From: Thermoleophilaceae bacterium
Lineage (GTDB): Bacteria; Actinomycetota; Thermoleophilia; Solirubrobacterales; Thermoleophilaceae
Length of the DNA: 49,197 bases
Reading direction: 5' to 3'
Assembly (NCBI GenBank): GCA_016929195.1
Contig: JAFGJG010000034.1
Coordinates: 1-49,197 of the forward strand
In this document: piece by piece, positions 1-49,197 of the stretch
How positions within the stretch are numbered: position 1 is the first letter of the stretch
Layout of the letters: every line of letters begins with the position of its first letter
Position numbers and translations under genes: made by a program
The notes under the pieces: generated by a model
Told to the model about the DNA's origin: nothing
Seen by the model: only the letters and a program-made list of their open reading frames with translations
Database searches by the model: none

Positions 1-142
1 CGACCGTGGCGGCGTCCTCACGGTCGCCGCGCTCGCGGAGCTCCTTCGCCAGCTCGTTGCGCCGCTGCGTGAACTCCTCGAACGGAGCCGCGTACAGCTC
101 GTCCGCGCGTGAGCGCCGGCTAGCCGATCGCCTCTTCGCCAA
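1..142 (-). CDS. Unknown protein, N-terminal fragment (runs off left edge)
   Basis: Only the first 47 codons are in the window; the gene continues to the left. Reading leftwards from a TTG at 142-140 gives a basic start, then LYAAPFEEFTQRRNELAKEL and RERGDREDAATV. From memory this resembles the N-terminus of an uncharacterised actinobacterial family in which an 'LY..P..EF...R..LAKELR..GD' segment precedes a helical protein; no function is known to me. A GGGAG lies about 10 nt before the TTG. The start overlaps the end of the glutamine amidotransferase gene by 23 nt on the same strand, suggesting translational coupling. The start is uncertain because no ATG or GTG is available in frame nearby. 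Confidence 0.6.
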   Translation of the reverse strand, partial: MAKRRSASRRSRADELYAAPFEEFTQRRNELAKELRERGDREDAATV

Positions 143-878
143 CCTGGCTCCCGCCCGTCGGCACGCCGGCCACCTGCTCGAGCCAGCGGCGGAACAGCGC
201 CCGCGCGAGCGGCAGGGTGGTGCCGGCCTCGGCGGCCACGTCGGCCACGAGCCGGTCGAGGGCGCCGGGGCCGAGGATCGCCTCGAGGCTCTCGGAGTAC
301 GCGGGCACGGCGCCCCACTCCTCGGCCAGCTCCGGCGACACCTCGAGGTGGAACTGGAGCCCATACGCGCGCCGGAAGACGAACGCCTGGTTCGGATACG
401 CGGGCGAGGCGGCGAGTCTGACGGCCTCCGGCGGCAGATCGAACGTGTCGCCGTGCCACTGCAGGGTCGGAAAGCTGGGCGGAGCGGCCCCGAAGACGGG
501 GTCCGCCGCGGCCTCGGCGGTGACCTCCACCGGCAGGAGGCCCACCTCGGGCGCCCCGCCCGGGTAGACGCGCGCGCCGAGCGACGCGGCCAGCAGCTGG
601 GCGCCTAGGCACACGCCCCAGACCGGGTGGCCGGCGTGGGCCGCCTCACCGATCAGCCGCTTCTCGGCCGCCAGCCAGGGGTGTGAGTCCTCCTCGTAGG
701 CGCCCATCGGGCCGCCCATGACGATCAGCCCGGCGAACTCGCGCCAATCCGGGGGCGACTCGCCCTCGTCGAGCTCGACCCTGACGAGTTCGAGGTCGTT
801 GGCGCGGAGCTCGTCCTCGAACGCGGCGGGCGGCTCGCAGGCGATGTGCTGGAGGGCGAGAAACGTCTTGCCGGGCAC
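120..878 (-). CDS. Class I glutamine amidotransferase (GMP-synthase-like domain)
   Basis: A 252-residue free-standing class I glutamine amidotransferase, expected to release ammonia from glutamine or hydrolyse a gamma-glutamyl compound. The catalytic triad is visible: nucleophile Cys90 in GVCLGAQ, His177 and Glu179 in LQFHLEVSPE. The oxyanion region VMGGPMGAYEED lies near residues 54-64. The family includes GuaA-like stand-alone domains and gamma-glutamyl hydrolases; the substrate cannot be told from sequence. The GTG at 878 is chosen because it gives a natural N-terminus (MPGKTFLALQH) and sits 7 nt after a TACGGT -10 hexamer on the same strand. It is divergent from the methyltransferase and overlaps the next gene on its strand. 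Confidence 0.9.
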   Translation of the reverse strand: MPGKTFLALQHIACEPPAAFEDELRANDLELVRVELDEGESPPDWREFAGLIVMGGPMGAYEEDSHPWLAAEKRLIGEAAHAGHPVWGVCLGAQLLAASLGARVYPGGAPEVGLLPVEVTAEAAADPVFGAAPPSFPTLQWHGDTFDLPPEAVRLAASPAYPNQAFVFRRAYGLQFHLEVSPELAEEWGAVPAYSESLEAILGPGALDRLVADVAAEAGTTLPLARALFRRWLEQVAGVPTGGSQVGEEAIG

Positions 879-891
879 GACCTGGACCGTA
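879..891 (-). promoter_or_regulatory. Leaderless-type promoter of the amidotransferase
   Basis: On the minus strand the hexamer TACGGT (plus positions 886-891) is followed by exactly 7 nt and then the GTG start. No Shine-Dalgarno sequence is present, so transcription probably begins at or next to the start codon. Confidence 0.55.
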
Positions 892-998
892 CCGCTCAGC
901 CGCTCGCCCGTGAACCCGGCTCGGGAGAGCCGCGTACACCCACGAGCGTGCTCCACCAAGGGTTCAGACCTGGTCGCCGCGGGCCGAAGAGACTCCTG

Positions 999-1790
999 AT
1001 GGCCTCCACGGAGCAAGAGGCCCGCACGCGTGGGCTCGATGCATACCGGCTGGACGCGTACATACCCGAGCGCCTGGTCGAGGAGATGTGCGATGGGCGG
1101 ATGCTCGGCCGCCTGCTCGTACGCAAGCTCGGCCGCCGGGTCGTGCCGCGCGCGCTCGCGAGGCAGGACACCGAGACCATCGTCACCTCCTTCGCGGGCA
1201 TCGCCGTGTTCGACCGGCCGGACCTGCACAAGGGCGGCCTCTCCTTCGGCCAGGACTTCCCGCGCGTGCTGAACGAGCTCGGCGTCAGCCGCGTCACGCG
1301 CCTCTTCGAGTACTGCGCGGGGCCGGGCTACATCGGCTACTCGCTGCTGGCCAACGGCTGGTGCGAATCGCTCGTGCTCTCGGACATCAGCCCGGCTGGC
1401 GTGGCCGCGGCGCGGCGGACCGCCGCACACAACGAAATCGAGGACCGCGTGGCCGTCTACGAGTCGGACGCGCTCGACCAGATACCAGCCGAGGAGCGCT
1501 GGGACCTGGTCGTGTCGAATCCGCCGCACTTCCTCCCCGACGCCACGGCGCCGGATGACATCCAGGTGTTCGACGAAGGGTGGAAGGTGCACGCCCGCTT
1601 CTACGAGTCCGTCGGGCGTCACATGCGGCCCGGCGGGCGGGTCGTGATGGTCGAGAACTCCGCCGGGTCGGACCCGCGGCTCTTCGAGCAGATGATCCGG
1701 GACGGCGGCGGCCGCCCGCTCAAGGTCCACGAGGGCACCGACGTGAACGGCCGGCCGAACGGCCTCTACTACCAGGTGAGCGAGTGGTGA
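999..1790 (+). CDS. SAM-dependent methyltransferase with NPPH motif
   Basis: A 263-residue class I methyltransferase. The SAM-binding motif I is EYCAGPGYIG (about residues 104-113), motif II ends in SDIS (about 128-131), and SNPPHF (173-178) is the catalytic (D/N)PP(Y/F/H) motif. That motif is typical of enzymes that methylate amide or exocyclic nitrogen (PrmC/HemK, RsmC and MTS-like families). The N-terminal 90 residues are not a family I can name. The ATG at 999 is preferred over an in-frame extension starting at 846, because that extension would run antisense into the amidotransferase gene and reads as low-complexity Arg/Pro/Gly. The substrate (protein, rRNA or tRNA) is unknown. It stands alone, followed by an inverted repeat. 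Confidence 0.85.
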   Translation: MASTEQEARTRGLDAYRLDAYIPERLVEEMCDGRMLGRLLVRKLGRRVVPRALARQDTETIVTSFAGIAVFDRPDLHKGGLSFGQDFPRVLNELGVSRVTRLFEYCAGPGYIGYSLLANGWCESLVLSDISPAGVAAARRTAAHNEIEDRVAVYESDALDQIPAEERWDLVVSNPPHFLPDATAPDDIQVFDEGWKVHARFYESVGRHMRPGGRVVMVENSAGSDPRLFEQMIRDGGGRPLKVHEGTDVNGRPNGLYYQVSEW

Positions 1791-1819
1791 TCCACCTGAG
1801 ACGCCTCGCGCGTAGAAAA

Positions 1820-1876
1820 GAGGCAGTCCTGGCCCGACATCCTCCGGGGGAAGTCTGACCGAGCCAGTCCTGCCTC
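1820..1876. terminator. Large imperfect inverted repeat between methyltransferase and cysK
   Basis: Arms 1820-1833 (GAGGCAGTCCTGGC) and 1863-1876 (GCCAGTCCTGCCTC) can pair over 14 positions with two mismatches, leaving a 29-nt loop. No U-tract follows. It lies 30 nt after the methyltransferase stop and 46 nt before the cysK promoter, so it may act as a terminator or insulator. Confidence 0.4.
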
Positions 1877-1921
1877 GGTGAACTCCCATACCCGCGACCC
1901 CGTACCGCGAACCGAGACGGT

Positions 1922-1936
1922 TACAGTCGGGTCCCG
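1922..1936 (+). promoter_or_regulatory. Promoter of cysKE (TACAGT -10)
   Basis: TACAGT at 1922-1927 lies 9 nt before the cysK ATG at 1937. No convincing -35 or Shine-Dalgarno sequence is seen, so the transcript probably has a leader of 0-3 nt. Confidence 0.5.
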
Positions 1937-2884
1937 ATGCGGGTGCATTCAGCGACCGACGCCGTGCCCGAGAACCTGGCGGACATCGTCGGGGACACGC
2001 CGATGGTGCGCCTCGCGCGGGTCGCGCCGGGCTGCGGCGCCGAGCTCGTGGCGAAGCTCGAGGCCTACAACCCCGCCGGCAGCGTCAAGGACAGGATCGG
2101 CGTCGCGATGATCGACGCCGCGGAGGCGCGCGGCGAGATCGAGCCGGGCAGGACCACGATCGTCGAGCCGACCTCCGGCAACACCGGCATCGCGCTCGCC
2201 TTCGTCTGCGCGGCGCGCGGCTACGAGCTCGTCCTCACGATGCCCGAGGGCATGAGCCGCGAGCGCGAGAAGCTCGTGCGGCTGTACGGCGCCGAGGTTC
2301 AGCTCGTCCAGTCGCTGGGCGGGATGAGCGAGGCGGTCGACGAGGCCCGCCGGATCGCCGCCGAGCGCGGCGACTCCTACATCCCCGACCAGTTCTCCAA
2401 CCCCGCGAACCCGGAGATCCACCGGCGCACCACCGCCGAGGAGATCTGGCGCGACATGGACGGGCGCGTGGACGTGCTCGTCTCCGGAGTGGGCACCGGG
2501 GGCACCATCACGGGCTGCGGCGAGCGCCTGCGTGAGCTGAACCCCGAGCTGCGTGTGATCGCCGTCGAGCCGCGCTCGTCGCCCGTTCTCTCCGGCGGCC
2601 CGCCGGGCCCGCACAAGATCCAGGGGATCGGCGCGGGCTTCGTCCCGTCGGTGCTCAACCGCGAAGTGATCGACGAGATCGTCACCGTCGACGACGAGGA
2701 CGCGATCGAGACCGCCCGCCGCTGCGCGCAGACCGAGGGGGTCCTCGCCGGGATCTCCTGCGGGGCCGCGCTCTGGGCGGCGATCGAGGTGGGCTCGCGC
2801 GAGGACATGCGCGGGCGGCGGATCGCCGTGATCATGCCGGACTCCGGCGAGCGCTACGTGAGCACGCCCTTCTTCGCGCCCTGA
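1937..2884 (+). CDS. cysK: Cysteine synthase (O-acetylserine sulfhydrylase)
   Basis: A 315-residue PLP enzyme of fold type II that converts O-acetylserine and sulfide to cysteine. The PLP lysine is Lys51 in NPAGSVKDR. The substrate/PLP loop TSGNTG, the phosphate-binding GVGTGGTITG and the IQGIGAGFVP segment are all in the expected order. Length matches CysK/CysM (about 305-320); there is no C-terminal regulatory domain as in cystathionine beta-synthase. It overlaps cysE by one base (TGATG), so the two are co-translated, and CysE makes its substrate. The ATG at 1937 is supported by the promoter spacing. Confidence 0.96.
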   Translation: MRVHSATDAVPENLADIVGDTPMVRLARVAPGCGAELVAKLEAYNPAGSVKDRIGVAMIDAAEARGEIEPGRTTIVEPTSGNTGIALAFVCAARGYELVLTMPEGMSREREKLVRLYGAEVQLVQSLGGMSEAVDEARRIAAERGDSYIPDQFSNPANPEIHRRTTAEEIWRDMDGRVDVLVSGVGTGGTITGCGERLRELNPELRVIAVEPRSSPVLSGGPPGPHKIQGIGAGFVPSVLNREVIDEIVTVDDEDAIETARRCAQTEGVLAGISCGAALWAAIEVGSREDMRGRRIAVIMPDSGERYVSTPFFAP

Positions 2885-3621
2885 TGCTCGGGCTCGGCAC
2901 ATTCGCGAGGGTTGCGCGCGAGCTGCGCGAGGATCTCACCGCGGCCGCGGAGCGCGACCCGGCGGCGCGCAGCGTCGGGCGTGCCGAGATGCTGGCCACG
3001 TACGGCGGGGTGCAGGCCCTGCTGTCGCACCGCGTGTCGCACGCGCTCTACGAGGCGGGCGTGCCCGTCGTCCCGCGGGCGCTCGCCAACGTGACGAAGG
3101 TCGTGACGGGGATCGAGATCCACCCTGCGGCCCGGATCGGCCGGGGGCTGTTCATCGACCACGGCTCCGGCGTCGTGATCGGAGAGACGGCGGAGGTCGG
3201 CGACGACGTGACGATCTATCAGGGCGTGACCCTCGGCGGCACGGGCTTCCAGCGCGGCAAGCGGCACCCGACGGTGGGCGACGGCTCGATCATCGGCGCC
3301 GGAGCGAAGCTGCTCGGGCCGATCGAGGTGGGCGCGAGAGCGCGCGTGGGGGCGAACACCGTCGTCATCCACGACGTGCCGGCGGACGCCACGGTCGTCG
3401 GCAACCCCGGCCACCCGGTGCGTGTTGGCGGGCGCAAGCCGCAGGGGCCGGACGCCGACTGGGCGCACCTGCCCGACCCCGTGGCCGACGCGATCAGCGG
3501 GATGGCCAACCGCCTCAACGGCCTCGAGGAGCTGGTCGCGGAGCTGACGGGCCGGAAGCCCGAGGGCGCCGAGGTGCGGCCGCTGACCCGCAGGCGCGGG
3601 CCGGACTCCACCGGCGGCTGA
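2884..3621 (+). CDS. cysE: Serine O-acetyltransferase
   Basis: A 245-residue acetyltransferase that makes O-acetylserine from serine and acetyl-CoA, the first step of cysteine synthesis. It has a short N-terminal helical segment, then a left-handed beta-helix of hexapeptide repeats (about 75-185). Catalytic and signature residues include the EIHPAARIG and IDHG segments, GETAEVGDDVTIYQGVTLGG, and KRHPTVGDG. The C-terminus extends about 50 residues past the helix (basic and Pro/Gly-rich at the very end); the classical CysE terminal Ile that docks into CysK is absent, so the usual cysteine synthase complex cannot be assumed. It shares a TGATG junction with cysK. Confidence 0.95.
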   Translation: MLGLGTFARVARELREDLTAAAERDPAARSVGRAEMLATYGGVQALLSHRVSHALYEAGVPVVPRALANVTKVVTGIEIHPAARIGRGLFIDHGSGVVIGETAEVGDDVTIYQGVTLGGTGFQRGKRHPTVGDGSIIGAGAKLLGPIEVGARARVGANTVVIHDVPADATVVGNPGHPVRVGGRKPQGPDADWAHLPDPVADAISGMANRLNGLEELVAELTGRKPEGAEVRPLTRRRGPDSTGG

Positions 3622-3623
3622 GG

Positions 3624-3663
3624 ATGGCATCGGTGCGCAGCCGGCCGAGCCGGCTGCTTCCGC
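3624..3663 (-). repeat. Dispersed palindromic repeat, family 2, copy A
   Basis: A 40-nt element between convergent cysE and qng1. Its core AGCCGGC-CGA-GCCGGCT forms a hairpin. The complement of the whole element matches 36746-36785 with two mismatches, and most of it recurs at 36789-36820. It sits where both flanking genes end, so it could serve as a bidirectional terminator. Confidence 0.75.
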
Positions 3664-3667
3664 GACG

Positions 3668-4543
3668 TCAGTAGTTCGTCGTCCGCGTGCGGTGCCGCGG
3701 AATCGCCTTGTAGCGCGGACCCTGGCCGCGGTTCCAGAGGCGCACGTCGAGCACCCGCGGCGGCACTCCCGTGGCCGCCGCGATCTGCTCGCATGCGTGC
3801 AGCGCGCAGGCCCGGATCTCCGTCTCCTCGCGCCCCGGCGGCAGCAGCTCGCCCGCGTCGATCCGTGCCGCGAGGCCCGGCTCGTAGCGCAGCACGCCGT
3901 CCACGCGCAGCACGTGCGGCACGAGGTTGTCGGCGAAGATCGTCAGCCGGTCGATGTCACCGAACTCGGCGATCCCCGCGAGCGTCAGGTCGTTCGCCAC
4001 GATCTGCGCCCGCTTGTAGAAGCCGGGGTCGCGGAACAGCGGCATGCCCTCCGCCAGCGACGCCGCGAGCCGCTCGGCCGACCCGCCCGCCTCCGCGGCG
4101 ACCTCGAGCGCGCTGCGCTCGCCGAGGAAGTCGCCCAGCTCGCGCAGCGCCCGGGCGTAGAGCGCCATCAGCTCGTGGCCTGGGTCCTGGCCGAGGACGG
4201 CCGCCACCTCGGGAGCCTCGATCCGCGCCAGCTCGGCGCTCGGCCACGGCCCCTGCTCGCGGAAGCGGTCAGCGAGCGCCCACGCGACCGTGAAGTAGCC
4301 GGAGGAGCCGGGCCGCTTGCGGAGGGTGGGGAACCAGCCGGATCCGAAGTTGATCGCGTCGAGCGTGAACAGGTAGGTCGCGACGTCCTCCCGCGGACCC
4401 TCCAGGTAGTGCCGCTCGGGATCGAGCTGCGGGGCCGGCCCGGGCTCGACCGGGCCGATCCGGTCGAGGTCGATCTCGACATGCCGCGCCGACGCGGCGA
4501 TCGCCGCGCAGCGCTCCCTGACCTCGTCCAGTAGACGACCCAT
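3668..4543 (-). CDS. qng1: Queuosine 5'-phosphate N-glycosylase / queuosine salvage protein (DUF2419)
   Basis: A 291-residue protein matching the DUF2419 (queuosine salvage, Qng1) family, which releases queuine from queuosine 5'-phosphate so the base can be reinserted into tRNA. Family hallmarks as I recall them are present in order: FTLDAINFGSGW (59-70) with the K/G-rich SGYFTVAWAL after it, FYKRAQI (175-181), RLTIFADNLVPHVL (199-212) with GVLRYEPGL, GREETEIRA (237-245), LDVRLWNRG (265-273), and the terminal HRTRTTNY (284-291). Asp62 and Asp205 are plausible catalytic acids. The ATG at 4543 is used; a longer frame would invade the divergent pcrA gene. No tgt or other queuosine gene lies nearby. 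Confidence 0.88.
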   Translation of the reverse strand: MGRLLDEVRERCAAIAASARHVEIDLDRIGPVEPGPAPQLDPERHYLEGPREDVATYLFTLDAINFGSGWFPTLRKRPGSSGYFTVAWALADRFREQGPWPSAELARIEAPEVAAVLGQDPGHELMALYARALRELGDFLGERSALEVAAEAGGSAERLAASLAEGMPLFRDPGFYKRAQIVANDLTLAGIAEFGDIDRLTIFADNLVPHVLRVDGVLRYEPGLAARIDAGELLPPGREETEIRACALHACEQIAAATGVPPRVLDVRLWNRGQGPRYKAIPRHRTRTTNY

Positions 4544-4564
4544 GGCGGGACTATCCTCGCCAAG
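4544..4564. promoter_or_regulatory. Shared divergent promoter qng1/pcrA (21 nt)
   Basis: Only 21 nt separate the two start codons. Forward, TATCCT (4552-4557) is followed by 7 nt and then the pcrA GTG. In reverse, GATAGT (plus 4550-4555) is followed by 6 nt and then the qng1 ATG. The spacer is itself near-palindromic, so a single symmetric -10 region could drive two leaderless transcripts. Confidence 0.5.
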
Positions 4565-6757
4565 GTGAGCCCCCAGACCGCCTCCGACGCCCTTCTCGAG
4601 GGCCTGAACGAGCCTCAGCGCGAGGCCGTGATGCATGGCGAGGGGCCGCTACTGATACTCGCCGGAGCCGGCTCGGGCAAGACGCGGGTGCTCACGCACC
4701 GCATCGCCAGGCTGGTCCGCGACGGGGAGGCGCGCCCCAGCGAGATCCTCGCGATCACCTTCACGAACAAGGCCGCCGGCGAGATGCGCGAGCGGGTGCA
4801 GGGCCTGGTCGGCAATCGCGCGCGGGCCATGTGGGTGATGACCTTCCACTCCGCCTGTGCGCGGATGCTTCGTGCCGACGCGCAGCGGCTCGGGTACACG
4901 CGCGGCTTCACGATCTACGACGAGCAGGACTCCGTCCGCCAGGTCAAGGCCTGCATCGACGAGCTCGACGTGGACCCGAAGCGCTTCTCGCCGCGCGGCA
5001 TCAGGCGCCAGATCTCGGACGCGAAGAACCAGCTGCTCGACGCGGAGGCGTACCGGCTGAAGGTGTCGTCGTTCTTCGAGCAGACGGCGGCGGACGTGTA
5101 CGAGCTCTACGAGCAGCGGATGCATGCCTCGAACGCGATGGACTTCGACGACCTGCTGTTCCGGAGCGTGAACCTCTTCGAGCTCTTCCCCGAGGTGCGC
5201 GACCGCTATCGCCGCGCCTTCCGCTTCGTCCTGGTGGACGAGTACCAGGACACGAACCATGCTCAGTACCGCTGGCTCCAGCTGCTCACCGAGGAGCACC
5301 GGAACCTGTGCGTGGTCGGCGATGACGATCAGTCGATCTACGCCTTCCGCGGAGCCGACATCCGCAACGTCCTCGACTTCGAGGACCACTTCCCCGACGC
5401 CACGGTGGTCAAGCTCGAGCAGAACTACCGCTCGACGCAGACGATCCTCAGCGCCGCCAACGCGGTGATCGCCAACAACCGCTCGCGCAAGGACAAGGCG
5501 CTCTGGAGCGAGCTGGGCGAGGGCGACCCGGTGCACGTGCGCGAGCTGGAGGACGAGAACGCCGAGGCGCGCTACGTGGTGTCGGAGATCGAGCGGATCG
5601 TCGACGAGGGCGGCTCGCGCGACGACGTGGCGGTCTTCTACCGGACGAACGCGCAGTCGCGGATGCTCGAGGACATGCTGGTCCGGTACGGCGTGGGCTA
5701 CCAGATCATCGGCGGGACCCGGTTCTACGAGCGCGCCGAGATCAAGGACGCGCTGGCCTACATGACGCTGCTCGTCAACCCGTCCGACACGGTGGCGTTC
5801 GGGCGGATCGTCAACTCGCCACGGCGCGGGATCGGCCAGACCTCGCAGGCGCGCATCCTCGGATACGCCAACACGATCGGCGAGCCGGTCTGGGACGTGG
5901 CGGCCGCGCCGGAGCAGGTGCCCGGCCTGGCGGCCGCGGCGATCAAGGCGGTGGGCCGCTTCATGTCCGTCATGGAGCGCCTCCGCGAGCGCGCCGAGAG
6001 CGGGGCGGGGGTGGGCGACCTGCTCCAGGAGCTGCTCGAGGAGACCGGCTACGTGGAGGCGCTCCAGGCCGAGCGCACGATCGAGGCCGAGGGCAGGCTC
6101 GAGAACCTCGAGGAGCTCGTGGCCGTGGGGCGGGAGTACGATGCGAGCGCCGAGGTCTCGGAGGACGGCGAGGAGCCGTCCGTCGAGCAGTTCCTCCAGC
6201 AGATCGCGCTGTTCTCGGAGCAGGACCAGCTGCGCGGGGACGAGGGAATCGTGACGCTCATGACCATGCACAACGCGAAGGGGCTCGAGTACGACACGGT
6301 CTTCATGATCGGGCTCGAGGACGGCGTCTTCCCGCATTCGCGCGCGATCGAGGCCGGCGACCTCGAGGAGGAGCGGCGGCTCTGCTACGTCGGCGTCACG
6401 CGGGCGCGGCGCGAGCTCTACCTCACGCACGCCCGCTCGCGCAGCATGTTCGGCGCGCGCGAGTGGAACATGCGCAGCCGTTTCGTGGACGAGGTCCCGA
6501 TCGAGCTGACCGACCGCGACGAGGAGGCGCCGACCGGCCCCGCCGCGGCGTCGACCTGGCAGGGCGGCGCAGCCGCCCCGGCGCCCGCTGGTGCCGGTGC
6601 GAGCTTCTCGCTCGGGGACGACGTGGTGCACGCGAACTTCGGCGAAGGCGTCGTGACCGGGATGGAGCCGGGCGGCCTCGTGGTCGTGCGCTTCGCCTCG
6701 GACGGCTCGGAGCGCAAGCTTATGGCGGACTACGCGCCGCTCAAGAAGCGTGGCTGA
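4565..6757 (+). CDS. pcrA: ATP-dependent DNA helicase PcrA/UvrD
   Basis: A 730-residue superfamily 1A 3'-5' helicase acting in nucleotide-excision repair, replication restart and transcription-coupled repair. The Q motif (LNEPQREAV) is followed by Walker A AGAGSGKT (33-40, Lys39), the motif II VDEYQDTN (about 224-231), GDDDQSIYAFRGAD, QNYRST, LMTMHNAKGLEYD and VGVTRARREL. The C-terminal 50 residues, after an Ala/Pro linker, form the Tudor-like module (GDDVVHANFGEGVVTGME) known to bind RNA polymerase in PcrA/UvrD. The GTG start sits 7 nt after TATCCT. It overlaps folD by 8 nt. Confidence 0.96.
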   Translation: MSPQTASDALLEGLNEPQREAVMHGEGPLLILAGAGSGKTRVLTHRIARLVRDGEARPSEILAITFTNKAAGEMRERVQGLVGNRARAMWVMTFHSACARMLRADAQRLGYTRGFTIYDEQDSVRQVKACIDELDVDPKRFSPRGIRRQISDAKNQLLDAEAYRLKVSSFFEQTAADVYELYEQRMHASNAMDFDDLLFRSVNLFELFPEVRDRYRRAFRFVLVDEYQDTNHAQYRWLQLLTEEHRNLCVVGDDDQSIYAFRGADIRNVLDFEDHFPDATVVKLEQNYRSTQTILSAANAVIANNRSRKDKALWSELGEGDPVHVRELEDENAEARYVVSEIERIVDEGGSRDDVAVFYRTNAQSRMLEDMLVRYGVGYQIIGGTRFYERAEIKDALAYMTLLVNPSDTVAFGRIVNSPRRGIGQTSQARILGYANTIGEPVWDVAAAPEQVPGLAAAAIKAVGRFMSVMERLRERAESGAGVGDLLQELLEETGYVEALQAERTIEAEGRLENLEELVAVGREYDASAEVSEDGEEPSVEQFLQQIALFSEQDQLRGDEGIVTLMTMHNAKGLEYDTVFMIGLEDGVFPHSRAIEAGDLEEERRLCYVGVTRARRELYLTHARSRSMFGAREWNMRSRFVDEVPIELTDRDEEAPTGPAAASTWQGGAAAPAPAGAGASFSLGDDVVHANFGEGVVTGMEPGGLVVVRFASDGSERKLMADYAPLKKRG

Positions 6758-7616
6758 GGCGCAGGTCATCGACGGCAATGCGGTTGCCGCGCGCCTGCGC
6801 GAGCGCGTCGCGGCGAAGGTGGAGCAGCTCACGTCCGCCCACGGCCGCCGTCCGGGCCTCGCCACGATCCTGGTCGGCGACGACCCGGCATCCGAGGTCT
6901 ACGTGCGGATGAAGCGCAACGACAGCGCCGAGGTGGGGATCGAGTCGTTCCATCACGAGCCGGGCGGCGACGTCTCCGAGCAGGACCTAGGCGAGCTGAT
7001 CGGCAGGCTGAACGCCGACGACCGCGTGGACGGCATCCTGCTCCAGCTTCCGCTGCCCACGCATCTCGACCAGGCGGCGCTCGTGCCGCTGATCGAGCCC
7101 GGCAAGGACGTGGACGGGCTGACGCCGATGAACGCGGGCCTGCTCGCGCAGGATCAGATCGGCGCCATGGTGCCCTGCACGCCGGCGGGCGTGATGGAGC
7201 TGCTCGACGCCGCCGACGTCGAGCTGGATGGCTCCCGGGCGGTCGTCATCGGCCGCTCGATCCTGGTCGGCAAGCCGCTGGTCCAGCTCCTGCTGGCGGC
7301 CAACGCGACGGTCACGCACTGCCACTCGCACACGCGCGACCTCGGCGCGATCTGCCGGGAGGCCGACGTCGTGGTCGCCGCCGCCGGCCGCCCGGGGCTC
7401 GTGACGGCGGACATGGTTTCGGAGGGCGCGGTGGTGATCGACGTGGGCACCAACCGCACCGACGCCGGCCTCGTCGGCGACGTGGACTTCGAGGGCGTTC
7501 GCGCCAAGGCGCGCGCGATCACTCCGGTTCCGGGAGGGGTGGGGCCGATGACGCGCGCGATGCTCCTCGTCAACACCGTCGCCGCGGCCCAGGCCAACAT
7601 GGCGGGAGGCGGCTAG
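6750..7616 (+). CDS. folD: Methylenetetrahydrofolate dehydrogenase / cyclohydrolase
   Basis: A 288-residue bifunctional enzyme interconverting 5,10-methylene-, methenyl- and 10-formyl-THF with NADP. The active-site motif YVRMK (51-55, catalytic Lys55), GILLQLPLP, KDVDGLTPMN and the NADP-binding GRSILVGKP are all present, as is the C-terminal PVPGGVGPMTR signature. It starts with GTG inside the end of pcrA (8-nt overlap) and its TAG at 7614-7616 abuts the next GTG directly, so pcrA-folD-7617-8096 form one transcription unit. Confidence 0.96.
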   Translation: MAEAQVIDGNAVAARLRERVAAKVEQLTSAHGRRPGLATILVGDDPASEVYVRMKRNDSAEVGIESFHHEPGGDVSEQDLGELIGRLNADDRVDGILLQLPLPTHLDQAALVPLIEPGKDVDGLTPMNAGLLAQDQIGAMVPCTPAGVMELLDAADVELDGSRAVVIGRSILVGKPLVQLLLAANATVTHCHSHTRDLGAICREADVVVAAAGRPGLVTADMVSEGAVVIDVGTNRTDAGLVGDVDFEGVRAKARAITPVPGGVGPMTRAMLLVNTVAAAQANMAGGG

Positions 7617-8099
7617 GTGGACCCGCGCCGGCTCCGCCTCGGCGAGGTGCTCCTGGCCGCATCGGGGGTCGCCCTGCTCGTGGCGCTCTTCCTGCCGTGG
7701 TACGGCCCCGACCTGACAGGCTGGGAGGCGCTCGGCGTGGTGGACGTGATCCTCGCGCTCGTCGCGGCCTGCGCGATCTCGGTGACGCTCGCCACGGCCT
7801 TCTTCCGAGTCGCCGCCGTGCCGATCGCGCTGGACGCGCTCGTGACGCTCTTCGGCCTCGTCGCGCTCCTGCTGATGCTGTTCCGCGTGCTCGACGTGCC
7901 CGGTGAGGCGTCCGGGCGCGAGGCCGGCCTCTGGGTCGCGCTGGCCGCCGCCGCCGGCGTCGTCGTGTCCGGCTGCCTCGCCATGCGCGACGAGCGCCTG
8001 GCGGCCCCGGGCAGGTACAACGACGCCACCGGCCGCCCGGTGCCGAAGCCGCCCGACCCCGAGCCGCTGCGGGCGCCGCCGCCCGGGACGACGTCGTGA
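7617..8099 (+). CDS. Four-helix integral membrane protein of unknown function
   Basis: A 160-residue protein not recognised as a named family. After a short basic start come about four hydrophobic segments (roughly 10-27, 40-62, 64-90 and 104-124). The first ends in FLPWYG, which is common in small actinobacterial membrane proteins. A cytosolic Pro-rich tail (about 135-160, KPPDPEPLRAPPPGT) follows. The GTG start follows the folD stop with no gap, and the stop overlaps the thioesterase start (GTGA), implying tight co-translation. Confidence 0.75.
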   Translation: MDPRRLRLGEVLLAASGVALLVALFLPWYGPDLTGWEALGVVDVILALVAACAISVTLATAFFRVAAVPIALDALVTLFGLVALLLMLFRVLDVPGEASGREAGLWVALAAAAGVVVSGCLAMRDERLAAPGRYNDATGRPVPKPPDPEPLRAPPPGTTS

Positions 8100-8467
8100 C
8101 GCTCGAGTCCGGGCTGGAGCGCACCGACGAGTTCGTCGTCGAGGACCGGCTGCTCACCGACGTGGGAGGGACGCTGCCGGTGAGCGTCCTGTCCACGCCC
8201 GGCATGATCGCGATGATGGAGCGCTGCGCCGCGGTGCTCGCCTTCGAGCACCTGGGCGAGGGCGGGGGGACCGTCGGGTTCGAGGTCTGCGTGAAGCACG
8301 TGGCCGCCGCCGGCGAGGGAAGCACCTGCACCGTGACGGCGCGCCTGCGCGAGGTCGTGGACGACCGCAAGCTGCGCTTCGACGTCGAGGTCAAGGAGGG
8401 CGAGCGGACCATCGGCGTCGGCACGCACGAGCGGCGCGTGATCCAGCGCGCCGCCTTCGGGGGCTGA
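8096..8467 (+). CDS. Hotdog-fold thioesterase, FlK-like
   Basis: A 123-residue single-domain hotdog protein resembling fluoroacetyl-CoA thioesterase FlK and related acyl-CoA thioesterases. The FlK-type triad is visible with near-native spacing: Thr34 (STPGM), Glu42 (MMERCA) and His69 (VCVKHVA). The real acyl-CoA substrate is unknown; most FlK-like genes lie outside fluoroacetate producers and probably act in general acyl-CoA housekeeping. It is the last gene of the pcrA unit, starting with GTG overlapping the upstream stop. A palindromic repeat follows within 6 nt. Confidence 0.82.
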   Translation: MTLESGLERTDEFVVEDRLLTDVGGTLPVSVLSTPGMIAMMERCAAVLAFEHLGEGGGTVGFEVCVKHVAAAGEGSTCTVTARLREVVDDRKLRFDVEVKEGERTIGVGTHERRVIQRAAFGG

Positions 8468-8472
8468 CCCGG

Positions 8473-8519
8473 AACCGTCCTGCCTTCTGGTTGCAGGGCA
8501 ACCACGCGGCAGGACGCTT
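8473..8519 (+). repeat. 47-bp dispersed palindrome, family 1, copy 1
   Basis: Outer arms AACCGTCCTG (8473-8482) and CAGGACGCTT (8510-8519) flank an inner perfect stem TGGTTGC (8488-8494) / GCAACCA (8498-8504) with loop AGG. It is the same length and layout as copies at 8614-8660 and 40671-40717. The site is 6 nt after the thioesterase stop. Confidence 0.85.
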
Positions 8520-8613
8520 GGCAATGAATGCGCACAGGCGCGTGACGGCGCCGCTCCGGACCGACTCACTCACTGCCGTCGTTCTCGTAGCTGAGCTGTG
8601 TGCCACGTGCAGC

Positions 8614-8660
8614 AAGCGTCCTGACTTCTGGTTGCAGGGCAACCACAGGACAGGACACTT
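8614..8660 (+). repeat. 47-bp dispersed palindrome, family 1, copy 2
   Basis: Arms AAGCGTCCTG (8614-8623) and CAGGACACTT (8651-8660), inner stem TGGTTGC (8629-8635) / GCAACCA (8639-8645), loop AGG. It lies 24 nt upstream of the gatC -10 element. The 94 nt between copies 1 and 2 contain no gene I can support. Confidence 0.85.
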
Positions 8661-8684
8661 CGCGTGGGTCGGCGCGGCCGACCC

Positions 8685-8697
8685 TAGAATCGCGGCC
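8685..8697 (+). promoter_or_regulatory. Leaderless promoter of gatCAB
   Basis: TAGAAT (8685-8690) is followed by exactly 7 nt and then the gatC GTG at 8698. There is no Shine-Dalgarno sequence in between. Confidence 0.6.
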
Positions 8698-8985
8698 GTG
8701 ATCGATCGCGACCAGGTCCTCCACGTGGCGCGCCTCGCCCGGCTCCGGCTGACCGATGCGGAGGTCGACGCAATGGTCGAGGAGCTGCCCAAGATCCTCG
8801 GCCACATCGAGACGATGGAGGAGCTCGACCTCGAGGGCGTCGAGCCCACGTCCCACGTCGTGCAGGTCGAGAACGTCCTGCGTCCCGACGAGCCCCGCCC
8901 GAGCCTGCCGCGCGAGAAGGCGCTCGAGCCGGCCCCCGACCCGCAGGACGGCGGGTTCGGCGTCCCCAGCCCGGGGCGCTCGTGA
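8698..8985 (+). CDS. gatC: Aspartyl/glutamyl-tRNA amidotransferase subunit C
   Basis: A 95-residue GatC, the belt that wraps GatA and GatB in the tRNA-dependent amidotransferase. The family pattern V-xx-[VL]-A-x-LARL (QVLHVARLARLRLTDAE) is at the N-terminus, followed by ILGHIETMEELDLEGVEPTSHV and the DEPRPSLPREKAL tail. The GTG at 8698 is chosen because translation begins with the usual 'DRDQVLHVARLA' and the -10 hexamer is 7 nt upstream. Its stop overlaps the gatA GTG (GTGA). Confidence 0.95.
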   Translation: MIDRDQVLHVARLARLRLTDAEVDAMVEELPKILGHIETMEELDLEGVEPTSHVVQVENVLRPDEPRPSLPREKALEPAPDPQDGGFGVPSPGRS

Positions 8986-10391
8986 GCCGCGAGCTGCTCG
9001 AGCTGAGCGCCGCCGAGGCGGCCAGGCGGGTGCGCGCCGGCGATCTGTCGGCGTCGGAGCTGTTCGAGTTCTGGCGCGGGCGCGCCGAGGGCGACGAGAC
9101 CGGCTCCTATCTCTGGGTGGCCGACGCGCCGGGGGACGAGCCCGAGTCGGGTCCGCTCGGCGGGGTCCCCGTGGCCGTCAAGGACCTCTTCTGCGTGGAG
9201 GGTGTTCCGAGCGCGGCGGGCTCGCGGATCCTGGAGGGCTACCGGCCGCCGTACACGGCCACCGCGGTCAGCCGCCTGCGCGAGGCCGGCGCCCCGGTGC
9301 TCGGCAAGACCAACCAGGACGAGTTCGCGATGGGCTCGTCGACGGAGAACTCTGGCTTCGGGCCGGTCCGGAACCCATGGGACCCGGAGCGGGTGCCGGG
9401 CGGCTCCTCCGGCGGCTCGGCGGCGGCGGTGGCCGCCGGCACCGCACCCTGGTCGATCGGCACGGACACCGGCGGGTCGATCCGCCAGCCGGCGTCGCTG
9501 TGCGGGATCGTGGGGCTGAAGCCCACCTACGGGGCGGTCTCGCGCAACGGGATGATCGCCTTCGCCTCGTCGCTCGACCAGTGCGGGCCGTTCGGCCGGA
9601 CCGTCGAGGACGTGGCGCTGCTCGCGAGCGTGCTCGTGGGCCGCGACCCGTGCGACTCGACCTCGCTCGACCACCCGGAGGGCATCGCCCTGCCGTCGGC
9701 CGAGCGGCTGGACGGCGTCCGCCTGGGCGTCTGGGGCCTCGGCGAGGAGGGCCTCGAGCCCGGGGTGGCCGAGCAGGTTCGCCGGGCCCTCGGGCTCGCC
9801 GAGGAGCTCGGCGCGAGCACCGAGGAGATCGCCCTCCCGCACGCCGGCCACGCCATCTCGGCCTACTACGTGATCGCCCCGGCGGAGGCCAGCGCCAACC
9901 TCGCCCGCTACGACGGCGTCCGCTACGGCAAGCGCACCGAGGCCGACGAGCTGCTCGACATGTACGAGCTGACCCGGCACGACCACTTCGGCGAGGAGGT
10001 CCGCCGGCGGATCATGATCGGGACCTACGCGCTGTCGTCGGGCTACTACGAGGCCTACTACGGCACTGCCCAGAAGGTGCGTACGCGCATCGTCGAGGAC
10101 TTCCGCGCCGCGTTCGAGAACGTCGACCTGGTCGTGACGCCCACGTCCCCGACGGTTGCCTTCAAGCTCGGCGAGCGCACCTCGGACCCGCTGGCGATGT
10201 ACCTGTCCGACTACTACACGACGCCCATGTCGCTGGCCGGGATCCCGGCCGTGTCGATCCCCTGCGGGCTCTCGGAGGGCCTGCCGGTCGGGCTCCAGGT
10301 CGTGGGCCCGGCCTTCGCCGAGTCGCGCATCCTGGACGCCGCGCACGCGCTCGAGCGGGCGATCGGATTCGAGGGGGTGCCGCGCACGTGA
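8982..10391 (+). CDS. gatA: Aspartyl/glutamyl-tRNA amidotransferase subunit A
   Basis: A 469-residue amidase-signature enzyme that generates ammonia from glutamine for transamidation of Glu-tRNA(Gln) and Asp-tRNA(Asn). The Ser-cisSer-Lys machinery is intact: Lys67 (VAVKDLF), cis-Ser at 142/143 in PGGSSGGSAAAV and nucleophile Ser166 in GTDTGGSIRQPA. The TNQDEFAMGSSTENS segment is the usual GatA signature. It is co-translated with gatC and gatB through 4-nt GTGA overlaps on both sides. Presence of the full CAB set implies this organism lacks GlnRS and/or AsnRS. Confidence 0.97.
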   Translation: MSRELLELSAAEAARRVRAGDLSASELFEFWRGRAEGDETGSYLWVADAPGDEPESGPLGGVPVAVKDLFCVEGVPSAAGSRILEGYRPPYTATAVSRLREAGAPVLGKTNQDEFAMGSSTENSGFGPVRNPWDPERVPGGSSGGSAAAVAAGTAPWSIGTDTGGSIRQPASLCGIVGLKPTYGAVSRNGMIAFASSLDQCGPFGRTVEDVALLASVLVGRDPCDSTSLDHPEGIALPSAERLDGVRLGVWGLGEEGLEPGVAEQVRRALGLAEELGASTEEIALPHAGHAISAYYVIAPAEASANLARYDGVRYGKRTEADELLDMYELTRHDHFGEEVRRRIMIGTYALSSGYYEAYYGTAQKVRTRIVEDFRAAFENVDLVVTPTSPTVAFKLGERTSDPLAMYLSDYYTTPMSLAGIPAVSIPCGLSEGLPVGLQVVGPAFAESRILDAAHALERAIGFEGVPRT

Positions 10392-11818
10392 CCGAGGTGC
10401 GCGCCTACGAGCCCGTCATCGGCATCGAGATCCACGTGCAGCTCCGCACGCGGACGAAGATGTTCTGCAGCTGCGAGAACCGCTTCGGCGCCGAGCCGAA
10501 CACCCTGACCTGCCCAGTCTGCCTCGCGCACCCGGGCACGCTCCCGGTCACGAACGCCGAGGCCGTCCACCTCGCGCTGATGATCGGGATGGCGTTCGGA
10601 TGCGAGGTCCCCGAGCGGTCGATCTTCCACCGCAAGAACTACTTCTATCCCGACAGCCCCAAGGGCTACCAGATCAGCCAGTACGACCATCCGCTGGCGG
10701 TGCGCGGCCGGCTGGGCGACGTGCGGATCCACCGCGTCCACATGGAGGAGGACGCCGCGAAGCTGGTCCACGCCGGCAGCTCGGGCCGCATCCACGGCGC
10801 CGAGCGCAGCGTCGTCGACTTCAACCGCGCCGGCACGCCGCTCGTGGAGATCGTCACCGAGCCCGACCTGCGCTCGGCCGCCCAGGCCGCCGAGTTCGGG
10901 CGGCTGCTCCAGGCCACGCTGCGACGCATGGGCGTGTCGGACGTGAACATGGAGGAGGGGTCGCTCCGGATGGACGCGAACGTGTCGATCCGGCCGGCGG
11001 GCGAGGCCACGCTCGGAACGAAGACAGAGCTCAAGAACATGAACTCGTTCCGCTTCCTCGAGCGCGGGATCACGGCGGAGATCGAGCGCCAGGAGGCGAT
11101 CCTCCACGCGGACGGGCAGATCGAGCAGGAGACGCTCCACTTCGACCCGCGCAGCGGGAGCCTCACCTCGCTCCGCTCGAAGGAGGAGGCACACGACTAC
11201 CGCTACTTCCCCGAGCCCGACCTGGTCCCGATCGCGCCCACCCCGGAGATGCTCGAGCGCGCGCGGTCCGCGCTCCCGGAGCTGCCGGCGGAGCGCGCGG
11301 AACGCTTCGAGCGGGACCTCGGCGTGCCCGCTGCGGCGGCCCGGATGCTCGCCTTCCGCGCGGAGCTCGGCGACCTGCTCGAGGCCGCGCTCGCGGCGGA
11401 CGGGGCCGATGCCCGTGCGCTGGCCAACTGGGTCACGAACGAGGTGGCGGCCCGGATCGGCGACTCCGATCCAGGCGACACGCGGCTCGAGCCGGCGGCG
11501 CTGGCGGCGCTCGTGGGCATGGTCGAGGCGGGAGACGTGCCGCGCTCCGCCGCGAAGGACGTGCTCGGCGTGCTCGTGGACGAGGGCGGCGACCCTCGCG
11601 AGATCGTCGCATCGCGCGGCCTCGGCGCGGCCGGCTCTGACGAGCTCGCCGAGATCGTGGACCGAGCGATCGCCGGCAACGCGGACGCCGTGGAGAAGAT
11701 CCGGGCGGGCAACGACAAGGCGATCGGCGCCGTGGTCGGCGCCGTCATGCGCGAGGCCAAGGGCCGGGCCGACGGCGGCGAGGTGCAGCGGATGATCCGG
11801 GAGCGGATCGGCAGCTAG
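10388..11818 (+). CDS. gatB: Aspartyl/glutamyl-tRNA amidotransferase subunit B
   Basis: A 476-residue GatB: the kinase-like cradle phosphorylates the tRNA-bound Glu/Asp and the C-terminal YqeY-like tail contacts tRNA. N-terminal YEPVIGIEIHVQL, the zinc/structural cysteines (FCSCENRF and LTCPVCL), HRKNYFYPDSPKGYQISQ, and DFNRAGTPLVEIVTEPD are diagnostic. The tail (about 410-476) ends in VVGAVMREAKGRADGGEV, as in the YqeY domain. The GTG at 10388 overlaps the gatA stop. Confidence 0.97.
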   Translation: MTEVRAYEPVIGIEIHVQLRTRTKMFCSCENRFGAEPNTLTCPVCLAHPGTLPVTNAEAVHLALMIGMAFGCEVPERSIFHRKNYFYPDSPKGYQISQYDHPLAVRGRLGDVRIHRVHMEEDAAKLVHAGSSGRIHGAERSVVDFNRAGTPLVEIVTEPDLRSAAQAAEFGRLLQATLRRMGVSDVNMEEGSLRMDANVSIRPAGEATLGTKTELKNMNSFRFLERGITAEIERQEAILHADGQIEQETLHFDPRSGSLTSLRSKEEAHDYRYFPEPDLVPIAPTPEMLERARSALPELPAERAERFERDLGVPAAAARMLAFRAELGDLLEAALAADGADARALANWVTNEVAARIGDSDPGDTRLEPAALAALVGMVEAGDVPRSAAKDVLGVLVDEGGDPREIVASRGLGAAGSDELAEIVDRAIAGNADAVEKIRAGNDKAIGAVVGAVMREAKGRADGGEVQRMIRERIGS

Positions 11819-11851
11819 CCTGCGCCGTACATCGGCTAACGAGGAGATGAG

Positions 11852-12076
11852 ATGTCGCGACTGATCCGGATGGACTCGAGCGGCCACAGCACGCTCGCGG
11901 AGTGGACCCCGGTCGACGACGCCTCGTTCGAGGCCGCCGTCGCGGAGTTCCGCGGCCAGCTCGAGCTCGGCTACATCGGGACGGTGCCGGACGGGCCGGG
12001 CACGGCCGAGTACGTGCGCGAGCTGCCGCGCGAGGCCGACCTCGTGATCATGCGCCGTCCGATCGCCGGAGGCTGA
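11852..12076 (+). CDS. Small conserved-looking protein, unknown function
   Basis: A 74-residue soluble, acidic protein (MSRLIRMDSSGHSTLAEW start, EADLVIMRRPIAGG end) with no motif I recognise. It is one of the few genes here with a clear Shine-Dalgarno sequence (GAGGAG at 11841-11846, followed by ATGAG before the ATG), which supports both its reality and its start. Its stop overlaps the next ATG (TGATG), so the two are probably co-translated. Confidence 0.72.
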   Translation: MSRLIRMDSSGHSTLAEWTPVDDASFEAAVAEFRGQLELGYIGTVPDGPGTAEYVRELPREADLVIMRRPIAGG

Positions 12077-12711
12077 TGGAGGGCGCTCGGGCGCTTCCCG
12101 AGCTGGCGTCGGTCCCCTGGCGCCCGCCCACCGACGGGCCCTGGCTGCGCCGCCGCGGGCGCGTCTGGCAGGCCTGGACGGCGCTCTACACCGTCCCGTT
12201 CGTCGCGGCCGGCGTGGTGATCTTCATGCTGGAGCCGCTCGCCCTGCCGGTCTCGCTGCTCGCGTTCGCGCACGCGTGGATGATCCCGCGCCTCTACGCC
12301 GACCGCGGCGCCGCCGTCCTGCGGCCGAAGGGGCCGCGCAACGCGCGCGCCGAGGCCGTGGCGCAGGGTCTGCTCGGCGACCTGCTCGACAACGGGCCGC
12401 GAGCCCTCCAGGCGCGCACGGGCCTCGCGCTCGAGCGTGGTGCGCTCGGGACCTGGCTCGTCGGCGAGGCGGGCGCCCTGCTCGTGACGGACGGCGGGCG
12501 GCGCGTGCACGGCTTCTGCGTGCGCGTGCCGGACCCGGGGCTGCCGCCGTCGGACCGGATCGCGCACCTGCTCCTGGCGCTGCGCGTGGACGAGGTGGGC
12601 TTCGCGACGGTCGCGAACCACGCGTTCGCGGGGGCGCCATGGCGGGTGCGCCGGCGGCTGCCCGAACGCGCCCGCCCGGCGCTCGACGCCGCTCGCTCGG
12701 ACACGCGCTAG
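12076..12711 (+). CDS. Membrane-anchored protein of unknown function
   Basis: A 211-residue protein. After about 35 N-terminal residues comes a hydrophobic hairpin, two segments at roughly 37-55 and 58-75 (WTALYTVPFVAAGVVIFML; LPVSLLAFAHAWMI). A soluble C-terminal domain of about 130 residues follows and includes LGTWLVGEAGALLVTDGGRRVHGFCVRV. I do not recognise a family. It is coupled to the 74-residue gene by a TGATG junction, and its end overlaps the -10 hexamer of ndh. Confidence 0.75.
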   Translation: MEGARALPELASVPWRPPTDGPWLRRRGRVWQAWTALYTVPFVAAGVVIFMLEPLALPVSLLAFAHAWMIPRLYADRGAAVLRPKGPRNARAEAVAQGLLGDLLDNGPRALQARTGLALERGALGTWLVGEAGALLVTDGGRRVHGFCVRVPDPGLPPSDRIAHLLLALRVDEVGFATVANHAFAGAPWRVRRRLPERARPALDAARSDTR

Positions 12712-12722
12712 CCTCGCCGGGC
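12709..12722 (+). promoter_or_regulatory. Leaderless promoter of ndh
   Basis: TAGCCT (12709-12714) overlaps the upstream stop codon and is followed by 8 nt and the GTG at 12723. No Shine-Dalgarno sequence is seen. Confidence 0.5.
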
Positions 12723-14042
12723 GTGGCCTACGACGTCGTCATCGCGGGCGGCGGGTTCGGCGGGCTCTACGCCGCGCGCCGCCTGGAACGCCGGCTCCCG
12801 CGCCACAGCGCCCGGATCGTCCTCGTCTCGACCCAGAACTACATGCTGTACACGCCGCTCCTCCCCGGAGCGGCGTCCGGCGCGCTCGAGCCCAGGCACG
12901 TGGTCGTCCCGCTGCGCGAGGAGCTCGAATGGACGGAGCTGCGGCTCGCGCGCGTCACCGGCGCCGACCCGGCGCTCAGCGAGATCTCGATCCAGACGGT
13001 GGACGGCCGCGACGAGACGCTCCGCTACGACCAGCTGATCGTCGCGCTCGGCTCGGTGCCGCGCGTGCTCCCGATCCCCGGCCTGGCCGAGCACGGCGTG
13101 GGCTTCCAGAGCCTCGCCGACGCGATCGCGCTCCGGAACCGCGCGCTCTGGAACCTCGAGGTCGCCGAGGCGCATCCCGACCCGGAGACCCGGCGCGCGT
13201 ACCTGAGCTTCGTATTCGTCGGCGCGGGGTACGCCGGTGTGGAGGGCGTGGCAGAGCTCCAGGACTACGTGTCAGACGTGATCGACCGCTACCCGCGCTG
13301 CCGCATGGAGGGCGCGCGGTTCATCCTCGTCGAGGCCCAGGACCAGATCATGCCCGAGATCCCGGCGAGCCTGGCCGCCTTCGCCACGCGCGAGCTGCGC
13401 CGGCGCGGCATCGAGATCCGCACCGGGACGATGCTGAACGCGGTCGAGGACATGTCCGCATCGCTCAGCACGGGCGAGCGGATCCCGACCCGCACGGTCG
13501 CGTGGACGGCCGGCGTGCGTCCGTCGCCGGCGGTCGCGACGCTGGGCCTGCCGCTCGGCCCGGACCGGCGCATCGTCGTGGACGCGACCATGCGTGTCTC
13601 GGGCCGGGAGAACGTCTGGGCGATCGGCGACGCGGCCGCGGTCCCGGACCCCGCCAGGCGGGGGAAGTCGCCGAGCCCGCCGACCGCGCAGCATGCGCTC
13701 CGTCAGGGCAAGGTCGTCGCGGACAGCGTGGCGGCGGCCATGGCCGGCGGGAAGCCGCGGAAGTTCCGCTACCGGACGCTCGGGGTGTTCGTGGACATGG
13801 GCCGCCACAAGGCCGTGGCCACGATGGTCGGGGTCCGCCTGCGCGGCTTCCCGGCGTGGTTCGCGGCGCGCACCTACCACCTGGCGCTCATGCCGGGCGT
13901 GGCCCGGCGCCTCCGCCTCGTGACCGACTGGACGGTCGCCCTCTTCTTCGGCCGGGCCGGAGCGGAGCTTGGCTCGCTTGGCCATCCGCCGCCCCTGGGC
14001 AGCCTCGAGCCGGAGCAGTCCGAGGTGGAGCAGCAGAGGTGA
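12723..14042 (+). CDS. ndh: Type II NADH:quinone oxidoreductase (NDH-2)
   Basis: A 439-residue single-subunit, non-proton-pumping NADH dehydrogenase that passes electrons to menaquinone at the inner face of the membrane. The FAD-binding Rossmann motif VVIAGGGFGGLYAARRLE lies at residues 4-21 and the NADH-binding FVFVGAGYAGVEGVAEL near 164-180. The WAIGDAAAVPD flavin motif follows near 300. The C-terminal part (FRYRTLGVFVDMGRHKAVATM, then an amphipathic segment ending FFGRAGAELGSLG) matches the membrane-anchoring tail of NDH-2. Its quinone is probably made by the men genes at 20-37 kb. The TGATG junction couples it to the GNAT gene. Confidence 0.93.
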   Translation: MAYDVVIAGGGFGGLYAARRLERRLPRHSARIVLVSTQNYMLYTPLLPGAASGALEPRHVVVPLREELEWTELRLARVTGADPALSEISIQTVDGRDETLRYDQLIVALGSVPRVLPIPGLAEHGVGFQSLADAIALRNRALWNLEVAEAHPDPETRRAYLSFVFVGAGYAGVEGVAELQDYVSDVIDRYPRCRMEGARFILVEAQDQIMPEIPASLAAFATRELRRRGIEIRTGTMLNAVEDMSASLSTGERIPTRTVAWTAGVRPSPAVATLGLPLGPDRRIVVDATMRVSGRENVWAIGDAAAVPDPARRGKSPSPPTAQHALRQGKVVADSVAAAMAGGKPRKFRYRTLGVFVDMGRHKAVATMVGVRLRGFPAWFAARTYHLALMPGVARRLRLVTDWTVALFFGRAGAELGSLGHPPPLGSLEPEQSEVEQQR

Positions 14043-14983
14043 TGCCCGACCGCGCGTTCAGGGAGGGACGCGCCGCCGACATCAGGGGCACGTACGACCT
14101 CGCGGCGCGGTCGTTGCGCGACGCCATGGGGCGAAGCGGCGTGGTCAGCGCGGCGGCCGACCAGTCGTTCGTCGACCGCGAGTGGCCGCGGCAGCGTCCG
14201 CTGCTCGAGTTCATCGCCGCGCAGCCGGGAACGGGCTTCTGGGTCTGTGAGGTGGACGGCGAGCTGGCCGGCTACGCCCGTGTCGCCCGCTTCGAGGGGA
14301 TGGACGAGCTCACGGAGATCGCCGTGTCCCCGGACCACGCCGGCGCAGGGATCGGAAAGGGCCTGCTCGAGCGCTGCTGGCCGGAGCGGCCCACGCGCGA
14401 GCAGGGGCGCGTGGTGGTGACGCTCGGCACGCCGGCCGACCTCACCCTCTACACGCGCTTCGGCGTCATGCCGGTGGCGGGCCACTGGAACCTGCGCCAC
14501 CGCGCGGAGGAGTACCTCGAGCGGCGCTCGCTCGAGGCGACCGACGCGACGGAGCCCGACGTCCACGTGCTCACGCCGACACGTGCGGTCGAGGAGTGGA
14601 AGCGCCTCGAGCCGGCCGCCATCGGGCACGAGCGCCCCGCGCTCCACGAGTTCTTCGCGCGCACGCGCGGCTGCCTCGCGGTCCTCAACGGCAACGGCGA
14701 CGCGCGCGGCCTCTGCTGGATGAGCCCCGACGGGGACATCGGCCCGGCCGTGGGCGCAACGCCGGAGGACCTCAACCCGGTGGTGCTGGGTGCCCTCGAC
14801 CGCGTGGCGAAGTCGCACCAGCCGGATCTGCTCGACATCTACTGCACGACGCACTCCTGGTGGCTGCTCGACCGGCTGCGCCGGCTCGGGTTCCGGCTGC
14901 ACTGGCCGAGCTGGGTGATGTCGTCGGTCCCGCTGCCGGGGCTCGACCGATATCTGCCCACCAGGCCGGCGCGGCTGCTCTGA
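14042..14983 (+). CDS. Tandem-domain GNAT acetyltransferase
   Basis: A 313-residue protein of the GCN5-related N-acetyltransferase superfamily. The N-terminal GNAT domain contains the acetyl-CoA motif A (LTEIAVSPDHAGAGIGKGLLE, about 84-104), with the R/Q-x-x-G-x-G/A loop as HAGAGIG. The second half (about 190-313) looks like a degenerate GNAT domain without an obvious acetyl-CoA loop. Substrate unknown. Its ATG overlaps the ndh stop. Confidence 0.85.
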   Translation: MPDRAFREGRAADIRGTYDLAARSLRDAMGRSGVVSAAADQSFVDREWPRQRPLLEFIAAQPGTGFWVCEVDGELAGYARVARFEGMDELTEIAVSPDHAGAGIGKGLLERCWPERPTREQGRVVVTLGTPADLTLYTRFGVMPVAGHWNLRHRAEEYLERRSLEATDATEPDVHVLTPTRAVEEWKRLEPAAIGHERPALHEFFARTRGCLAVLNGNGDARGLCWMSPDGDIGPAVGATPEDLNPVVLGALDRVAKSHQPDLLDIYCTTHSWWLLDRLRRLGFRLHWPSWVMSSVPLPGLDRYLPTRPARLL

Positions 14984-15000
14984 CGGTCACCGCCCTCTGC

Positions 15001-15013
15001 CACACTTCGAGGC
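15001..15013 (+). promoter_or_regulatory. Leaderless-type promoter of the 56-residue membrane protein
   Basis: CACACT (15001-15006) followed by 7 nt and the ATG at 15014, the same layout as other promoters in the window but with C instead of T at the first position. Confidence 0.4.
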
Positions 15014-15184
15014 ATGGGACAGGCTGTCGCTGACCTTGGCAAGAAGGCACTCGCGCTAGGCGTGCTGCTGCTGGCGGCCTGGGTCCTCTTCAAGATCGTC
15101 CTCGGCGTGGTGGCCGCGGTCGCCTGGGTCGTGATCGCCGTGCTGGCGCTGGTCGCGATCGTCTGGGCCATCCGCGTGCTCTGA
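15014..15184 (+). CDS. 56-residue hydrophobic membrane protein
   Basis: A very small open reading frame encoding two hydrophobic helices (about 12-25 and 28-53, AVAWVVIAVLALVAIVWAIR) after a short polar start MGQAVADLGKK. Not a family I recognise. It is supported by a -10-like hexamer 7 nt before the ATG, by filling the otherwise empty interval between two genes, and by strong membrane-helix composition ending in a basic residue. It is followed 10 nt later by another small membrane protein. Confidence 0.6.
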   Translation: MGQAVADLGKKALALGVLLLAAWVLFKIVLGVVAAVAWVVIAVLALVAIVWAIRVL

Positions 15185-15194
15185 GCCGCGCCGG

Positions 15195-15470
15195 GTGGAA
15201 TACGCAGTCATCGCGTTCTTCTGCGGCCTCTCGGCCGGCGTGATCGCGAAGATCAAGGGCGGGTCGTTCTGGATCTGGCTGCTCGTGGGGCTGGTGCTGC
15301 CGCTGATCGGCACGCTCGCGGCGCTGTTCATGCGCTGGGACAAGGACGAGCCCCGGCGCCGCTGCCCCGAGTGCGGAAAGGTCCTGCCGATCAGCGACCA
15401 GGTCTGCATGCGCTGCGGGCGCGACCTCGACTTCCCACAGGCGCCCCCTTCCGACGCGGTCGCGTCCTAG
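15195..15470 (+). CDS. Small membrane protein with C-terminal zinc ribbon
   Basis: A 91-residue protein with two transmembrane helices (about 3-19 and 26-46, including SFWIWLLVGLVLPLIGTLAALF) followed by a cytosolic zinc ribbon: RRCPECGK (Cys57, Cys60) and VCMRCGRD (Cys71, Cys74). Similar proteins occur in actinobacteria without known function. The start is GTG at 15195, 10 nt after the previous gene. The stop overlaps the ilvB promoter hexamer. Confidence 0.78.
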   Translation: MEYAVIAFFCGLSAGVIAKIKGGSFWIWLLVGLVLPLIGTLAALFMRWDKDEPRRRCPECGKVLPISDQVCMRCGRDLDFPQAPPSDAVAS

Positions 15471-15471
15471 C

Positions 15472-15545
15472 TACACTCGTTCGCCCCGCCGTCGTCCCAC
15501 ACCAGGGCGACGGAGGACAACCGCCCCCAGAAAGGAGCGCTGCCA
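15472..15545 (+). promoter_or_regulatory. ilvB promoter and structured leader
   Basis: TACACT (15472-15477) is a good -10. Unlike most genes here, ilvB has a leader of about 60 nt. It contains a hairpin with stem CCGTCG (15489-15494) / CGACGG (15508-15513), extended by CCC/GGG, and a strong ribosome-binding site AAAGGAG (15531-15537), 8 nt before the GTG. I find no ATG/GTG/TTG leader peptide in it. Confidence 0.5.
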
Positions 15546-17222
15546 GTGCGAGCTGTCGACGCCATCATGGAATGCCTCAAGGCCGAGGGCGTCGAGCACG
15601 TCTTCGGTATCCCGGGAGGGGCGAACCTCCCGACCTACGACGCGCTCTACGACGCCGGCATCCGGCACGTGCACTGTCGTCACGAGCAGGGCGCGGGACA
15701 CGCCGCCGAGGGCTACGCGAAGGCCTCGGGACGAGTGGGGGTGGCGCTCGCCACCTCCGGCCCCGGCGCGACCAACCTCGTGACCGCGATCGCGGACGCG
15801 CAGATGGACAGCGTCCCCACGGTCTTCATCACCGGACAGGTCCGGACCGAGCTGATCGGCACCGACGGCTTCCAGGAGGCCGACATCAGCGGCATCACGA
15901 TGCCGATCGTCAAGCACTCGGTGATGATCCAGGACCCGCGCGACATCCCGCAGGCGATGCACGAGGCGTTCCACATCGCGCGCAGCGGGCGCCCGGGGGC
16001 GGTGCTCGTGGACGTGCCGCAGGACCTCTCGCGGGCGGACATCCCGTACGAGCCGGTCGACAAGGTGCACCTGCCCGGCTACCAGCCCACCACCGAGGGC
16101 AACACGAAGCAGATCCGGCTCGCGGCCAAGGCGCTCGCGAACTCGATCCGGCCGGTGATCTACGGCGGGGGCGGGATCGTCAACGCCGGCGCCGCCAAGG
16201 AGTTCACGGAGCTCTGCCTGTCGGACCGGCTGCCGGTGACCTGCACGCTCATGGGGCTCGGGTCGTTCGCGGCGGACCAGGAGACGTGGCTCGGGATGCT
16301 GGGCATGCACGGCACCAGGGCGGCGAACTACGCGATGGACGAGGCCGACCTGATCGTCGCGATCGGGGCGCGCTTCGACGACCGCATCACCGGCAAGCTG
16401 TCCGAGTTCGCGCCGCGGGCGAAGTTCATCCACATCGACGTCGACCCCGCCGAGATCTCGAAGAACGTGCCGGCGCACATCCCGATCGTCGGCGACGCGA
16501 AGCACATCCTCCCGAAGCTCACCGCCGAGTACAGGGCGCTCGGGGCCGACCCCGGCCGGCTCGACGGCTGGTGGCAGCGCATCAAGGGCTGGCAGGAGAA
16601 GTTCCCACTGGCCTACGAGGACAGCGCCGACGCCGAGATCAAGCCCCAGTACATGGTCCAGGCGATGTACGAGGCGACGAACGGCGACGCCGTGATCACC
16701 TCGGACGTGGGCCAGCACCAGATGTGGGCCGCCCAGTACTACGGCTTCACGAAGCCGCGCCAGTGGATCAACTCGGGCGGCGCCGGGACCATGGGCTTCG
16801 GCCTCCCGTCCGCCATGGGCGCGAAGGTCGCGAGACCTGACGACGACGTGGTCTGCCTGGCCGGCGACGGCTCGCTGATCATGACCGTGCAGGAGCTCGC
16901 CACCTGCGTCACCGAGCAGATCCCGGTGAAGGTGTTCCTGATGAACAACGGCTACTACGGCATGGTCCGGCAGTGGCAGGAGCTGTTCTGGGACAAGCGC
17001 TATTCGTCCGTCGAGATGGGGCCGAGCCCCGACTGGGTGAAGCTCGCCGAGGCGTTCGGAGCGCGCGGGATGCGCGTGGACGACAAGGGCGAGCTGGTCG
17101 GGGTCTTCAAGGAGGCGCTCGCGGAGGAGGGCCCGGTCCTCGTGGACGTCCGCGTGACCAAGGAGGAGAACTGCTACCCGATGATCCCGGCGGGACAGGC
17201 CGCCCGGGACATGGTGGGCTGA
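15546..17222 (+). CDS. ilvB: Acetolactate synthase large (catalytic) subunit
   Basis: A 558-residue ThDP enzyme making 2-acetolactate or 2-aceto-2-hydroxybutyrate, the first common step of Val/Leu/Ile synthesis. The ThDP-activating Glu47 lies in HCRHEQGAGHAAEGYA. The FAD/central domain (VIYGGGGIVNAGA) follows, and the ThDP-Mg motif is GDGSLIMTVQEL through NNGYYGMVRQWQE near 438-480. The domain order and length match IlvB/IlvI. The GTG at 15546 is fixed by the AAAGGAG 8 nt upstream. ilvN follows after 3 nt. Confidence 0.96.
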   Translation: MRAVDAIMECLKAEGVEHVFGIPGGANLPTYDALYDAGIRHVHCRHEQGAGHAAEGYAKASGRVGVALATSGPGATNLVTAIADAQMDSVPTVFITGQVRTELIGTDGFQEADISGITMPIVKHSVMIQDPRDIPQAMHEAFHIARSGRPGAVLVDVPQDLSRADIPYEPVDKVHLPGYQPTTEGNTKQIRLAAKALANSIRPVIYGGGGIVNAGAAKEFTELCLSDRLPVTCTLMGLGSFAADQETWLGMLGMHGTRAANYAMDEADLIVAIGARFDDRITGKLSEFAPRAKFIHIDVDPAEISKNVPAHIPIVGDAKHILPKLTAEYRALGADPGRLDGWWQRIKGWQEKFPLAYEDSADAEIKPQYMVQAMYEATNGDAVITSDVGQHQMWAAQYYGFTKPRQWINSGGAGTMGFGLPSAMGAKVARPDDDVVCLAGDGSLIMTVQELATCVTEQIPVKVFLMNNGYYGMVRQWQELFWDKRYSSVEMGPSPDWVKLAEAFGARGMRVDDKGELVGVFKEALAEEGPVLVDVRVTKEENCYPMIPAGQAARDMVG

Positions 17223-17225
17223 GCC

Positions 17226-17786
17226 ATGGGTGAGCCTGGAACCAAGGAGATCCTGAACCTCGAGGACCTGCAGGTCGCGGGCAGCGGCCGCACCGGCCGC
17301 AAGCACGTCCTGTCGATCCTCGTCGAGAACCGGCCCGGCGTCCTGGCCCGCATCGCGGGCCTGTTCGCGCGCCGCGGCTTCAACATCGACTCGCTGGCGG
17401 TCGGCCCGACCGCGGACACGACCCTGTCGCGCGTGACGCTCACGCTCGACGGGGCGGCGCACCCGATCGACCAGGTGACGAAGCAGCTCCACAAGCTCGT
17501 CAACGTGATCAAGATCCGGGACCTCGAGCCCCGCGACACCGTGGCGCGCGAGCTCGCGCTCTTCAAGATCTCGTGCCATGACGGCGACGCCCGGGCGCAG
17601 GTCATGCAGTTCACCGAGATCTTCCGCGGCAGCGTCGTGGACGTCTCGAAGCGCTCCGTGACCGTCGAGGTCACGGGCACCGACGACAAGATCGAGTCCT
17701 TCGAGGACATGGTCCGCCCGTTCGGCCTGATCGAGATGGTGCGCACCGGCGAGATCGCCGTGGCGCGCGGGCGCGGCGCAACCTAG
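17226..17786 (+). CDS. ilvN: Acetolactate synthase small (regulatory) subunit
   Basis: A 186-residue regulatory partner of IlvB that confers valine feedback control. An N-terminal ACT domain (HVLSILVENRPGVLARIAGL, about 30-49, with RRGFNIDSLAVGPT) is followed by the C-terminal ALS small-subunit domain (ELALFKISCHDGDARAQVMQF through GLIEMVRTGEIAVARG). There is a 22-residue N-terminal extension before the ACT domain. The ATG at 17226 starts 3 nt after ilvB, so the two are cotranscribed. Confidence 0.95.
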   Translation: MGEPGTKEILNLEDLQVAGSGRTGRKHVLSILVENRPGVLARIAGLFARRGFNIDSLAVGPTADTTLSRVTLTLDGAAHPIDQVTKQLHKLVNVIKIRDLEPRDTVARELALFKISCHDGDARAQVMQFTEIFRGSVVDVSKRSVTVEVTGTDDKIESFEDMVRPFGLIEMVRTGEIAVARGRGAT

Positions 17787-17808
17787 ACGCAGCGCACCCT
17801 GTTGCCGG

Positions 17809-17837
17809 TTGTGCGCCCTTTGCAGGGGTGTTACGGT
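17809..17837 (+). promoter_or_regulatory. Promoter of the FG-GAP protein gene
   Basis: TTGTGC (17809-17814), a 17-nt spacer and TACGGT (17832-17837) form a recognisable -35/-10 pair. It places transcription start near 17844, downstream of the longest possible start codon (GTG 17828), and therefore argues for a later translation start. Confidence 0.5.
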
Positions 17838-17846
17838 CGGCAGCCC

Positions 17847-17873
17847 GTGCGCTCAGGAACCCTCCACCATTGA
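17847..17873 (+). other. Possible 8-codon upstream ORF coupled to the FG-GAP gene
   Basis: A GTG 9 nt after the TACGGT hexamer opens an ORF of 8 codons (MRSGTLHH) ending in a TGA that overlaps the TTG start of the FG-GAP gene (TTGA). Leaderless translation of this mini-ORF could deliver ribosomes to a start that lacks its own Shine-Dalgarno sequence. Speculative. Confidence 0.3.
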
Positions 17874-20365
17874 GCGGCCGGCTGCGCCCGGCCTGCGCGA
17901 TCACCCTCGCAGCGCTGGCCTGGGCGGCTGAGCCCGCCGTCGCCGCGACCAGCTTCGAGTCCCCTCGGGTCATCGCGGCGGGCGGCCTCGGGTCGGCGTC
18001 GGTGACGCGCGACTTCGACGGCGACGGCAACCTCGACGTGGCCACCGCCGCGGCGACGATCCGATACGGCGACGGGGCCGGCGGCTTCCAGGCGGTGAGC
18101 ATGCCCACGGGTGCGGCGCTCCCGCTGGACGTGGAGAGCGCCGACTTCGACGAGGACCTGCGGCCCGACCTCGCGGCCGCCGGCTTCCCGACCGGGCTGT
18201 CGGTCTTCCTCAGCGACTCGACCGGGGGCTTCGAGCCCCGCTTCACGGTCACGGGCAGCGCGACCGGAGGCGATCTCACCGCCGGCGACTTCGACGGGGA
18301 CGGCCACCAGGACCTCGCGGCCCTCACGGCGACGGGCGTGAGGGTCTTCCGGGGGGACGGCGCGGGGGCGTTCGCCGCCGGGATCGACTTCACGGAGGGA
18401 CACGGGGCGGGCCAGCTCGCCGCGGCTGACCTGGACGGGAACGACCGCGACGATCTGATCGCCACCGACCTGACGGCGGGCGCCGTCCAGGTGCTCCGGG
18501 CGAAGTCGGGGCCGCTGACGACGGGCCCCGGCGGGCTCGAGATCTTCGACGCGCCCGTCGCCTTCCCCACCGCCGCGGAGCCCCGGAAGGTCGTGGTTGC
18601 GGACCTGGACGGCGACGGCAAGCGCGACCTGGTCGTGCGGGCCGCCAGCCTGCAGGTCCTCTACGGGGACGGTGCCGGCGCCTTAGGCGCCGGTCAGACC
18701 GTGACCGCCGGTCCGATCCGGGACGTGATCGCCACCCGGCTCGACGGCGACGCGATCGACGACCTCGTCGTCGGCAGGCCGCAGGGCGAAGCCGAGGTCG
18801 TGTCGCTCGTCCTGGGCCGCTCCGACCGCCAGGCCACGGTTGTCCGCTCGTTCGCGACGGGCCTCGCGGATGACCTGACCCGGCTCGCGGCCGGCGATTT
18901 CGACGACGACGGCGCGGGAGACGTGATCGCCGAGAGCTTCACCGCGGCGCGCCGCCTGCCGGGCCAGACGCTCACGGCCACGCCCGCGAACTTCGGGCTC
19001 ACGCGGATCGGCCGGCCGGTCACGCGCACGGTCACGATCCACAACCCCGATCTCCGCGCCTACACGATCACCGGAGGGAACCTGGACGGGAACGGCTTCA
19101 CCACGTCGGGCGACGGGTGCACGGCGGTCACCCTCCAGCCGGGCGACTCGTGCACCGTGGCCGTGACCTTCGATCCGAGCGTCGCGGAGACCGTGACCGG
19201 GAGGCTGTCGATGAGCAGCGATGCTCCGAACTCGCCTCACCGGGCGACCCTCTCGGCGCAGGCGGTGGACATCCCGGTGCTCGCGCTCGTCTTCCGCCCG
19301 ACGGCCTTCGGCTCGATTCCGCTCGGCGCGAGCAGCGGAGAGCACTTCTTCAGCGCCGCGAACAATGGCGAGTACCCGCTCCAGCTTTCGTCCGTCGAGC
19401 TGGGGGGAGCCGACAAGGATGCGTTCAAGCTGAGGACGAGCTGTGCCACGGCGCTGCTCGACCCGGCGCAGGGCTGCAACGTGTGGGTCCGCTTCACGCC
19501 GAGGCACCTCGGCACGCACACCGCCGCGCTCTACTTCCTCAACGACGGGCGGGACCCGGAGGTGGGCGTGACCCTGATCGGCAGCGGCTCCGGGGAGGCC
19601 CCGAACCCGGAGGCCGGCCTGAGCCCCGCCGCGCTCAACTTCGGGCGCGTGAAGCGCGGGGCGAGCGTGTCGAAGGACGTGCAGCTCCGAAACACGGGCA
19701 ACATCGCGTTCGCGCCCGGGGCCCTGCAGGTCTCGCCGAAGGGAGGGTTCTCGGCCCGGCAGACCGGCTGCGAGCTGCTCGACCCGGGGCAGAGCTGCCG
19801 CGTGACCGTCCGGTTCAGGCCCGGCCGCGAGGGCGCGCAGCAGTCGACCGTCACCTTCGCCGGGCTCGTGCAGGCGCGCTTCTCGGTCAGGGGCACCGGC
19901 TACAACCCGATCCAGCCGAGGCAGCCGCTTCTCGAACGGCTCACGGCGGCGATCGCCGCGTGGCGGGGCCGCGGCATCGAGGGCGTCGCGCGGAAGGGCG
20001 TTCGGGTCCGGGCGCTCGCGGTGGAGCTGGCCGGCAAGGCGGGCCTCCAGGTGTCGGGCCGCCGCAAGGGCAGGACGATCGTCGTGGCCCAGGGCCTGGC
20101 GCCGTACCCGGAGGCGGGCACAGGCGAGCTGCTCGCCAGCCCGACGAAGGGCACGAGGGCGCTCTTCAAGGGCCTGACCCGCGTGACGCTCAGGGCCCGC
20201 CTCCGCTTCCGCACCACCCTCGGCGAGCTGACGGAGGTGGTGAAGACGTTCGTGGTCAGGCGCCTGACGCGTAAGGCATCCTTTGCGTCGTGCTCGGCGT
20301 CGCCGGCCAGGAATCTCCCTTCGGCCTCTCCTCCTCCGAGGAGCGGCTGCTCGCCGAGCGGGTAG
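17870..20365 (+). CDS. Secreted FG-GAP/VCBS-repeat and choice-of-anchor-D protein
   Basis: About 831 residues from the TTG at 17870, a start that gives a normal signal peptide (basic SGRLRPA, hydrophobic core CAITLAALAWAA, cleavage after AVA). The N-terminal half (about 40-370) holds FG-GAP/VCBS repeats with calcium-type loops such as DFDGDGNLD, DFDGDGHQD, DLDGDGKRD and DFDDDGAGD, folding as a beta-propeller. Then come about three Ig-like choice-of-anchor-D/ASPM-HYDIN modules (FGLTRIGRPVTRTVTIHN; FGSIPLGASSGEHFFSA; NFGRVKRGASVSKDVQLRN), each with a Cys-containing PG.SC motif. No enzymatic motif is seen; a surface binding or adhesion role is likely. The ORF runs 76 nt into menF. An alternative start is GTG 17828, but the promoter argues against it. 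Confidence 0.75.
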   Translation: MSGRLRPACAITLAALAWAAEPAVAATSFESPRVIAAGGLGSASVTRDFDGDGNLDVATAAATIRYGDGAGGFQAVSMPTGAALPLDVESADFDEDLRPDLAAAGFPTGLSVFLSDSTGGFEPRFTVTGSATGGDLTAGDFDGDGHQDLAALTATGVRVFRGDGAGAFAAGIDFTEGHGAGQLAAADLDGNDRDDLIATDLTAGAVQVLRAKSGPLTTGPGGLEIFDAPVAFPTAAEPRKVVVADLDGDGKRDLVVRAASLQVLYGDGAGALGAGQTVTAGPIRDVIATRLDGDAIDDLVVGRPQGEAEVVSLVLGRSDRQATVVRSFATGLADDLTRLAAGDFDDDGAGDVIAESFTAARRLPGQTLTATPANFGLTRIGRPVTRTVTIHNPDLRAYTITGGNLDGNGFTTSGDGCTAVTLQPGDSCTVAVTFDPSVAETVTGRLSMSSDAPNSPHRATLSAQAVDIPVLALVFRPTAFGSIPLGASSGEHFFSAANNGEYPLQLSSVELGGADKDAFKLRTSCATALLDPAQGCNVWVRFTPRHLGTHTAALYFLNDGRDPEVGVTLIGSGSGEAPNPEAGLSPAALNFGRVKRGASVSKDVQLRNTGNIAFAPGALQVSPKGGFSARQTGCELLDPGQSCRVTVRFRPGREGAQQSTVTFAGLVQARFSVRGTGYNPIQPRQPLLERLTAAIAAWRGRGIEGVARKGVRVRALAVELAGKAGLQVSGRRKGRTIVVAQGLAPYPEAGTGELLASPTKGTRALFKGLTRVTLRARLRFRTTLGELTEVVKTFVVRRLTRKASFASCSASPARNLPSASPPPRSGCSPSG
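20277..20289 (+). promoter_or_regulatory. Leaderless-type promoter of menF
   Basis: CATCCT (20277-20282) followed by 7 nt and the GTG at 20290, inside the 3' end of the FG-GAP gene. It supports the chosen menF start despite the 76-nt overlap. Confidence 0.4.
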
Positions 20366-21738
20366 AGCGGGCGCTCGCGCTCGCCAGGCGCGGGGGAGGG
20401 CCTGCCGTTGCGGCGGTGACGGTGCCGGTCCCTGCCGGCCTCGACGTCTCCGCCGCCGTCCTCGCCGCCCGCCGCGCGTCCGATCGCTTCTTCTGCTTCG
20501 AGCAGCCCGACCGCCGCGGCTTCGCGCTCGCCGCGCTGGGCTCCGCCGCGACGGTGGAGGCGCGTGGGCCGGACCGCTTCGCGTCGGCCACCCGGCGCGT
20601 GCGCGAGCTGGCGTCGCGGACCTTCGCGGACGACCCGGGCCGCGACCCGGCGCGGCCGCCGGCCGCGGGCCCGGTATTCCTCGGCGGGTTCGCGTTCGCG
20701 CACCACGGGGGCGGGTCGCCGGAGTGGTCCTCGCTCGCGCCGGCCTCGCTCGTGCTCCCCGAGCTCGCGCTCGCCCGGCACGGCGACGAGGCGCGGCTCA
20801 CGGTCGCGGTGGCGGCCGGTCCGGACGACGACCCCGGGGGGCTGCTCGAGCGGGCGCGCACGCGTCTCTCGGAGCTGCTTCCCGCACGGATGCCGCTGCT
20901 CGACCCCGACCCGCTCGAGCGCGCGCGGGTCTACGGCGCGGCACCGCCGTCGCACTACGAGGAGGCGGTGGCCCGGGCTGTGGAGCGGATCGCCGCCGGC
21001 GAGCTCGACAAGGTGGTGCTCGCCCGCGAGGTGCGCGTCCACGGCCCCCGGGAGCACGATCCCGCGCCGGTCATGGACGCGCTGAGAGCGGCGTTCCCGG
21101 CGTGCTACTGCTGGTGCGTCGGCACGCCCGAGCTGACCTTCCTGGGCGCCAGCCCGGAGCTGCTCGTCCGCCGCGACGGCGCCCGTGCCCAGACCGTGGC
21201 GCTCGCCGGCACCACGCGCCGGAGCGCGGACCCGGCGGTGGACGACCACCTGGGCGAGCAGCTCCTCCGCAGCGACAAGGACCGCAGCGAGCAGGAGATC
21301 GTCGCCCGCCGGATCGAGCGCACGCTCGGCCCCGTGAGCCTCTGGGTGGCCGCGGGCGAGGAGCCGGCGCTGGTGAAGGTCCAGAACGTCCAGCACCTCG
21401 CGACCGCGATCCGCGCGCAGCTCGCGCGCCCTCTGCACACGCTCGAGCTGGCCGGCCTGCTGCACCCGACGCCCGCCGTCGGCGGCGAGCCGCGTGCCGC
21501 CGCCGAGCCGCTCATCCCGGCCCTCGAGGGCCTCGACCGCGGCTGGTACGCCGGCGCGGTCGGCTGGACGGACCTCGCCGAGGACGGCGAGCTGTGCGTG
21601 GCGCTCCGCTGCGCACTGCTGCGCGGCCGGACCGCGCATCTCTACGCGGGGTGCGGAATCGTCCGCGACTCCGTTCCCGCCGAGGAGCTCGCGGAGACCG
21701 AGGTCAAGCTCGAGGCACTGTTGCCGCTGCTGGCCTGA
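20290..21738 (+). CDS. menF: Isochorismate synthase
   Basis: A 482-residue chorismate-binding enzyme converting chorismate to isochorismate, the entry to menaquinone synthesis. Signature blocks are the general-base lysine segment ELDKVVLAREV (about 238-248), FLGASPELLVRR, TVALAGTTRRS, SEQEIVARRI, VQNVQHLATAI, LHPTPAVGGEP and LDRGWYAGAVGW. The N-terminal 170 residues match the divergent scaffold of MenF/EntC. The other men genes lie 10-16 kb downstream, supporting MenF over a siderophore EntC. The GTG at 20290 is supported by the -10 hexamer 7 nt upstream. Confidence 0.92.
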   Translation: MLGVAGQESPFGLSSSEERLLAERVERALALARRGGGPAVAAVTVPVPAGLDVSAAVLAARRASDRFFCFEQPDRRGFALAALGSAATVEARGPDRFASATRRVRELASRTFADDPGRDPARPPAAGPVFLGGFAFAHHGGGSPEWSSLAPASLVLPELALARHGDEARLTVAVAAGPDDDPGGLLERARTRLSELLPARMPLLDPDPLERARVYGAAPPSHYEEAVARAVERIAAGELDKVVLAREVRVHGPREHDPAPVMDALRAAFPACYCWCVGTPELTFLGASPELLVRRDGARAQTVALAGTTRRSADPAVDDHLGEQLLRSDKDRSEQEIVARRIERTLGPVSLWVAAGEEPALVKVQNVQHLATAIRAQLARPLHTLELAGLLHPTPAVGGEPRAAAEPLIPALEGLDRGWYAGAVGWTDLAEDGELCVALRCALLRGRTAHLYAGCGIVRDSVPAEELAETEVKLEALLPLLA

Positions 21739-21741
21739 CGT

Positions 21742-21753
21742 TAGGCTGCGGAT
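21742..21753 (+). promoter_or_regulatory. Promoter of the six-gene mce operon
   Basis: TAGGCT (21742-21747) lies 4 nt after the menF stop and 6 nt before the GTG of the first mce gene. The five later mce junctions are 1- or 4-nt overlaps, so this is the only internal promoter position visible for the operon. Confidence 0.45.
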
Positions 21754-23121
21754 GTGGCGAGCGCAGGGATAGCGCAGCCCGAGGAGGAGAGTTCTCGGCT
21801 GCCGAGGATTCTCGCGGGGGTGGCGCTGCTGTGCGCCGTCCTCCTCGTGCTGGCGCTGATCCTCTTCAGCGGCAGTTCCTACAAGGTCACCGCGGAGTTC
21901 GACAACGCGGGCCAGCTGGTCAGGGGCAACGACGTCCGCGTGGGCGGCGCGAAGGTCGGCACCGTCCAGGAGATCGACGTCTCGCAGTCCGGCCTCGCCG
22001 AGGTGACCTTCGAGATCGAGGACGAGGACTACGTGCCGCTCCGGCGCGGCACGGAGGCGGTGGTGAAGCTCGGGTCGCTGTCGGGCATCGCGAACCGCTA
22101 CATCGACCTCCAGCTCGGCCCGGACTCGGGCGACGACATCGCCGACGGAGGCCGCATCGGCCACGACGACACGCGCGCGGCCGTGGAGCTGGACCAGGTC
22201 TTCGCGATCTTCGACGAGCGCACGCGCCGCGGGCTCCAGGACGTGGTCGCGGGCTCCGCCCAGTCGCTCGCGGGCCGCGGCGAGGAGCTGCGGAGGGGGA
22301 TCCACTACCTCAACCCGGCCCTGTCGACGGGCGCCCGCCTGTTCGGCGAGCTGTCGCGCGACGACCGCCTCCTGAGCCGCTTCCTCGTGGACTCGTCGGA
22401 TCTGGTGACGGCGCTGGGGCAGCGCCGCCGCGAGCTCCGTGGCGCCGTCGAGGGGCTCGGGACGACCTTCACCGCGCTCGGTGGCCAGCAGGAGGCGCTC
22501 GGCGACGCGGTGGGCCGCCTGCCCCCGTTCCTGAGGCGCGCGAACACCACCTTCGTGGACCTGAGGTCGGCGCTCGACGACGTGGACCCGCTGGTGGACG
22601 CCGCGAAGCCGGTGGCGCGCCGGCTCGGACCGTTCCTGTCGCAGGCGCGGCTGTTCGCCGCGGATGCCGAGCCGACCGTTCGCGATCTCTCGCGCACGAT
22701 CCGCTCCCCGGGTGACGCGAACGACCTGATCGAGGCCTTCCGCAGCTTCCCGCCGCTCGCGCGCTCGGCGCTCGACGCCGTCCGCGTGAACGGGGCGCTC
22801 CGGCGCGGCGCGCTCCCGGAGACGACCGCCGCCCTCCGCGCCGCGGCGCCGACGATCGCGCTGGGGCGCCCGTACACGCCGGAGTTCGTCGGCTGGATGG
22901 ACGACTTCTCGACGACGGGCGCCTACGACGCGCTCGGGGAGTACTCGCGTGCCTGGGTCAACCTCTCAGAGATCCTCTACGGCCCCGGCCCGAAGCTCGG
23001 CCAGTTCAGGCGCTGTCCGGGCGCGAACGAGGAGCCGGCGCCGGACGGGTCGAACGTCCTCTCGGCATCCGAGCAGGCGAGGCTCGGCTGCACGGATGCG
23101 CACAGGTCGGTGGGGCCGTGA
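21754..23121 (+). CDS. Mce/MlaD-family protein 1 of 6
   Basis: A 455-residue protein with one N-terminal transmembrane anchor (about 18-40), then an MCE/MlaD beta-barrel domain (about 43-120, YKVTAEFDNAGQLVRGNDVRVGGAKVGTV). A long helical region (about 150-390) follows, of the kind that forms the needle or tunnel in mycobacterial Mce hexamers. MCE proteins bind and move hydrophobic substrates across the envelope. The C-terminal tail holds a Cys pair (Cys421, Cys446). It is the first gene of the run and overlaps the second by GTGA. Confidence 0.92.
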   Translation: MASAGIAQPEEESSRLPRILAGVALLCAVLLVLALILFSGSSYKVTAEFDNAGQLVRGNDVRVGGAKVGTVQEIDVSQSGLAEVTFEIEDEDYVPLRRGTEAVVKLGSLSGIANRYIDLQLGPDSGDDIADGGRIGHDDTRAAVELDQVFAIFDERTRRGLQDVVAGSAQSLAGRGEELRRGIHYLNPALSTGARLFGELSRDDRLLSRFLVDSSDLVTALGQRRRELRGAVEGLGTTFTALGGQQEALGDAVGRLPPFLRRANTTFVDLRSALDDVDPLVDAAKPVARRLGPFLSQARLFAADAEPTVRDLSRTIRSPGDANDLIEAFRSFPPLARSALDAVRVNGALRRGALPETTAALRAAAPTIALGRPYTPEFVGWMDDFSTTGAYDALGEYSRAWVNLSEILYGPGPKLGQFRRCPGANEEPAPDGSNVLSASEQARLGCTDAHRSVGP

Positions 23122-24524
23122 AGCCCTGGCTGCTCGCCGCGCTGGCCGCGCTGACGCTCTGCGGGCTGGTGCTCGCGATCGCCGCGACCGAGGACGGCGA
23201 CTCGGACGGCCGCACCTACGAGATCGTGTTCGACAACGCCTTCGGCCTGTCGGAGGGCGGGGACTTCAAGGTCGCCGGCGTCCGTGCCGGGACGACGGGC
23301 GACCTGAGGGTGAGCGACGGCCCGCGGCGCTTCGCGATCGTCACCGCGGAGGTCACCGAGCCCGGCTTCGCGGACCTGCGCCGGGACGCCCGCTGCGAGA
23401 TACGCCCGCAGTCGTTCATCGGCGAGTACTTCGTGGACTGCCAGCCCGGCTCGTCGGATGAGCGCATCCCCGACGGCGGGCGCGTGCCGGTCGAGCAGAC
23501 CAGCTCGACGATCCCGGTCGACCTCGTCAACAACATCGTCCGGCGCCCGTACGCGGACCGCCTGCGGATCATCGTGGGAGAGCTCGGCGCCGGCCTGGCC
23601 GGGCGCCCGGGTGACCTGAGCGAGGTCCTGCGGCGGGCTCACCCCGGCCTCCGCGAGACCAACCAGACGCTGCGCGTGCTGGCGCGCCAGACGCGGACGA
23701 TCGAGCGCGTCATCACGGACGCCGACACTGTCGTCGGCGAGCTGGCGCGGCGACGGGGGGACGTCGCCCGCTTCGTCCGCGAGGCGGGCTCCACCGCCGC
23801 GGTCGCGGCCACCCGCCGGGACGACCTCGCAGCCTCGTTCGACCGGCTGCCGGCCTTCCTCGGGGAGCTGGACCCGTACATGCTCCGGCTGGGGCAGCTG
23901 GCGACCGCGCAGCAGCCTGTGCTGCGCAACCTGCGCGCGTCGGCCGCCGGGCTCGACACGTTCCTGACGCGCGTGCAGCCGTTCACCGAGGCCGGCCTAC
24001 CGGCCACGACCAGCCTCGGAGACGCGTCGGTGGTCGGGCGGCGGGCCGTTCGCGCGACGAGCGACGACCTGGAGGAGCTGGCCGGCTTCGCCAAGGCCGC
24101 CCCAGGGCTGGCGAAGCCGCTCCGCCAGTTCCTCGAGTCGACCGACGACCGCCGCCGGGCGGTCGAGCCGGACCCGCGCGCGGCCGCCACCGATCCGCCG
24201 GCGCCCGACAAAACGCACATCACGGGTGAGGGCGGCTTCACGGGAATGGAGGCCGTCTGGGACTACTTCTTCTGGCAGGCGCTCTCGACGAACGCGCTCG
24301 ACGACCTCGGGCACGTGCTGCGGCTGAACGTGAGCGTCGGCCCGTGCTCCGGCTACTTCAACCACCGCGAGGGCCAGGAGGCGGGATTCGACCAGTGCCG
24401 CCAGTGGCTCGGCCCGCGCCAGCCGGGCATCAACGAGCCGGAGCCCACCGCGGCAGCCGCGAGCGCCGCGGCACCGGCGGTCGGTCCCGACGAGCCCGTC
24501 CTCGACTACCTCCTCGGCCCATGA
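23118..24524 (+). CDS. Mce/MlaD-family protein 2 of 6
   Basis: A 468-residue Mce protein: anchor helix at about 4-23, MCE domain about 33-115 (YEIVFDNAFGLSEGGDFKVAGVRAGTTGDL), helical domain to about 350 and a variable tail. It differs from the other five in having two cysteines inside the MCE domain (DARCEIRPQS and FVDCQPG), plus the C-terminal pair Cys410/Cys427. The Cys in LTLCG at the end of the signal anchor does not fit a clean lipobox. The C-terminus is Ala/Pro-rich. It starts with GTG overlapping the previous stop and ends overlapping the next ATG. Confidence 0.9.
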   Translation: MKPWLLAALAALTLCGLVLAIAATEDGDSDGRTYEIVFDNAFGLSEGGDFKVAGVRAGTTGDLRVSDGPRRFAIVTAEVTEPGFADLRRDARCEIRPQSFIGEYFVDCQPGSSDERIPDGGRVPVEQTSSTIPVDLVNNIVRRPYADRLRIIVGELGAGLAGRPGDLSEVLRRAHPGLRETNQTLRVLARQTRTIERVITDADTVVGELARRRGDVARFVREAGSTAAVAATRRDDLAASFDRLPAFLGELDPYMLRLGQLATAQQPVLRNLRASAAGLDTFLTRVQPFTEAGLPATTSLGDASVVGRRAVRATSDDLEELAGFAKAAPGLAKPLRQFLESTDDRRRAVEPDPRAAATDPPAPDKTHITGEGGFTGMEAVWDYFFWQALSTNALDDLGHVLRLNVSVGPCSGYFNHREGQEAGFDQCRQWLGPRQPGINEPEPTAAAASAAAPAVGPDEPVLDYLLGP

Positions 24525-26044
24525 GACGCGCGCGCGGAGCACTCAGCGCGAGTCCGGTGCTGGTGGGCGCGGTCACCGTGCTTGTGGCCCTGGTCGCGGT
24601 CTTCATCTCGTACAGCGCGAACGAGGGCCTGCCTTTCGTGCCGACCTACAAGCTCGAGGCCGAGCTGCCGAACGCGTCCAAGCTCGTGGCCGGCAACGAC
24701 GTGCGCGCCGGCGGCTTCCGCGTCGGCCGCGTCGGCGAGATCCGCAGTGCCCGCCGGCGGGTCGCCGGCCGCGAACGGTCGATCGCCGTCGTGGAGCTCG
24801 AGCTGGACAAGCGGGTTGAGGAGCTGCCCGAGGACACGCGCGTCACGGTGCGCTCCCGGTCGGCGCTCGGCCTGAAGTACGTCGAGCTCGTGCCGGGCAT
24901 CTCACGGGACACGCTGATCGCCGGGGACACCATCCCGCTGCGCCGCGGGCAGACGACCCCGGAGGACCTCGAGGACGTGCTGTCCACGTTCCAGCCGGAG
25001 ACGCGCGTGGACGCCCGCCTGGCGCTCCAGGGCTTCGGTGACGGGCTCGCGGGCCGCGGCCCGGCCATCAACCGCACGATCGAGGAGCTGCGTCCGTTCC
25101 TCACCCGGCTCCAGCCGGTGATGCGCGCGCTCTCGGCTCGCAGCACGGAGCTTCGCGGGCTCTTCCCGGCACTCGGGCAGGCGCTCCGGCAGGCGGCGCC
25201 GGTCGCCGCCGTGCAGGCGGGCTGGTTCGCCGACATGGCCGACACCTTCGCCGCGATCGGCCGCGACCCGGCCGCGCTCCAGGACACGATCTCCGAGACG
25301 CCGTCCACGCTCGACGCGGCGATCGCCTCGTTCCAGGTCCAGACGCCGTTCCTGGCGCGCTTCGCCGACGTGTCGCGCCGCCTCCAGCCGGCGACCCTGG
25401 AGCTGCGGCGCGCGCTCCCGCCGCTGAACGCGGCGCTCGCGGCGGGAGTGCCCGCCTTCCGCCGCACGCCGGAGCTGGCCGCGCGCCTGGAGGAGCTGTT
25501 CAGGTCCGGCGAGGACCTCGGTGATGACCCCGTCAACGCCCTGGCGCTCCGCGACCTGCGCAACGCCGCCGAGATCGCCGGGCCGGCCGTCCGCTTCGTG
25601 GCGCCCTACCAGACGGTCTGCAACTACCTGAACTACTTCTTCACGCCGCTCGGCACGCACCAGTCCGAGACGGTTCCGGGCGGGACGGCGCAGCGGATCC
25701 TCGCGAAGCTCCTGTTCGGAGACCAGCCGAACAACCTCGGCACGACCGAGTCGAGCCGGCCGGTCGACACGCCCGGGGACCCGAAGGAGGGGGCCGTGCA
25801 GGCGCTGCACAAGCAGCCGAACAGCCCGGCCGTGGACTCGCAGGGCAGGGCGGACTGCCAGGCGGGCCAGACGGGCTACCTCAGCCGCCTGGTGACCGAC
25901 GGGCGCTATCCGGTCGAGACGAACCCCGACACCTTCAAGGGCGGCGGCACGCACGTCGTGATGGACCCCGACACGCCCGGACGCCTCGGCGGCACGTACA
26001 AGGCGCGTGAGCTCGGCATCGACGGGGTGGAGGACCTTCCCTGA
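24521..26044 (+). CDS. Mce/MlaD-family protein 3 of 6
   Basis: A 507-residue Mce protein, the longest of the set. Anchor helix about 14-31; MCE domain about 40-125 (YKLEAELPNASKLVAGNDVRAGGFRVGRVGEI, then SALGLKYVELVPG); helical region about 150-360. The tail includes QTVCNYLNYFFTPLGTHQSE and a second Cys (Cys367, Cys446). The YLNYFF segment is reminiscent of a conserved block in mycobacterial Mce proteins. ATG at 24521 overlaps the previous stop (ATGA); its own stop shares TGATG with the next gene. Confidence 0.91.
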   Translation: MRRARGALSASPVLVGAVTVLVALVAVFISYSANEGLPFVPTYKLEAELPNASKLVAGNDVRAGGFRVGRVGEIRSARRRVAGRERSIAVVELELDKRVEELPEDTRVTVRSRSALGLKYVELVPGISRDTLIAGDTIPLRRGQTTPEDLEDVLSTFQPETRVDARLALQGFGDGLAGRGPAINRTIEELRPFLTRLQPVMRALSARSTELRGLFPALGQALRQAAPVAAVQAGWFADMADTFAAIGRDPAALQDTISETPSTLDAAIASFQVQTPFLARFADVSRRLQPATLELRRALPPLNAALAAGVPAFRRTPELAARLEELFRSGEDLGDDPVNALALRDLRNAAEIAGPAVRFVAPYQTVCNYLNYFFTPLGTHQSETVPGGTAQRILAKLLFGDQPNNLGTTESSRPVDTPGDPKEGAVQALHKQPNSPAVDSQGRADCQAGQTGYLSRLVTDGRYPVETNPDTFKGGGTHVVMDPDTPGRLGGTYKARELGIDGVEDLP

Positions 26045-27408
26045 TGCGCGCGCGCCGGCACCGTCTATCCGAGTTCCAGATCGGCGCGCTCGTCATCGTC
26101 CTGACCGCGCTGTTCGTGCTGCTCGCGTTCACGAAGGTGAACCCGTTCTCGAACCCGTACGAGCTGAAGGCGGGCTTCCGGGACGCGCGCAACATCGGCG
26201 TCGGCTCACCGGTCCGGATCGCGGGCGTGGAGGTCGGCCGCGTCTCGAAGCTCGAGCCGAGCGGAGACGGGGCGGCCACGGTCACGATGGAGCTGCGCGA
26301 CGACGCGCTCCCGATCCATCGCGACGTCACGCTCAAGATCCGCCCGCGGATCCTTCTCGAGGGCAACTACTTCGTGGACGTCCGGCCGGGCACGCCCGGC
26401 GCGGAGGCGCTCGACGACGGGAGCACGGTGCCGGTCACGCAGACGGCCACCTCTGTGTCGCTGCCGGACGTGGTGGCCACGCTCACGACCGACACCCGCA
26501 CGGACCTGCAGTCGCTCCTCCAGGAGTACGGCTCGAAGGGGCTCGCGAACGGCGGCGCACAGGCGCTGAATCGCTCGATCCCGTACTTCGCGCCCGCCTA
26601 CCGCCGGACCGCGATCACCAACGACGCGCTCCTCGGCACGCAGCCGAACCGCGACCTCCGGCGGCTCCTGCGCGGGCAGGCGCGCACGTTCGGCGCGCTG
26701 GCCGCGCGGCCGGAGCAGCTGAAGGACCTCGTGCGGGATCTGGACTCGGTGGCGAGCGCGCTCGCGAGCCAGGACTCCGCGCTCGCGGCCTCGGTTCCGG
26801 CCCTGCGCGACACGCTCCGCGTGGGCTATCCGGTGCTCGCCGACGTGGACGCCGCCCTGCCCTCGCTGCGGCGGTTCTCCATCGAGGCGCTGCCGGGGGT
26901 CGAGTCCACGGCGCCGATGCTCGGCGTCGCCATCCCGTGGATCGCCCAGGCCCGCGCGCTCGTGAGCCCGCAGGAGCTGCGCGGGCTCTCGGCCGACCTG
27001 CGCCGCGCGGTGCCCGGCCTCGTGCGGCTCAACAACCGGCTCGTGCCGCTGAACGCGCAGCTCCGGGCGCTCTCCTCGTGCACGTCCAGCGTGCTCGTCC
27101 CGTTCGCCGAGTCCGAGATCCCGAGCATCGAGGCGAACAACGCGAATCAGCAGGTCCGGCGCCAGATCTTCCGCAGCTTCGTCGGCCTCGCGGGCGAGAG
27201 CCGCGTGCAGGACGCCAACTCCCAGGTCTTCCACGTCCAGGGCGTGATCCCGTCGAACCTCGCGACCGGGCGGATCGAGCCGGCCGCGCCGCTCGATCCC
27301 GGGACGCCGCCCGTCCATCGCCCGGACGTGCCCTGCGAGACCCAGGACCCGCCCGTCCTGGCGGCCCCCGGCGGTCCGGCCGCCGCCTACTCGGCGGTGA
27401 CGCCGTGA
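26044..27408 (+). CDS. Mce/MlaD-family protein 4 of 6
   Basis: A 454-residue Mce protein. The basic start MRARRHRLSEFQ precedes an anchor helix (about 12-28). The MCE domain (about 38-120) contains YELKAGFRDARNIGVGSPVRIAGVEVGRV and ILLEGNYFVDVRPG. The helical region extends to about 345. The only two cysteines are Cys346 and Cys431 in the C-terminal part. The downstream junction is GTGA. Confidence 0.91.
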   Translation: MRARRHRLSEFQIGALVIVLTALFVLLAFTKVNPFSNPYELKAGFRDARNIGVGSPVRIAGVEVGRVSKLEPSGDGAATVTMELRDDALPIHRDVTLKIRPRILLEGNYFVDVRPGTPGAEALDDGSTVPVTQTATSVSLPDVVATLTTDTRTDLQSLLQEYGSKGLANGGAQALNRSIPYFAPAYRRTAITNDALLGTQPNRDLRRLLRGQARTFGALAARPEQLKDLVRDLDSVASALASQDSALAASVPALRDTLRVGYPVLADVDAALPSLRRFSIEALPGVESTAPMLGVAIPWIAQARALVSPQELRGLSADLRRAVPGLVRLNNRLVPLNAQLRALSSCTSSVLVPFAESEIPSIEANNANQQVRRQIFRSFVGLAGESRVQDANSQVFHVQGVIPSNLATGRIEPAAPLDPGTPPVHRPDVPCETQDPPVLAAPGGPAAAYSAVTP

Positions 27409-28823
27409 AGCACGCGATCCGCACGCACATCAAGGCCTTCCTGGCGGTCCTCGGCGTGATCGTGATCGGCGTGGCGGTCGCCGTCGGGATCCTCTCCGAG
27501 CAGGGTGTGCGCTTCCCGTTCGTCGAAGCGGCTCCGAAGCGCATCGAGGTCGAGCTGTCCGACGCCCAGGCCGTCGAGCCCGGGCGCGGCCAGACCGTCC
27601 GGGTGGCGGGCGTGGAGATCGGGAAGATCGCCGGCGTCCGGCTGGAGGACGGCCGCGCCGTCGTGGAGCTGGACATCGAGCACCGCTACGGCGACATGGT
27701 CCGCGCGGACGCGACCGCGCTCCTGCGCCCGAAGACGGCGCTCAAGGACATGTTCCTCGAGGTCGACCCCGGCACCGGGCGGGTCGTGCCCGAGGGCGGC
27801 CGGATCGGCGTCTCCGCCACGGCCCCGGACGTGGACCCGGACGAGATCCTCGCCGCGCTCGACGCCGACACGCGCCCCTACCTGAAGCTGCTAATCGCCG
27901 GCGCCGGCAAGGGGCTCCGCGACCGCGGCGACGACCTCAACGCCACCCTGCGCCGCCTCGAGCCGCTCCACCGCGACCTCGCCCGAGTCACGCAGGCGAC
28001 GGCCAAGCGGCGAAAGGCGCTGAAGCGGCTGGTCCACAGCTACGGCCTGCTCACGTCCGAGCTCGGGCGCCACCCGAGCGACCTCGAGCGGCTGGTGAGC
28101 GCCTCGGGCGAGGTGTTCGGGTCGCTCGCCGGCGAGGACGACGACATCGCGACCGCCACGGCCCGTCTGCCCGGGGCCCTGCGGCGATCGGAGGCGACGC
28201 TGGGCGAGGTGGGCGGCTTCGCGCGCGAGCTGCCGCCGACCCTCGATGCGCTTCTGCCCGCCGTTCGCCGCCTGCCCGCGGCGAACGCGGCGCTGCGGCC
28301 CTTCTTCTCTGCGACCACCCCGGTGCTGCGCGACCAGATCCGCCCGTTCGTGCGGGCGGCCCGGCCGTGGACGGCCGACCTGCGCACGGCGGCCGTGGAG
28401 GGCTCAAAGGCCGCGCCCGACCTCAGGCGCGCGCTCGGGTCGGCCAACCGCTTCCTCAACATGGGCGCGTTCAACCCCGGCGGCGCCGAGGGGCTCGGCG
28501 GGCTGAATGTGACCGAGCAGCGCGCCCGCCAGGAGGGGCTCCTCTACTGGCTCGCATGGACGGCGCAGAACGGCGTTTCGCTGTTCAACACGGCGGATGC
28601 GCAGGGCCCGTGGCGGCGCGTGACGATCTGCGGGGTGGACGCCGCCTCGCTCGGGGTGCTCCTGAATTTCACCCTGACGAACGTCGGGCAGACGAACCCG
28701 ACCCTCCTCCAGCAGCTGACCGGCGCCTCCGACGGCACGATCGTGCCGGGAAGCCCCGTCCAGAACCTGCTCGACACGCAGTTCGGCAGCTGCGACTTCG
28801 ACGACCTCCCGACCTCACCGTGA
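27405..28823 (+). CDS. Mce/MlaD-family protein 5 of 6
   Basis: A 472-residue Mce protein: anchor helix about 9-28, MCE domain about 45-125 (RIEVELSDAQAVEPGRGQTVRVAGVEIGKI and ALKDMFLEVDPG), and a helical region about 145-350. The C-terminal domain contains LNMGAFNPGG and LYWLAWTAQNGVSLFNTADAQGP, which look like a small membrane-facing or ligand-proximal segment. The only cysteines are Cys409 and Cys463 near the end. Start GTG overlaps the preceding stop. Confidence 0.91.
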   Translation: MKHAIRTHIKAFLAVLGVIVIGVAVAVGILSEQGVRFPFVEAAPKRIEVELSDAQAVEPGRGQTVRVAGVEIGKIAGVRLEDGRAVVELDIEHRYGDMVRADATALLRPKTALKDMFLEVDPGTGRVVPEGGRIGVSATAPDVDPDEILAALDADTRPYLKLLIAGAGKGLRDRGDDLNATLRRLEPLHRDLARVTQATAKRRKALKRLVHSYGLLTSELGRHPSDLERLVSASGEVFGSLAGEDDDIATATARLPGALRRSEATLGEVGGFARELPPTLDALLPAVRRLPAANAALRPFFSATTPVLRDQIRPFVRAARPWTADLRTAAVEGSKAAPDLRRALGSANRFLNMGAFNPGGAEGLGGLNVTEQRARQEGLLYWLAWTAQNGVSLFNTADAQGPWRRVTICGVDAASLGVLLNFTLTNVGQTNPTLLQQLTGASDGTIVPGSPVQNLLDTQFGSCDFDDLPTSP

Positions 28824-30304
28824 ACAAACAGGGCCCCGGCATAGGCGGACTTGCGGCGATCGTGGGGTTCGCCCTCTCGGTCGTGCTGCTCCTGACCTTC
28901 CTCTGGATCGCGTTCGGCGGCTCGCTGCCCACCGCCCCCGAGGGCTATCGCTTCAGGGCGGCGTTCCCGGAGGCGGCCCTGCTCGTCGACGAGGCCGACG
29001 TGCGAATGGCGGGGGTGAACGTCGGCAAGGTGAAGGACAAGGACCTGGCTCCGGGCGGGCGCCGGACGATCGCGGAGATCGAGGTCGACGACCGCTTCGC
29101 CCCGGTGAAGCGCGACGCCCGCGTGGTGCTGCGGCAGAAGAGCCTCCTGGGCGAGACCTACGTGGAGCTCGCGCCGGGCAGCCGCGACGCGCCCGACCTG
29201 CCCGAGGGCGCGCTGCTCCCCCGCACCCACGTGAAGCAGACGGTCGAGCTGGACGAGATCTTCAGCGCGTTCGACCCGCGGACGCGGCGCTACTTCCAGG
29301 AGTGGCTGCGGGAGTCGGGCATCGCCACCTCCGGCACGTACGCCGCCGACTTCAACGACTCGCTCGGCAACTCGGCCCCGTTCTTCACCGCCGGCGCCCG
29401 GACGCTGCGGCCGCTCGCCGAGCAGGACGTGGCGCTCCGCCGGCTGGTCCGCAACACGGGCCGGGTGGCGCGCGCCGTGTCGGCGGACGGCCACAGCCTG
29501 CGCGACCTGATCACCGGCGGCGGGGCCACCTTCGCGGCGCTCGCAGCCCGCGACGAGGCGCTGGCGGACACGTTCCAGGTGCTGCCGACGTTCCTGCGCG
29601 AGACGCGGGCGACGGTCGCGCGGCTCGAGCGCTTCGCGCGCAACACGGATCCGCTCGTGCGCGACCTGCGCCAGCCGGTGACCGACCTGGCGCCGACGCT
29701 GCGGGACGTGGCCGACCTCTCCCCGGACCTCGAGCACCTGTTCAACTCGATCGGCCCGCTCGTGACCGCCTCGGAGACGGGCGTGCCGGCGGCCGACAGG
29801 CTCCTCGACGGCGTCCAGCCGACGCTGGCGGCGGCGCACGTGTTCCTGCCGGAGCTGAACCCGATCCTGGCCTATCTCTCGTTCTCGCGGGAGCAGCTCG
29901 CGACCTTCCTGGCCCCGGGAGGCTCCGCGCTCGGCGGCAACGGGATCGGCGGCTACCGCTCCTCGACGTTCGCCGAGCACTACCTGCCGCAGTCGGCGAT
30001 CATCGACTCGCGCTCCCTCCAGCGCCGCACGAGCAGGCCCGCGTACGAGCGCGCGAACGCGTACGTCGCCCCGAACGCATGGGAGCGCAGCATCGGCCTG
30101 GGCGCGATCGAGGCCTTCGACTGCGACCCGTCCGGCGGCGAGCGCCGCAACCCGTCCGGCACCGCGGCGAACGCCGCGCCGCCGTGCTTCGTGGCGCCGC
30201 CGCTCCTGTTCCAGGATCAGCGCTACCCGCGGCTGCGCAAGGGACGCGCTCCGCACGTGGACGCGCCCGCCGGCCGGCAGGGCAACGAGCCCGCCGTGCC
30301 CTAG
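28820..30304 (+). CDS. Mce/MlaD-family protein 6 of 6
   Basis: A 494-residue Mce protein closing the run. Anchor helix about 8-28; MCE domain about 38-120 (YRFRAAFPEAALLVDEADVRMAGVNVGKV, SLLGETYVELAPG); helical region about 150-360. A tail with FLAPGGSALGGNGIGGYRSSTFAEHYLPQ carries its only two cysteines (Cys435, Cys456). The last 30 residues are basic and Pro/Gly-rich. Its TAG stop overlaps the menD stop on the opposite strand within the tetranucleotide CTAG. Confidence 0.91.
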   Translation: MNKQGPGIGGLAAIVGFALSVVLLLTFLWIAFGGSLPTAPEGYRFRAAFPEAALLVDEADVRMAGVNVGKVKDKDLAPGGRRTIAEIEVDDRFAPVKRDARVVLRQKSLLGETYVELAPGSRDAPDLPEGALLPRTHVKQTVELDEIFSAFDPRTRRYFQEWLRESGIATSGTYAADFNDSLGNSAPFFTAGARTLRPLAEQDVALRRLVRNTGRVARAVSADGHSLRDLITGGGATFAALAARDEALADTFQVLPTFLRETRATVARLERFARNTDPLVRDLRQPVTDLAPTLRDVADLSPDLEHLFNSIGPLVTASETGVPAADRLLDGVQPTLAAAHVFLPELNPILAYLSFSREQLATFLAPGGSALGGNGIGGYRSSTFAEHYLPQSAIIDSRSLQRRTSRPAYERANAYVAPNAWERSIGLGAIEAFDCDPSGGERRNPSGTAANAAPPCFVAPPLLFQDQRYPRLRKGRAPHVDAPAGRQGNEPAVP

Positions 30305-31995
30305 GGGACGAGCTCGGCCACACGCTCGACCAGCGCCGCGTGCAGCCGCACGTTCTCGGCGCGGTCGGTCCGCACCTCCACGAGGGCCGGGGTGGCCACG
30401 GCGCCCGCGACCTCCTCCGGCGTGGCGGCCACGCGATGCGCGAGCCCGCCGAGCGCCGCCAGCTCGGCGAGGTCCACGCCATGGGGGGTGGCCACGTGGC
30501 GCTCGTAGGCGGACGCGTCGGCCGCGGCGGCCACCGGCAGGAAGTCGAAGATGCCCCCGCCGCCGTTGTTCACGCAGACGATCGTCAGCTCCGCTCCGGC
30601 CCGGCGGGCGCTGATGAGGCCGCCGGCGTCGTGGAGCAGCGCCACGTCGCCCGTCAGGAGGTGGGCGGGGCGCCCGGCCCCGAGCGCCGCCCCGGTGGCG
30701 GCCGACACGACGCCGTCGATCCCGTTGGCGCCGCGAGCGGCGAGCACGCGCAGCGGCCTCGGGGTTGAGGGGAGGAACGCCTCGACGTCGCGGACCGGCA
30801 TCGAGTGCGCAACCCAGAGCAGCGCGTCGTCGGGGAGCGCCGGCGCGAGCGCTGCGGGGATCGCGCCCTCGAACCCCGCCGGGGATTCCGCGAGCGCCCG
30901 CGGGACAGCCGCGTCGGCGGCGCGCCACGACTCGACCCAGGCGGGGTCTCCGCCCCCGCCTTCCCCGGCGAGCTCTGCGAGCAGGGTGGCCGGGTCGCCG
31001 GCCGCGACCAGCCGCGCCTCGCGCGTGGGGTCGTGCCAGGTGACGCGCGGGTCGATCACCGCCTGGTCGGTCCCGGCGAGCCATGCGCGCAGCGACTGCG
31101 AGACCGGCGGCTCGCCCACGCGCAGGACCCGCTCGGGGCGGTGGCCCGCGGCGAAGGCCTCCACGCGGAGCAGCACGTCGTAGTGGGCCACGACGTGCGA
31201 GCGGTCGTGGGGCCCGCTGCGGACCCCGGAGGCGGGGTCGGCGAGGAGCGGCCAGCCGAGGGCGGCCGCCAGCGCAGCGGCGGGCGCGGCCATCTCCCCG
31301 GGCGCCTCGCCGCACACGATCACGCCGCGTTCCGCGCCGCCGATCCATTCGCGCAGCGCGGCGGCCCCGCCGGCGCCCGGCTCGCGCTCCACGGCGACCC
31401 AGGGGCTGCCGTCCGGGCGCCCCTCCCAGTCGGCTGCGTCGAGATCCTCGGGCCGCGGCGCGAGCGGCTCGCGCAGCGGGAAGTTCAGGTGGACGGGACC
31501 CGGCCGGCCGCCCGCGGCGGTCGCGACCGCGCGGCAGGCGAGCCCGCGGTGGTGGACCGCGGTGGCCCGCCCGGGCTCGTGGCCGCCGACCTCGTGGAAC
31601 CACTTGGCGGCCGATCCGTAGAGCCCGAGCTGGTCGATCGACTGGCCGGCTCCGACGTCGCGCAGCTCGGGCGGGCGGTCCGCCGTCAGCACGAGCAGCG
31701 GCACCGACGCCTCGCGCGCCTCCGCCACGGCCGGGTGGAGGTTGGCGGCCGCGGTGCCCGACGTGCACGTCACCGCCACCGGCGCGCCCGTGGCCCGCGC
31801 GATCCCGACGGCCACGAAGCCCGCCGAGCGCTCGTCGATCACGGACACCGCCTCGATGCCGGGCTGCTCCGCGAGGACGAGGGCGAGCGGCGCGTTGCGC
31901 GAGCCCGGGGACGTGACGGCGTGGCGGACGCCGCAGCGGGCGAGCTCGTCCACGAACGCCTGGACCGGGGCATAGGTCCGGTTGATCGGCTGCAC
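30301..31995 (-). CDS. menD: SEPHCHC synthase
   Basis: A 564-residue ThDP enzyme that adds the succinic-semialdehyde unit of 2-oxoglutarate to isochorismate, the second step of menaquinone synthesis. MenD signatures are TSPGSRNAPLALVL, IDERSAGFVAVG (with the ThDP Glu), TCTSGTAAANLHPAV, TADRPPELRDVGAGQSIDQ, GDVALLHDAGGL and VCVNNGGGGIFDFLP. The GTG at 31995 is 20 nt from the divergent menH start. It ends tail-to-tail with the last mce gene. Confidence 0.95.
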   Translation of the reverse strand: MQPINRTYAPVQAFVDELARCGVRHAVTSPGSRNAPLALVLAEQPGIEAVSVIDERSAGFVAVGIARATGAPVAVTCTSGTAAANLHPAVAEAREASVPLLVLTADRPPELRDVGAGQSIDQLGLYGSAAKWFHEVGGHEPGRATAVHHRGLACRAVATAAGGRPGPVHLNFPLREPLAPRPEDLDAADWEGRPDGSPWVAVEREPGAGGAAALREWIGGAERGVIVCGEAPGEMAAPAAALAAALGWPLLADPASGVRSGPHDRSHVVAHYDVLLRVEAFAAGHRPERVLRVGEPPVSQSLRAWLAGTDQAVIDPRVTWHDPTREARLVAAGDPATLLAELAGEGGGGDPAWVESWRAADAAVPRALAESPAGFEGAIPAALAPALPDDALLWVAHSMPVRDVEAFLPSTPRPLRVLAARGANGIDGVVSAATGAALGAGRPAHLLTGDVALLHDAGGLISARRAGAELTIVCVNNGGGGIFDFLPVAAAADASAYERHVATPHGVDLAELAALGGLAHRVAATPEEVAGAVATPALVEVRTDRAENVRLHAALVERVAELVP

Positions 31996-32015
31996 GGGTC
32001 GGCATCATGCCGTGC
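31996..32015. promoter_or_regulatory. Shared divergent promoter menD/menH (20 nt)
   Basis: The spacer centres on GGCATCATGCC. Forward, CATCAT (32003-32008) is followed by 7 nt and a GTG at 32016; in reverse, CATGAT is followed by 8 nt and the menD GTG. Both hexamers overlap at the same symmetric core. Confidence 0.4.
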
Positions 32016-32708
32016 GTGGCGCGGATACTGCTGGTGCCCGGCTTCATGCAGCGCGGCGACGCATGGGCGCCGCTGCTCGAGCGGCTGCCAGACGCGCGGC
32101 CGCTCGACCATCGGACGCACGACTTCGAGGGCCGGCTCGCGGAGATAGCGGAGGCGGGGGAGGGGGCGCTGCTCTGCGGCTACTCGCTGGGCGGGAGACT
32201 GGCTCTGAGGGCCGCCCTCCGCGACGGTCCCCGCTATCGCGGGGTCATCACCATCGGCGCCTCGCCCGGGATCGAGGAGCCGGCGGTCCGGAGCGCGAGG
32301 GCCGAGGCGGACGACCGCCTGGCCGGGTGGATGGAGACGATGCCGATCGAGGAGATCGTGGCGGTATGGGAGCGCCAGCCGCTGTTCGCCGACCAGGGCG
32401 ACGCCCTCGTGGAGGCCCAGCGCGAGGGACGGCTCGGCCACGGCCCGCGCGAGCTCGCGCTGCTGCTGCGGACCGCGGGCCAGGGCGCGCTGGACCCGGT
32501 CTGGATCGAGCTCGAGACGCTCGTGCCGCCACTGCTGGCCGTCGCCGGGGTCCGCGACGAGGCGTACGCCGCGGCCGCGGAGCGCATGGCCGCCACGGCT
32601 CCGCGGGGTCGCTTCGCGCTGGTCGAGCACGCGGGCCACGCCGCGCACCTCCAGCGCCCCGACGAGGTGGCCGGCCTGATCGCGGCCTTCGGCGAAGAGC
32701 TCGCCTAG
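32016..32708 (+). CDS. menH: Alpha/beta hydrolase, probable SHCHC synthase
   Basis: A 230-residue alpha/beta hydrolase, by context the MenH that eliminates pyruvate from SEPHCHC. The triad is visible: nucleophile Ser57 in LCGYSLGGRLAL, Asp181 in VAGVRDEAY and His208 in VEHAGHAAHLQRP, within a fold of the expected length. The start MARILLVPGF at GTG 32016 is preferred because the hexamer CATCAT ends 7 nt before it; an in-frame ATG at 32007 would add three residues. It is divergent from menD, and its stop overlaps the menC stop within CTAG. Confidence 0.85.
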   Translation: MARILLVPGFMQRGDAWAPLLERLPDARPLDHRTHDFEGRLAEIAEAGEGALLCGYSLGGRLALRAALRDGPRYRGVITIGASPGIEEPAVRSARAEADDRLAGWMETMPIEEIVAVWERQPLFADQGDALVEAQREGRLGHGPRELALLLRTAGQGALDPVWIELETLVPPLLAVAGVRDEAYAAAAERMAATAPRGRFALVEHAGHAAHLQRPDEVAGLIAAFGEELA

Positions 32709-33715
32709 AGGTCGATCCGCTCCACGAGCACCTCGCGGAGCGCTTCCTCGTCCACGTCCACGCCCAGCCCCGGCCCGCGCGGCACCGACTGGGTGCCGCG
32801 TCGCGGGCGCGGCAGGGCCGTGGCGATGCGGGCGTCGAACAGCTCGAGCGTCGCGAGCCCGCAGGCGAGCGTGAGCTCCTCCGCCGCTGCGAGCTGAAGC
32901 GCGGCGGCGATGCCCCAGGGCCCGTCGAGCGTGCTCGACATGAACGCCTCGACGCCGCGCGAGCGCGCCTCCCTGAGCGCCTCCCGAGCGGGCCCGAAGC
33001 CGCCGCAGCCCGCGAGCTTGACGTTCACGACGTCGCACGCCTCCAGCTCGACGGCACGGAGCACGTCCTCGGGCGTCACGACCGACTCGTCGGCGGCGAT
33101 CGGCGTGGACACCCGCTCGCGCACGGCCGCCAGCTCCTCGAGCCCGCCGCAGGGCTGCTCCACGAGCTCGAGGTCGTGGGCCTCGAGCGCCCGGATCGCG
33201 CGCACGGCCTCGTCGACGTCCCAGGCCGCGTTCGCGTCGAGGCGCACCGCCGGCCACGGCCCCACCGCCTCGCGCACCGCGGCCACGCGCTCCTCGTCGT
33301 CGGGCAGGCCGACCTTCACCTTGAAGCAGGCGTAGCCGTCGCGGAGGCCCTCGCGGGCCCGGGCGGCGACCTCCTCAGGCGGGCCGGCCGGCAGCGTGAG
33401 GTTGACCGCGAGCGCGTCCTTCCGCGGCTCCGCCAGCGGGCGGCCCTCCTCGCGGGCCTCGAGGTCCAGCCGTGCGATCTCCTCGGCGGCGCGCGCCTGC
33501 GCCGGGCGCAGCCCGGCGCCGCCGCTGAGCGCCGCGACCGCGCGCTCGAGCGGCACGCCGTCATAGGGCTCGAAGGGCGCCGCCTCACCGTAGCCCGCCA
33601 CGCCGTCGCCGTTCTCGAGCCGGAGGACGACCAGCTCGCGCGCGGTGACCACGCCGCCGGCGGTCACGAACGGGTCGCGCAGCGGGATGGACAGCCGCAG
33701 CAGCGACCGCTTCAC
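32705..33715 (-). CDS. menC: o-Succinylbenzoate synthase
   Basis: A 336-residue enolase-superfamily enzyme dehydrating SHCHC to o-succinylbenzoate. Metal ligands and bases are recognisable: FKVKVG (Lys132/Lys134), RLDANAAW (Asp160), ELVEQP (Glu186), IAADES (Asp209) and NVKLAGCGG (Lys233). An N-terminal capping domain precedes the barrel. The related muconate/NSAR families share these residues; the men context decides. GTG at 33715 overlaps the menA stop (GTGA), so menB-menA-menC are co-translated. Confidence 0.93.
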   Translation of the reverse strand: MKRSLLRLSIPLRDPFVTAGGVVTARELVVLRLENGDGVAGYGEAAPFEPYDGVPLERAVAALSGGAGLRPAQARAAEEIARLDLEAREEGRPLAEPRKDALAVNLTLPAGPPEEVAARAREGLRDGYACFKVKVGLPDDEERVAAVREAVGPWPAVRLDANAAWDVDEAVRAIRALEAHDLELVEQPCGGLEELAAVRERVSTPIAADESVVTPEDVLRAVELEACDVVNVKLAGCGGFGPAREALREARSRGVEAFMSSTLDGPWGIAAALQLAAAEELTLACGLATLELFDARIATALPRPRRGTQSVPRGPGLGVDVDEEALREVLVERIDL

Positions 33716-34593
33716 GACAGGAGGATGCCGGCGGAGAGAAGGAGCGAGAACACGGCGAGCAGCCTGCCCGTGGCGGCGAGCGCGCCGTTGAGCGCCGGCC
33801 CGTCGGTGCGCGTGCGGACCGTGCGCACCAGCGGCGGCGCCAGCGGCCATGTCAGCGCGGTCAGCGCGAGCCACCAGGACAGGCCCCCGGCGGCCGCGAC
33901 GGCCGGCGGCGCCGCGAACGCGAGTGCCAGCATCGCCACGAACAGCCCCCGCGCGCGGTCGCGGCCGAGCCTCACAGCCAGCGTGCGCTTGCCCGCCCGC
34001 CGGTCCGTGTCCACGTCGCGCACGTTGTTCACCACGAGGATGTCCGCGGCCAGCAGCCCGACCGGCACCGCCAGCGCGAACGCCTCCCAGGTGAGCTCCT
34101 CCGTCTGCACGTAGTAGGAGCCGGCGACCGCGACGATCCCGAAGAAGAGGAAGACGAACGCCTCGCCGAGGCCCTCGTACCCGTAGGGCCGCGGTCCGCC
34201 GGTGTAGAGCACGCCGGCGAGGATCGACAGCACGCCGACCACCAGCAGCTCCCAGCCGGCCACGGCCGCGAGGTACGCGCCCGCCAGCACGGCGATCCCG
34301 AAGGCGAGGTAGGTGCCCACGAGCACCCGCCGCGGCGGCAGCAGGCCCCCGGCCGTGACCCTCACCGGGCCCAGCCGGTCCTCGGTGTCGGCGCCGCGCC
34401 TGGCATCCGAGTAGTCGTTCGAGAGGTTGGTCCCGATCTGGATGAAGACGCTGCCCACGAGCGCGGCCGCGAAGGCGAGCGGCCGGAATACGTCCTCGGT
34501 GATCGCGAGCGACGTTCCCACCAGCACCGGGGCCACGGCCGCCGGCAGCGTGCGCGGCCGGGCGGCCATCAGCCACAGGCGGAAGGGGCTCAA
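33712..34593 (-). CDS. menA: 1,4-Dihydroxy-2-naphthoate polyprenyltransferase
   Basis: A 293-residue UbiA-superfamily integral membrane prenyltransferase that attaches the isoprenoid tail to DHNA. Of the two Asp-rich motifs, [14 protein letters not shown] is the first, and [22 protein letters not shown] is the second. Eight or so transmembrane segments are evident ([51 protein letters not shown] and others). The TTG at 34593 is chosen over an internal ATG (34569) because it restores the usual [19 protein letters not shown] start and overlaps the menB stop as TTGA. Confidence 0.93.
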
Positions 34594-35471
34594 GGCCTGC
34601 GCGGGAACTTGGCGAAGTCCGGGCGGCGCCCCTCGCGGTAGGCGTCCCGGCCCTCCTGCGCCTCCTCGCTCATATAGAAGAGCAGGTTGGCGTCGTGGGC
34701 CAGCTGCTGGATGCCGGCCAGCCCGTCCTCGCTGGCGTTGAAGCTCGCCTTCAGGAGGCGCAGCGCGAACGGCGACAGCGCCAGCATCTCGCGGCACCAG
34801 CGCACCGTCTCCTCCTCGAGCTCCTCGAGCGGGACGACCGTGTTCACGAGGCCCATCGACTCGGCCTGTCGCGCGTCGTACTGGCGGCAGAGAAACCAGA
34901 TCTCCTTGGCCTTCTTCTGGCCGACCTGCTCGGCGAGCACGGCTGCGCCGAAGCCGCCGTCGAAGCTGCCCACCTTGGGGCCGGTCTGCCCGAAACGGGC
35001 GTTGTCCGCCGCGATGGTCAGGTCGCAGAGCACGTGCAGGACGTGGCCGCCGCCGATCGCGTAGCCCGCCACCATCGCGACGATCGGCTTCGGCAGCCGG
35101 CGCATCTGGACGTGCAGGTCGGTCACGTGGAAGCGGCCCACGCCGCGCCTGCCCGCCTCGTCCTCGGCCACGTACCCCGAGTCGCCGCGGACGCGCTGGT
35201 CGCCGCCCGAGCAAAAGGCGAGCGGGCCCTCTCCGGTCAGCACGACCGCGCCCACGTCGATGTCCTCGCGGGCCATGTCGAGCGCGTGCGACAGCTCCAC
35301 CACGGTCTGCGGCCGGAACGCGTTCCGCACCTCGGGCCGCGCGATCGTGATCTTCGCGATCCCCTCCGCCGTCTCGTAGCGGATGTCCTCGAAGTCGCCG
35401 GCCGGCTGCCAGTCCGCCGCGGGGCGGATGCTCCGCGCCGCCTGCTGCTCGGTCCAGTCCCCGCTCGGCAT
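34590..35471 (-). CDS. menB: 1,4-Dihydroxy-2-naphthoyl-CoA synthase
   Basis: A 293-residue crotonase-fold enzyme that closes the second ring of the naphthoquinone. The oxyanion-hole blocks are [11 protein letters not shown] and [13 protein letters not shown]. The MenB hallmark [15 protein letters not shown] (161-175) includes the catalytic Asp171. The C-terminus ([16 protein letters not shown]) matches the conserved MenB tail. The ATG at 35471 is used. It is first gene of menB-A-C and divergent from menE. Confidence 0.96.
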
Positions 35472-35492
35472 CGCGGCCGTACGATAGTTGCG
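35472..35492. promoter_or_regulatory. Shared divergent promoter menB/menE (21 nt)
   Basis: The core TACGATA (35480-35486) reads TACGAT forward and TATCGT in reverse. Forward, it is followed by 7 nt and a CTG in frame with menE; in reverse, by 9 nt and the menB ATG. This fits a symmetric -10 serving two leaderless transcripts. Confidence 0.5.
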
Positions 35493-36746
35493 CTGGACGA
35501 GTGGCTGACCTCCGCGGCGCGCGCCCGCCCCGACCATCCGGCCCTGGTGGCCGAGGGGCGCGTCCTCAGCTACGCGGAACTCCTCGCCGCCGCCTCGCGC
35601 TGCGCGCGCCGGCTGGCGGGCGCGGGCGTGGCCCGCGGCCACGTCGTGGCGACCACGCTCCCGCCCGGGCTCGCCTTCGCCGAGCTGCTTCACGCGCTGC
35701 CGCTGCTCGGCGCGGCGCTCGCGCCGCTCGACCCGCGCGCGCCGTCCGCGTTCGAGGGACTCGTCGTCACGAGCCCGGTCACGGGTCCCGAGGCGGACGT
35801 GGAGCTCGTCTCGGTGGTGGACCCCGGCGCCGCCCACACGGTCATCCGCAGCTCGGGCACGACCGGGGTGCCGAAGGCCGTGGAGCTCACGTACGCGAAC
35901 CACGCCGCCAGCGCGGCCGCGAGCGCCGACGCGCTCGGCGTCGAGCCGGGCGACCGCTGGCTGACGCCCCTGCCGCTCCATCACGTCGGCGGGCTCGGGG
36001 TGCTGCTCCGCTCGGTCATCAACGCCACGACGGCCGTGGTGCACGAGCGCTTCGACGTGGAGCGCGTGCGCGCCACGCTCGAGGCGGGCGAGGTCACGCT
36101 GGCGTCGCTCGTGCCCACGATGCTCTCCCGCCTGCGCGACGCCGGGCTCCGGTCCGCGCCCGGGCTGCGGGCGATCGCGCTCGGCGGCGGCCCGGTGCCG
36201 CCGGCGCTGCTCGAGTGGGCTGCGGCGGCCGGGATACCGGTCACGCCCGTCTACGGAATGACCGAGACCGCGTCGCAGGTCGTGGCGGGAAGCCCCGGGC
36301 GCGCGCTGCGGGGGGTGGAGCTCCGGCTGGGGGCCGACGGCGAGGTGCTCGTTCGCGGCGCGATGGTCGCCGCCGGCGAGCTGTCGGACGACGGCTGGCT
36401 CCACACCGGCGATCGCGGCCGGCTGGACGAGCACGGGCTTCTCCACCTCGAGGGCCGGATCAAGGATCTGATCGTCACGGGTGGGGAGAAGGTGGTCCCG
36501 ACGCGGGTCGAGGGGGTGCTCTGCGCCCATCCCGCGGTGGCCGACGCCGGCGTGGCGGGGGTGGCCGACCCGGACTGGGGCGAGTCCGTGACGGCCTACG
36601 TCGTGCTGCGCGAGCCCGCCGAGGCGGAGGAGCTGCGCTCCTGGTGCCGCGAGCGGCTGGCGCCCCACGAGGTGCCGAAGCGCATCGAGCCGGTGGACAC
36701 GCTGCCGCGCAACGCCGCCGGAAAGCTCGTGCGCACGCGGCTGTAG
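35493..36746 (+). CDS. menE: o-Succinylbenzoate-CoA ligase
   Basis: A 417-residue ANL-superfamily adenylating enzyme that makes OSB-CoA for MenB. The P-loop is [15 protein letters not shown], followed by YGMTETASQ, the [16 protein letters not shown] hinge region and the catalytic-lysine tail [14 protein letters not shown]. It is shorter than E. coli MenE, as in other actinobacteria. No ATG, GTG or TTG exists in frame where homologues begin; the CTG at 35493 gives [19 protein letters not shown] and is 7 nt from TACGAT, so a CTG start is proposed. The product is secure; the start is not. Confidence 0.9.
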
Positions 36747-36785
36747 CGGAAGCAGCCGGCTCGGCCGGCTGCGCACCGACGGCAT
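36746..36785 (+). repeat. Dispersed palindromic repeat, family 2, copy B
   Basis: A 40-nt element beginning at the last base of the menE stop, matching the complement of 3624-3663 with two mismatches. It contains the hairpin AGCCGGC-TCG-GCCGGCT and is followed by a tandem partial copy with a 35-nt period. Confidence 0.75.
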
Positions 36786-36788
36786 CAG

Positions 36789-36820
36789 AGCCGGCTCGGC
36801 CGGCTGCGCACCGATGGCAT
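36789..36820 (+). repeat. Dispersed palindromic repeat, family 2, copy C
   Basis: A 32-nt copy of the hairpin plus the GCGCACCGATGGCAT tail. It ends exactly where the ilvC -10 hexamer begins. Confidence 0.75.
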
Positions 36821-36835
36821 TAGAGTCCCGCGGCG
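36821..36835 (+). promoter_or_regulatory. Promoter of ilvC
   Basis: TAGAGT (36821-36826) lies 9 nt before the ilvC ATG, directly abutting repeat copy C. No Shine-Dalgarno sequence is seen. Confidence 0.5.
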
Positions 36836-37825
36836 ATGATCTACGACAAGGACGCCGACCTCGGCAAGCTCGACGGCAAGACGGTGGCGGTGCTCGGCTA
36901 CGGCTCGCAGGGCCACGCGCACGCCCTCAACCTGAAGGACTCGGGGGTGGAGGTCGTGGTCGGGCTGCGGCCCGGCTCGGACTCGGTGGCGAAGGCGGAG
37001 GCCGACGGGCTGCGCGTCGAGTCGCTCGCCGACGCCGCGAGCATCGGCGACGTCGTGATGATCCTGCTTCCCGACGAGAAGCAGGCCGCCCTCTGGGAGT
37101 CGGAGATCAAGGACGGCATCGCGCCGGGCAACCTGCTGCTGTTCGCCCACGGCTTCTCGATCCACTTCGGGCAGATCGACCCCGGCCCCGAGGTGGACGT
37201 GGGCATGGTCGCCCCCAAGGGCCCCGGCCATCTCGTCCGCCGCCAGTTCGTTGAGGGTCACGGCGTCCCCGGCCTCGCGGCGGTGCACCGCGACTCGAGC
37301 GGCGAGGCGCGCGACCTCGTCCTCGCATACGCGCGCGGGATCGGCTGCACGCGCGCGGGCGTGATCGAGACGACCTTCAAGGAGGAGACGGAGACGGACC
37401 TGTTCGGCGAGCAGGCCGTGCTCTGCGGCGGGGTGTCCGAGCTGGTCCAGGCGGGCTACGAGACCCTCGTGGAGGCCGGCTACGACCCGCGGCTGGCGTA
37501 CTTCGAGTGCCTCCACGAGCTGAAGCTGATCGTGGACCTGATGTACGAGAAGGGCATCTCCGGGATGCGCTACTCGATCTCCAACACGGCCGAGTACGGC
37601 GACCTCACCCGCGGCAAGCGGATCATCGGGGAGCCCACGCGCGAGGCGATGAAGAAGATCCTCGGCGAGATCCAGTCGGGAGAGTTCGCGCGCGAGTGGA
37701 TCGCCGAGAACGAGGCGGGCCAGGAGAACTTCCAGCGCATGCGCCAGGAGCAGCAGAACAGCCAGATCGAGCGCGAGGGCAGGGAGCTCCGCTCGATGAT
37801 GGACTGGATCGACCAGGACTTCTGA
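36836..37825 (+). CDS. ilvC: Ketol-acid reductoisomerase
   Basis: A 329-residue class I KARI that isomerises and reduces acetohydroxy acids in valine, leucine and isoleucine synthesis. The NAD(P)-binding [17 protein letters not shown] is at 21-37. The beta2-alphaB loop ([10 protein letters not shown]) carries Arg and Ser, typical of NADPH use. The Mg-binding and active-site blocks include [35 protein letters not shown], and [17 protein letters not shown]. It is separated from ilvBN by about 19 kb. Confidence 0.96.
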
Positions 37826-37830
37826 GCAGC

Positions 37831-37853
37831 GGGGCCGGAGGCCGCCCGGCCCC
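37831..37853. terminator. GC hairpin after ilvC
   Basis: GGGGCCG (37831-37837) pairs with CGGCCCC (37847-37853) around a 9-nt loop, just after the ilvC stop. No U-tract follows, so a role in termination is only likely, not shown. Confidence 0.4.
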
Positions 37854-37857
37854 TCGC

Positions 37858-37873
37858 TATCCTCGCCGGTTCG
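37858..37873 (+). promoter_or_regulatory. Promoter of the aminotransferase-serA operon
   Basis: TATCCT (37858-37863) lies 10 nt before the ATG at 37874, without a Shine-Dalgarno sequence. Confidence 0.45.
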
Positions 37874-39058
37874 ATGGCGAACCCGTATCTGAAGCAGTAC
37901 CTGATGACCGCGGGGCCGACCCCGCTTCCGCCGGAGGTCTCGCTCGCGATGGCGGAGCCGATGCTCTACCACCGCGCGCCGTCCTTCATCGACGTCTACG
38001 CGCGGGCGCTCGACCGCCTCAAGCACGTGTTCGGGACGGAGAACGACGTCCTCATCTTCGCCTCGTCGGGCACCGGGGCGCTCGAGTCGGCCGCGGCCAA
38101 CCTGGTGCGGCGCGGGCAGCCGGTGCTGGTCGCCTCGTGCGGCAAGTTCGGCGAGCGCTGGTCCGAGCTGTCGGACGCCTACGGCGGCCGGACCGTCCAC
38201 TGGGAGACCGAGTGGGGCCAGAAGGTCGAACCGGCCGGGCTCGACCGTGTGCTGGGCGAGAACCCGGAGGTGGAGGTCGTGTTCACCACCCTCTCCGAGA
38301 CGTCGACCGGAGTCGTCAACGACGTTCGCGAGCTGGCCGAGGTCGCTCACCGTCACGACGCGCTGATCGTGGTCGACGCGGTGTCCGGGCTCGGCGCGGT
38401 GCCCATCCCGCAGGACGAGTGGAACGTCGACGTGGTGGTCTCCGGCTCGCAGAAGGCGCTCATGTCGCCGCCCGGGCTCGGCTTCGCCAGCGCCAACGAG
38501 GCCGCGCTCGAGTACGCGGCCGGCACCGACACGCCGCGCTACTACTTCGACTGGGCGCGCACCGTCGCGGGCCAGCGCAAGGACTCGCCGGACAGCCCGT
38601 TCACGCCGGCGGTGGGGCTCATCGCCGCGCTCGACGTGGCGCTCGGCATGATCGAGGAGGAGGGCCTCGAGCAGGTCCTCGACCGCCATCGCCTGCTGGG
38701 CCGCGCCTGCCGCGAGGCTGTCCGCGCGCTCGACCTGGAGACCTTCGGGCCCGACGACGAGAACGCGAACGTGGTGACCGCCATCAACCTGCCCGAGTCG
38801 ATCGACGGCTCGCGGGTCCCCAAGGTCATGCGCGACACGTACGGCATCACGATCGCCGGCGGACAGGCGAGGCTGAAGGGGAAGATCGCGCGGCTGGCGC
38901 ACTGCGGGTACTTCGGCGCCTTCGACATCCTGCTCACCGTCTCCGCCTTCGAGATGACCCTGTCGGAGCTCGGCCACGAGGTCGAGCTGGGCAGCGGGGT
39001 GGCCGCGGCGCAGCGGGTGTTCCTCGAGGCGGGCGTCCCCGCCTCCGCCCCGGCGTGA
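37874..39058 (+). CDS. Class V aminotransferase, probably phosphoserine-forming
   Basis: A 394-residue PLP enzyme of the alanine-glyoxylate / serine-pyruvate aminotransferase branch of class V. The PLP lysine is Lys194 in VSGSQKALMSPPG, and the ring-nitrogen Asp168 is in LIVVDAVSGLG. The N-terminal TAGPTPLPPEV and SSGTGALE (phosphate-binding) blocks are typical. It overlaps serA (GTGA), so its likely physiological role is transamination of 3-phosphohydroxypyruvate to phosphoserine in place of SerC. A serine-glyoxylate or alanine-glyoxylate activity cannot be excluded. Confidence 0.85.
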   Translation: MANPYLKQYLMTAGPTPLPPEVSLAMAEPMLYHRAPSFIDVYARALDRLKHVFGTENDVLIFASSGTGALESAAANLVRRGQPVLVASCGKFGERWSELSDAYGGRTVHWETEWGQKVEPAGLDRVLGENPEVEVVFTTLSETSTGVVNDVRELAEVAHRHDALIVVDAVSGLGAVPIPQDEWNVDVVVSGSQKALMSPPGLGFASANEAALEYAAGTDTPRYYFDWARTVAGQRKDSPDSPFTPAVGLIAALDVALGMIEEEGLEQVLDRHRLLGRACREAVRALDLETFGPDDENANVVTAINLPESIDGSRVPKVMRDTYGITIAGGQARLKGKIARLAHCGYFGAFDILLTVSAFEMTLSELGHEVELGSGVAAAQRVFLEAGVPASAPA

Positions 39059-40671
39059 GCGACGGCGCGCAGGGCCCCGCGCGAGTCCTCGTCAAGGAGA
39101 AGATCGGCGACTCGGGCGTGCAGCTCCTGCGCGACTCCGGCCTCGACGTCGAGGTCGGTGTCGACTGGTCCGATGAGGAGCTGGAGAGCCGAATCGGCGA
39201 GTTCGACGGGCTGCTGATCCGCTCCGCCACGAAGCTGGACGCCGGCCTGATCGACAGGGCCGAGCGCCTGCGCGTGGTCGGCAGGGCCGGCGTGGGGGTG
39301 GACAACGTGGACGTGGACGCCGCCACGAAGCGCGGCGTGGTCGTCGCGAACGCGCCGCAGTCGAACGTCATCACCGCCGCCGAGCACACCGTCGCGCTCC
39401 TGCTCGCGCTCGCGCGTCGCGTACCGCAGGCGCACGCGTCGCTGATCGGCGGCGCCTGGGAGCGCTCCAGCTTCAGCGGCGTGGAGCTGTACGAGAAGAC
39501 GCTCGGGGTGCTGGGCTTCGGCCGGATCGGCCAGCTCGTCGCCCAGCGCGCGCTCGGCTTCGGGATGCACGTCGTCGCCTTCGACGCCTACGTCGCGGAG
39601 GAGCGCTTCCGCGAGGTCGGCGTGGAGCGTGCAGAGAGCTCCGACGATCTCTACGAGCGGGCGGACTTCATCACGATCCACCTGCCGGTCACCGACGAGA
39701 CCCGCGACTGGCTCGACGCCGAGGCCTTCGCGAAGATGAAGGACGGCGTGCGCGTGATCAACGTCGCCCGCGGCGGCCTGCTCGTGGACGAGGACCTCAA
39801 GGAGGCGCTCGACTCCGGCAAGGTGGCCGGCGCCGCGCTCGACGTGTTCCGCGAGGAGCCCGTGACCGAGCACCCTCTGTTCGGCTATCCCAACGTCGTC
39901 GTCACCCCGCACCTGGGCGCCTCCACCACGGAGGCCACCGACCGGGCCGGGTTCCAGGCCGCGGAGCAGGTCGTGGCCGCGCTGACCGGCGGGGTCGTCA
40001 CCTCGGCCGTCAACGTGCCGGCCATCGCGGCGGAGGACCTCGAGGCCCTCGGCGGCTTCCTGCCGCTCGCGCGCGACCTCGGCCGGATCGCCACCGCGCT
40101 GGCCGAGGGCACGTCGGTCGACGCGCTCGAGGTCGAGTACCGCGGCCGGATCGCCGAGCGCGACACCCGCCTGCTCACCGTCCAGGTGCTGAAGGGCGCC
40201 CTGGCCGGCCACACCGAGGAGGAGGTCAACGACGTGAACGCGCCCGCGATCGCGCATGAGCGCGGGATCGCCGTGACCGAGACCAACACTGCGACGGCAC
40301 GCGACTTCACCGACCTCGTCCGCGTGACCGTGGTGAGCGGCGGCGAGCGGACGCGGGTGGTGGGCACCACGCTCGGCAGCGCCCATCGCTCGCACCTGCT
40401 GGAGGCCTGGGACTCGCGCTTCAACCTCCAGCTGGAGGAGCACCTCGCGATCTTCCGCTACGAGGACCGCCCAGGAATGCTGGGCCGCGTGGGCACCAGC
40501 TTCGGCGAGGCCGGCATCAACATCGTCTCCGCCGCCGTCGGCCGCGGCTCCGAGGAGTCGAACGGCCAGGCCACGATGGTCGTGACCTCCGACGCGCCGA
40601 TCCCGCAGGAGATCGTGGACCGCATCGCGGGCACCGACGGCTTCGTCGCCGGCCGCACCATCTCGCTCTGA
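39055..40671 (+). CDS. serA: D-3-phosphoglycerate dehydrogenase
   Basis: A 538-residue long-form (type I) SerA, the first step of serine synthesis. The split substrate domain surrounds an NAD domain with LGFGRIGQLVAQRA (about 150-165). Catalytic elements are INVARGGLLVDE and the terminal His of VVTPHLGAST. An allosteric substrate-binding domain (about 320-450) and a C-terminal ACT domain (AIFRYEDRPGMLGRVGTSFGEAGINI) are both present, as in mycobacterial SerA, so serine feedback is likely. The GTG start overlaps the aminotransferase stop. Confidence 0.96.
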   Translation: MSDGAQGPARVLVKEKIGDSGVQLLRDSGLDVEVGVDWSDEELESRIGEFDGLLIRSATKLDAGLIDRAERLRVVGRAGVGVDNVDVDAATKRGVVVANAPQSNVITAAEHTVALLLALARRVPQAHASLIGGAWERSSFSGVELYEKTLGVLGFGRIGQLVAQRALGFGMHVVAFDAYVAEERFREVGVERAESSDDLYERADFITIHLPVTDETRDWLDAEAFAKMKDGVRVINVARGGLLVDEDLKEALDSGKVAGAALDVFREEPVTEHPLFGYPNVVVTPHLGASTTEATDRAGFQAAEQVVAALTGGVVTSAVNVPAIAAEDLEALGGFLPLARDLGRIATALAEGTSVDALEVEYRGRIAERDTRLLTVQVLKGALAGHTEEEVNDVNAPAIAHERGIAVTETNTATARDFTDLVRVTVVSGGERTRVVGTTLGSAHRSHLLEAWDSRFNLQLEEHLAIFRYEDRPGMLGRVGTSFGEAGINIVSAAVGRGSEESNGQATMVVTSDAPIPQEIVDRIAGTDGFVAGRTISL

Positions 40672-40717
40672 AGCGTCCTGACTTCTGGTTGCCCTGCAAC
40701 CACGGGGCAGGACGCTT
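40671..40717 (+). repeat. 47-bp dispersed palindrome, family 1, copy 3
   Basis: Perfect outer arms AAGCGTCCTG (40671-40680) and CAGGACGCTT (40708-40717), inner perfect stem TGGTTGC (40686-40692) / GCAACCA (40696-40702) with loop CCT, the complement of the AGG loop in copies 1 and 2. It begins on the last base of the serA stop and ends 4 nt before the next -10 hexamer. Confidence 0.88.
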
Positions 40718-40721
40718 GGCG

Positions 40722-40735
40722 TAGGGTCCGGCGCC
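40722..40735 (+). promoter_or_regulatory. Leaderless-type promoter of the quinone oxidoreductase
   Basis: TAGGGT (40722-40727) followed by 8 nt and the GTG at 40736; no Shine-Dalgarno sequence. Confidence 0.5.
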
Positions 40736-41755
40736 GTGAGGGCGCTGGTCATCACGGAGCACGGCCCGCCCGAGGTGCTCCGCGTCCAGGAGCGGCCGGA
40801 TCCCGAGCCGGGCCCGGGCCGCGTGCGGGTGCGCGTGCGCGCGGCCGGCATCAACTTCGCTGACCTGCTCGCGCGCGTCGGCCTGTACGCGGCGGCGCCG
40901 TCGCCGCCCTGCGTCGTCGGATATGAGATCGCCGGAGAGGTGGACGCGCTCGGCCCCGGCACCGAGGGATTCGAGGTCGGCCAACGTGTCATGGGCGGCT
41001 GCCGCTTCGGCGGCTACGCGGAGCTCGCCGTCGCCGGGACGGGGGAGCTGCTGCCGCTTCCGGACGACTGGAGCTTCGCCGAGGGCGCAGCGGCGCCCGT
41101 GTCGTACGCCACCGCCTACGCCGGCCTCGTCCGCTACGGCGCCCTGCGCGCCGGCGAGCGCGTCCTGATCCAGGCGGCGGCCGGCAGCGTCGGCATCGCC
41201 GCGACCCAGATCGCGAAGCTCGTCGGCGCGGAGGTCTTCGGCACCGCGTCGCCGCCCAAGCACGACGCGATCAGGGGCTTCGGCGTGGACCACCCGGTCG
41301 ACTACCGGACGCACGACGTCGTCGACGAGGTGCGCCGCATCACCGGCGAGCAGGAGCCGCTCGACCTCGCCTTCGACGCCATCGGCGGACGCAGCTTCAA
41401 GGGCAGCTTCGCGCTGCTCCGGCCGGGCGGCCGGCTCGTCTGCTTCGGTGCGTCGGAGGTCCAGGCCGGGGAGCGCCGCAGCCGTGCCCGCGCGCTGCGC
41501 GTGCTCGCCCAGATGCCGCGCTTCCACCCGGTCAAGCTGATGAGCCAGTCGAAGTCGGTGATCGGGCTCAACCTGCTCGAGCTCTGGGACTCGAAGGGAT
41601 CGCTCGACGAGTACATCGGGCCGCTCCGGGAGTGGACCGAGAAGGGCTCGATCCGGCCCGTCGTGGCCGCGCGCTTCCCGCTGGCCGAGGGCGCCGACGC
41701 GCACCGCTTCGTGCACGCGCGCGAGAACATCGGCAAGGTTGTCCTGGAGCCGTGA
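40736..41755 (+). CDS. NADPH:quinone oxidoreductase-like MDR protein
   Basis: A 339-residue zinc-independent medium-chain dehydrogenase/reductase of the QOR family. The N-terminal GroES-like domain contains RAAGINFADLLARVGLY, without the catalytic zinc ligands of alcohol dehydrogenases. The Rossmann domain contains VLIQAAAGSVGIAATQIAKLVGAEVFGTAS, matching the AxxGxVG nucleotide motif. The closest-looking group is the VAT-1/synaptic-vesicle-like quinone reductases (PVKLMSQSKSVIGLNLLELWDS). The substrate is unknown. It has its own promoter and precedes the leuA leader by 12 nt. Confidence 0.88.
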   Translation: MRALVITEHGPPEVLRVQERPDPEPGPGRVRVRVRAAGINFADLLARVGLYAAAPSPPCVVGYEIAGEVDALGPGTEGFEVGQRVMGGCRFGGYAELAVAGTGELLPLPDDWSFAEGAAAPVSYATAYAGLVRYGALRAGERVLIQAAAGSVGIAATQIAKLVGAEVFGTASPPKHDAIRGFGVDHPVDYRTHDVVDEVRRITGEQEPLDLAFDAIGGRSFKGSFALLRPGGRLVCFGASEVQAGERRSRARALRVLAQMPRFHPVKLMSQSKSVIGLNLLELWDSKGSLDEYIGPLREWTEKGSIRPVVAARFPLAEGADAHRFVHARENIGKVVLEP

Positions 41756-41767
41756 CGCGCGACGCGG

Positions 41768-41781
41768 TACCCTGCTCCTGG
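41768..41781 (+). promoter_or_regulatory. Leaderless promoter of the leuA leader transcript
   Basis: TACCCT (41768-41773) is followed by 8 nt and the ATG of the leader peptide, so the leader is predicted to be translated from the very 5' end of the mRNA. Confidence 0.55.
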
Positions 41782-41838
41782 ATGTATCGCCATTCCGGCC
41801 TGCTTCTTCCCCTTCTTCTCCCCCTTCGGGGGGAATAA
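41782..41838 (+). CDS. leuL: leuA leader peptide (Leu-rich, 18 residues)
   Basis: The short ORF encodes MYRHSGLLLPLLLPLRGE then TAA. Seven of 18 codons are Leu (codons 7-9, 11-13 and 15), and five of those are CTT, a codon seldom used in the surrounding genes, where CTC and CTG dominate. It lies 66 nt before leuA, ends well before the leuA ribosome-binding site and has its own -10 hexamer. This is the expected design of a leucine-sensing attenuation peptide; leuA leader peptides are known in other actinobacteria. Confidence 0.8.
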   Translation: MYRHSGLLLPLLLPLRGE

Positions 41839-41903
41839 CGCGTGGCGGCCGCACAGCCGCAAGCTCAAGGGGAACTCAGGCAGGACGACGAAGAAGGGCG
41901 AAC
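41799..41903 (+). promoter_or_regulatory. leuA attenuator region (anti-SD, UUCG hairpin)
   Basis: Within the Leu codons, CCCTTCTTC (41810-41818) is perfectly complementary to GAAGAAGGG (41890-41898), the ribosome-binding region of leuA. A tight hairpin TCCCCC (41819-41824), loop TTCG, GGGGGA (41829-41834) spans the end of the leader peptide. A second hairpin is GCGGC (41845-41849) / GCCGC (41856-41860). CCTGC (41799-41803) can also pair with GCAGG (41880-41884). No U-tract terminator is seen, which favours control of translation initiation over intrinsic termination. Confidence 0.6.
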
Positions 41904-43511
41904 ATGACCGAAGGCCGTAGCGAGCAGGACCGGGTAAGGATCTTCGACACGACGCTGCGCGACGGCGAGCAGTCGCCGGGCATCGCGCTCAACCGGCAGG
42001 AGAAGCTCGAGATCGCCCACCAGCTCGCGCGGCTGGGGGTCGACATCATCGAGGCAGGCTTCCCGATCACCTCACCCGGCGACTTCGACTCGGTCCAGGC
42101 GATCGCCCGGGAGGTCGAGGGCCCGGTCATCTGCGGTCTCGCGCGCACGTCGAAGCAGGACATCGACGCCGCCTGGAACGCCATCAAGGACGCCGAGCGG
42201 CCGCGCATCCACACGTTCATCGCGACGAGCGACATCCACATCGAGCGCAAGCTCCAGACAACCCGCGAGGACGTGAAGGGGCAGGCGCGCGCGGCGGTGG
42301 CGCAGGCGCGCCGGTACACGGACGACGTGGAGTTCTCGCCCGAGGACGGCTCGCGCTCGGACGTGGAGTTCATGGCCGAGGTCATCCAGATCGCGCTCGA
42401 CGAGGGCGCGACGACGATCAACGTCCCGGACACGGTCGGCTACACGATGCCCAACGAGTACGCCGAGATGTTCCGGCGCCTCTACGAGCTGATCCCGGGC
42501 CTGAAGGACGTGACCGTCTCGGTCCACTGCCACGACGACCTCGGCCTCGCGGTGGCGAACTCGTTCGCCGGGCTCACCGCGGGCGCCCGCCAGGTCGAGT
42601 GCGCGGTCAACGGGATCGGCGAGCGCGCGGGGAACGCGTCGCTCGAGGAGATCGTGATGCTCCTGCACACGCGCGAGCCGAGCGTCGGCCTCTGGACCGG
42701 CGCGGTGACTCGCGAGATCGCGCGGACGTCGCGCCTGGTCTCGCGCCTGACCGGCTATCCGGTGCAGCCGAACAAGGCGATCGTGGGCCGCAACGCCTTC
42801 GCCCACGAGGCCGGCATCCACCAGGACGGCGTCCTGAAGGAGCGGACGACCTACGAGATCATGGACGCCACCACGATCGGGCTCGACTCGAACGCGATCG
42901 TGCTCGGCAAGCACTCCGGCCGGCACGCCCTGCGCAACGCGCTCGAGGAGCTGGGGTTCGAGGTGGACGGCGCGGCCCTCAACGCCGCGTTCAAGAGCTT
43001 CAAGGAGCTCGCTGACAAGAAGAAGACGGTCACGGCGGTCGACCTCGAGGCGATCGTCTCCGATGAGATGCGCCAGGCGCCCACCGCATTCGACCTCGAG
43101 TCGTTCGACGTGGAGGCCTCGAACACCCGCGCCCCGCTCGCGCGCGTCCGCGTCAGGCTCCCGGACGGCACCGTGGAGTCGGGCAGCTTCACCGGCGACG
43201 GCCCCGTGGACGCCTTCTTCAGCGCGATCAACGCCGCGGTGGGCCACGACGCCCGGCTCCGGGAGTACCACGTGAGCGCCGTGACCGGCGGCCGCGACGC
43301 CCTGGGCGAGGTGACCGTCCTGCTCGAGCTGAACGGCTCGCTCGCGTCCGGCGTGGGCGTCTCGACGGACATCCTGGAGGCGTCCGGCAAGGCCTACCTC
43401 CGCGCTCTCTCGACCGCGCTCGCGAAGGCGGAGGAGGACTGGAGCGGGTCGGCCGCCGAGGAGGCCGAGCGAGCACTCGAGCGCGTGGAGCGCTCGACCC
43501 CGGCACCCTGA
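41904..43511 (+). CDS. leuA: 2-Isopropylmalate synthase
   Basis: A 535-residue LeuA condensing acetyl-CoA with 2-oxoisovalerate, the committed step of leucine synthesis. The HMGL-type barrel begins RIFDTTLRDGEQSPGI. It contains the metal-binding HCHDDLGLAVANS and the NGIGERAGNASLEE block, then KHSGRHALRNALEELG. The C-terminal LeuA dimer/allosteric domain (about 390-510) includes the segment around GSFTGDGPVDAFFSAIN. Organisation is of the E. coli/LeuA1 type, shorter than mycobacterial LeuA. The ATG at 41904 follows GAAGAAGGG by 5 nt. Its expression is probably controlled by the upstream leader. Confidence 0.96.
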   Translation: MTEGRSEQDRVRIFDTTLRDGEQSPGIALNRQEKLEIAHQLARLGVDIIEAGFPITSPGDFDSVQAIAREVEGPVICGLARTSKQDIDAAWNAIKDAERPRIHTFIATSDIHIERKLQTTREDVKGQARAAVAQARRYTDDVEFSPEDGSRSDVEFMAEVIQIALDEGATTINVPDTVGYTMPNEYAEMFRRLYELIPGLKDVTVSVHCHDDLGLAVANSFAGLTAGARQVECAVNGIGERAGNASLEEIVMLLHTREPSVGLWTGAVTREIARTSRLVSRLTGYPVQPNKAIVGRNAFAHEAGIHQDGVLKERTTYEIMDATTIGLDSNAIVLGKHSGRHALRNALEELGFEVDGAALNAAFKSFKELADKKKTVTAVDLEAIVSDEMRQAPTAFDLESFDVEASNTRAPLARVRVRLPDGTVESGSFTGDGPVDAFFSAINAAVGHDARLREYHVSAVTGGRDALGEVTVLLELNGSLASGVGVSTDILEASGKAYLRALSTALAKAEEDWSGSAAEEAERALERVERSTPAP

Positions 43512-44518
43512 CCGCGACGGACTTCACCTGGCGCGACGGCGAGCGGCTGATCCGCTTCCGCCGCGGCGCGCTCGCGGACGCGGTCGACCTGGTGGCCGGG
43601 ATCGGCCTCCACGACTTCGCGCTGCTCACGACCGAGCGGGCGGCGGCCCGGGCGCCGGACCTGGTGGCGGCCGCCGACGGTGTGGTCCATGTGCCGCCCG
43701 GCAGGGTGGACGAGGTGTCGGCCGGGCTCCTGGGCGAGGTCGAGGACCGCGACCTGGTCGCGCTCGGCGGCGGGCGCGTCGTGGACACCGCCAAGGCGAT
43801 CGCGGGCGTCTACGGCCACCGCTGCGCGGCGATCCCGACGACGCTGTCCGGCGCCGAGATGACGTCCTTCCACCGCACCCCGGTGGGCGTGGAAGGCGCG
43901 CGGCTCGTCCGGCCCGCCCTCGTGGTGGCTGACCCGGACCTGATGGCATCCGCGCCGCCGGCCCAGCTCACCGCGAGCGCCATGAACGCGATGGCGCACG
44001 CGATGGAGGCGCTCTACACCCCTTACGCGAACCCGGTCGGGGACGGGGCGGCGCTCGCCGCCGCCGCGGCGCTGGCCGCCGGCATCACCGCGGATCCTCC
44101 CGACACCGGCCGGCTCGCGCTCGGAGCCGTCCTCGCGGGGTACGCGTCCGGGGCGGCGGGGATCGCCGTGCACCACGCGATCTGCCAGAGCATCGTGCGC
44201 CTTGCCGGGACGCCGCACGCCGAGACGAACGCGGTGATGCTGCCCCACAGCGCGCGCTTGATGGCCGGGCGCGCGCCCGAGGCGCTCGGGCGGCTCGCCG
44301 TCGCGCTGGGCGACCCGCAGGCCGAGCCCGACCACGCCGCGGGGCTCCTGTCCGAGCTGTCCGCGCGGTCGGGCCACACCCGGCTGTCGACCCTCGGGGC
44401 CGGGGAGGAGCACGTGGACGAGGTGGCGGCGACGGTGGCCGGGCACCCGCTCCTCGGCAACACGCCCGACCCTCCCGGCGAGGCCGAGATCGCCGCCCTG
44501 GTCCGCGAAGCCCTCTGA
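43508..44518 (+). CDS. Maleylacetate reductase-like iron-ADH-family dehydrogenase
   Basis: About 336 residues, of the group III alcohol dehydrogenase / maleylacetate reductase superfamily. The N-terminal FTWRDGERLIRFRRGAL and FALLTTERAA blocks match maleylacetate reductases, followed by the nucleotide loop ALGGGRVVDTAKA, AIPTTLSGAEMT, and HAMEALYTPYANP with downstream His residues (HHAICQS, PHAETNAVMLPH). The conserved N-terminal block lies before the first in-frame GTG (43592), and the only start-like codon is the CTG at 43508, overlapping the leuA stop as CTGA. No aromatic-degradation genes are nearby, so maleylacetate may not be the substrate. Confidence 0.82.
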   Translation: MTATDFTWRDGERLIRFRRGALADAVDLVAGIGLHDFALLTTERAAARAPDLVAAADGVVHVPPGRVDEVSAGLLGEVEDRDLVALGGGRVVDTAKAIAGVYGHRCAAIPTTLSGAEMTSFHRTPVGVEGARLVRPALVVADPDLMASAPPAQLTASAMNAMAHAMEALYTPYANPVGDGAALAAAAALAAGITADPPDTGRLALGAVLAGYASGAAGIAVHHAICQSIVRLAGTPHAETNAVMLPHSARLMAGRAPEALGRLAVALGDPQAEPDHAAGLLSELSARSGHTRLSTLGAGEEHVDEVAATVAGHPLLGNTPDPPGEAEIAALVREAL

Positions 44519-44520
44519 GG

Positions 44521-44535
44521 TAGGATCGCCGCGCC
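44521..44535 (+). promoter_or_regulatory. Promoter of the SDR gene
   Basis: TAGGAT (44521-44526) begins 3 nt after the preceding stop and lies 9 nt before the ATG at 44536. Confidence 0.45.
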
Positions 44536-45288
44536 ATGGCGGGCCCCCTCGACGGCAAGGTGGCGGTGGTGACCGGAGCGTCCTCCGGCATCGGCGAGGC
44601 CACCGCGCTGGCGCTGGCCCGTGCCGGCGCCGCGGTGCTCGTGGGCGCCCGCCGCGAGGACCGCCTGACGGCGCTCGCCGAGCGGATCGAGTCGGAGGGC
44701 GGCCGCGCGGTGCCGCACGCCGTGGACCTGACCGACGAGGAGCAGGCGGGCGCGTTCATCCAGGCGGCGCGCGACGAGCTCGGCGGCCTCCACATCCTGG
44801 TGAACAACGCCGGCGTGATGCTCCTCGGCCCGGTGGCCGGGGCCGACACCGCCGACTGGCGGCGGATGATCGAGGTGAACCTGCTCGGGCTCCTGTGGTG
44901 CACGCACGCCGCGCTGCCGCACCTGGCCCAGGGCGGCGGCGGGGACATCGTGAACGTGTCATCGGTGGCCGGCAGGCGCGCGAGCGCGGGGGCTGCCGTC
45001 TACAACATGACCAAGTTCGGAGTGCATGCGTTCTCCGAGGCGCTCCGCCAAGAGGCCCTCCATGCCGGGGTGCGGGTGACCGTGGTGGCGCCGGGCTTCG
45101 TCGAGACGGAGCTCCAGGGCCACAACACGAACCCGGTCGTGCAGCAGAGCATGGAGCGTTCGCGCGAGCAGATCGGCGAGGTGCTCAAGCCCGAGGACAT
45201 CGCGGAGGCGATCGTCTTCGCGGTCACGCGCCCGGCCCACGTGTGCCTGAACGAGCTGCTGGTCCGGCCCACCAGGCAGCGCGCATAG
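44536..45288 (+). CDS. Short-chain dehydrogenase/reductase (classical SDR)
   Basis: A 250-residue NAD(P)-dependent oxidoreductase. The cofactor motif TGASSGIG is at 13-20, NNAG at 90-93, the catalytic Asn at 115 (EVNLLG), Ser in NVSSVAG (142-143) and YNMTK (Tyr156, Lys160). Arg39/Arg40 after the second strand (GARRED) suggest NADPH preference. The C-terminal region (FAVTRPAHVCLNELLVRPTRQ) is typical of the YdfG/NADP-dependent L-serine or 3-hydroxy acid dehydrogenase-like SDRs. The substrate is unknown. It lies within the leucine region, between leuA and leuC. Confidence 0.9.
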   Translation: MAGPLDGKVAVVTGASSGIGEATALALARAGAAVLVGARREDRLTALAERIESEGGRAVPHAVDLTDEEQAGAFIQAARDELGGLHILVNNAGVMLLGPVAGADTADWRRMIEVNLLGLLWCTHAALPHLAQGGGGDIVNVSSVAGRRASAGAAVYNMTKFGVHAFSEALRQEALHAGVRVTVVAPGFVETELQGHNTNPVVQQSMERSREQIGEVLKPEDIAEAIVFAVTRPAHVCLNELLVRPTRQRA

Positions 45289-45327
45289 CCCGATCACGGC
45301 CTCGGGGGCCGCAGGGTGCGTCCGTGA

Positions 45328-45341
45328 TAACGTACGTACGT
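45328..45341 (+). promoter_or_regulatory. Promoter with 12-bp palindromic operator for the XRE-cupin gene
   Basis: A perfect palindrome ACGTACGTACGT (45330-45341) overlaps a -10-like TAACGT (45328-45333) and ends 3 nt before the ATG of the regulator. A site in this position is well placed for autoregulation, perhaps with control of the leuCD genes that follow. Confidence 0.5.
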
Positions 45342-45344
45342 CCA

Positions 45345-45935
45345 ATGCCTCTGGCGGCGATCGAAACCGACCTGAACGTGGGGCCCAGGGTCCGCGCCCT
45401 GCGCGAGGCGATGGACCTGTCCCTGCGCGACCTGGCCGGCCGCAGCGGCGTGTCCGCGCAGATGCTGAGCCAGGTCGAGCGCGGGGAGACGAGCCCGACG
45501 CTCTCGGTGGCGAGCCGTATCGCCACCGGGCTCGAGCTCTCGCTGTCCCAGCTGCTCCGCCTGGACGAGGGCGGCACGGTGACCGTCGTCAAGGCCTCCG
45601 ACCGCCGCACCGGCGGTGCCACCGAGCGCGGCCACGCCTACGAGATCCTCACGCCGCCGCTGCCCGGGCAGCGCGCGGAGCTGTCCATCCACACGCTCGA
45701 GCCCGGCGCCGCCACGGGCGGCCCGAGCGATCCGCCGATGCACGAGCCCGGCAGCCGCGAGACGGCCGTGGTCACCGACGGCGAGCTGCGCCTCGTCTGC
45801 GACGGCGCCGTGCACGAGCTGGCGACGGGTGACGCGGTCACCTTCGACGCCGACCTGCCGCACCACTTCGAGAACCCCGGACGGGGCGACGCGCGCTTCC
45901 TCGCGGTCGTCGCGGCCGGCCTGAGGAGGTCCTGA
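45345..45935 (+). CDS. XRE-family regulator with C-terminal cupin domain
   Basis: A 196-residue transcriptional regulator. An N-terminal helix-turn-helix (about 13-67; LSLRDLAGRSGVSAQMLSQVERGETSPTL) is followed by a cupin_2 sensor domain (about 110-190; PMHEPGSRETAVVTDGELRLVCDGAVHELATGDAVTFDADLPHHFENP). The cupin His/Glu residues could bind a metal or small ligand. The ATG at 45345 is used; an upstream in-frame GTG (45324) would put the operator inside the gene. leuC begins immediately after its stop, with no spacer, so the regulator probably heads the leuCD operon. Confidence 0.9.
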   Translation: MPLAAIETDLNVGPRVRALREAMDLSLRDLAGRSGVSAQMLSQVERGETSPTLSVASRIATGLELSLSQLLRLDEGGTVTVVKASDRRTGGATERGHAYEILTPPLPGQRAELSIHTLEPGAATGGPSDPPMHEPGSRETAVVTDGELRLVCDGAVHELATGDAVTFDADLPHHFENPGRGDARFLAVVAAGLRRS

Positions 45936-47300
45936 ATGGCCAAGACGATGCTCGACAAGATCTGGGAGCGCCACGAGGTGCACGACGGGCTCCTCTACAT
46001 CGACCTGCACCTCGTGCACGAGGTGACGAGCCCGCAGGCGTTCGAGTCGCTCCGGCTCGCCGGGCGGAAGGTGCGGCGGCCCGACCGCACGCTGGCGACC
46101 GCGGATCACAACGTGCCGACCGACGGCCCGACGGCGCTGCCGATGGTCAGCGACCCGCTCTCGCGCAAGCAGATCGGGACGCTCGAGGAGAACTGCGCGC
46201 AGTTCGGCATCCCGGTCCACTCGATCGGCTCGGAGAGCCAGGGCATCGTCCACGTGATCGGGCCGGAGCTGGGCGTCACCCAGCCCGGCATGACGATCGT
46301 CTGCGGCGACTCGCACACGTCCACACACGGCGCCTTCGGCGCGCTCGCCTTCGGCATCGGGACGAGCGAGGTCGAGCACGTGCTGGCCACGCAGACGCTG
46401 CAGCAGCGCAAGCCGCGCTCGATGCGGATCCTCTACGAGGGCGACCTGCCCCCCGGCGTGACCGCCAAGGACCTGATCCTCGCCACGATCGGCCGCATCG
46501 GCGTGGACGGCGGCGTGGGCCACGTCATCGAGTACTCCGGGCCCGCGATCCGCGGCCTGTCCATGGAGGGCCGGATGACCGTCTGCAACATGACGATCGA
46601 GGGCGGCGGCAGGGCCGGGATGATCGCGCCCGACGACACGACGTTCGAGTGGGTCGACGGCCGGCCCGGAGCGCCCGAGGACTTCGAGGGCGCGGTGGAC
46701 GACTGGCGCGGCCTGATCACCGACGAGGGGGCGAGCTTCGACACCGAGGTCGAGATCGACGCCGCGTCCATCTCGCCGCAGGTGAGCTGGGGAACCAATC
46801 CGGCGATGGTCGTCGACGTGACCGCGGCCGTTCCCGAGCCGCGCAGCGACGGCGACCGGCGTGCGCTCGACTACATGGGGCTCGAGGCCGGCACGCCGAT
46901 CCAGGACATCCGGCTCGACCGCGTGTTCGTCGGCTCCTGCACCAACTCGCGCATCGGCGACCTGCGCGCCGCCGCCGCGGTGGTCAGGGGGCGGAGGGTG
47001 GCCTCCTCGGTCGACGCGATGGTCGTGCCGGGGTCGGCGAAGGTGAAGGCCCAGGCGGAGGCCGAGGGTCTCGACGAGGTCTTCCGCGCGGCCGGCTTCG
47101 ACTGGCGCTCCGCGGGCTGCTCGATGTGCCTGGGCATGAACCCGGACATCCTGTCGCCCGGCGAGCGCTGCGCATCGACCTCGAACCGCAACTTCGAGGG
47201 CCGGCAGGGGCGCGGCGGGCGCACCCACCTGGTCAGCCCCCAGATGGCGGCGGCCGCGGCGATCGAGGGCCGCTTCGTGGACATCAGGGAGTGGTCATGA
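45936..47300 (+). CDS. leuC: 3-Isopropylmalate dehydratase large subunit
   Basis: A 454-residue aconitase-superfamily subunit holding the [4Fe-4S] cluster that isomerises 2- to 3-isopropylmalate. Cluster cysteines are Cys335 ([10 protein letters not shown]), Cys395 and Cys398 (CSMCLGMN), spaced as in LeuC. N-terminal [12 protein letters not shown] and the [26 protein letters not shown] block confirm the bacterial LeuC rather than aconitase. The ATG follows the regulator stop without a gap; the stop overlaps leuD (ATGA). Confidence 0.97.
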
Positions 47301-47857
47301 GGGCCGTGGGAGTCGTGGAGGGCCCCGTGTCCGTCCTCGACCGCGACGACGTGGACACCGACCAGATCATGCCCAAGCAGTTCCTCAAGCGGATCGAGCG
47401 GACCGGCTTCGGCGAGTTCCTGTTCTACGACTGGGCGCAGGAGGACGGCTGGAACCTGCCGGCCAACCCGATCCTCGTGACGGGCCGGAACTTCGGCTGC
47501 GGGTCTTCGCGCGAGCACGCCCCCTGGGGACTCGAGGACTACGGCTTCCGGGCCGTGGTGGCGCCGAGCTTCGGCGACATCTTCTACTCCAACTGCACCA
47601 AGATCGGGCTCCTCCCGGTGGTGCTCGCTGAGGAGGACGTGCGCGCCGTGATGGCTAGCGGCGAGGCCCGGATCGACCTGGACGCGCAGACCGTCACGGC
47701 AGGCGACCGGGTCGCGAGCTTCGACATCGACGCGGACGTCAAGCACCGGCTGCTGAACGGGCTCGACGACATCGGCGTCACGCTCCAGCACCACGAGAAG
47801 ATCGCCGCATACGAGCAGGACCGCGAGCGCGCCGGGCCCAGCACCGACCTGCGATGA
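47297..47857 (+). CDS. leuD: 3-Isopropylmalate dehydratase small subunit
   Basis: A 186-residue swivel-domain partner of LeuC. Signatures are [34 protein letters not shown] and [23 protein letters not shown] at 47297 overlaps the leuC stop, and its own stop overlaps the methyltransferase start (ATGA), so leuC-leuD-methyltransferase are co-translated. Confidence 0.96.
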
Positions 47858-48615
47858 GGGCCCGCGACTGGGACGCGGCCAGCTACGACCGCGTCTCGAC
47901 GCCCCAGGTCGAGATGGCGCTGCCCGTGCTCGGGCGGCTCCGGCTCGACGGCGGGGAGACGGTGCTCGACGCGGGCTGCGGCAGCGGGCGCGTGACGGAG
48001 CTCCTGCTCGAGCGCGTGCCCGCCGGCGGCGTCGTGGCCGTGGACGCCGCGCCCTCGATGGTCGACCAGGCGCGCGAGCGCTTCACGGACGAGCCGCGCG
48101 TGCGCGTGCTCGACCCGGTCAGCCTGACGGAGCTCGAGCTCGATCAGCCGGTGGACGCCGCGTTCTCGAACGCGGTCTTCCACTGGATCAAGGACCACGA
48201 CGCCCTGTTCGAGCGCCTGCACGCCGCTCTCAGGCCGGGCGCCCCGCTGGTCGCTCAGTGCGGCGGGCAGGGCAACATCGACCGTTTCCGCCGGCTGGCG
48301 GACGAGGTGGCCGCCGAGCCGCCCTACGCCGAGCACATGGCGGACTTCGAGGGGCCCTGGAACTACGCCGCGCCCGGCGACACGGAGGAGCGGCTCACCC
48401 GGGCCGGCTTCACCGGCGTGCGCTGCTGGCTCGAGCCCTGGCCCGTCAACCCGGCCGAGCCGCTCGAGTTCGCGATGACCGTCTGCCTCGGCAACCACCT
48501 GGCGGAGCTCCCAGAGGAGCTGAGGCGCCCGTTCGCGGAGGAGGTCGTGCGCCGCTGCGGCGACCCGCTGACGCTGGAGTACGTGCGCCTCAACATCACC
48601 GCGCATCGTTTCTGA
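47854..48615 (+). CDS. SAM methyltransferase, trans-aconitate 2-methyltransferase-like
   Basis: A 253-residue class I methyltransferase. Motif I is VLDAGCGSGRVTELLLERV (37-55) with the acidic VVAVDAAPSMVDQARERF after it. WDAASYDRVSTPQ at the start and SNAVFHWIKDHDALFERLHAALRPG in the middle resemble Tam (trans-aconitate methyltransferase). Its ATGA overlap with leuD is informative: yeast Tmt1 methylates both trans-aconitate and 3-isopropylmalate, so a role in handling leucine-pathway or aconitase by-products is plausible. That role is inference; a different small carboxylic acid could be the substrate. Confidence 0.83.
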   Translation: MRARDWDAASYDRVSTPQVEMALPVLGRLRLDGGETVLDAGCGSGRVTELLLERVPAGGVVAVDAAPSMVDQARERFTDEPRVRVLDPVSLTELELDQPVDAAFSNAVFHWIKDHDALFERLHAALRPGAPLVAQCGGQGNIDRFRRLADEVAAEPPYAEHMADFEGPWNYAAPGDTEERLTRAGFTGVRCWLEPWPVNPAEPLEFAMTVCLGNHLAELPEELRRPFAEEVVRRCGDPLTLEYVRLNITAHRF

Positions 48616-48625
48616 CGTTTTCGGG

Positions 48626-48644
48626 TACCGCACGGTTTGCGGTA
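48626..48644. terminator. Hairpin after the leuCD operon
   Basis: TACCGCA (48626-48632) and TGCGGTA (48638-48644) form a perfect 7-bp stem with a 5-nt loop, 11 nt after the stop. There is no U-tract. A self-complementary CGATCGATCG (48655-48664) follows, before the next gene. Confidence 0.45.
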
Positions 48645-48675
48645 GGGGAATCGTCGATCGATCGTGGGGGAGTGC

Positions 48676-49197
48676 ATGCCCAGGAACAGGGTCCTCGCAG
48701 TTGCGGCCGTGGCCGCACTGGCAATCGCAGCAGCGCTGCCGGCCACCGCCGGCGCCTGGGCGCCGGCCGCGACGGCCACCGTCCATCCGGGCGTCCAGAC
48801 GTTCACGGAGGGCGGTCAGTGCACCGCCAACTTCATCTATCAGGACGGAAACGGCACGTACATCGGCCAGGCGGCGCACTGCGCCAGCACCGGCGCCGCG
48901 ACCGACACGGACGGCTGCCTGGCCGGCACGCAGCCGCTCGGCACGCCGGTCGAGATCACCGGCGCGAGCCGTCCCGGCACGCTCGTGTACTCGTCCTGGA
49001 TCACGATGCAGGCGAACGGCGAGTCCGATCCCGACACCTGCGCCTACAACGACCTGGCGCTCGTGAAGATCGACCCGGCCGACGTCGGCAAGGTCAACCC
49101 GTCCGTCCCGGGCTTCGGCGGCCCGACCGGCGTCGGCGGGCCGTCCGCCGCTCTGGACGACGTCTACTCGTACGGCAACTCGTCGCTGCGCCTCGGC
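48676..49197 (+). CDS. Secreted trypsin-like serine protease (truncated by window end)
   Basis: The first 174 codons are present. MPRNRVLAVAAVAALAIAAALPATAGA is a clear Sec signal peptide. The mature part contains the catalytic His in IGQAAHCAS (about 64-71) and the catalytic Asp in YNDLALVKID (about 127-136), with Cys pairs nearby, as in S1 chymotrypsin-fold proteases. The Ser region lies beyond the window. GGGGGAG (48666-48672) is a good Shine-Dalgarno sequence just before the ATG at 48676. It probably has its own promoter, unrelated to leuCD. Confidence 0.82.
   Translation, partial: MPRNRVLAVAAVAALAIAAALPATAGAWAPAATATVHPGVQTFTEGGQCTANFIYQDGNGTYIGQAAHCASTGAATDTDGCLAGTQPLGTPVEITGASRPGTLVYSSWITMQANGESDPDTCAYNDLALVKIDPADVGKVNPSVPGFGGPTGVGGPSAALDDVYSYGNSSLRLG

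Follow-up and report, generated by a model that had tools for sequence, protein, structure and literature searches.

What is the 47-bp palindrome with two stems that recurs in this Thermoleophilaceae genome, and which partner, if any, could account for its spread? The window, i.e., the whole stretch of DNA analysed (49,197 nt), contains three copies (Table 1), which a sequence-only reading had taken for a REP or small mobilised palindrome and perhaps a transcription insulator.

The palindrome in the window and in its own genome

The consensus, AAGCGTCCTG-N5-TGGTTGC-N3-GCAACCA-N5-CAGGACGCTT, spans 47 bp and consists of 10-bp outer arms, 5-nt spacers, a 7-bp inner stem and a 3-nt loop; the number of consensus matches expected in shuffled sequence was 0 (100 shuffles). 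The positions, common length and loops (AGG, AGG and CCT) given by the sequence-only reading were all correct. Its identical outer arms are exact in copy 3 only, copies 1 and 2 having one arm mismatch each. The loop of copy 3 had been described as if inverted, and only this loop is swapped; since the asymmetric spacers (ACTTC on the left, CGGGG on the right) keep their orientation, the copy is not inverted as a whole. A place directly after a stop codon, claimed for all copies, applies to copy 1 (5 nt) and to copy 3, which has one base in common with the stop codon, and not to copy 2, which lies in the same spacer as copy 1. The serA-like neighbour of copy 3 carries D-3-phosphoglycerate dehydrogenase domains.

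Table 1. Positions of the palindromes and neighbouring genes in the window, and of the bracketed gene elsewhere in the same genome
Feature	Position	Strand	Remark
Palindrome copy 1, loop AGG	8473–8519	+	Consensus match with 1 outer-arm mismatch
Doublet interior, 94 nt	8520–8613	+	Shares homology with the other five doublet interiors in the genome
Palindrome copy 2, loop AGG	8614–8660	+	1 outer-arm mismatch; orientation as copy 1, 141 bp downstream
Whole doublet, 188 bp	8473–8660	+	Both same-genus genomes lack it in the orthologous spacer before gatC
Palindrome copy 3, loop CCT	40671–40717	+	Exact consensus; serA-like gene and zinc-binding dehydrogenase gene on either side
Gene 5′ of the doublet, FlK-type thioesterase domain	8096–8467	+	Stop 5 nt before copy 1
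gatC	8698–8985	+	Start 37 nt after copy 2
AbiEi/nuclease gene, 303 aa	G000:C55:38418–39326, outside the window		Bracketed by two palindrome copies

As single-stranded DNA, each window copy folds alone on either strand with no equally stable fold among 200 shuffles (copy 1, −17.0 kcal/mol, 0/200 as low). Neither a sigma-70 promoter in a scan of 8300–8900 nor a T-tract round the window doublet was found, and an Rfam search of the window returned 0 matches. Read as one RNA strand, the entire doublet forms a single long hairpin (−92.4 kcal/mol, z −4.6), within which the two palindromes pair with each other.

Throughout the window's own genome (G000; 3.46 Mb in 193 contigs, assembly 97.6% complete), 38 copies were found. 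Up to 3 mismatches were permitted, yet none of the 38 departs from any of the 26 specified positions, and rescanning the own-genome stretches with up to 6 substitutions returned the same 38. Counting and mapping the copies, the check proposed with the sequence-only reading, yielded a dispersed palindrome rather than no further copies. A covariance model added 1 weak match (L161, contig C14, 2501–2547, 32 bits), which is either a strongly diverged copy or chance; with these 38 copies and only 1 weak match, the distribution of copy quality is bimodal.

Among the 38 copies, 26 of 47 positions are invariant, and the spacers, loop and ends vary freely. Six pairs of copies form doublets, four at 141–142 bp and two at 116–118 bp, always in the same orientation, and their interiors are mutually homologous (15/15 pairs with at most 1/200 shuffles as good). 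These interiors share 46–65 identical positions over 94–99 alignment columns, the two short ones 35/71 with each other; an extra hairpin from the interior arms is significant in 1 of 6. In our reading, the 26-position invariance would reflect sequence constraint and not simply a recent origin of the copies, since the interiors of the doublets, presumably of about the same age, have diverged far more. A host function of the sites is another possible cause, which counts against the explanation preferred below. Compensatory change within the stems of this genome did not exceed that in shuffles, because the stems hardly vary.

The gene between two palindromes

One full unit of palindrome, gene and palindrome was found in the genome, on contig C55 (Table 1), with the GTG start codon in the loop of the 5′ palindrome and the TGA stop codon in the left arm of the 3′ palindrome, the two copies being 924 bp apart. 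The same unit occurs in a relative (G058), with 914 bp between the copies and ATG in the loop. Next to the C55 unit, four neighbours belong to ordinary metabolic or protease genes, with no AbiEii among them, and the flanks of the unit are not syntenic in the two same-genus genomes (G001 and G002).

The encoded protein matches AbiEi_4 at residues 11–57 (E 7.3e-10) and MTES_1575 at 224–291 (E 4e-5, below the curated cut-off), and PADLOC labels it AbiEi (5e-21). In a set of 32 homologues, 31 match AbiEi_4 and 29 match MTES_1575, both at E 0.01; E203, D230, E241 and H248 are invariant in the 32 proteins, and D257 is conserved in at least 90%. Profile matches of these proteins include 3hrl (1.1e-5) and, weakly, 3r3p, a "Mobile intron protein" (0.019) that we take to be I-Bth0305I. 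MTES_1575 is named as a Vsr-family REase in PMC3710099. NCBIfam has no family for the 303-aa protein, and a single-sequence search of the PDB gave 0 matches.

The 36 copies dispersed elsewhere in the genome resemble the palindromes of this gene, with a median of 41/47 identities to the 3′ palindrome and 39/47 to the 5′ one, and no more than 30/47 to the other start palindromes in the comparison. Of these 36, 30 retain the TGA of the 3′ type and 0 have a start codon at the loop position. Furthermore, the doublet L022 matches the gene at its start (score 27, 0/300 shuffles) as well as at its end (24, 4/300), and the other five have no significant match to the gene ends. At least this one doublet looks like an internally deleted gene unit; for the other five, such an origin would follow only through the family likeness of the interiors.

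The covariance model detects the palindrome family in 15 of 61 genomes; these extend to another family of the order, with 40 matches in G058 (both strands counted). A search of genome contigs found the palindrome in 3 stretches only, from two MAGs, and viral contigs gave 0 matches. The inner stem is altered in step on both sides, to TGTTGC/GCAACA, in G058 and G001. Taken alone, the solo copies of G018 have 31 G-T versus 12 A-C arm mismatches, and doublets of this genome lie 71–74 bp apart (L122, L124, L125, L126, L127). The spacings of 71–74, 116–118 and 141–142 bp in the two genomes are approximately multiples of 23.6 bp, half a palindrome. In G058, two copies (L118, L119) are followed by identical downstream sequence resembling a cut-short 5′ end of the nuclease gene.

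The 188-bp window doublet is missing between the thioesterase gene and gatC in G001 and G002, where the left and right flanking alignments end with no more than about ten bases between them; that one empty site shows no target-site duplication. The REP-like dispersal seen by the sequence-only reading is therefore joined by lineage specificity at the single site tested. Other loci of relatives have their repeats at different positions: within gene order shared by G014 and G000, the copy of G014 that follows an aligned gene end (L138) is missing from the corresponding position in L047.

The gene itself is broken in some relatives, with about 360 bp deleted from the middle in G001 (contig C92) and two stops in G018. 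A close gene without a palindrome match (R1) occurs in G007, G008, G009, G013, G016 and G023; a match with no close gene listed occurs in G003, G030 and G057. In G001 and G018, all the genes are broken. Gene and palindrome are imperfectly coupled across genomes, which counts against the explanation preferred below.

Start palindromes of the paralogues

Among 53 paralogues with 35–100% identity to P0001, a strong palindrome (inverted-repeat score of at least 10) lies at the start of 29, versus 19 of 368 windows shifted by 180–540 nt (p 5e-18), and 24/53 starts have none. With the best offset allowed, 40/53 starts have at least 13/22 paired positions, and ATG or GTG falls at nt 24–26 of 47 in 29 of these 40; picking the offset for pairing inflates the pairing and not the place of the start codon, which lies beside the exact centre. 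Across paralogues, three or four types of Watson-Crick pair are seen at most arm positions. The same layout occurs with different sequences, and across the paralogues the anatomy of the palindrome is kept with a sequence private to each. For 21 of 73 genes (drawn from the paralogue loci and 27 loci of a phylum-wide search), no other region matches the 5′ region better than the 3′ region of the same gene, with about 1 expected; examples are L247, L246, L217, L192 and L188. Two more genes, L233 and L245, match better inverted.

Phylum-wide, such a protein was found in 22 of 198 genomes (1e-20), and 9 of 27 start windows scored at least 10. Three genomes chosen for clear palindromes at their genes (G203, G060 and G133; 384–400 kb sampled from each) contain cognate copies beyond the units, namely 1 each in G203 (L284) and G133 (L307) and 5 in G060 (L297, L291, L305 twice and L296, whose E-value does not beat that of the best decoy). 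No homologue of the AbiEi-nuclease gene was found in the stretches L284, L291, L296, L297, L305 and L307. In the L214 family of G060, the outer arms are nearly kept, and both halves of the inner stem have been exchanged (CTGTTG/CAACAG, CCGTCG/CGACGG, TGCACG/CGTGCA).

A candidate mechanism, its alternatives and known systems

We consider it probable that a single-gene element, in which the AbiEi/nuclease gene stands between two palindromes, has this palindrome as its cognate site. Two monomers of the protein would most likely occupy the palindrome at its two 22-bp half-sites, which are separated by 3 bp, and in this way would repress the gene that encodes them and that has its start codon in the loop. 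The Vsr/EDxHD-like nuclease domain would act at palindromes, and repair or strand transfer would carry them, single or as doublets, to new places, the whole gene occasionally spreading too. According to PMC7319586, AbiEi represses its operon and binds a pair of 23-bp inverted repeats with 3 bp between them. The safest part of what we propose is that the protein, through its AbiEi domain, would bind the palindrome and repress its own gene, because the 22+3+22 palindrome matches that operator geometry with the start codon at the 3. Spread by the nuclease would be the most economical link of the bracketed gene, solo copies, doublets and empty site, all of which are observed directly. Besides the imperfect coupling and the possible host function named above, several results speak against this explanation: no target-site duplication at the empty site, non-syntenic flanks of the gene unit in G001 and G002, 24/53 paralogue starts and 18 of 27 phylum-wide start windows below a score of 10, and five of six doublets without a significant match to the gene ends.

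Sites of an AbiEi-type repressor without mobility, the dispersed copies being selected host regulatory sites, would explain the invariance of 26/47 positions among 38 copies, and the autoregulation of AbiEi via inverted repeats of the same geometry (PMC7319586) would agree with such an operator. Nevertheless, this appears unlikely. Of 32 sites in the genome, 2 are at contig ends and the other 30 comprise 22 convergent, 7 tandem and 1 divergent gap, by the classes of a home-made gene caller; the 22 convergent sites lie mostly no more than some tens of bases from stops, where no promoter is expected. Matched copies also occur at gene ends, and the doublet is missing at the orthologous place in both same-genus genomes.

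The same bias (22/30 palindrome sites versus 22/193 other adjacent gene pairs in convergent gaps, Fisher p 4e-12) fits both insertion tolerance and a bidirectional terminator, and the hairpin is stable on either strand as single-stranded DNA. That the copies are bidirectional terminators or insulators, spread by their usefulness at convergent gene ends with the AbiEi-nuclease link secondary, is nonetheless decidedly unlikely in our judgement: there is no T-tract round the doublet, arm mismatches on the sense strand of the start palindromes show no G-U preference (29 G-T versus 39 A-C, p 0.27), and the exact sequence identity and the loop start codon at each paralogue would be left unexplained. 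An RNA hairpin as the selected form was itself rejected, given no compensatory excess in the stems of the own genome and no G-U excess in the start palindromes.

In a homing-like scheme, solo palindromes would be vacant cleavage sites, a gene homing into one would yield the palindrome-gene-palindrome unit, and recombination between the direct copies would restore a solo. The EDxHD-like invariant residues, the weak profile match to a mobile-intron endonuclease, the palindrome directly repeated round the gene and the stops in several gene copies speak for such a scheme. Yet 36/38 copies lie away from the gene unit, the doublets form a homologous family of their own, and both palindromes round the gene are intact, whereas insertion usually destroys a homing site; we regard this scheme as very unlikely. 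The last alternative, a classical REP whose mobilising RAYT/Y1 transposase escaped assembly, has in its favour the general REP look and the 97.6% completeness, which could leave a gene missing. It is scarcely credible, as the search for such a partner advised by the sequence-only reading found 0 Y1_Tnp (PF01797) in the own genome and in 0/15 palindrome-bearing genomes among the 61, 6 others of which carry one, the stem foot has neither a GTAG nor a CGTC tag (copies begin AAGY, AACC, GAGY, GACC or CACC), and the gene flanked by palindromes is the AbiEi/nuclease gene; the RAYT/Y1 association was rejected accordingly.

The palindrome family, which we prefer to regard as cognate sites of the bracketed gene, could be compared with four known systems. 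RAYT genes are flanked by their own REPs, which are dispersed, intergenic and different between lineages (PMC2817692). Like REP/RAYT systems and REPINs, the present family consists of short imperfect intergenic palindromes, as singles and doublets, in tens of copies (38 copies, 6 doublets), its repeats differ by lineage, and a gene for a DNA-cutting enzyme, here putative and unrelated, is flanked by its own repeats. Unlike them, it has no Y1/HUH transposase and no GTAG tag, an AbiEi-Vsr-like protein instead, start and stop codons inside the repeats, and 47-bp repeats of two stems that are mostly direct, not inverted, round the gene.

With AbiE type IV toxin-antitoxin systems, it shares the AbiEi_4 winged helix and inverted half-sites of 22–23 bp that are 3 bp apart (PMC7319586), but the nuclease domain is fused, AbiEii is absent among the four neighbours of the unit in G000, and the palindrome lies on the start codon, again at the stop codon, and dispersed. 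According to a review (PMC3943268), the target on which EDxHD enzymes dimerise is nearly 60 bp long. With the homing endonuclease I-Bth0305I of this group, the protein may share a Vsr-like domain, in which E, D, E and H are invariant among the homologues here (3r3p, E 0.019, weak); unlike it, the present gene is free-standing, with intact bracketing palindromes, an AbiEi DNA-binding domain and many solo sites. CGTC-tagged REPs, which have 8–9-bp stems, similarly lack a RAYT, no transposase gene flanked by CGTC units being described in PMC3733652, and differ from the present repeats in the CGTC tag.

The family is REP-like in behaviour and neither a member of the REP/RAYT systems nor a complete AbiE system; of the original interpretation, the dispersed REP-like palindrome holds, and the partner is an AbiEi/Vsr-like nuclease gene rather than a RAYT. 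To our knowledge, REP-like repeats have until now been connected with one enzyme class, the Y1 transposase. No enzyme is known for the CGTC family of REPs (PMC3733652). In the open-access literature searched, nothing was found linking DUF559 or AbiEi-nuclease genes to palindromic repeats, a passage of PMC12907096 on a Caulobacter Vsr-like protein included. The pairing of repeat and gene appears new as such, and its working may prove a variation on REP/RAYT.

Beyond this genome, we tentatively propose, at somewhat less than even chances, that AbiEi-Vsr-like genes of several Actinomycetota lineages form an unrecognised selfish class, each encoding a nuclease for its own palindrome of about 47 bp, starting within it, often ending in a second, and seeding solo copies; such a class would be the convergent counterpart to REP/RAYT, with a nuclease of restriction type at its base. 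If true, a second, unrelated gene family would become a candidate mobiliser for orphan repeats, many genes annotated only as AbiEi-type antitoxin or DUF559 would gain a testable function and target, and these would be site-specific nucleases whose long target is readable from their own start codon.

Two minor observations concern the surroundings of the relatives' genes. In six loci selected for a visible T-arm (L179, L180, L181, L182, L207, L208), the start of the AbiEi-nuclease gene lies no more than about 50–100 bases downstream of a tRNA-Ser gene. A leader, GGGGGCGAA-nTCG, was not seen before the solo copies of G000; it precedes the start palindrome of most close paralogues (L179, L180, L199, L201, L172 and others), about 30–40 nt before the start codon, and is possibly a promoter or translation element.

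What the first reader, a model, noticed from the sequence alone, without database searches (positions are those of the whole stretch)
21754..30304. Complete six-subunit mce set without permease or ATPase, inserted inside the menaquinone locus
Canonical mce operons start with two YrbE/MlaE permeases followed by six mce genes. Here six mce genes with overlapping junctions follow menF directly, and menD follows directly, with no YrbE or MlaF gene anywhere in the window. Either permeases are supplied from elsewhere or the hexamer works differently. The setting hints at lipid or quinone-related cargo, though it may be chance.
Basis: partly seen in the sequence, partly recalled or inferred. Interest (0 to 1): 0.6.

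Follow-up and report, generated by a model that had tools for sequence, protein, structure and literature searches.

The report
Lipid-transport needle set lacking its motor
These six genes encode a complete lipid-transport 'needle' that carries no membrane motor of its own, and comparison with relatives indicates that it plugs into one shared motor encoded elsewhere in the genome, so one transporter engine may serve several exchangeable lipid channels.

Summary
Six intact mce genes (21754-30304, + strand) lie 15 bp after menF and end 4 bp inside the convergent menD; no YrbE/MlaE or Mkl/MlaF gene was found in the window. The genome does encode them: a second, canonical operon (yrbEB fragment at a contig edge, mkl, mceA-E; then mceF and an RND gene on another contig). 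In Solirubrobacterales this is a pattern. The window set belongs to a well-supported clade of permease-less six-gene sets in Thermoleophilaceae and Solirubrobacteraceae. Several genomes keep only such a set plus a 'gutted' yrbEA-yrbEB-mkl-RND cluster with no mce between; one complete genome has six permease-less sets and one gutted core. The first transmembrane helices of MceC and MceF stay core-like in permease-less sets (56-77% and 51-76% identity to the canonical clade) but not in sets with their own divergent YrbE (21-45%, 11-39%), without overlap. Best reading: exchangeable Mce rings docking in trans on one YrbEA/YrbEB/Mkl motor. The menaquinone setting is confined to one genus; elsewhere menF and menD are usually adjacent, and the junction also accepts unrelated genes, so no quinone cargo is indicated. 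All evidence is computational; many genomes are draft MAGs.

The parts
20290..21738 (+). menF-like isochorismate synthase, directly upstream; probable co-transcription with mceA (15 bp gap)
   Evidence: PF00425 E=2.9e-74; sequence of junction; no promoter-like site at the junction
21754..23121 (+). mceA (permease-less set)
   Evidence: PF02470; 45% to mceA of the genome's canonical set
23118..24524 (+). mceB
   Evidence: PF02470; best match canonical mceB, 33%
24521..26044 (+). mceC
   Evidence: PF02470; best match canonical mceC, 43%
24551..24643 (+). MceC N-terminal TM segment (residues 11-41), proposed docking contact
   Evidence: 64% identity to the canonical clade in the TM region, against 38% in the helical region
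26044..27408 (+). mceD
   Evidence: PF02470; best match canonical mceD, 39%
27405..28823 (+). mceE
   Evidence: PF02470; best match canonical mceE, 45% over the part held
28820..30304 (+). mceF
   Evidence: PF02470; best match canonical mceF, 48%; model with TM helix, MCE barrel and helices
28841..28921 (+). MceF N-terminal TM segment (residues 8-34), proposed docking contact
   Evidence: 51% identity to the canonical clade, low for a permease-less set but above every set with its own divergent YrbE (maximum 39%)
30301..31995 (-). menD, convergent neighbour, overlaps mceF by 4 bp; not part of the mce operon
   Evidence: TPP enzyme domains PF02776, PF02775, PF16582; menF-menD adjacent in other genera

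Best explanation
The six genes encode one exchangeable Mce ring-and-needle (A-F heterohexamer) of an actinobacterial Mce lipid transporter. It has no motor of its own and docks in trans on the shared inner-membrane core YrbEA/YrbEB with the Mkl (MceG-type) ATPase, which is encoded with an RND-family protein elsewhere in the genome. The first transmembrane helices of MceC and MceF are the most likely docking contacts. Shown here: six intact genes; core encoded elsewhere; a recurrent permease-less clade; the core kept without adjacent mce genes; MceC/MceF helix conservation. Inferred: physical docking, heterohexamer formation, lipid cargo, ATP-driven transport. In this genus the set was inserted between menF and menD, which probably puts it under the menF promoter; the cargo is unknown.
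For: Second, canonical operon with yrbEB and mkl in the same genome. Relatives G001, G003, G018, G004 and G008 have only an ortholog of the window's set, plus yrbEA-yrbEB-mkl next to an RND gene with no mce in between. Mce and MlaE co-occur in 165 of 183 genomes of the order and are both absent in 15. Permease-less clade with support 1.0. MceC/MceF first TM helix: core-like in 38 of 38 unlinked sets, not in 11 of 11 sets with their own divergent YrbE, no overlap. YrbEA/YrbEB/Mkl are 80-98% identical between the congeners G001 and G002-type references while Mce proteins are about 55-75%. In the Mce1 structure the TMs of Mce1A, B, C and F interact around YrbE1AB (PMC9882608).
Against: No direct evidence of a complex. 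yrbEA is not in this assembly (contig edge). G104 (510 contigs) and G009 show Mce without MlaE. The conserved helices could contact another shared membrane partner, or keep an ancestral sequence for other reasons; the sets are not independent. G018 and G004 show frame breaks in yrbEB, possibly sequencing errors.
Confidence: 0.75

Rival explanations
1. The permease-less hexamer works without an ABC motor, like LetB/PqiB, as a passive or differently powered bridge with another inner-membrane partner.
For: No permease or ATPase is encoded beside any member of the clade. MCE proteins without MlaE partners are known in E. coli (LetB, PqiB; own knowledge).
Against: One MCE domain per protein, not several. 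No PqiA/LetA-family protein in the genome (PF04403). Genomes with only this kind of set still keep an intact yrbEAB-mkl core. The helices that should meet the core are the best conserved part.
Confidence: 0.12
2. The set is a duplicate that is being lost or has no transport role; its permeases were lost and the remaining genes drift.
For: Lack of the permease and ATPase part of the operon.
Against: All six frames are open with tight overlaps; orthologs are intact across two families and in complete genomes; the state is ancestral to a whole clade. In several genomes it is the only mce set.
Confidence: 0.04
3. The set is a dedicated menaquinone or naphthoquinone-precursor transporter, coupled to menF.
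For: It lies 15 bp behind menF and next to menD, and the men linkage is seen in all three genomes of the genus (contig edge before menF in G001).
Against: Outside the genus the orthologous sets are not at men and the men order is conserved without them; the same junction holds a multicopper oxidase, a WS/DGAT gene, or MMPL and MFS genes in other genera.
Confidence: 0.05

Closest known systems
Actinobacterial Mce transporters (Mce1/Mce4: YrbEA, YrbEB, MceA-F, with MceG/Mkl)
   Same: Six different Mce proteins in the order A-F; N-terminal TM helix, MCE domain, helical region; MceG is already known to be shared between Mce systems (PMC9882608, PMC9947336).
   Different: No yrbE pair in the operon; [quoted passage not shown]
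oMce1A (MSMEG_6540), orphan Mce1A paralog of M. smegmatis
   Same: An Mce protein encoded away from the permease that co-purifies with the Mce1 complex (PMC9882608).
   Different: A single subunit, not a complete six-gene set.
Second mce5 copy of M. paratuberculosis (MAP2189-MAP2194)
   Same: A six-gene mce set listed without yrbE genes (table in PMC1810536).
   Different: Seen as an apparent recent duplication in one species, not as an ancient permease-less clade across an order.
MlaFEDB (type VIII ABC transporter)
   Same: MCE ring anchored by TM helices on an MlaE permease dimer with an MlaF ATPase; MceF model matches MlaD.
   Different: Homohexameric ring, all parts in one operon.
LetB / PqiB
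   Same: MCE proteins that do not use MlaE-type permeases, a possible precedent for a permease-free hexamer.
   Different: Several MCE domains per chain and a PqiA/LetA partner, neither seen here.

Membership tests
Actinobacterial Mce transporter (type VIII ABC) | Six distinct Mce proteins A-F, one PF02470 domain each | tested here: met
Actinobacterial Mce transporter (type VIII ABC) | N-terminal TM helix, MCE barrel, helical needle region | tested here: met
   MceF model (TM and barrel at good confidence, helices at low confidence); PDB fold matches Mce1 and MlaD; hydrophobic N-termini of the other subunits in sequence
Actinobacterial Mce transporter (type VIII ABC) | Pair of yrbE (PF02405) genes in the same operon | tested here: not met
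   None in the window; only PF02405 hit is on C137
Actinobacterial Mce transporter (type VIII ABC) | YrbE pair and Mkl/MceG ATPase encoded in the genome | tested here: inconclusive
   yrbEB fragment and complete mkl on C137; yrbEA missing from this draft but intact in congeners G001, G002
Actinobacterial Mce transporter (type VIII ABC) | Ring physically assembled on YrbEAB and ATP-driven lipid transport | not testable with these tools
   Needs biochemistry; only indirect support from TM conservation
LetB/PqiB-type MCE system | Several MCE domains per chain with a PqiA/LetA partner | tested here: not met
   One domain per protein; no PF04403 in the genome
Menaquinone pathway-linked transporter | Conserved linkage to men genes across relatives | tested here: not met
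   Linked only in the genus of the window

The most novel reading that the evidence does not exclude
Solirubrobacterales run a plug-in MCE system: one strongly conserved YrbEA/YrbEB/Mkl motor serves several complete, separately regulated six-protein needles, with the MceC and MceF transmembrane helices as the docking key; sets that have their own divergent permease do not carry the key.
Probability: 0.6. Interest if true: 0.75.

Novelty: new variant of a known kind. Interest (0 to 1): 0.62.

Why it matters
Mce systems are usually read as eight-gene units in which each ring has its own permease pair. If one motor serves many rings, substrate specificity would lie in the exchangeable needle, as with swappable binding proteins of other ABC importers, and permease counts would underestimate transport capacity. 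The MceC/MceF helix rule gives a sequence test of which rings share a motor. Full-text searches of the held library found no description in this order; most subscription papers were not searchable.

Tried and rejected
Assembly artefact: rejected, because the set and its men neighbours recur in two congeners and the permease-less state in complete genomes. Undetected permease next to the set: no MlaE hit near the orthologous sets. Quinone cargo: rejected on synteny. Neighbour-based cargo: neighbours vary (guanylate cyclase, SpoIIE, TPP enzyme, rpoB). LetA/PqiA partner: none in the genome. A region request and one script failed for trivial reasons and were repeated. Extraction of mycobacterial permease-less sets for the helix test gave incomplete sets and was dropped. 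Heterohexamer modelling was not possible with single-chain prediction.

Full report
WHAT IS THERE. Six co-directional ORFs at 21754-30304 each carry one Mce/MlaD domain. The A-F order follows from similarity to the genome's other Mce set: A 45%, B 33%, C 43%, D 39%, E 45%, F 48%, each best with its positional counterpart. mceA starts 15 bp after menF; no sigma-70-type promoter-like site was found in 21500-30500, though that scan does not cover other promoter types. mceF ends 4 bp inside menD, which is on the other strand. A model of MceF shows a TM helix (8-31), an MCE barrel (43-140) and helices (144-370); only the first 142 residues are confident. Its best PDB matches are M. smegmatis Mce1 subunits and MlaD.

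WHERE THE MOTOR IS. The genome has 12 Mce domains: six in the window, five on C137, one on C155. C137 reads yrbEB (cut by the contig edge), mkl, mceA-D, partial mceE; C155 reads a mceE end, mceF, RND. That C137 and C155 are one operon is inferred from the canonical order in G002. yrbEA is missing from this draft but intact in the congener G002, which has both sets.

A RECURRENT PATTERN. The order is Solirubrobacterales (named matches). Canonical loci read yrbEA-yrbEB-mkl-mceA-F-RND, for instance in Solirubrobacter and Paraconexibacter antarcticus; orthologs of the window's set never had yrbE or core mkl attached where the upstream flank was held. In a tree of 62 concatenated sets the permease-less window clade has support 1.0, and again when the TM columns are left out and 15 sets of G022 are added. 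Among 183 genomes, Mce and MlaE occur together in 165 and are both absent in 15; Mce without MlaE occurs only in G009 (2 hits) and G104 (510 contigs), MlaE without Mce only in G183. By my count 29 genomes have at least three Mce more than three per MlaE, including the single-contig G005, G022, G048 and G072. Outside the order most sampled Actinomycetota keep close to three Mce per MlaE, but mycobacterial-type genomes also have some sets without a detectable yrbE.

NATURAL DELETIONS. In G001, G003, G018, G004 and G008 the only mce set is an ortholog of the window's, and yrbEA-yrbEB-mkl stands next to the RND gene with no mce between (gaps of 99-387 bp, against 8.8-8.9 kb filled by six mce in intact operons). 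G023, G029, G026 (family f3), and G155, G159 and G022 (f2), show a core without mce alongside other sets; in G023 4.1 kb of other DNA separates mkl and RND. A core that stays 73-98% identical in YrbE with no linked Mce most likely serves an unlinked one. This is the strongest argument for sharing in trans, and it is an inference. G018 and G004 have frame breaks in yrbEB, and several of these genomes are incomplete.

DOCKING SIGNATURE. Between the permease-less and canonical clades the N-terminal TM helices of MceC and MceF are 70% and 65% identical, about as high as within the clades, while the helical region is 40-44% and the tail 27-29%. In the complete genome G022 all six permease-less sets have core-like helices (MceC 63-74%, MceF 54-73%) and all nine sets with their own divergent YrbE do not (21-45%, 11-38%). 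Over all sets there is no overlap. Permease-less sets that group beside sets with their own YrbE in the tree, with weak support (L164, L176, L178, L028, L040), keep core-like helices, which separates the signal from kinship in part; L164 and L178 are also about as divergent in body. In the Mce1 structure the TMs of Mce1A, B, C and F interact around YrbE1AB (PMC9882608). Caveats: the sets are related, the yardstick is the canonical clade itself, and another shared membrane partner could impose the same constraint.

MEN SETTING. ilvB-ilvH-menF-menD-menC-menE-ilvC, with menH between menD and menC in most, is conserved across the order; menF and menD are adjacent in G018, G015, G005, G186, G080 and G023, so the mce set was inserted in this genus. 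Other genera carry unrelated inserts at the same junction. Many orthologous sets elsewhere have a divergent ECF-type sigma factor gene upstream of mceA; its ortholog lies on other contigs in G000 and G001. I infer that the move behind menF rewired expression and does not reveal cargo.

VERDICT. The permease most likely comes from elsewhere in the genome; this is a variant architecture of the known Mce transporter, a shared motor with exchangeable rings. Assembly and transport remain to be shown experimentally.

Noticed in passing
L024, L029, L032, L035, L037, L077, L094, L110, L116, L173 (upstream of mceA): A divergently transcribed ECF-type sigma factor gene with a long C-terminal extension lies upstream of mceA in many orthologous permease-less sets; in G000 and G001 its ortholog is on another contig.
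   Followed up: partly
L191 (G240), L192 (G255), L193 (G215): Mycobacterial-type genomes, one of them a single contig, also carry mce sets with no detectable yrbE beside them.
   Followed up: partly
L168-L183 (G022): A single-contig genome of 4.4 Mb holds 91 Mce domains and 20 MlaE: six permease-less sets, nine sets with their own divergent YrbE, and one core without mce.
   Followed up: yes
L155, L156, L157 (between menF and menD): The menF-menD junction holds MMPL and MFS genes in G016, a WS/DGAT gene in G014 and a multicopper oxidase in G003, as if it were an insertion-prone site.
   Followed up: partly
L037, L041, L069, L085, L098, L171 (downstream of mceF): A TPP-dependent enzyme, 28-30% identical to ilvB in most, recurs downstream of several permease-less sets.
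   Followed up: partly
window 17828-20365: An 845-aa FG-GAP repeat plus ASH/HYDIN-like Ig domain protein, probably secreted, lies between ilvH and menF, and its ORF overlaps the menF ORF by 76 bp.
   Followed up: no
G054, G062, G130, G135 (search tables): Some genomes show the reverse imbalance, four MlaE for six Mce.
   Followed up: no
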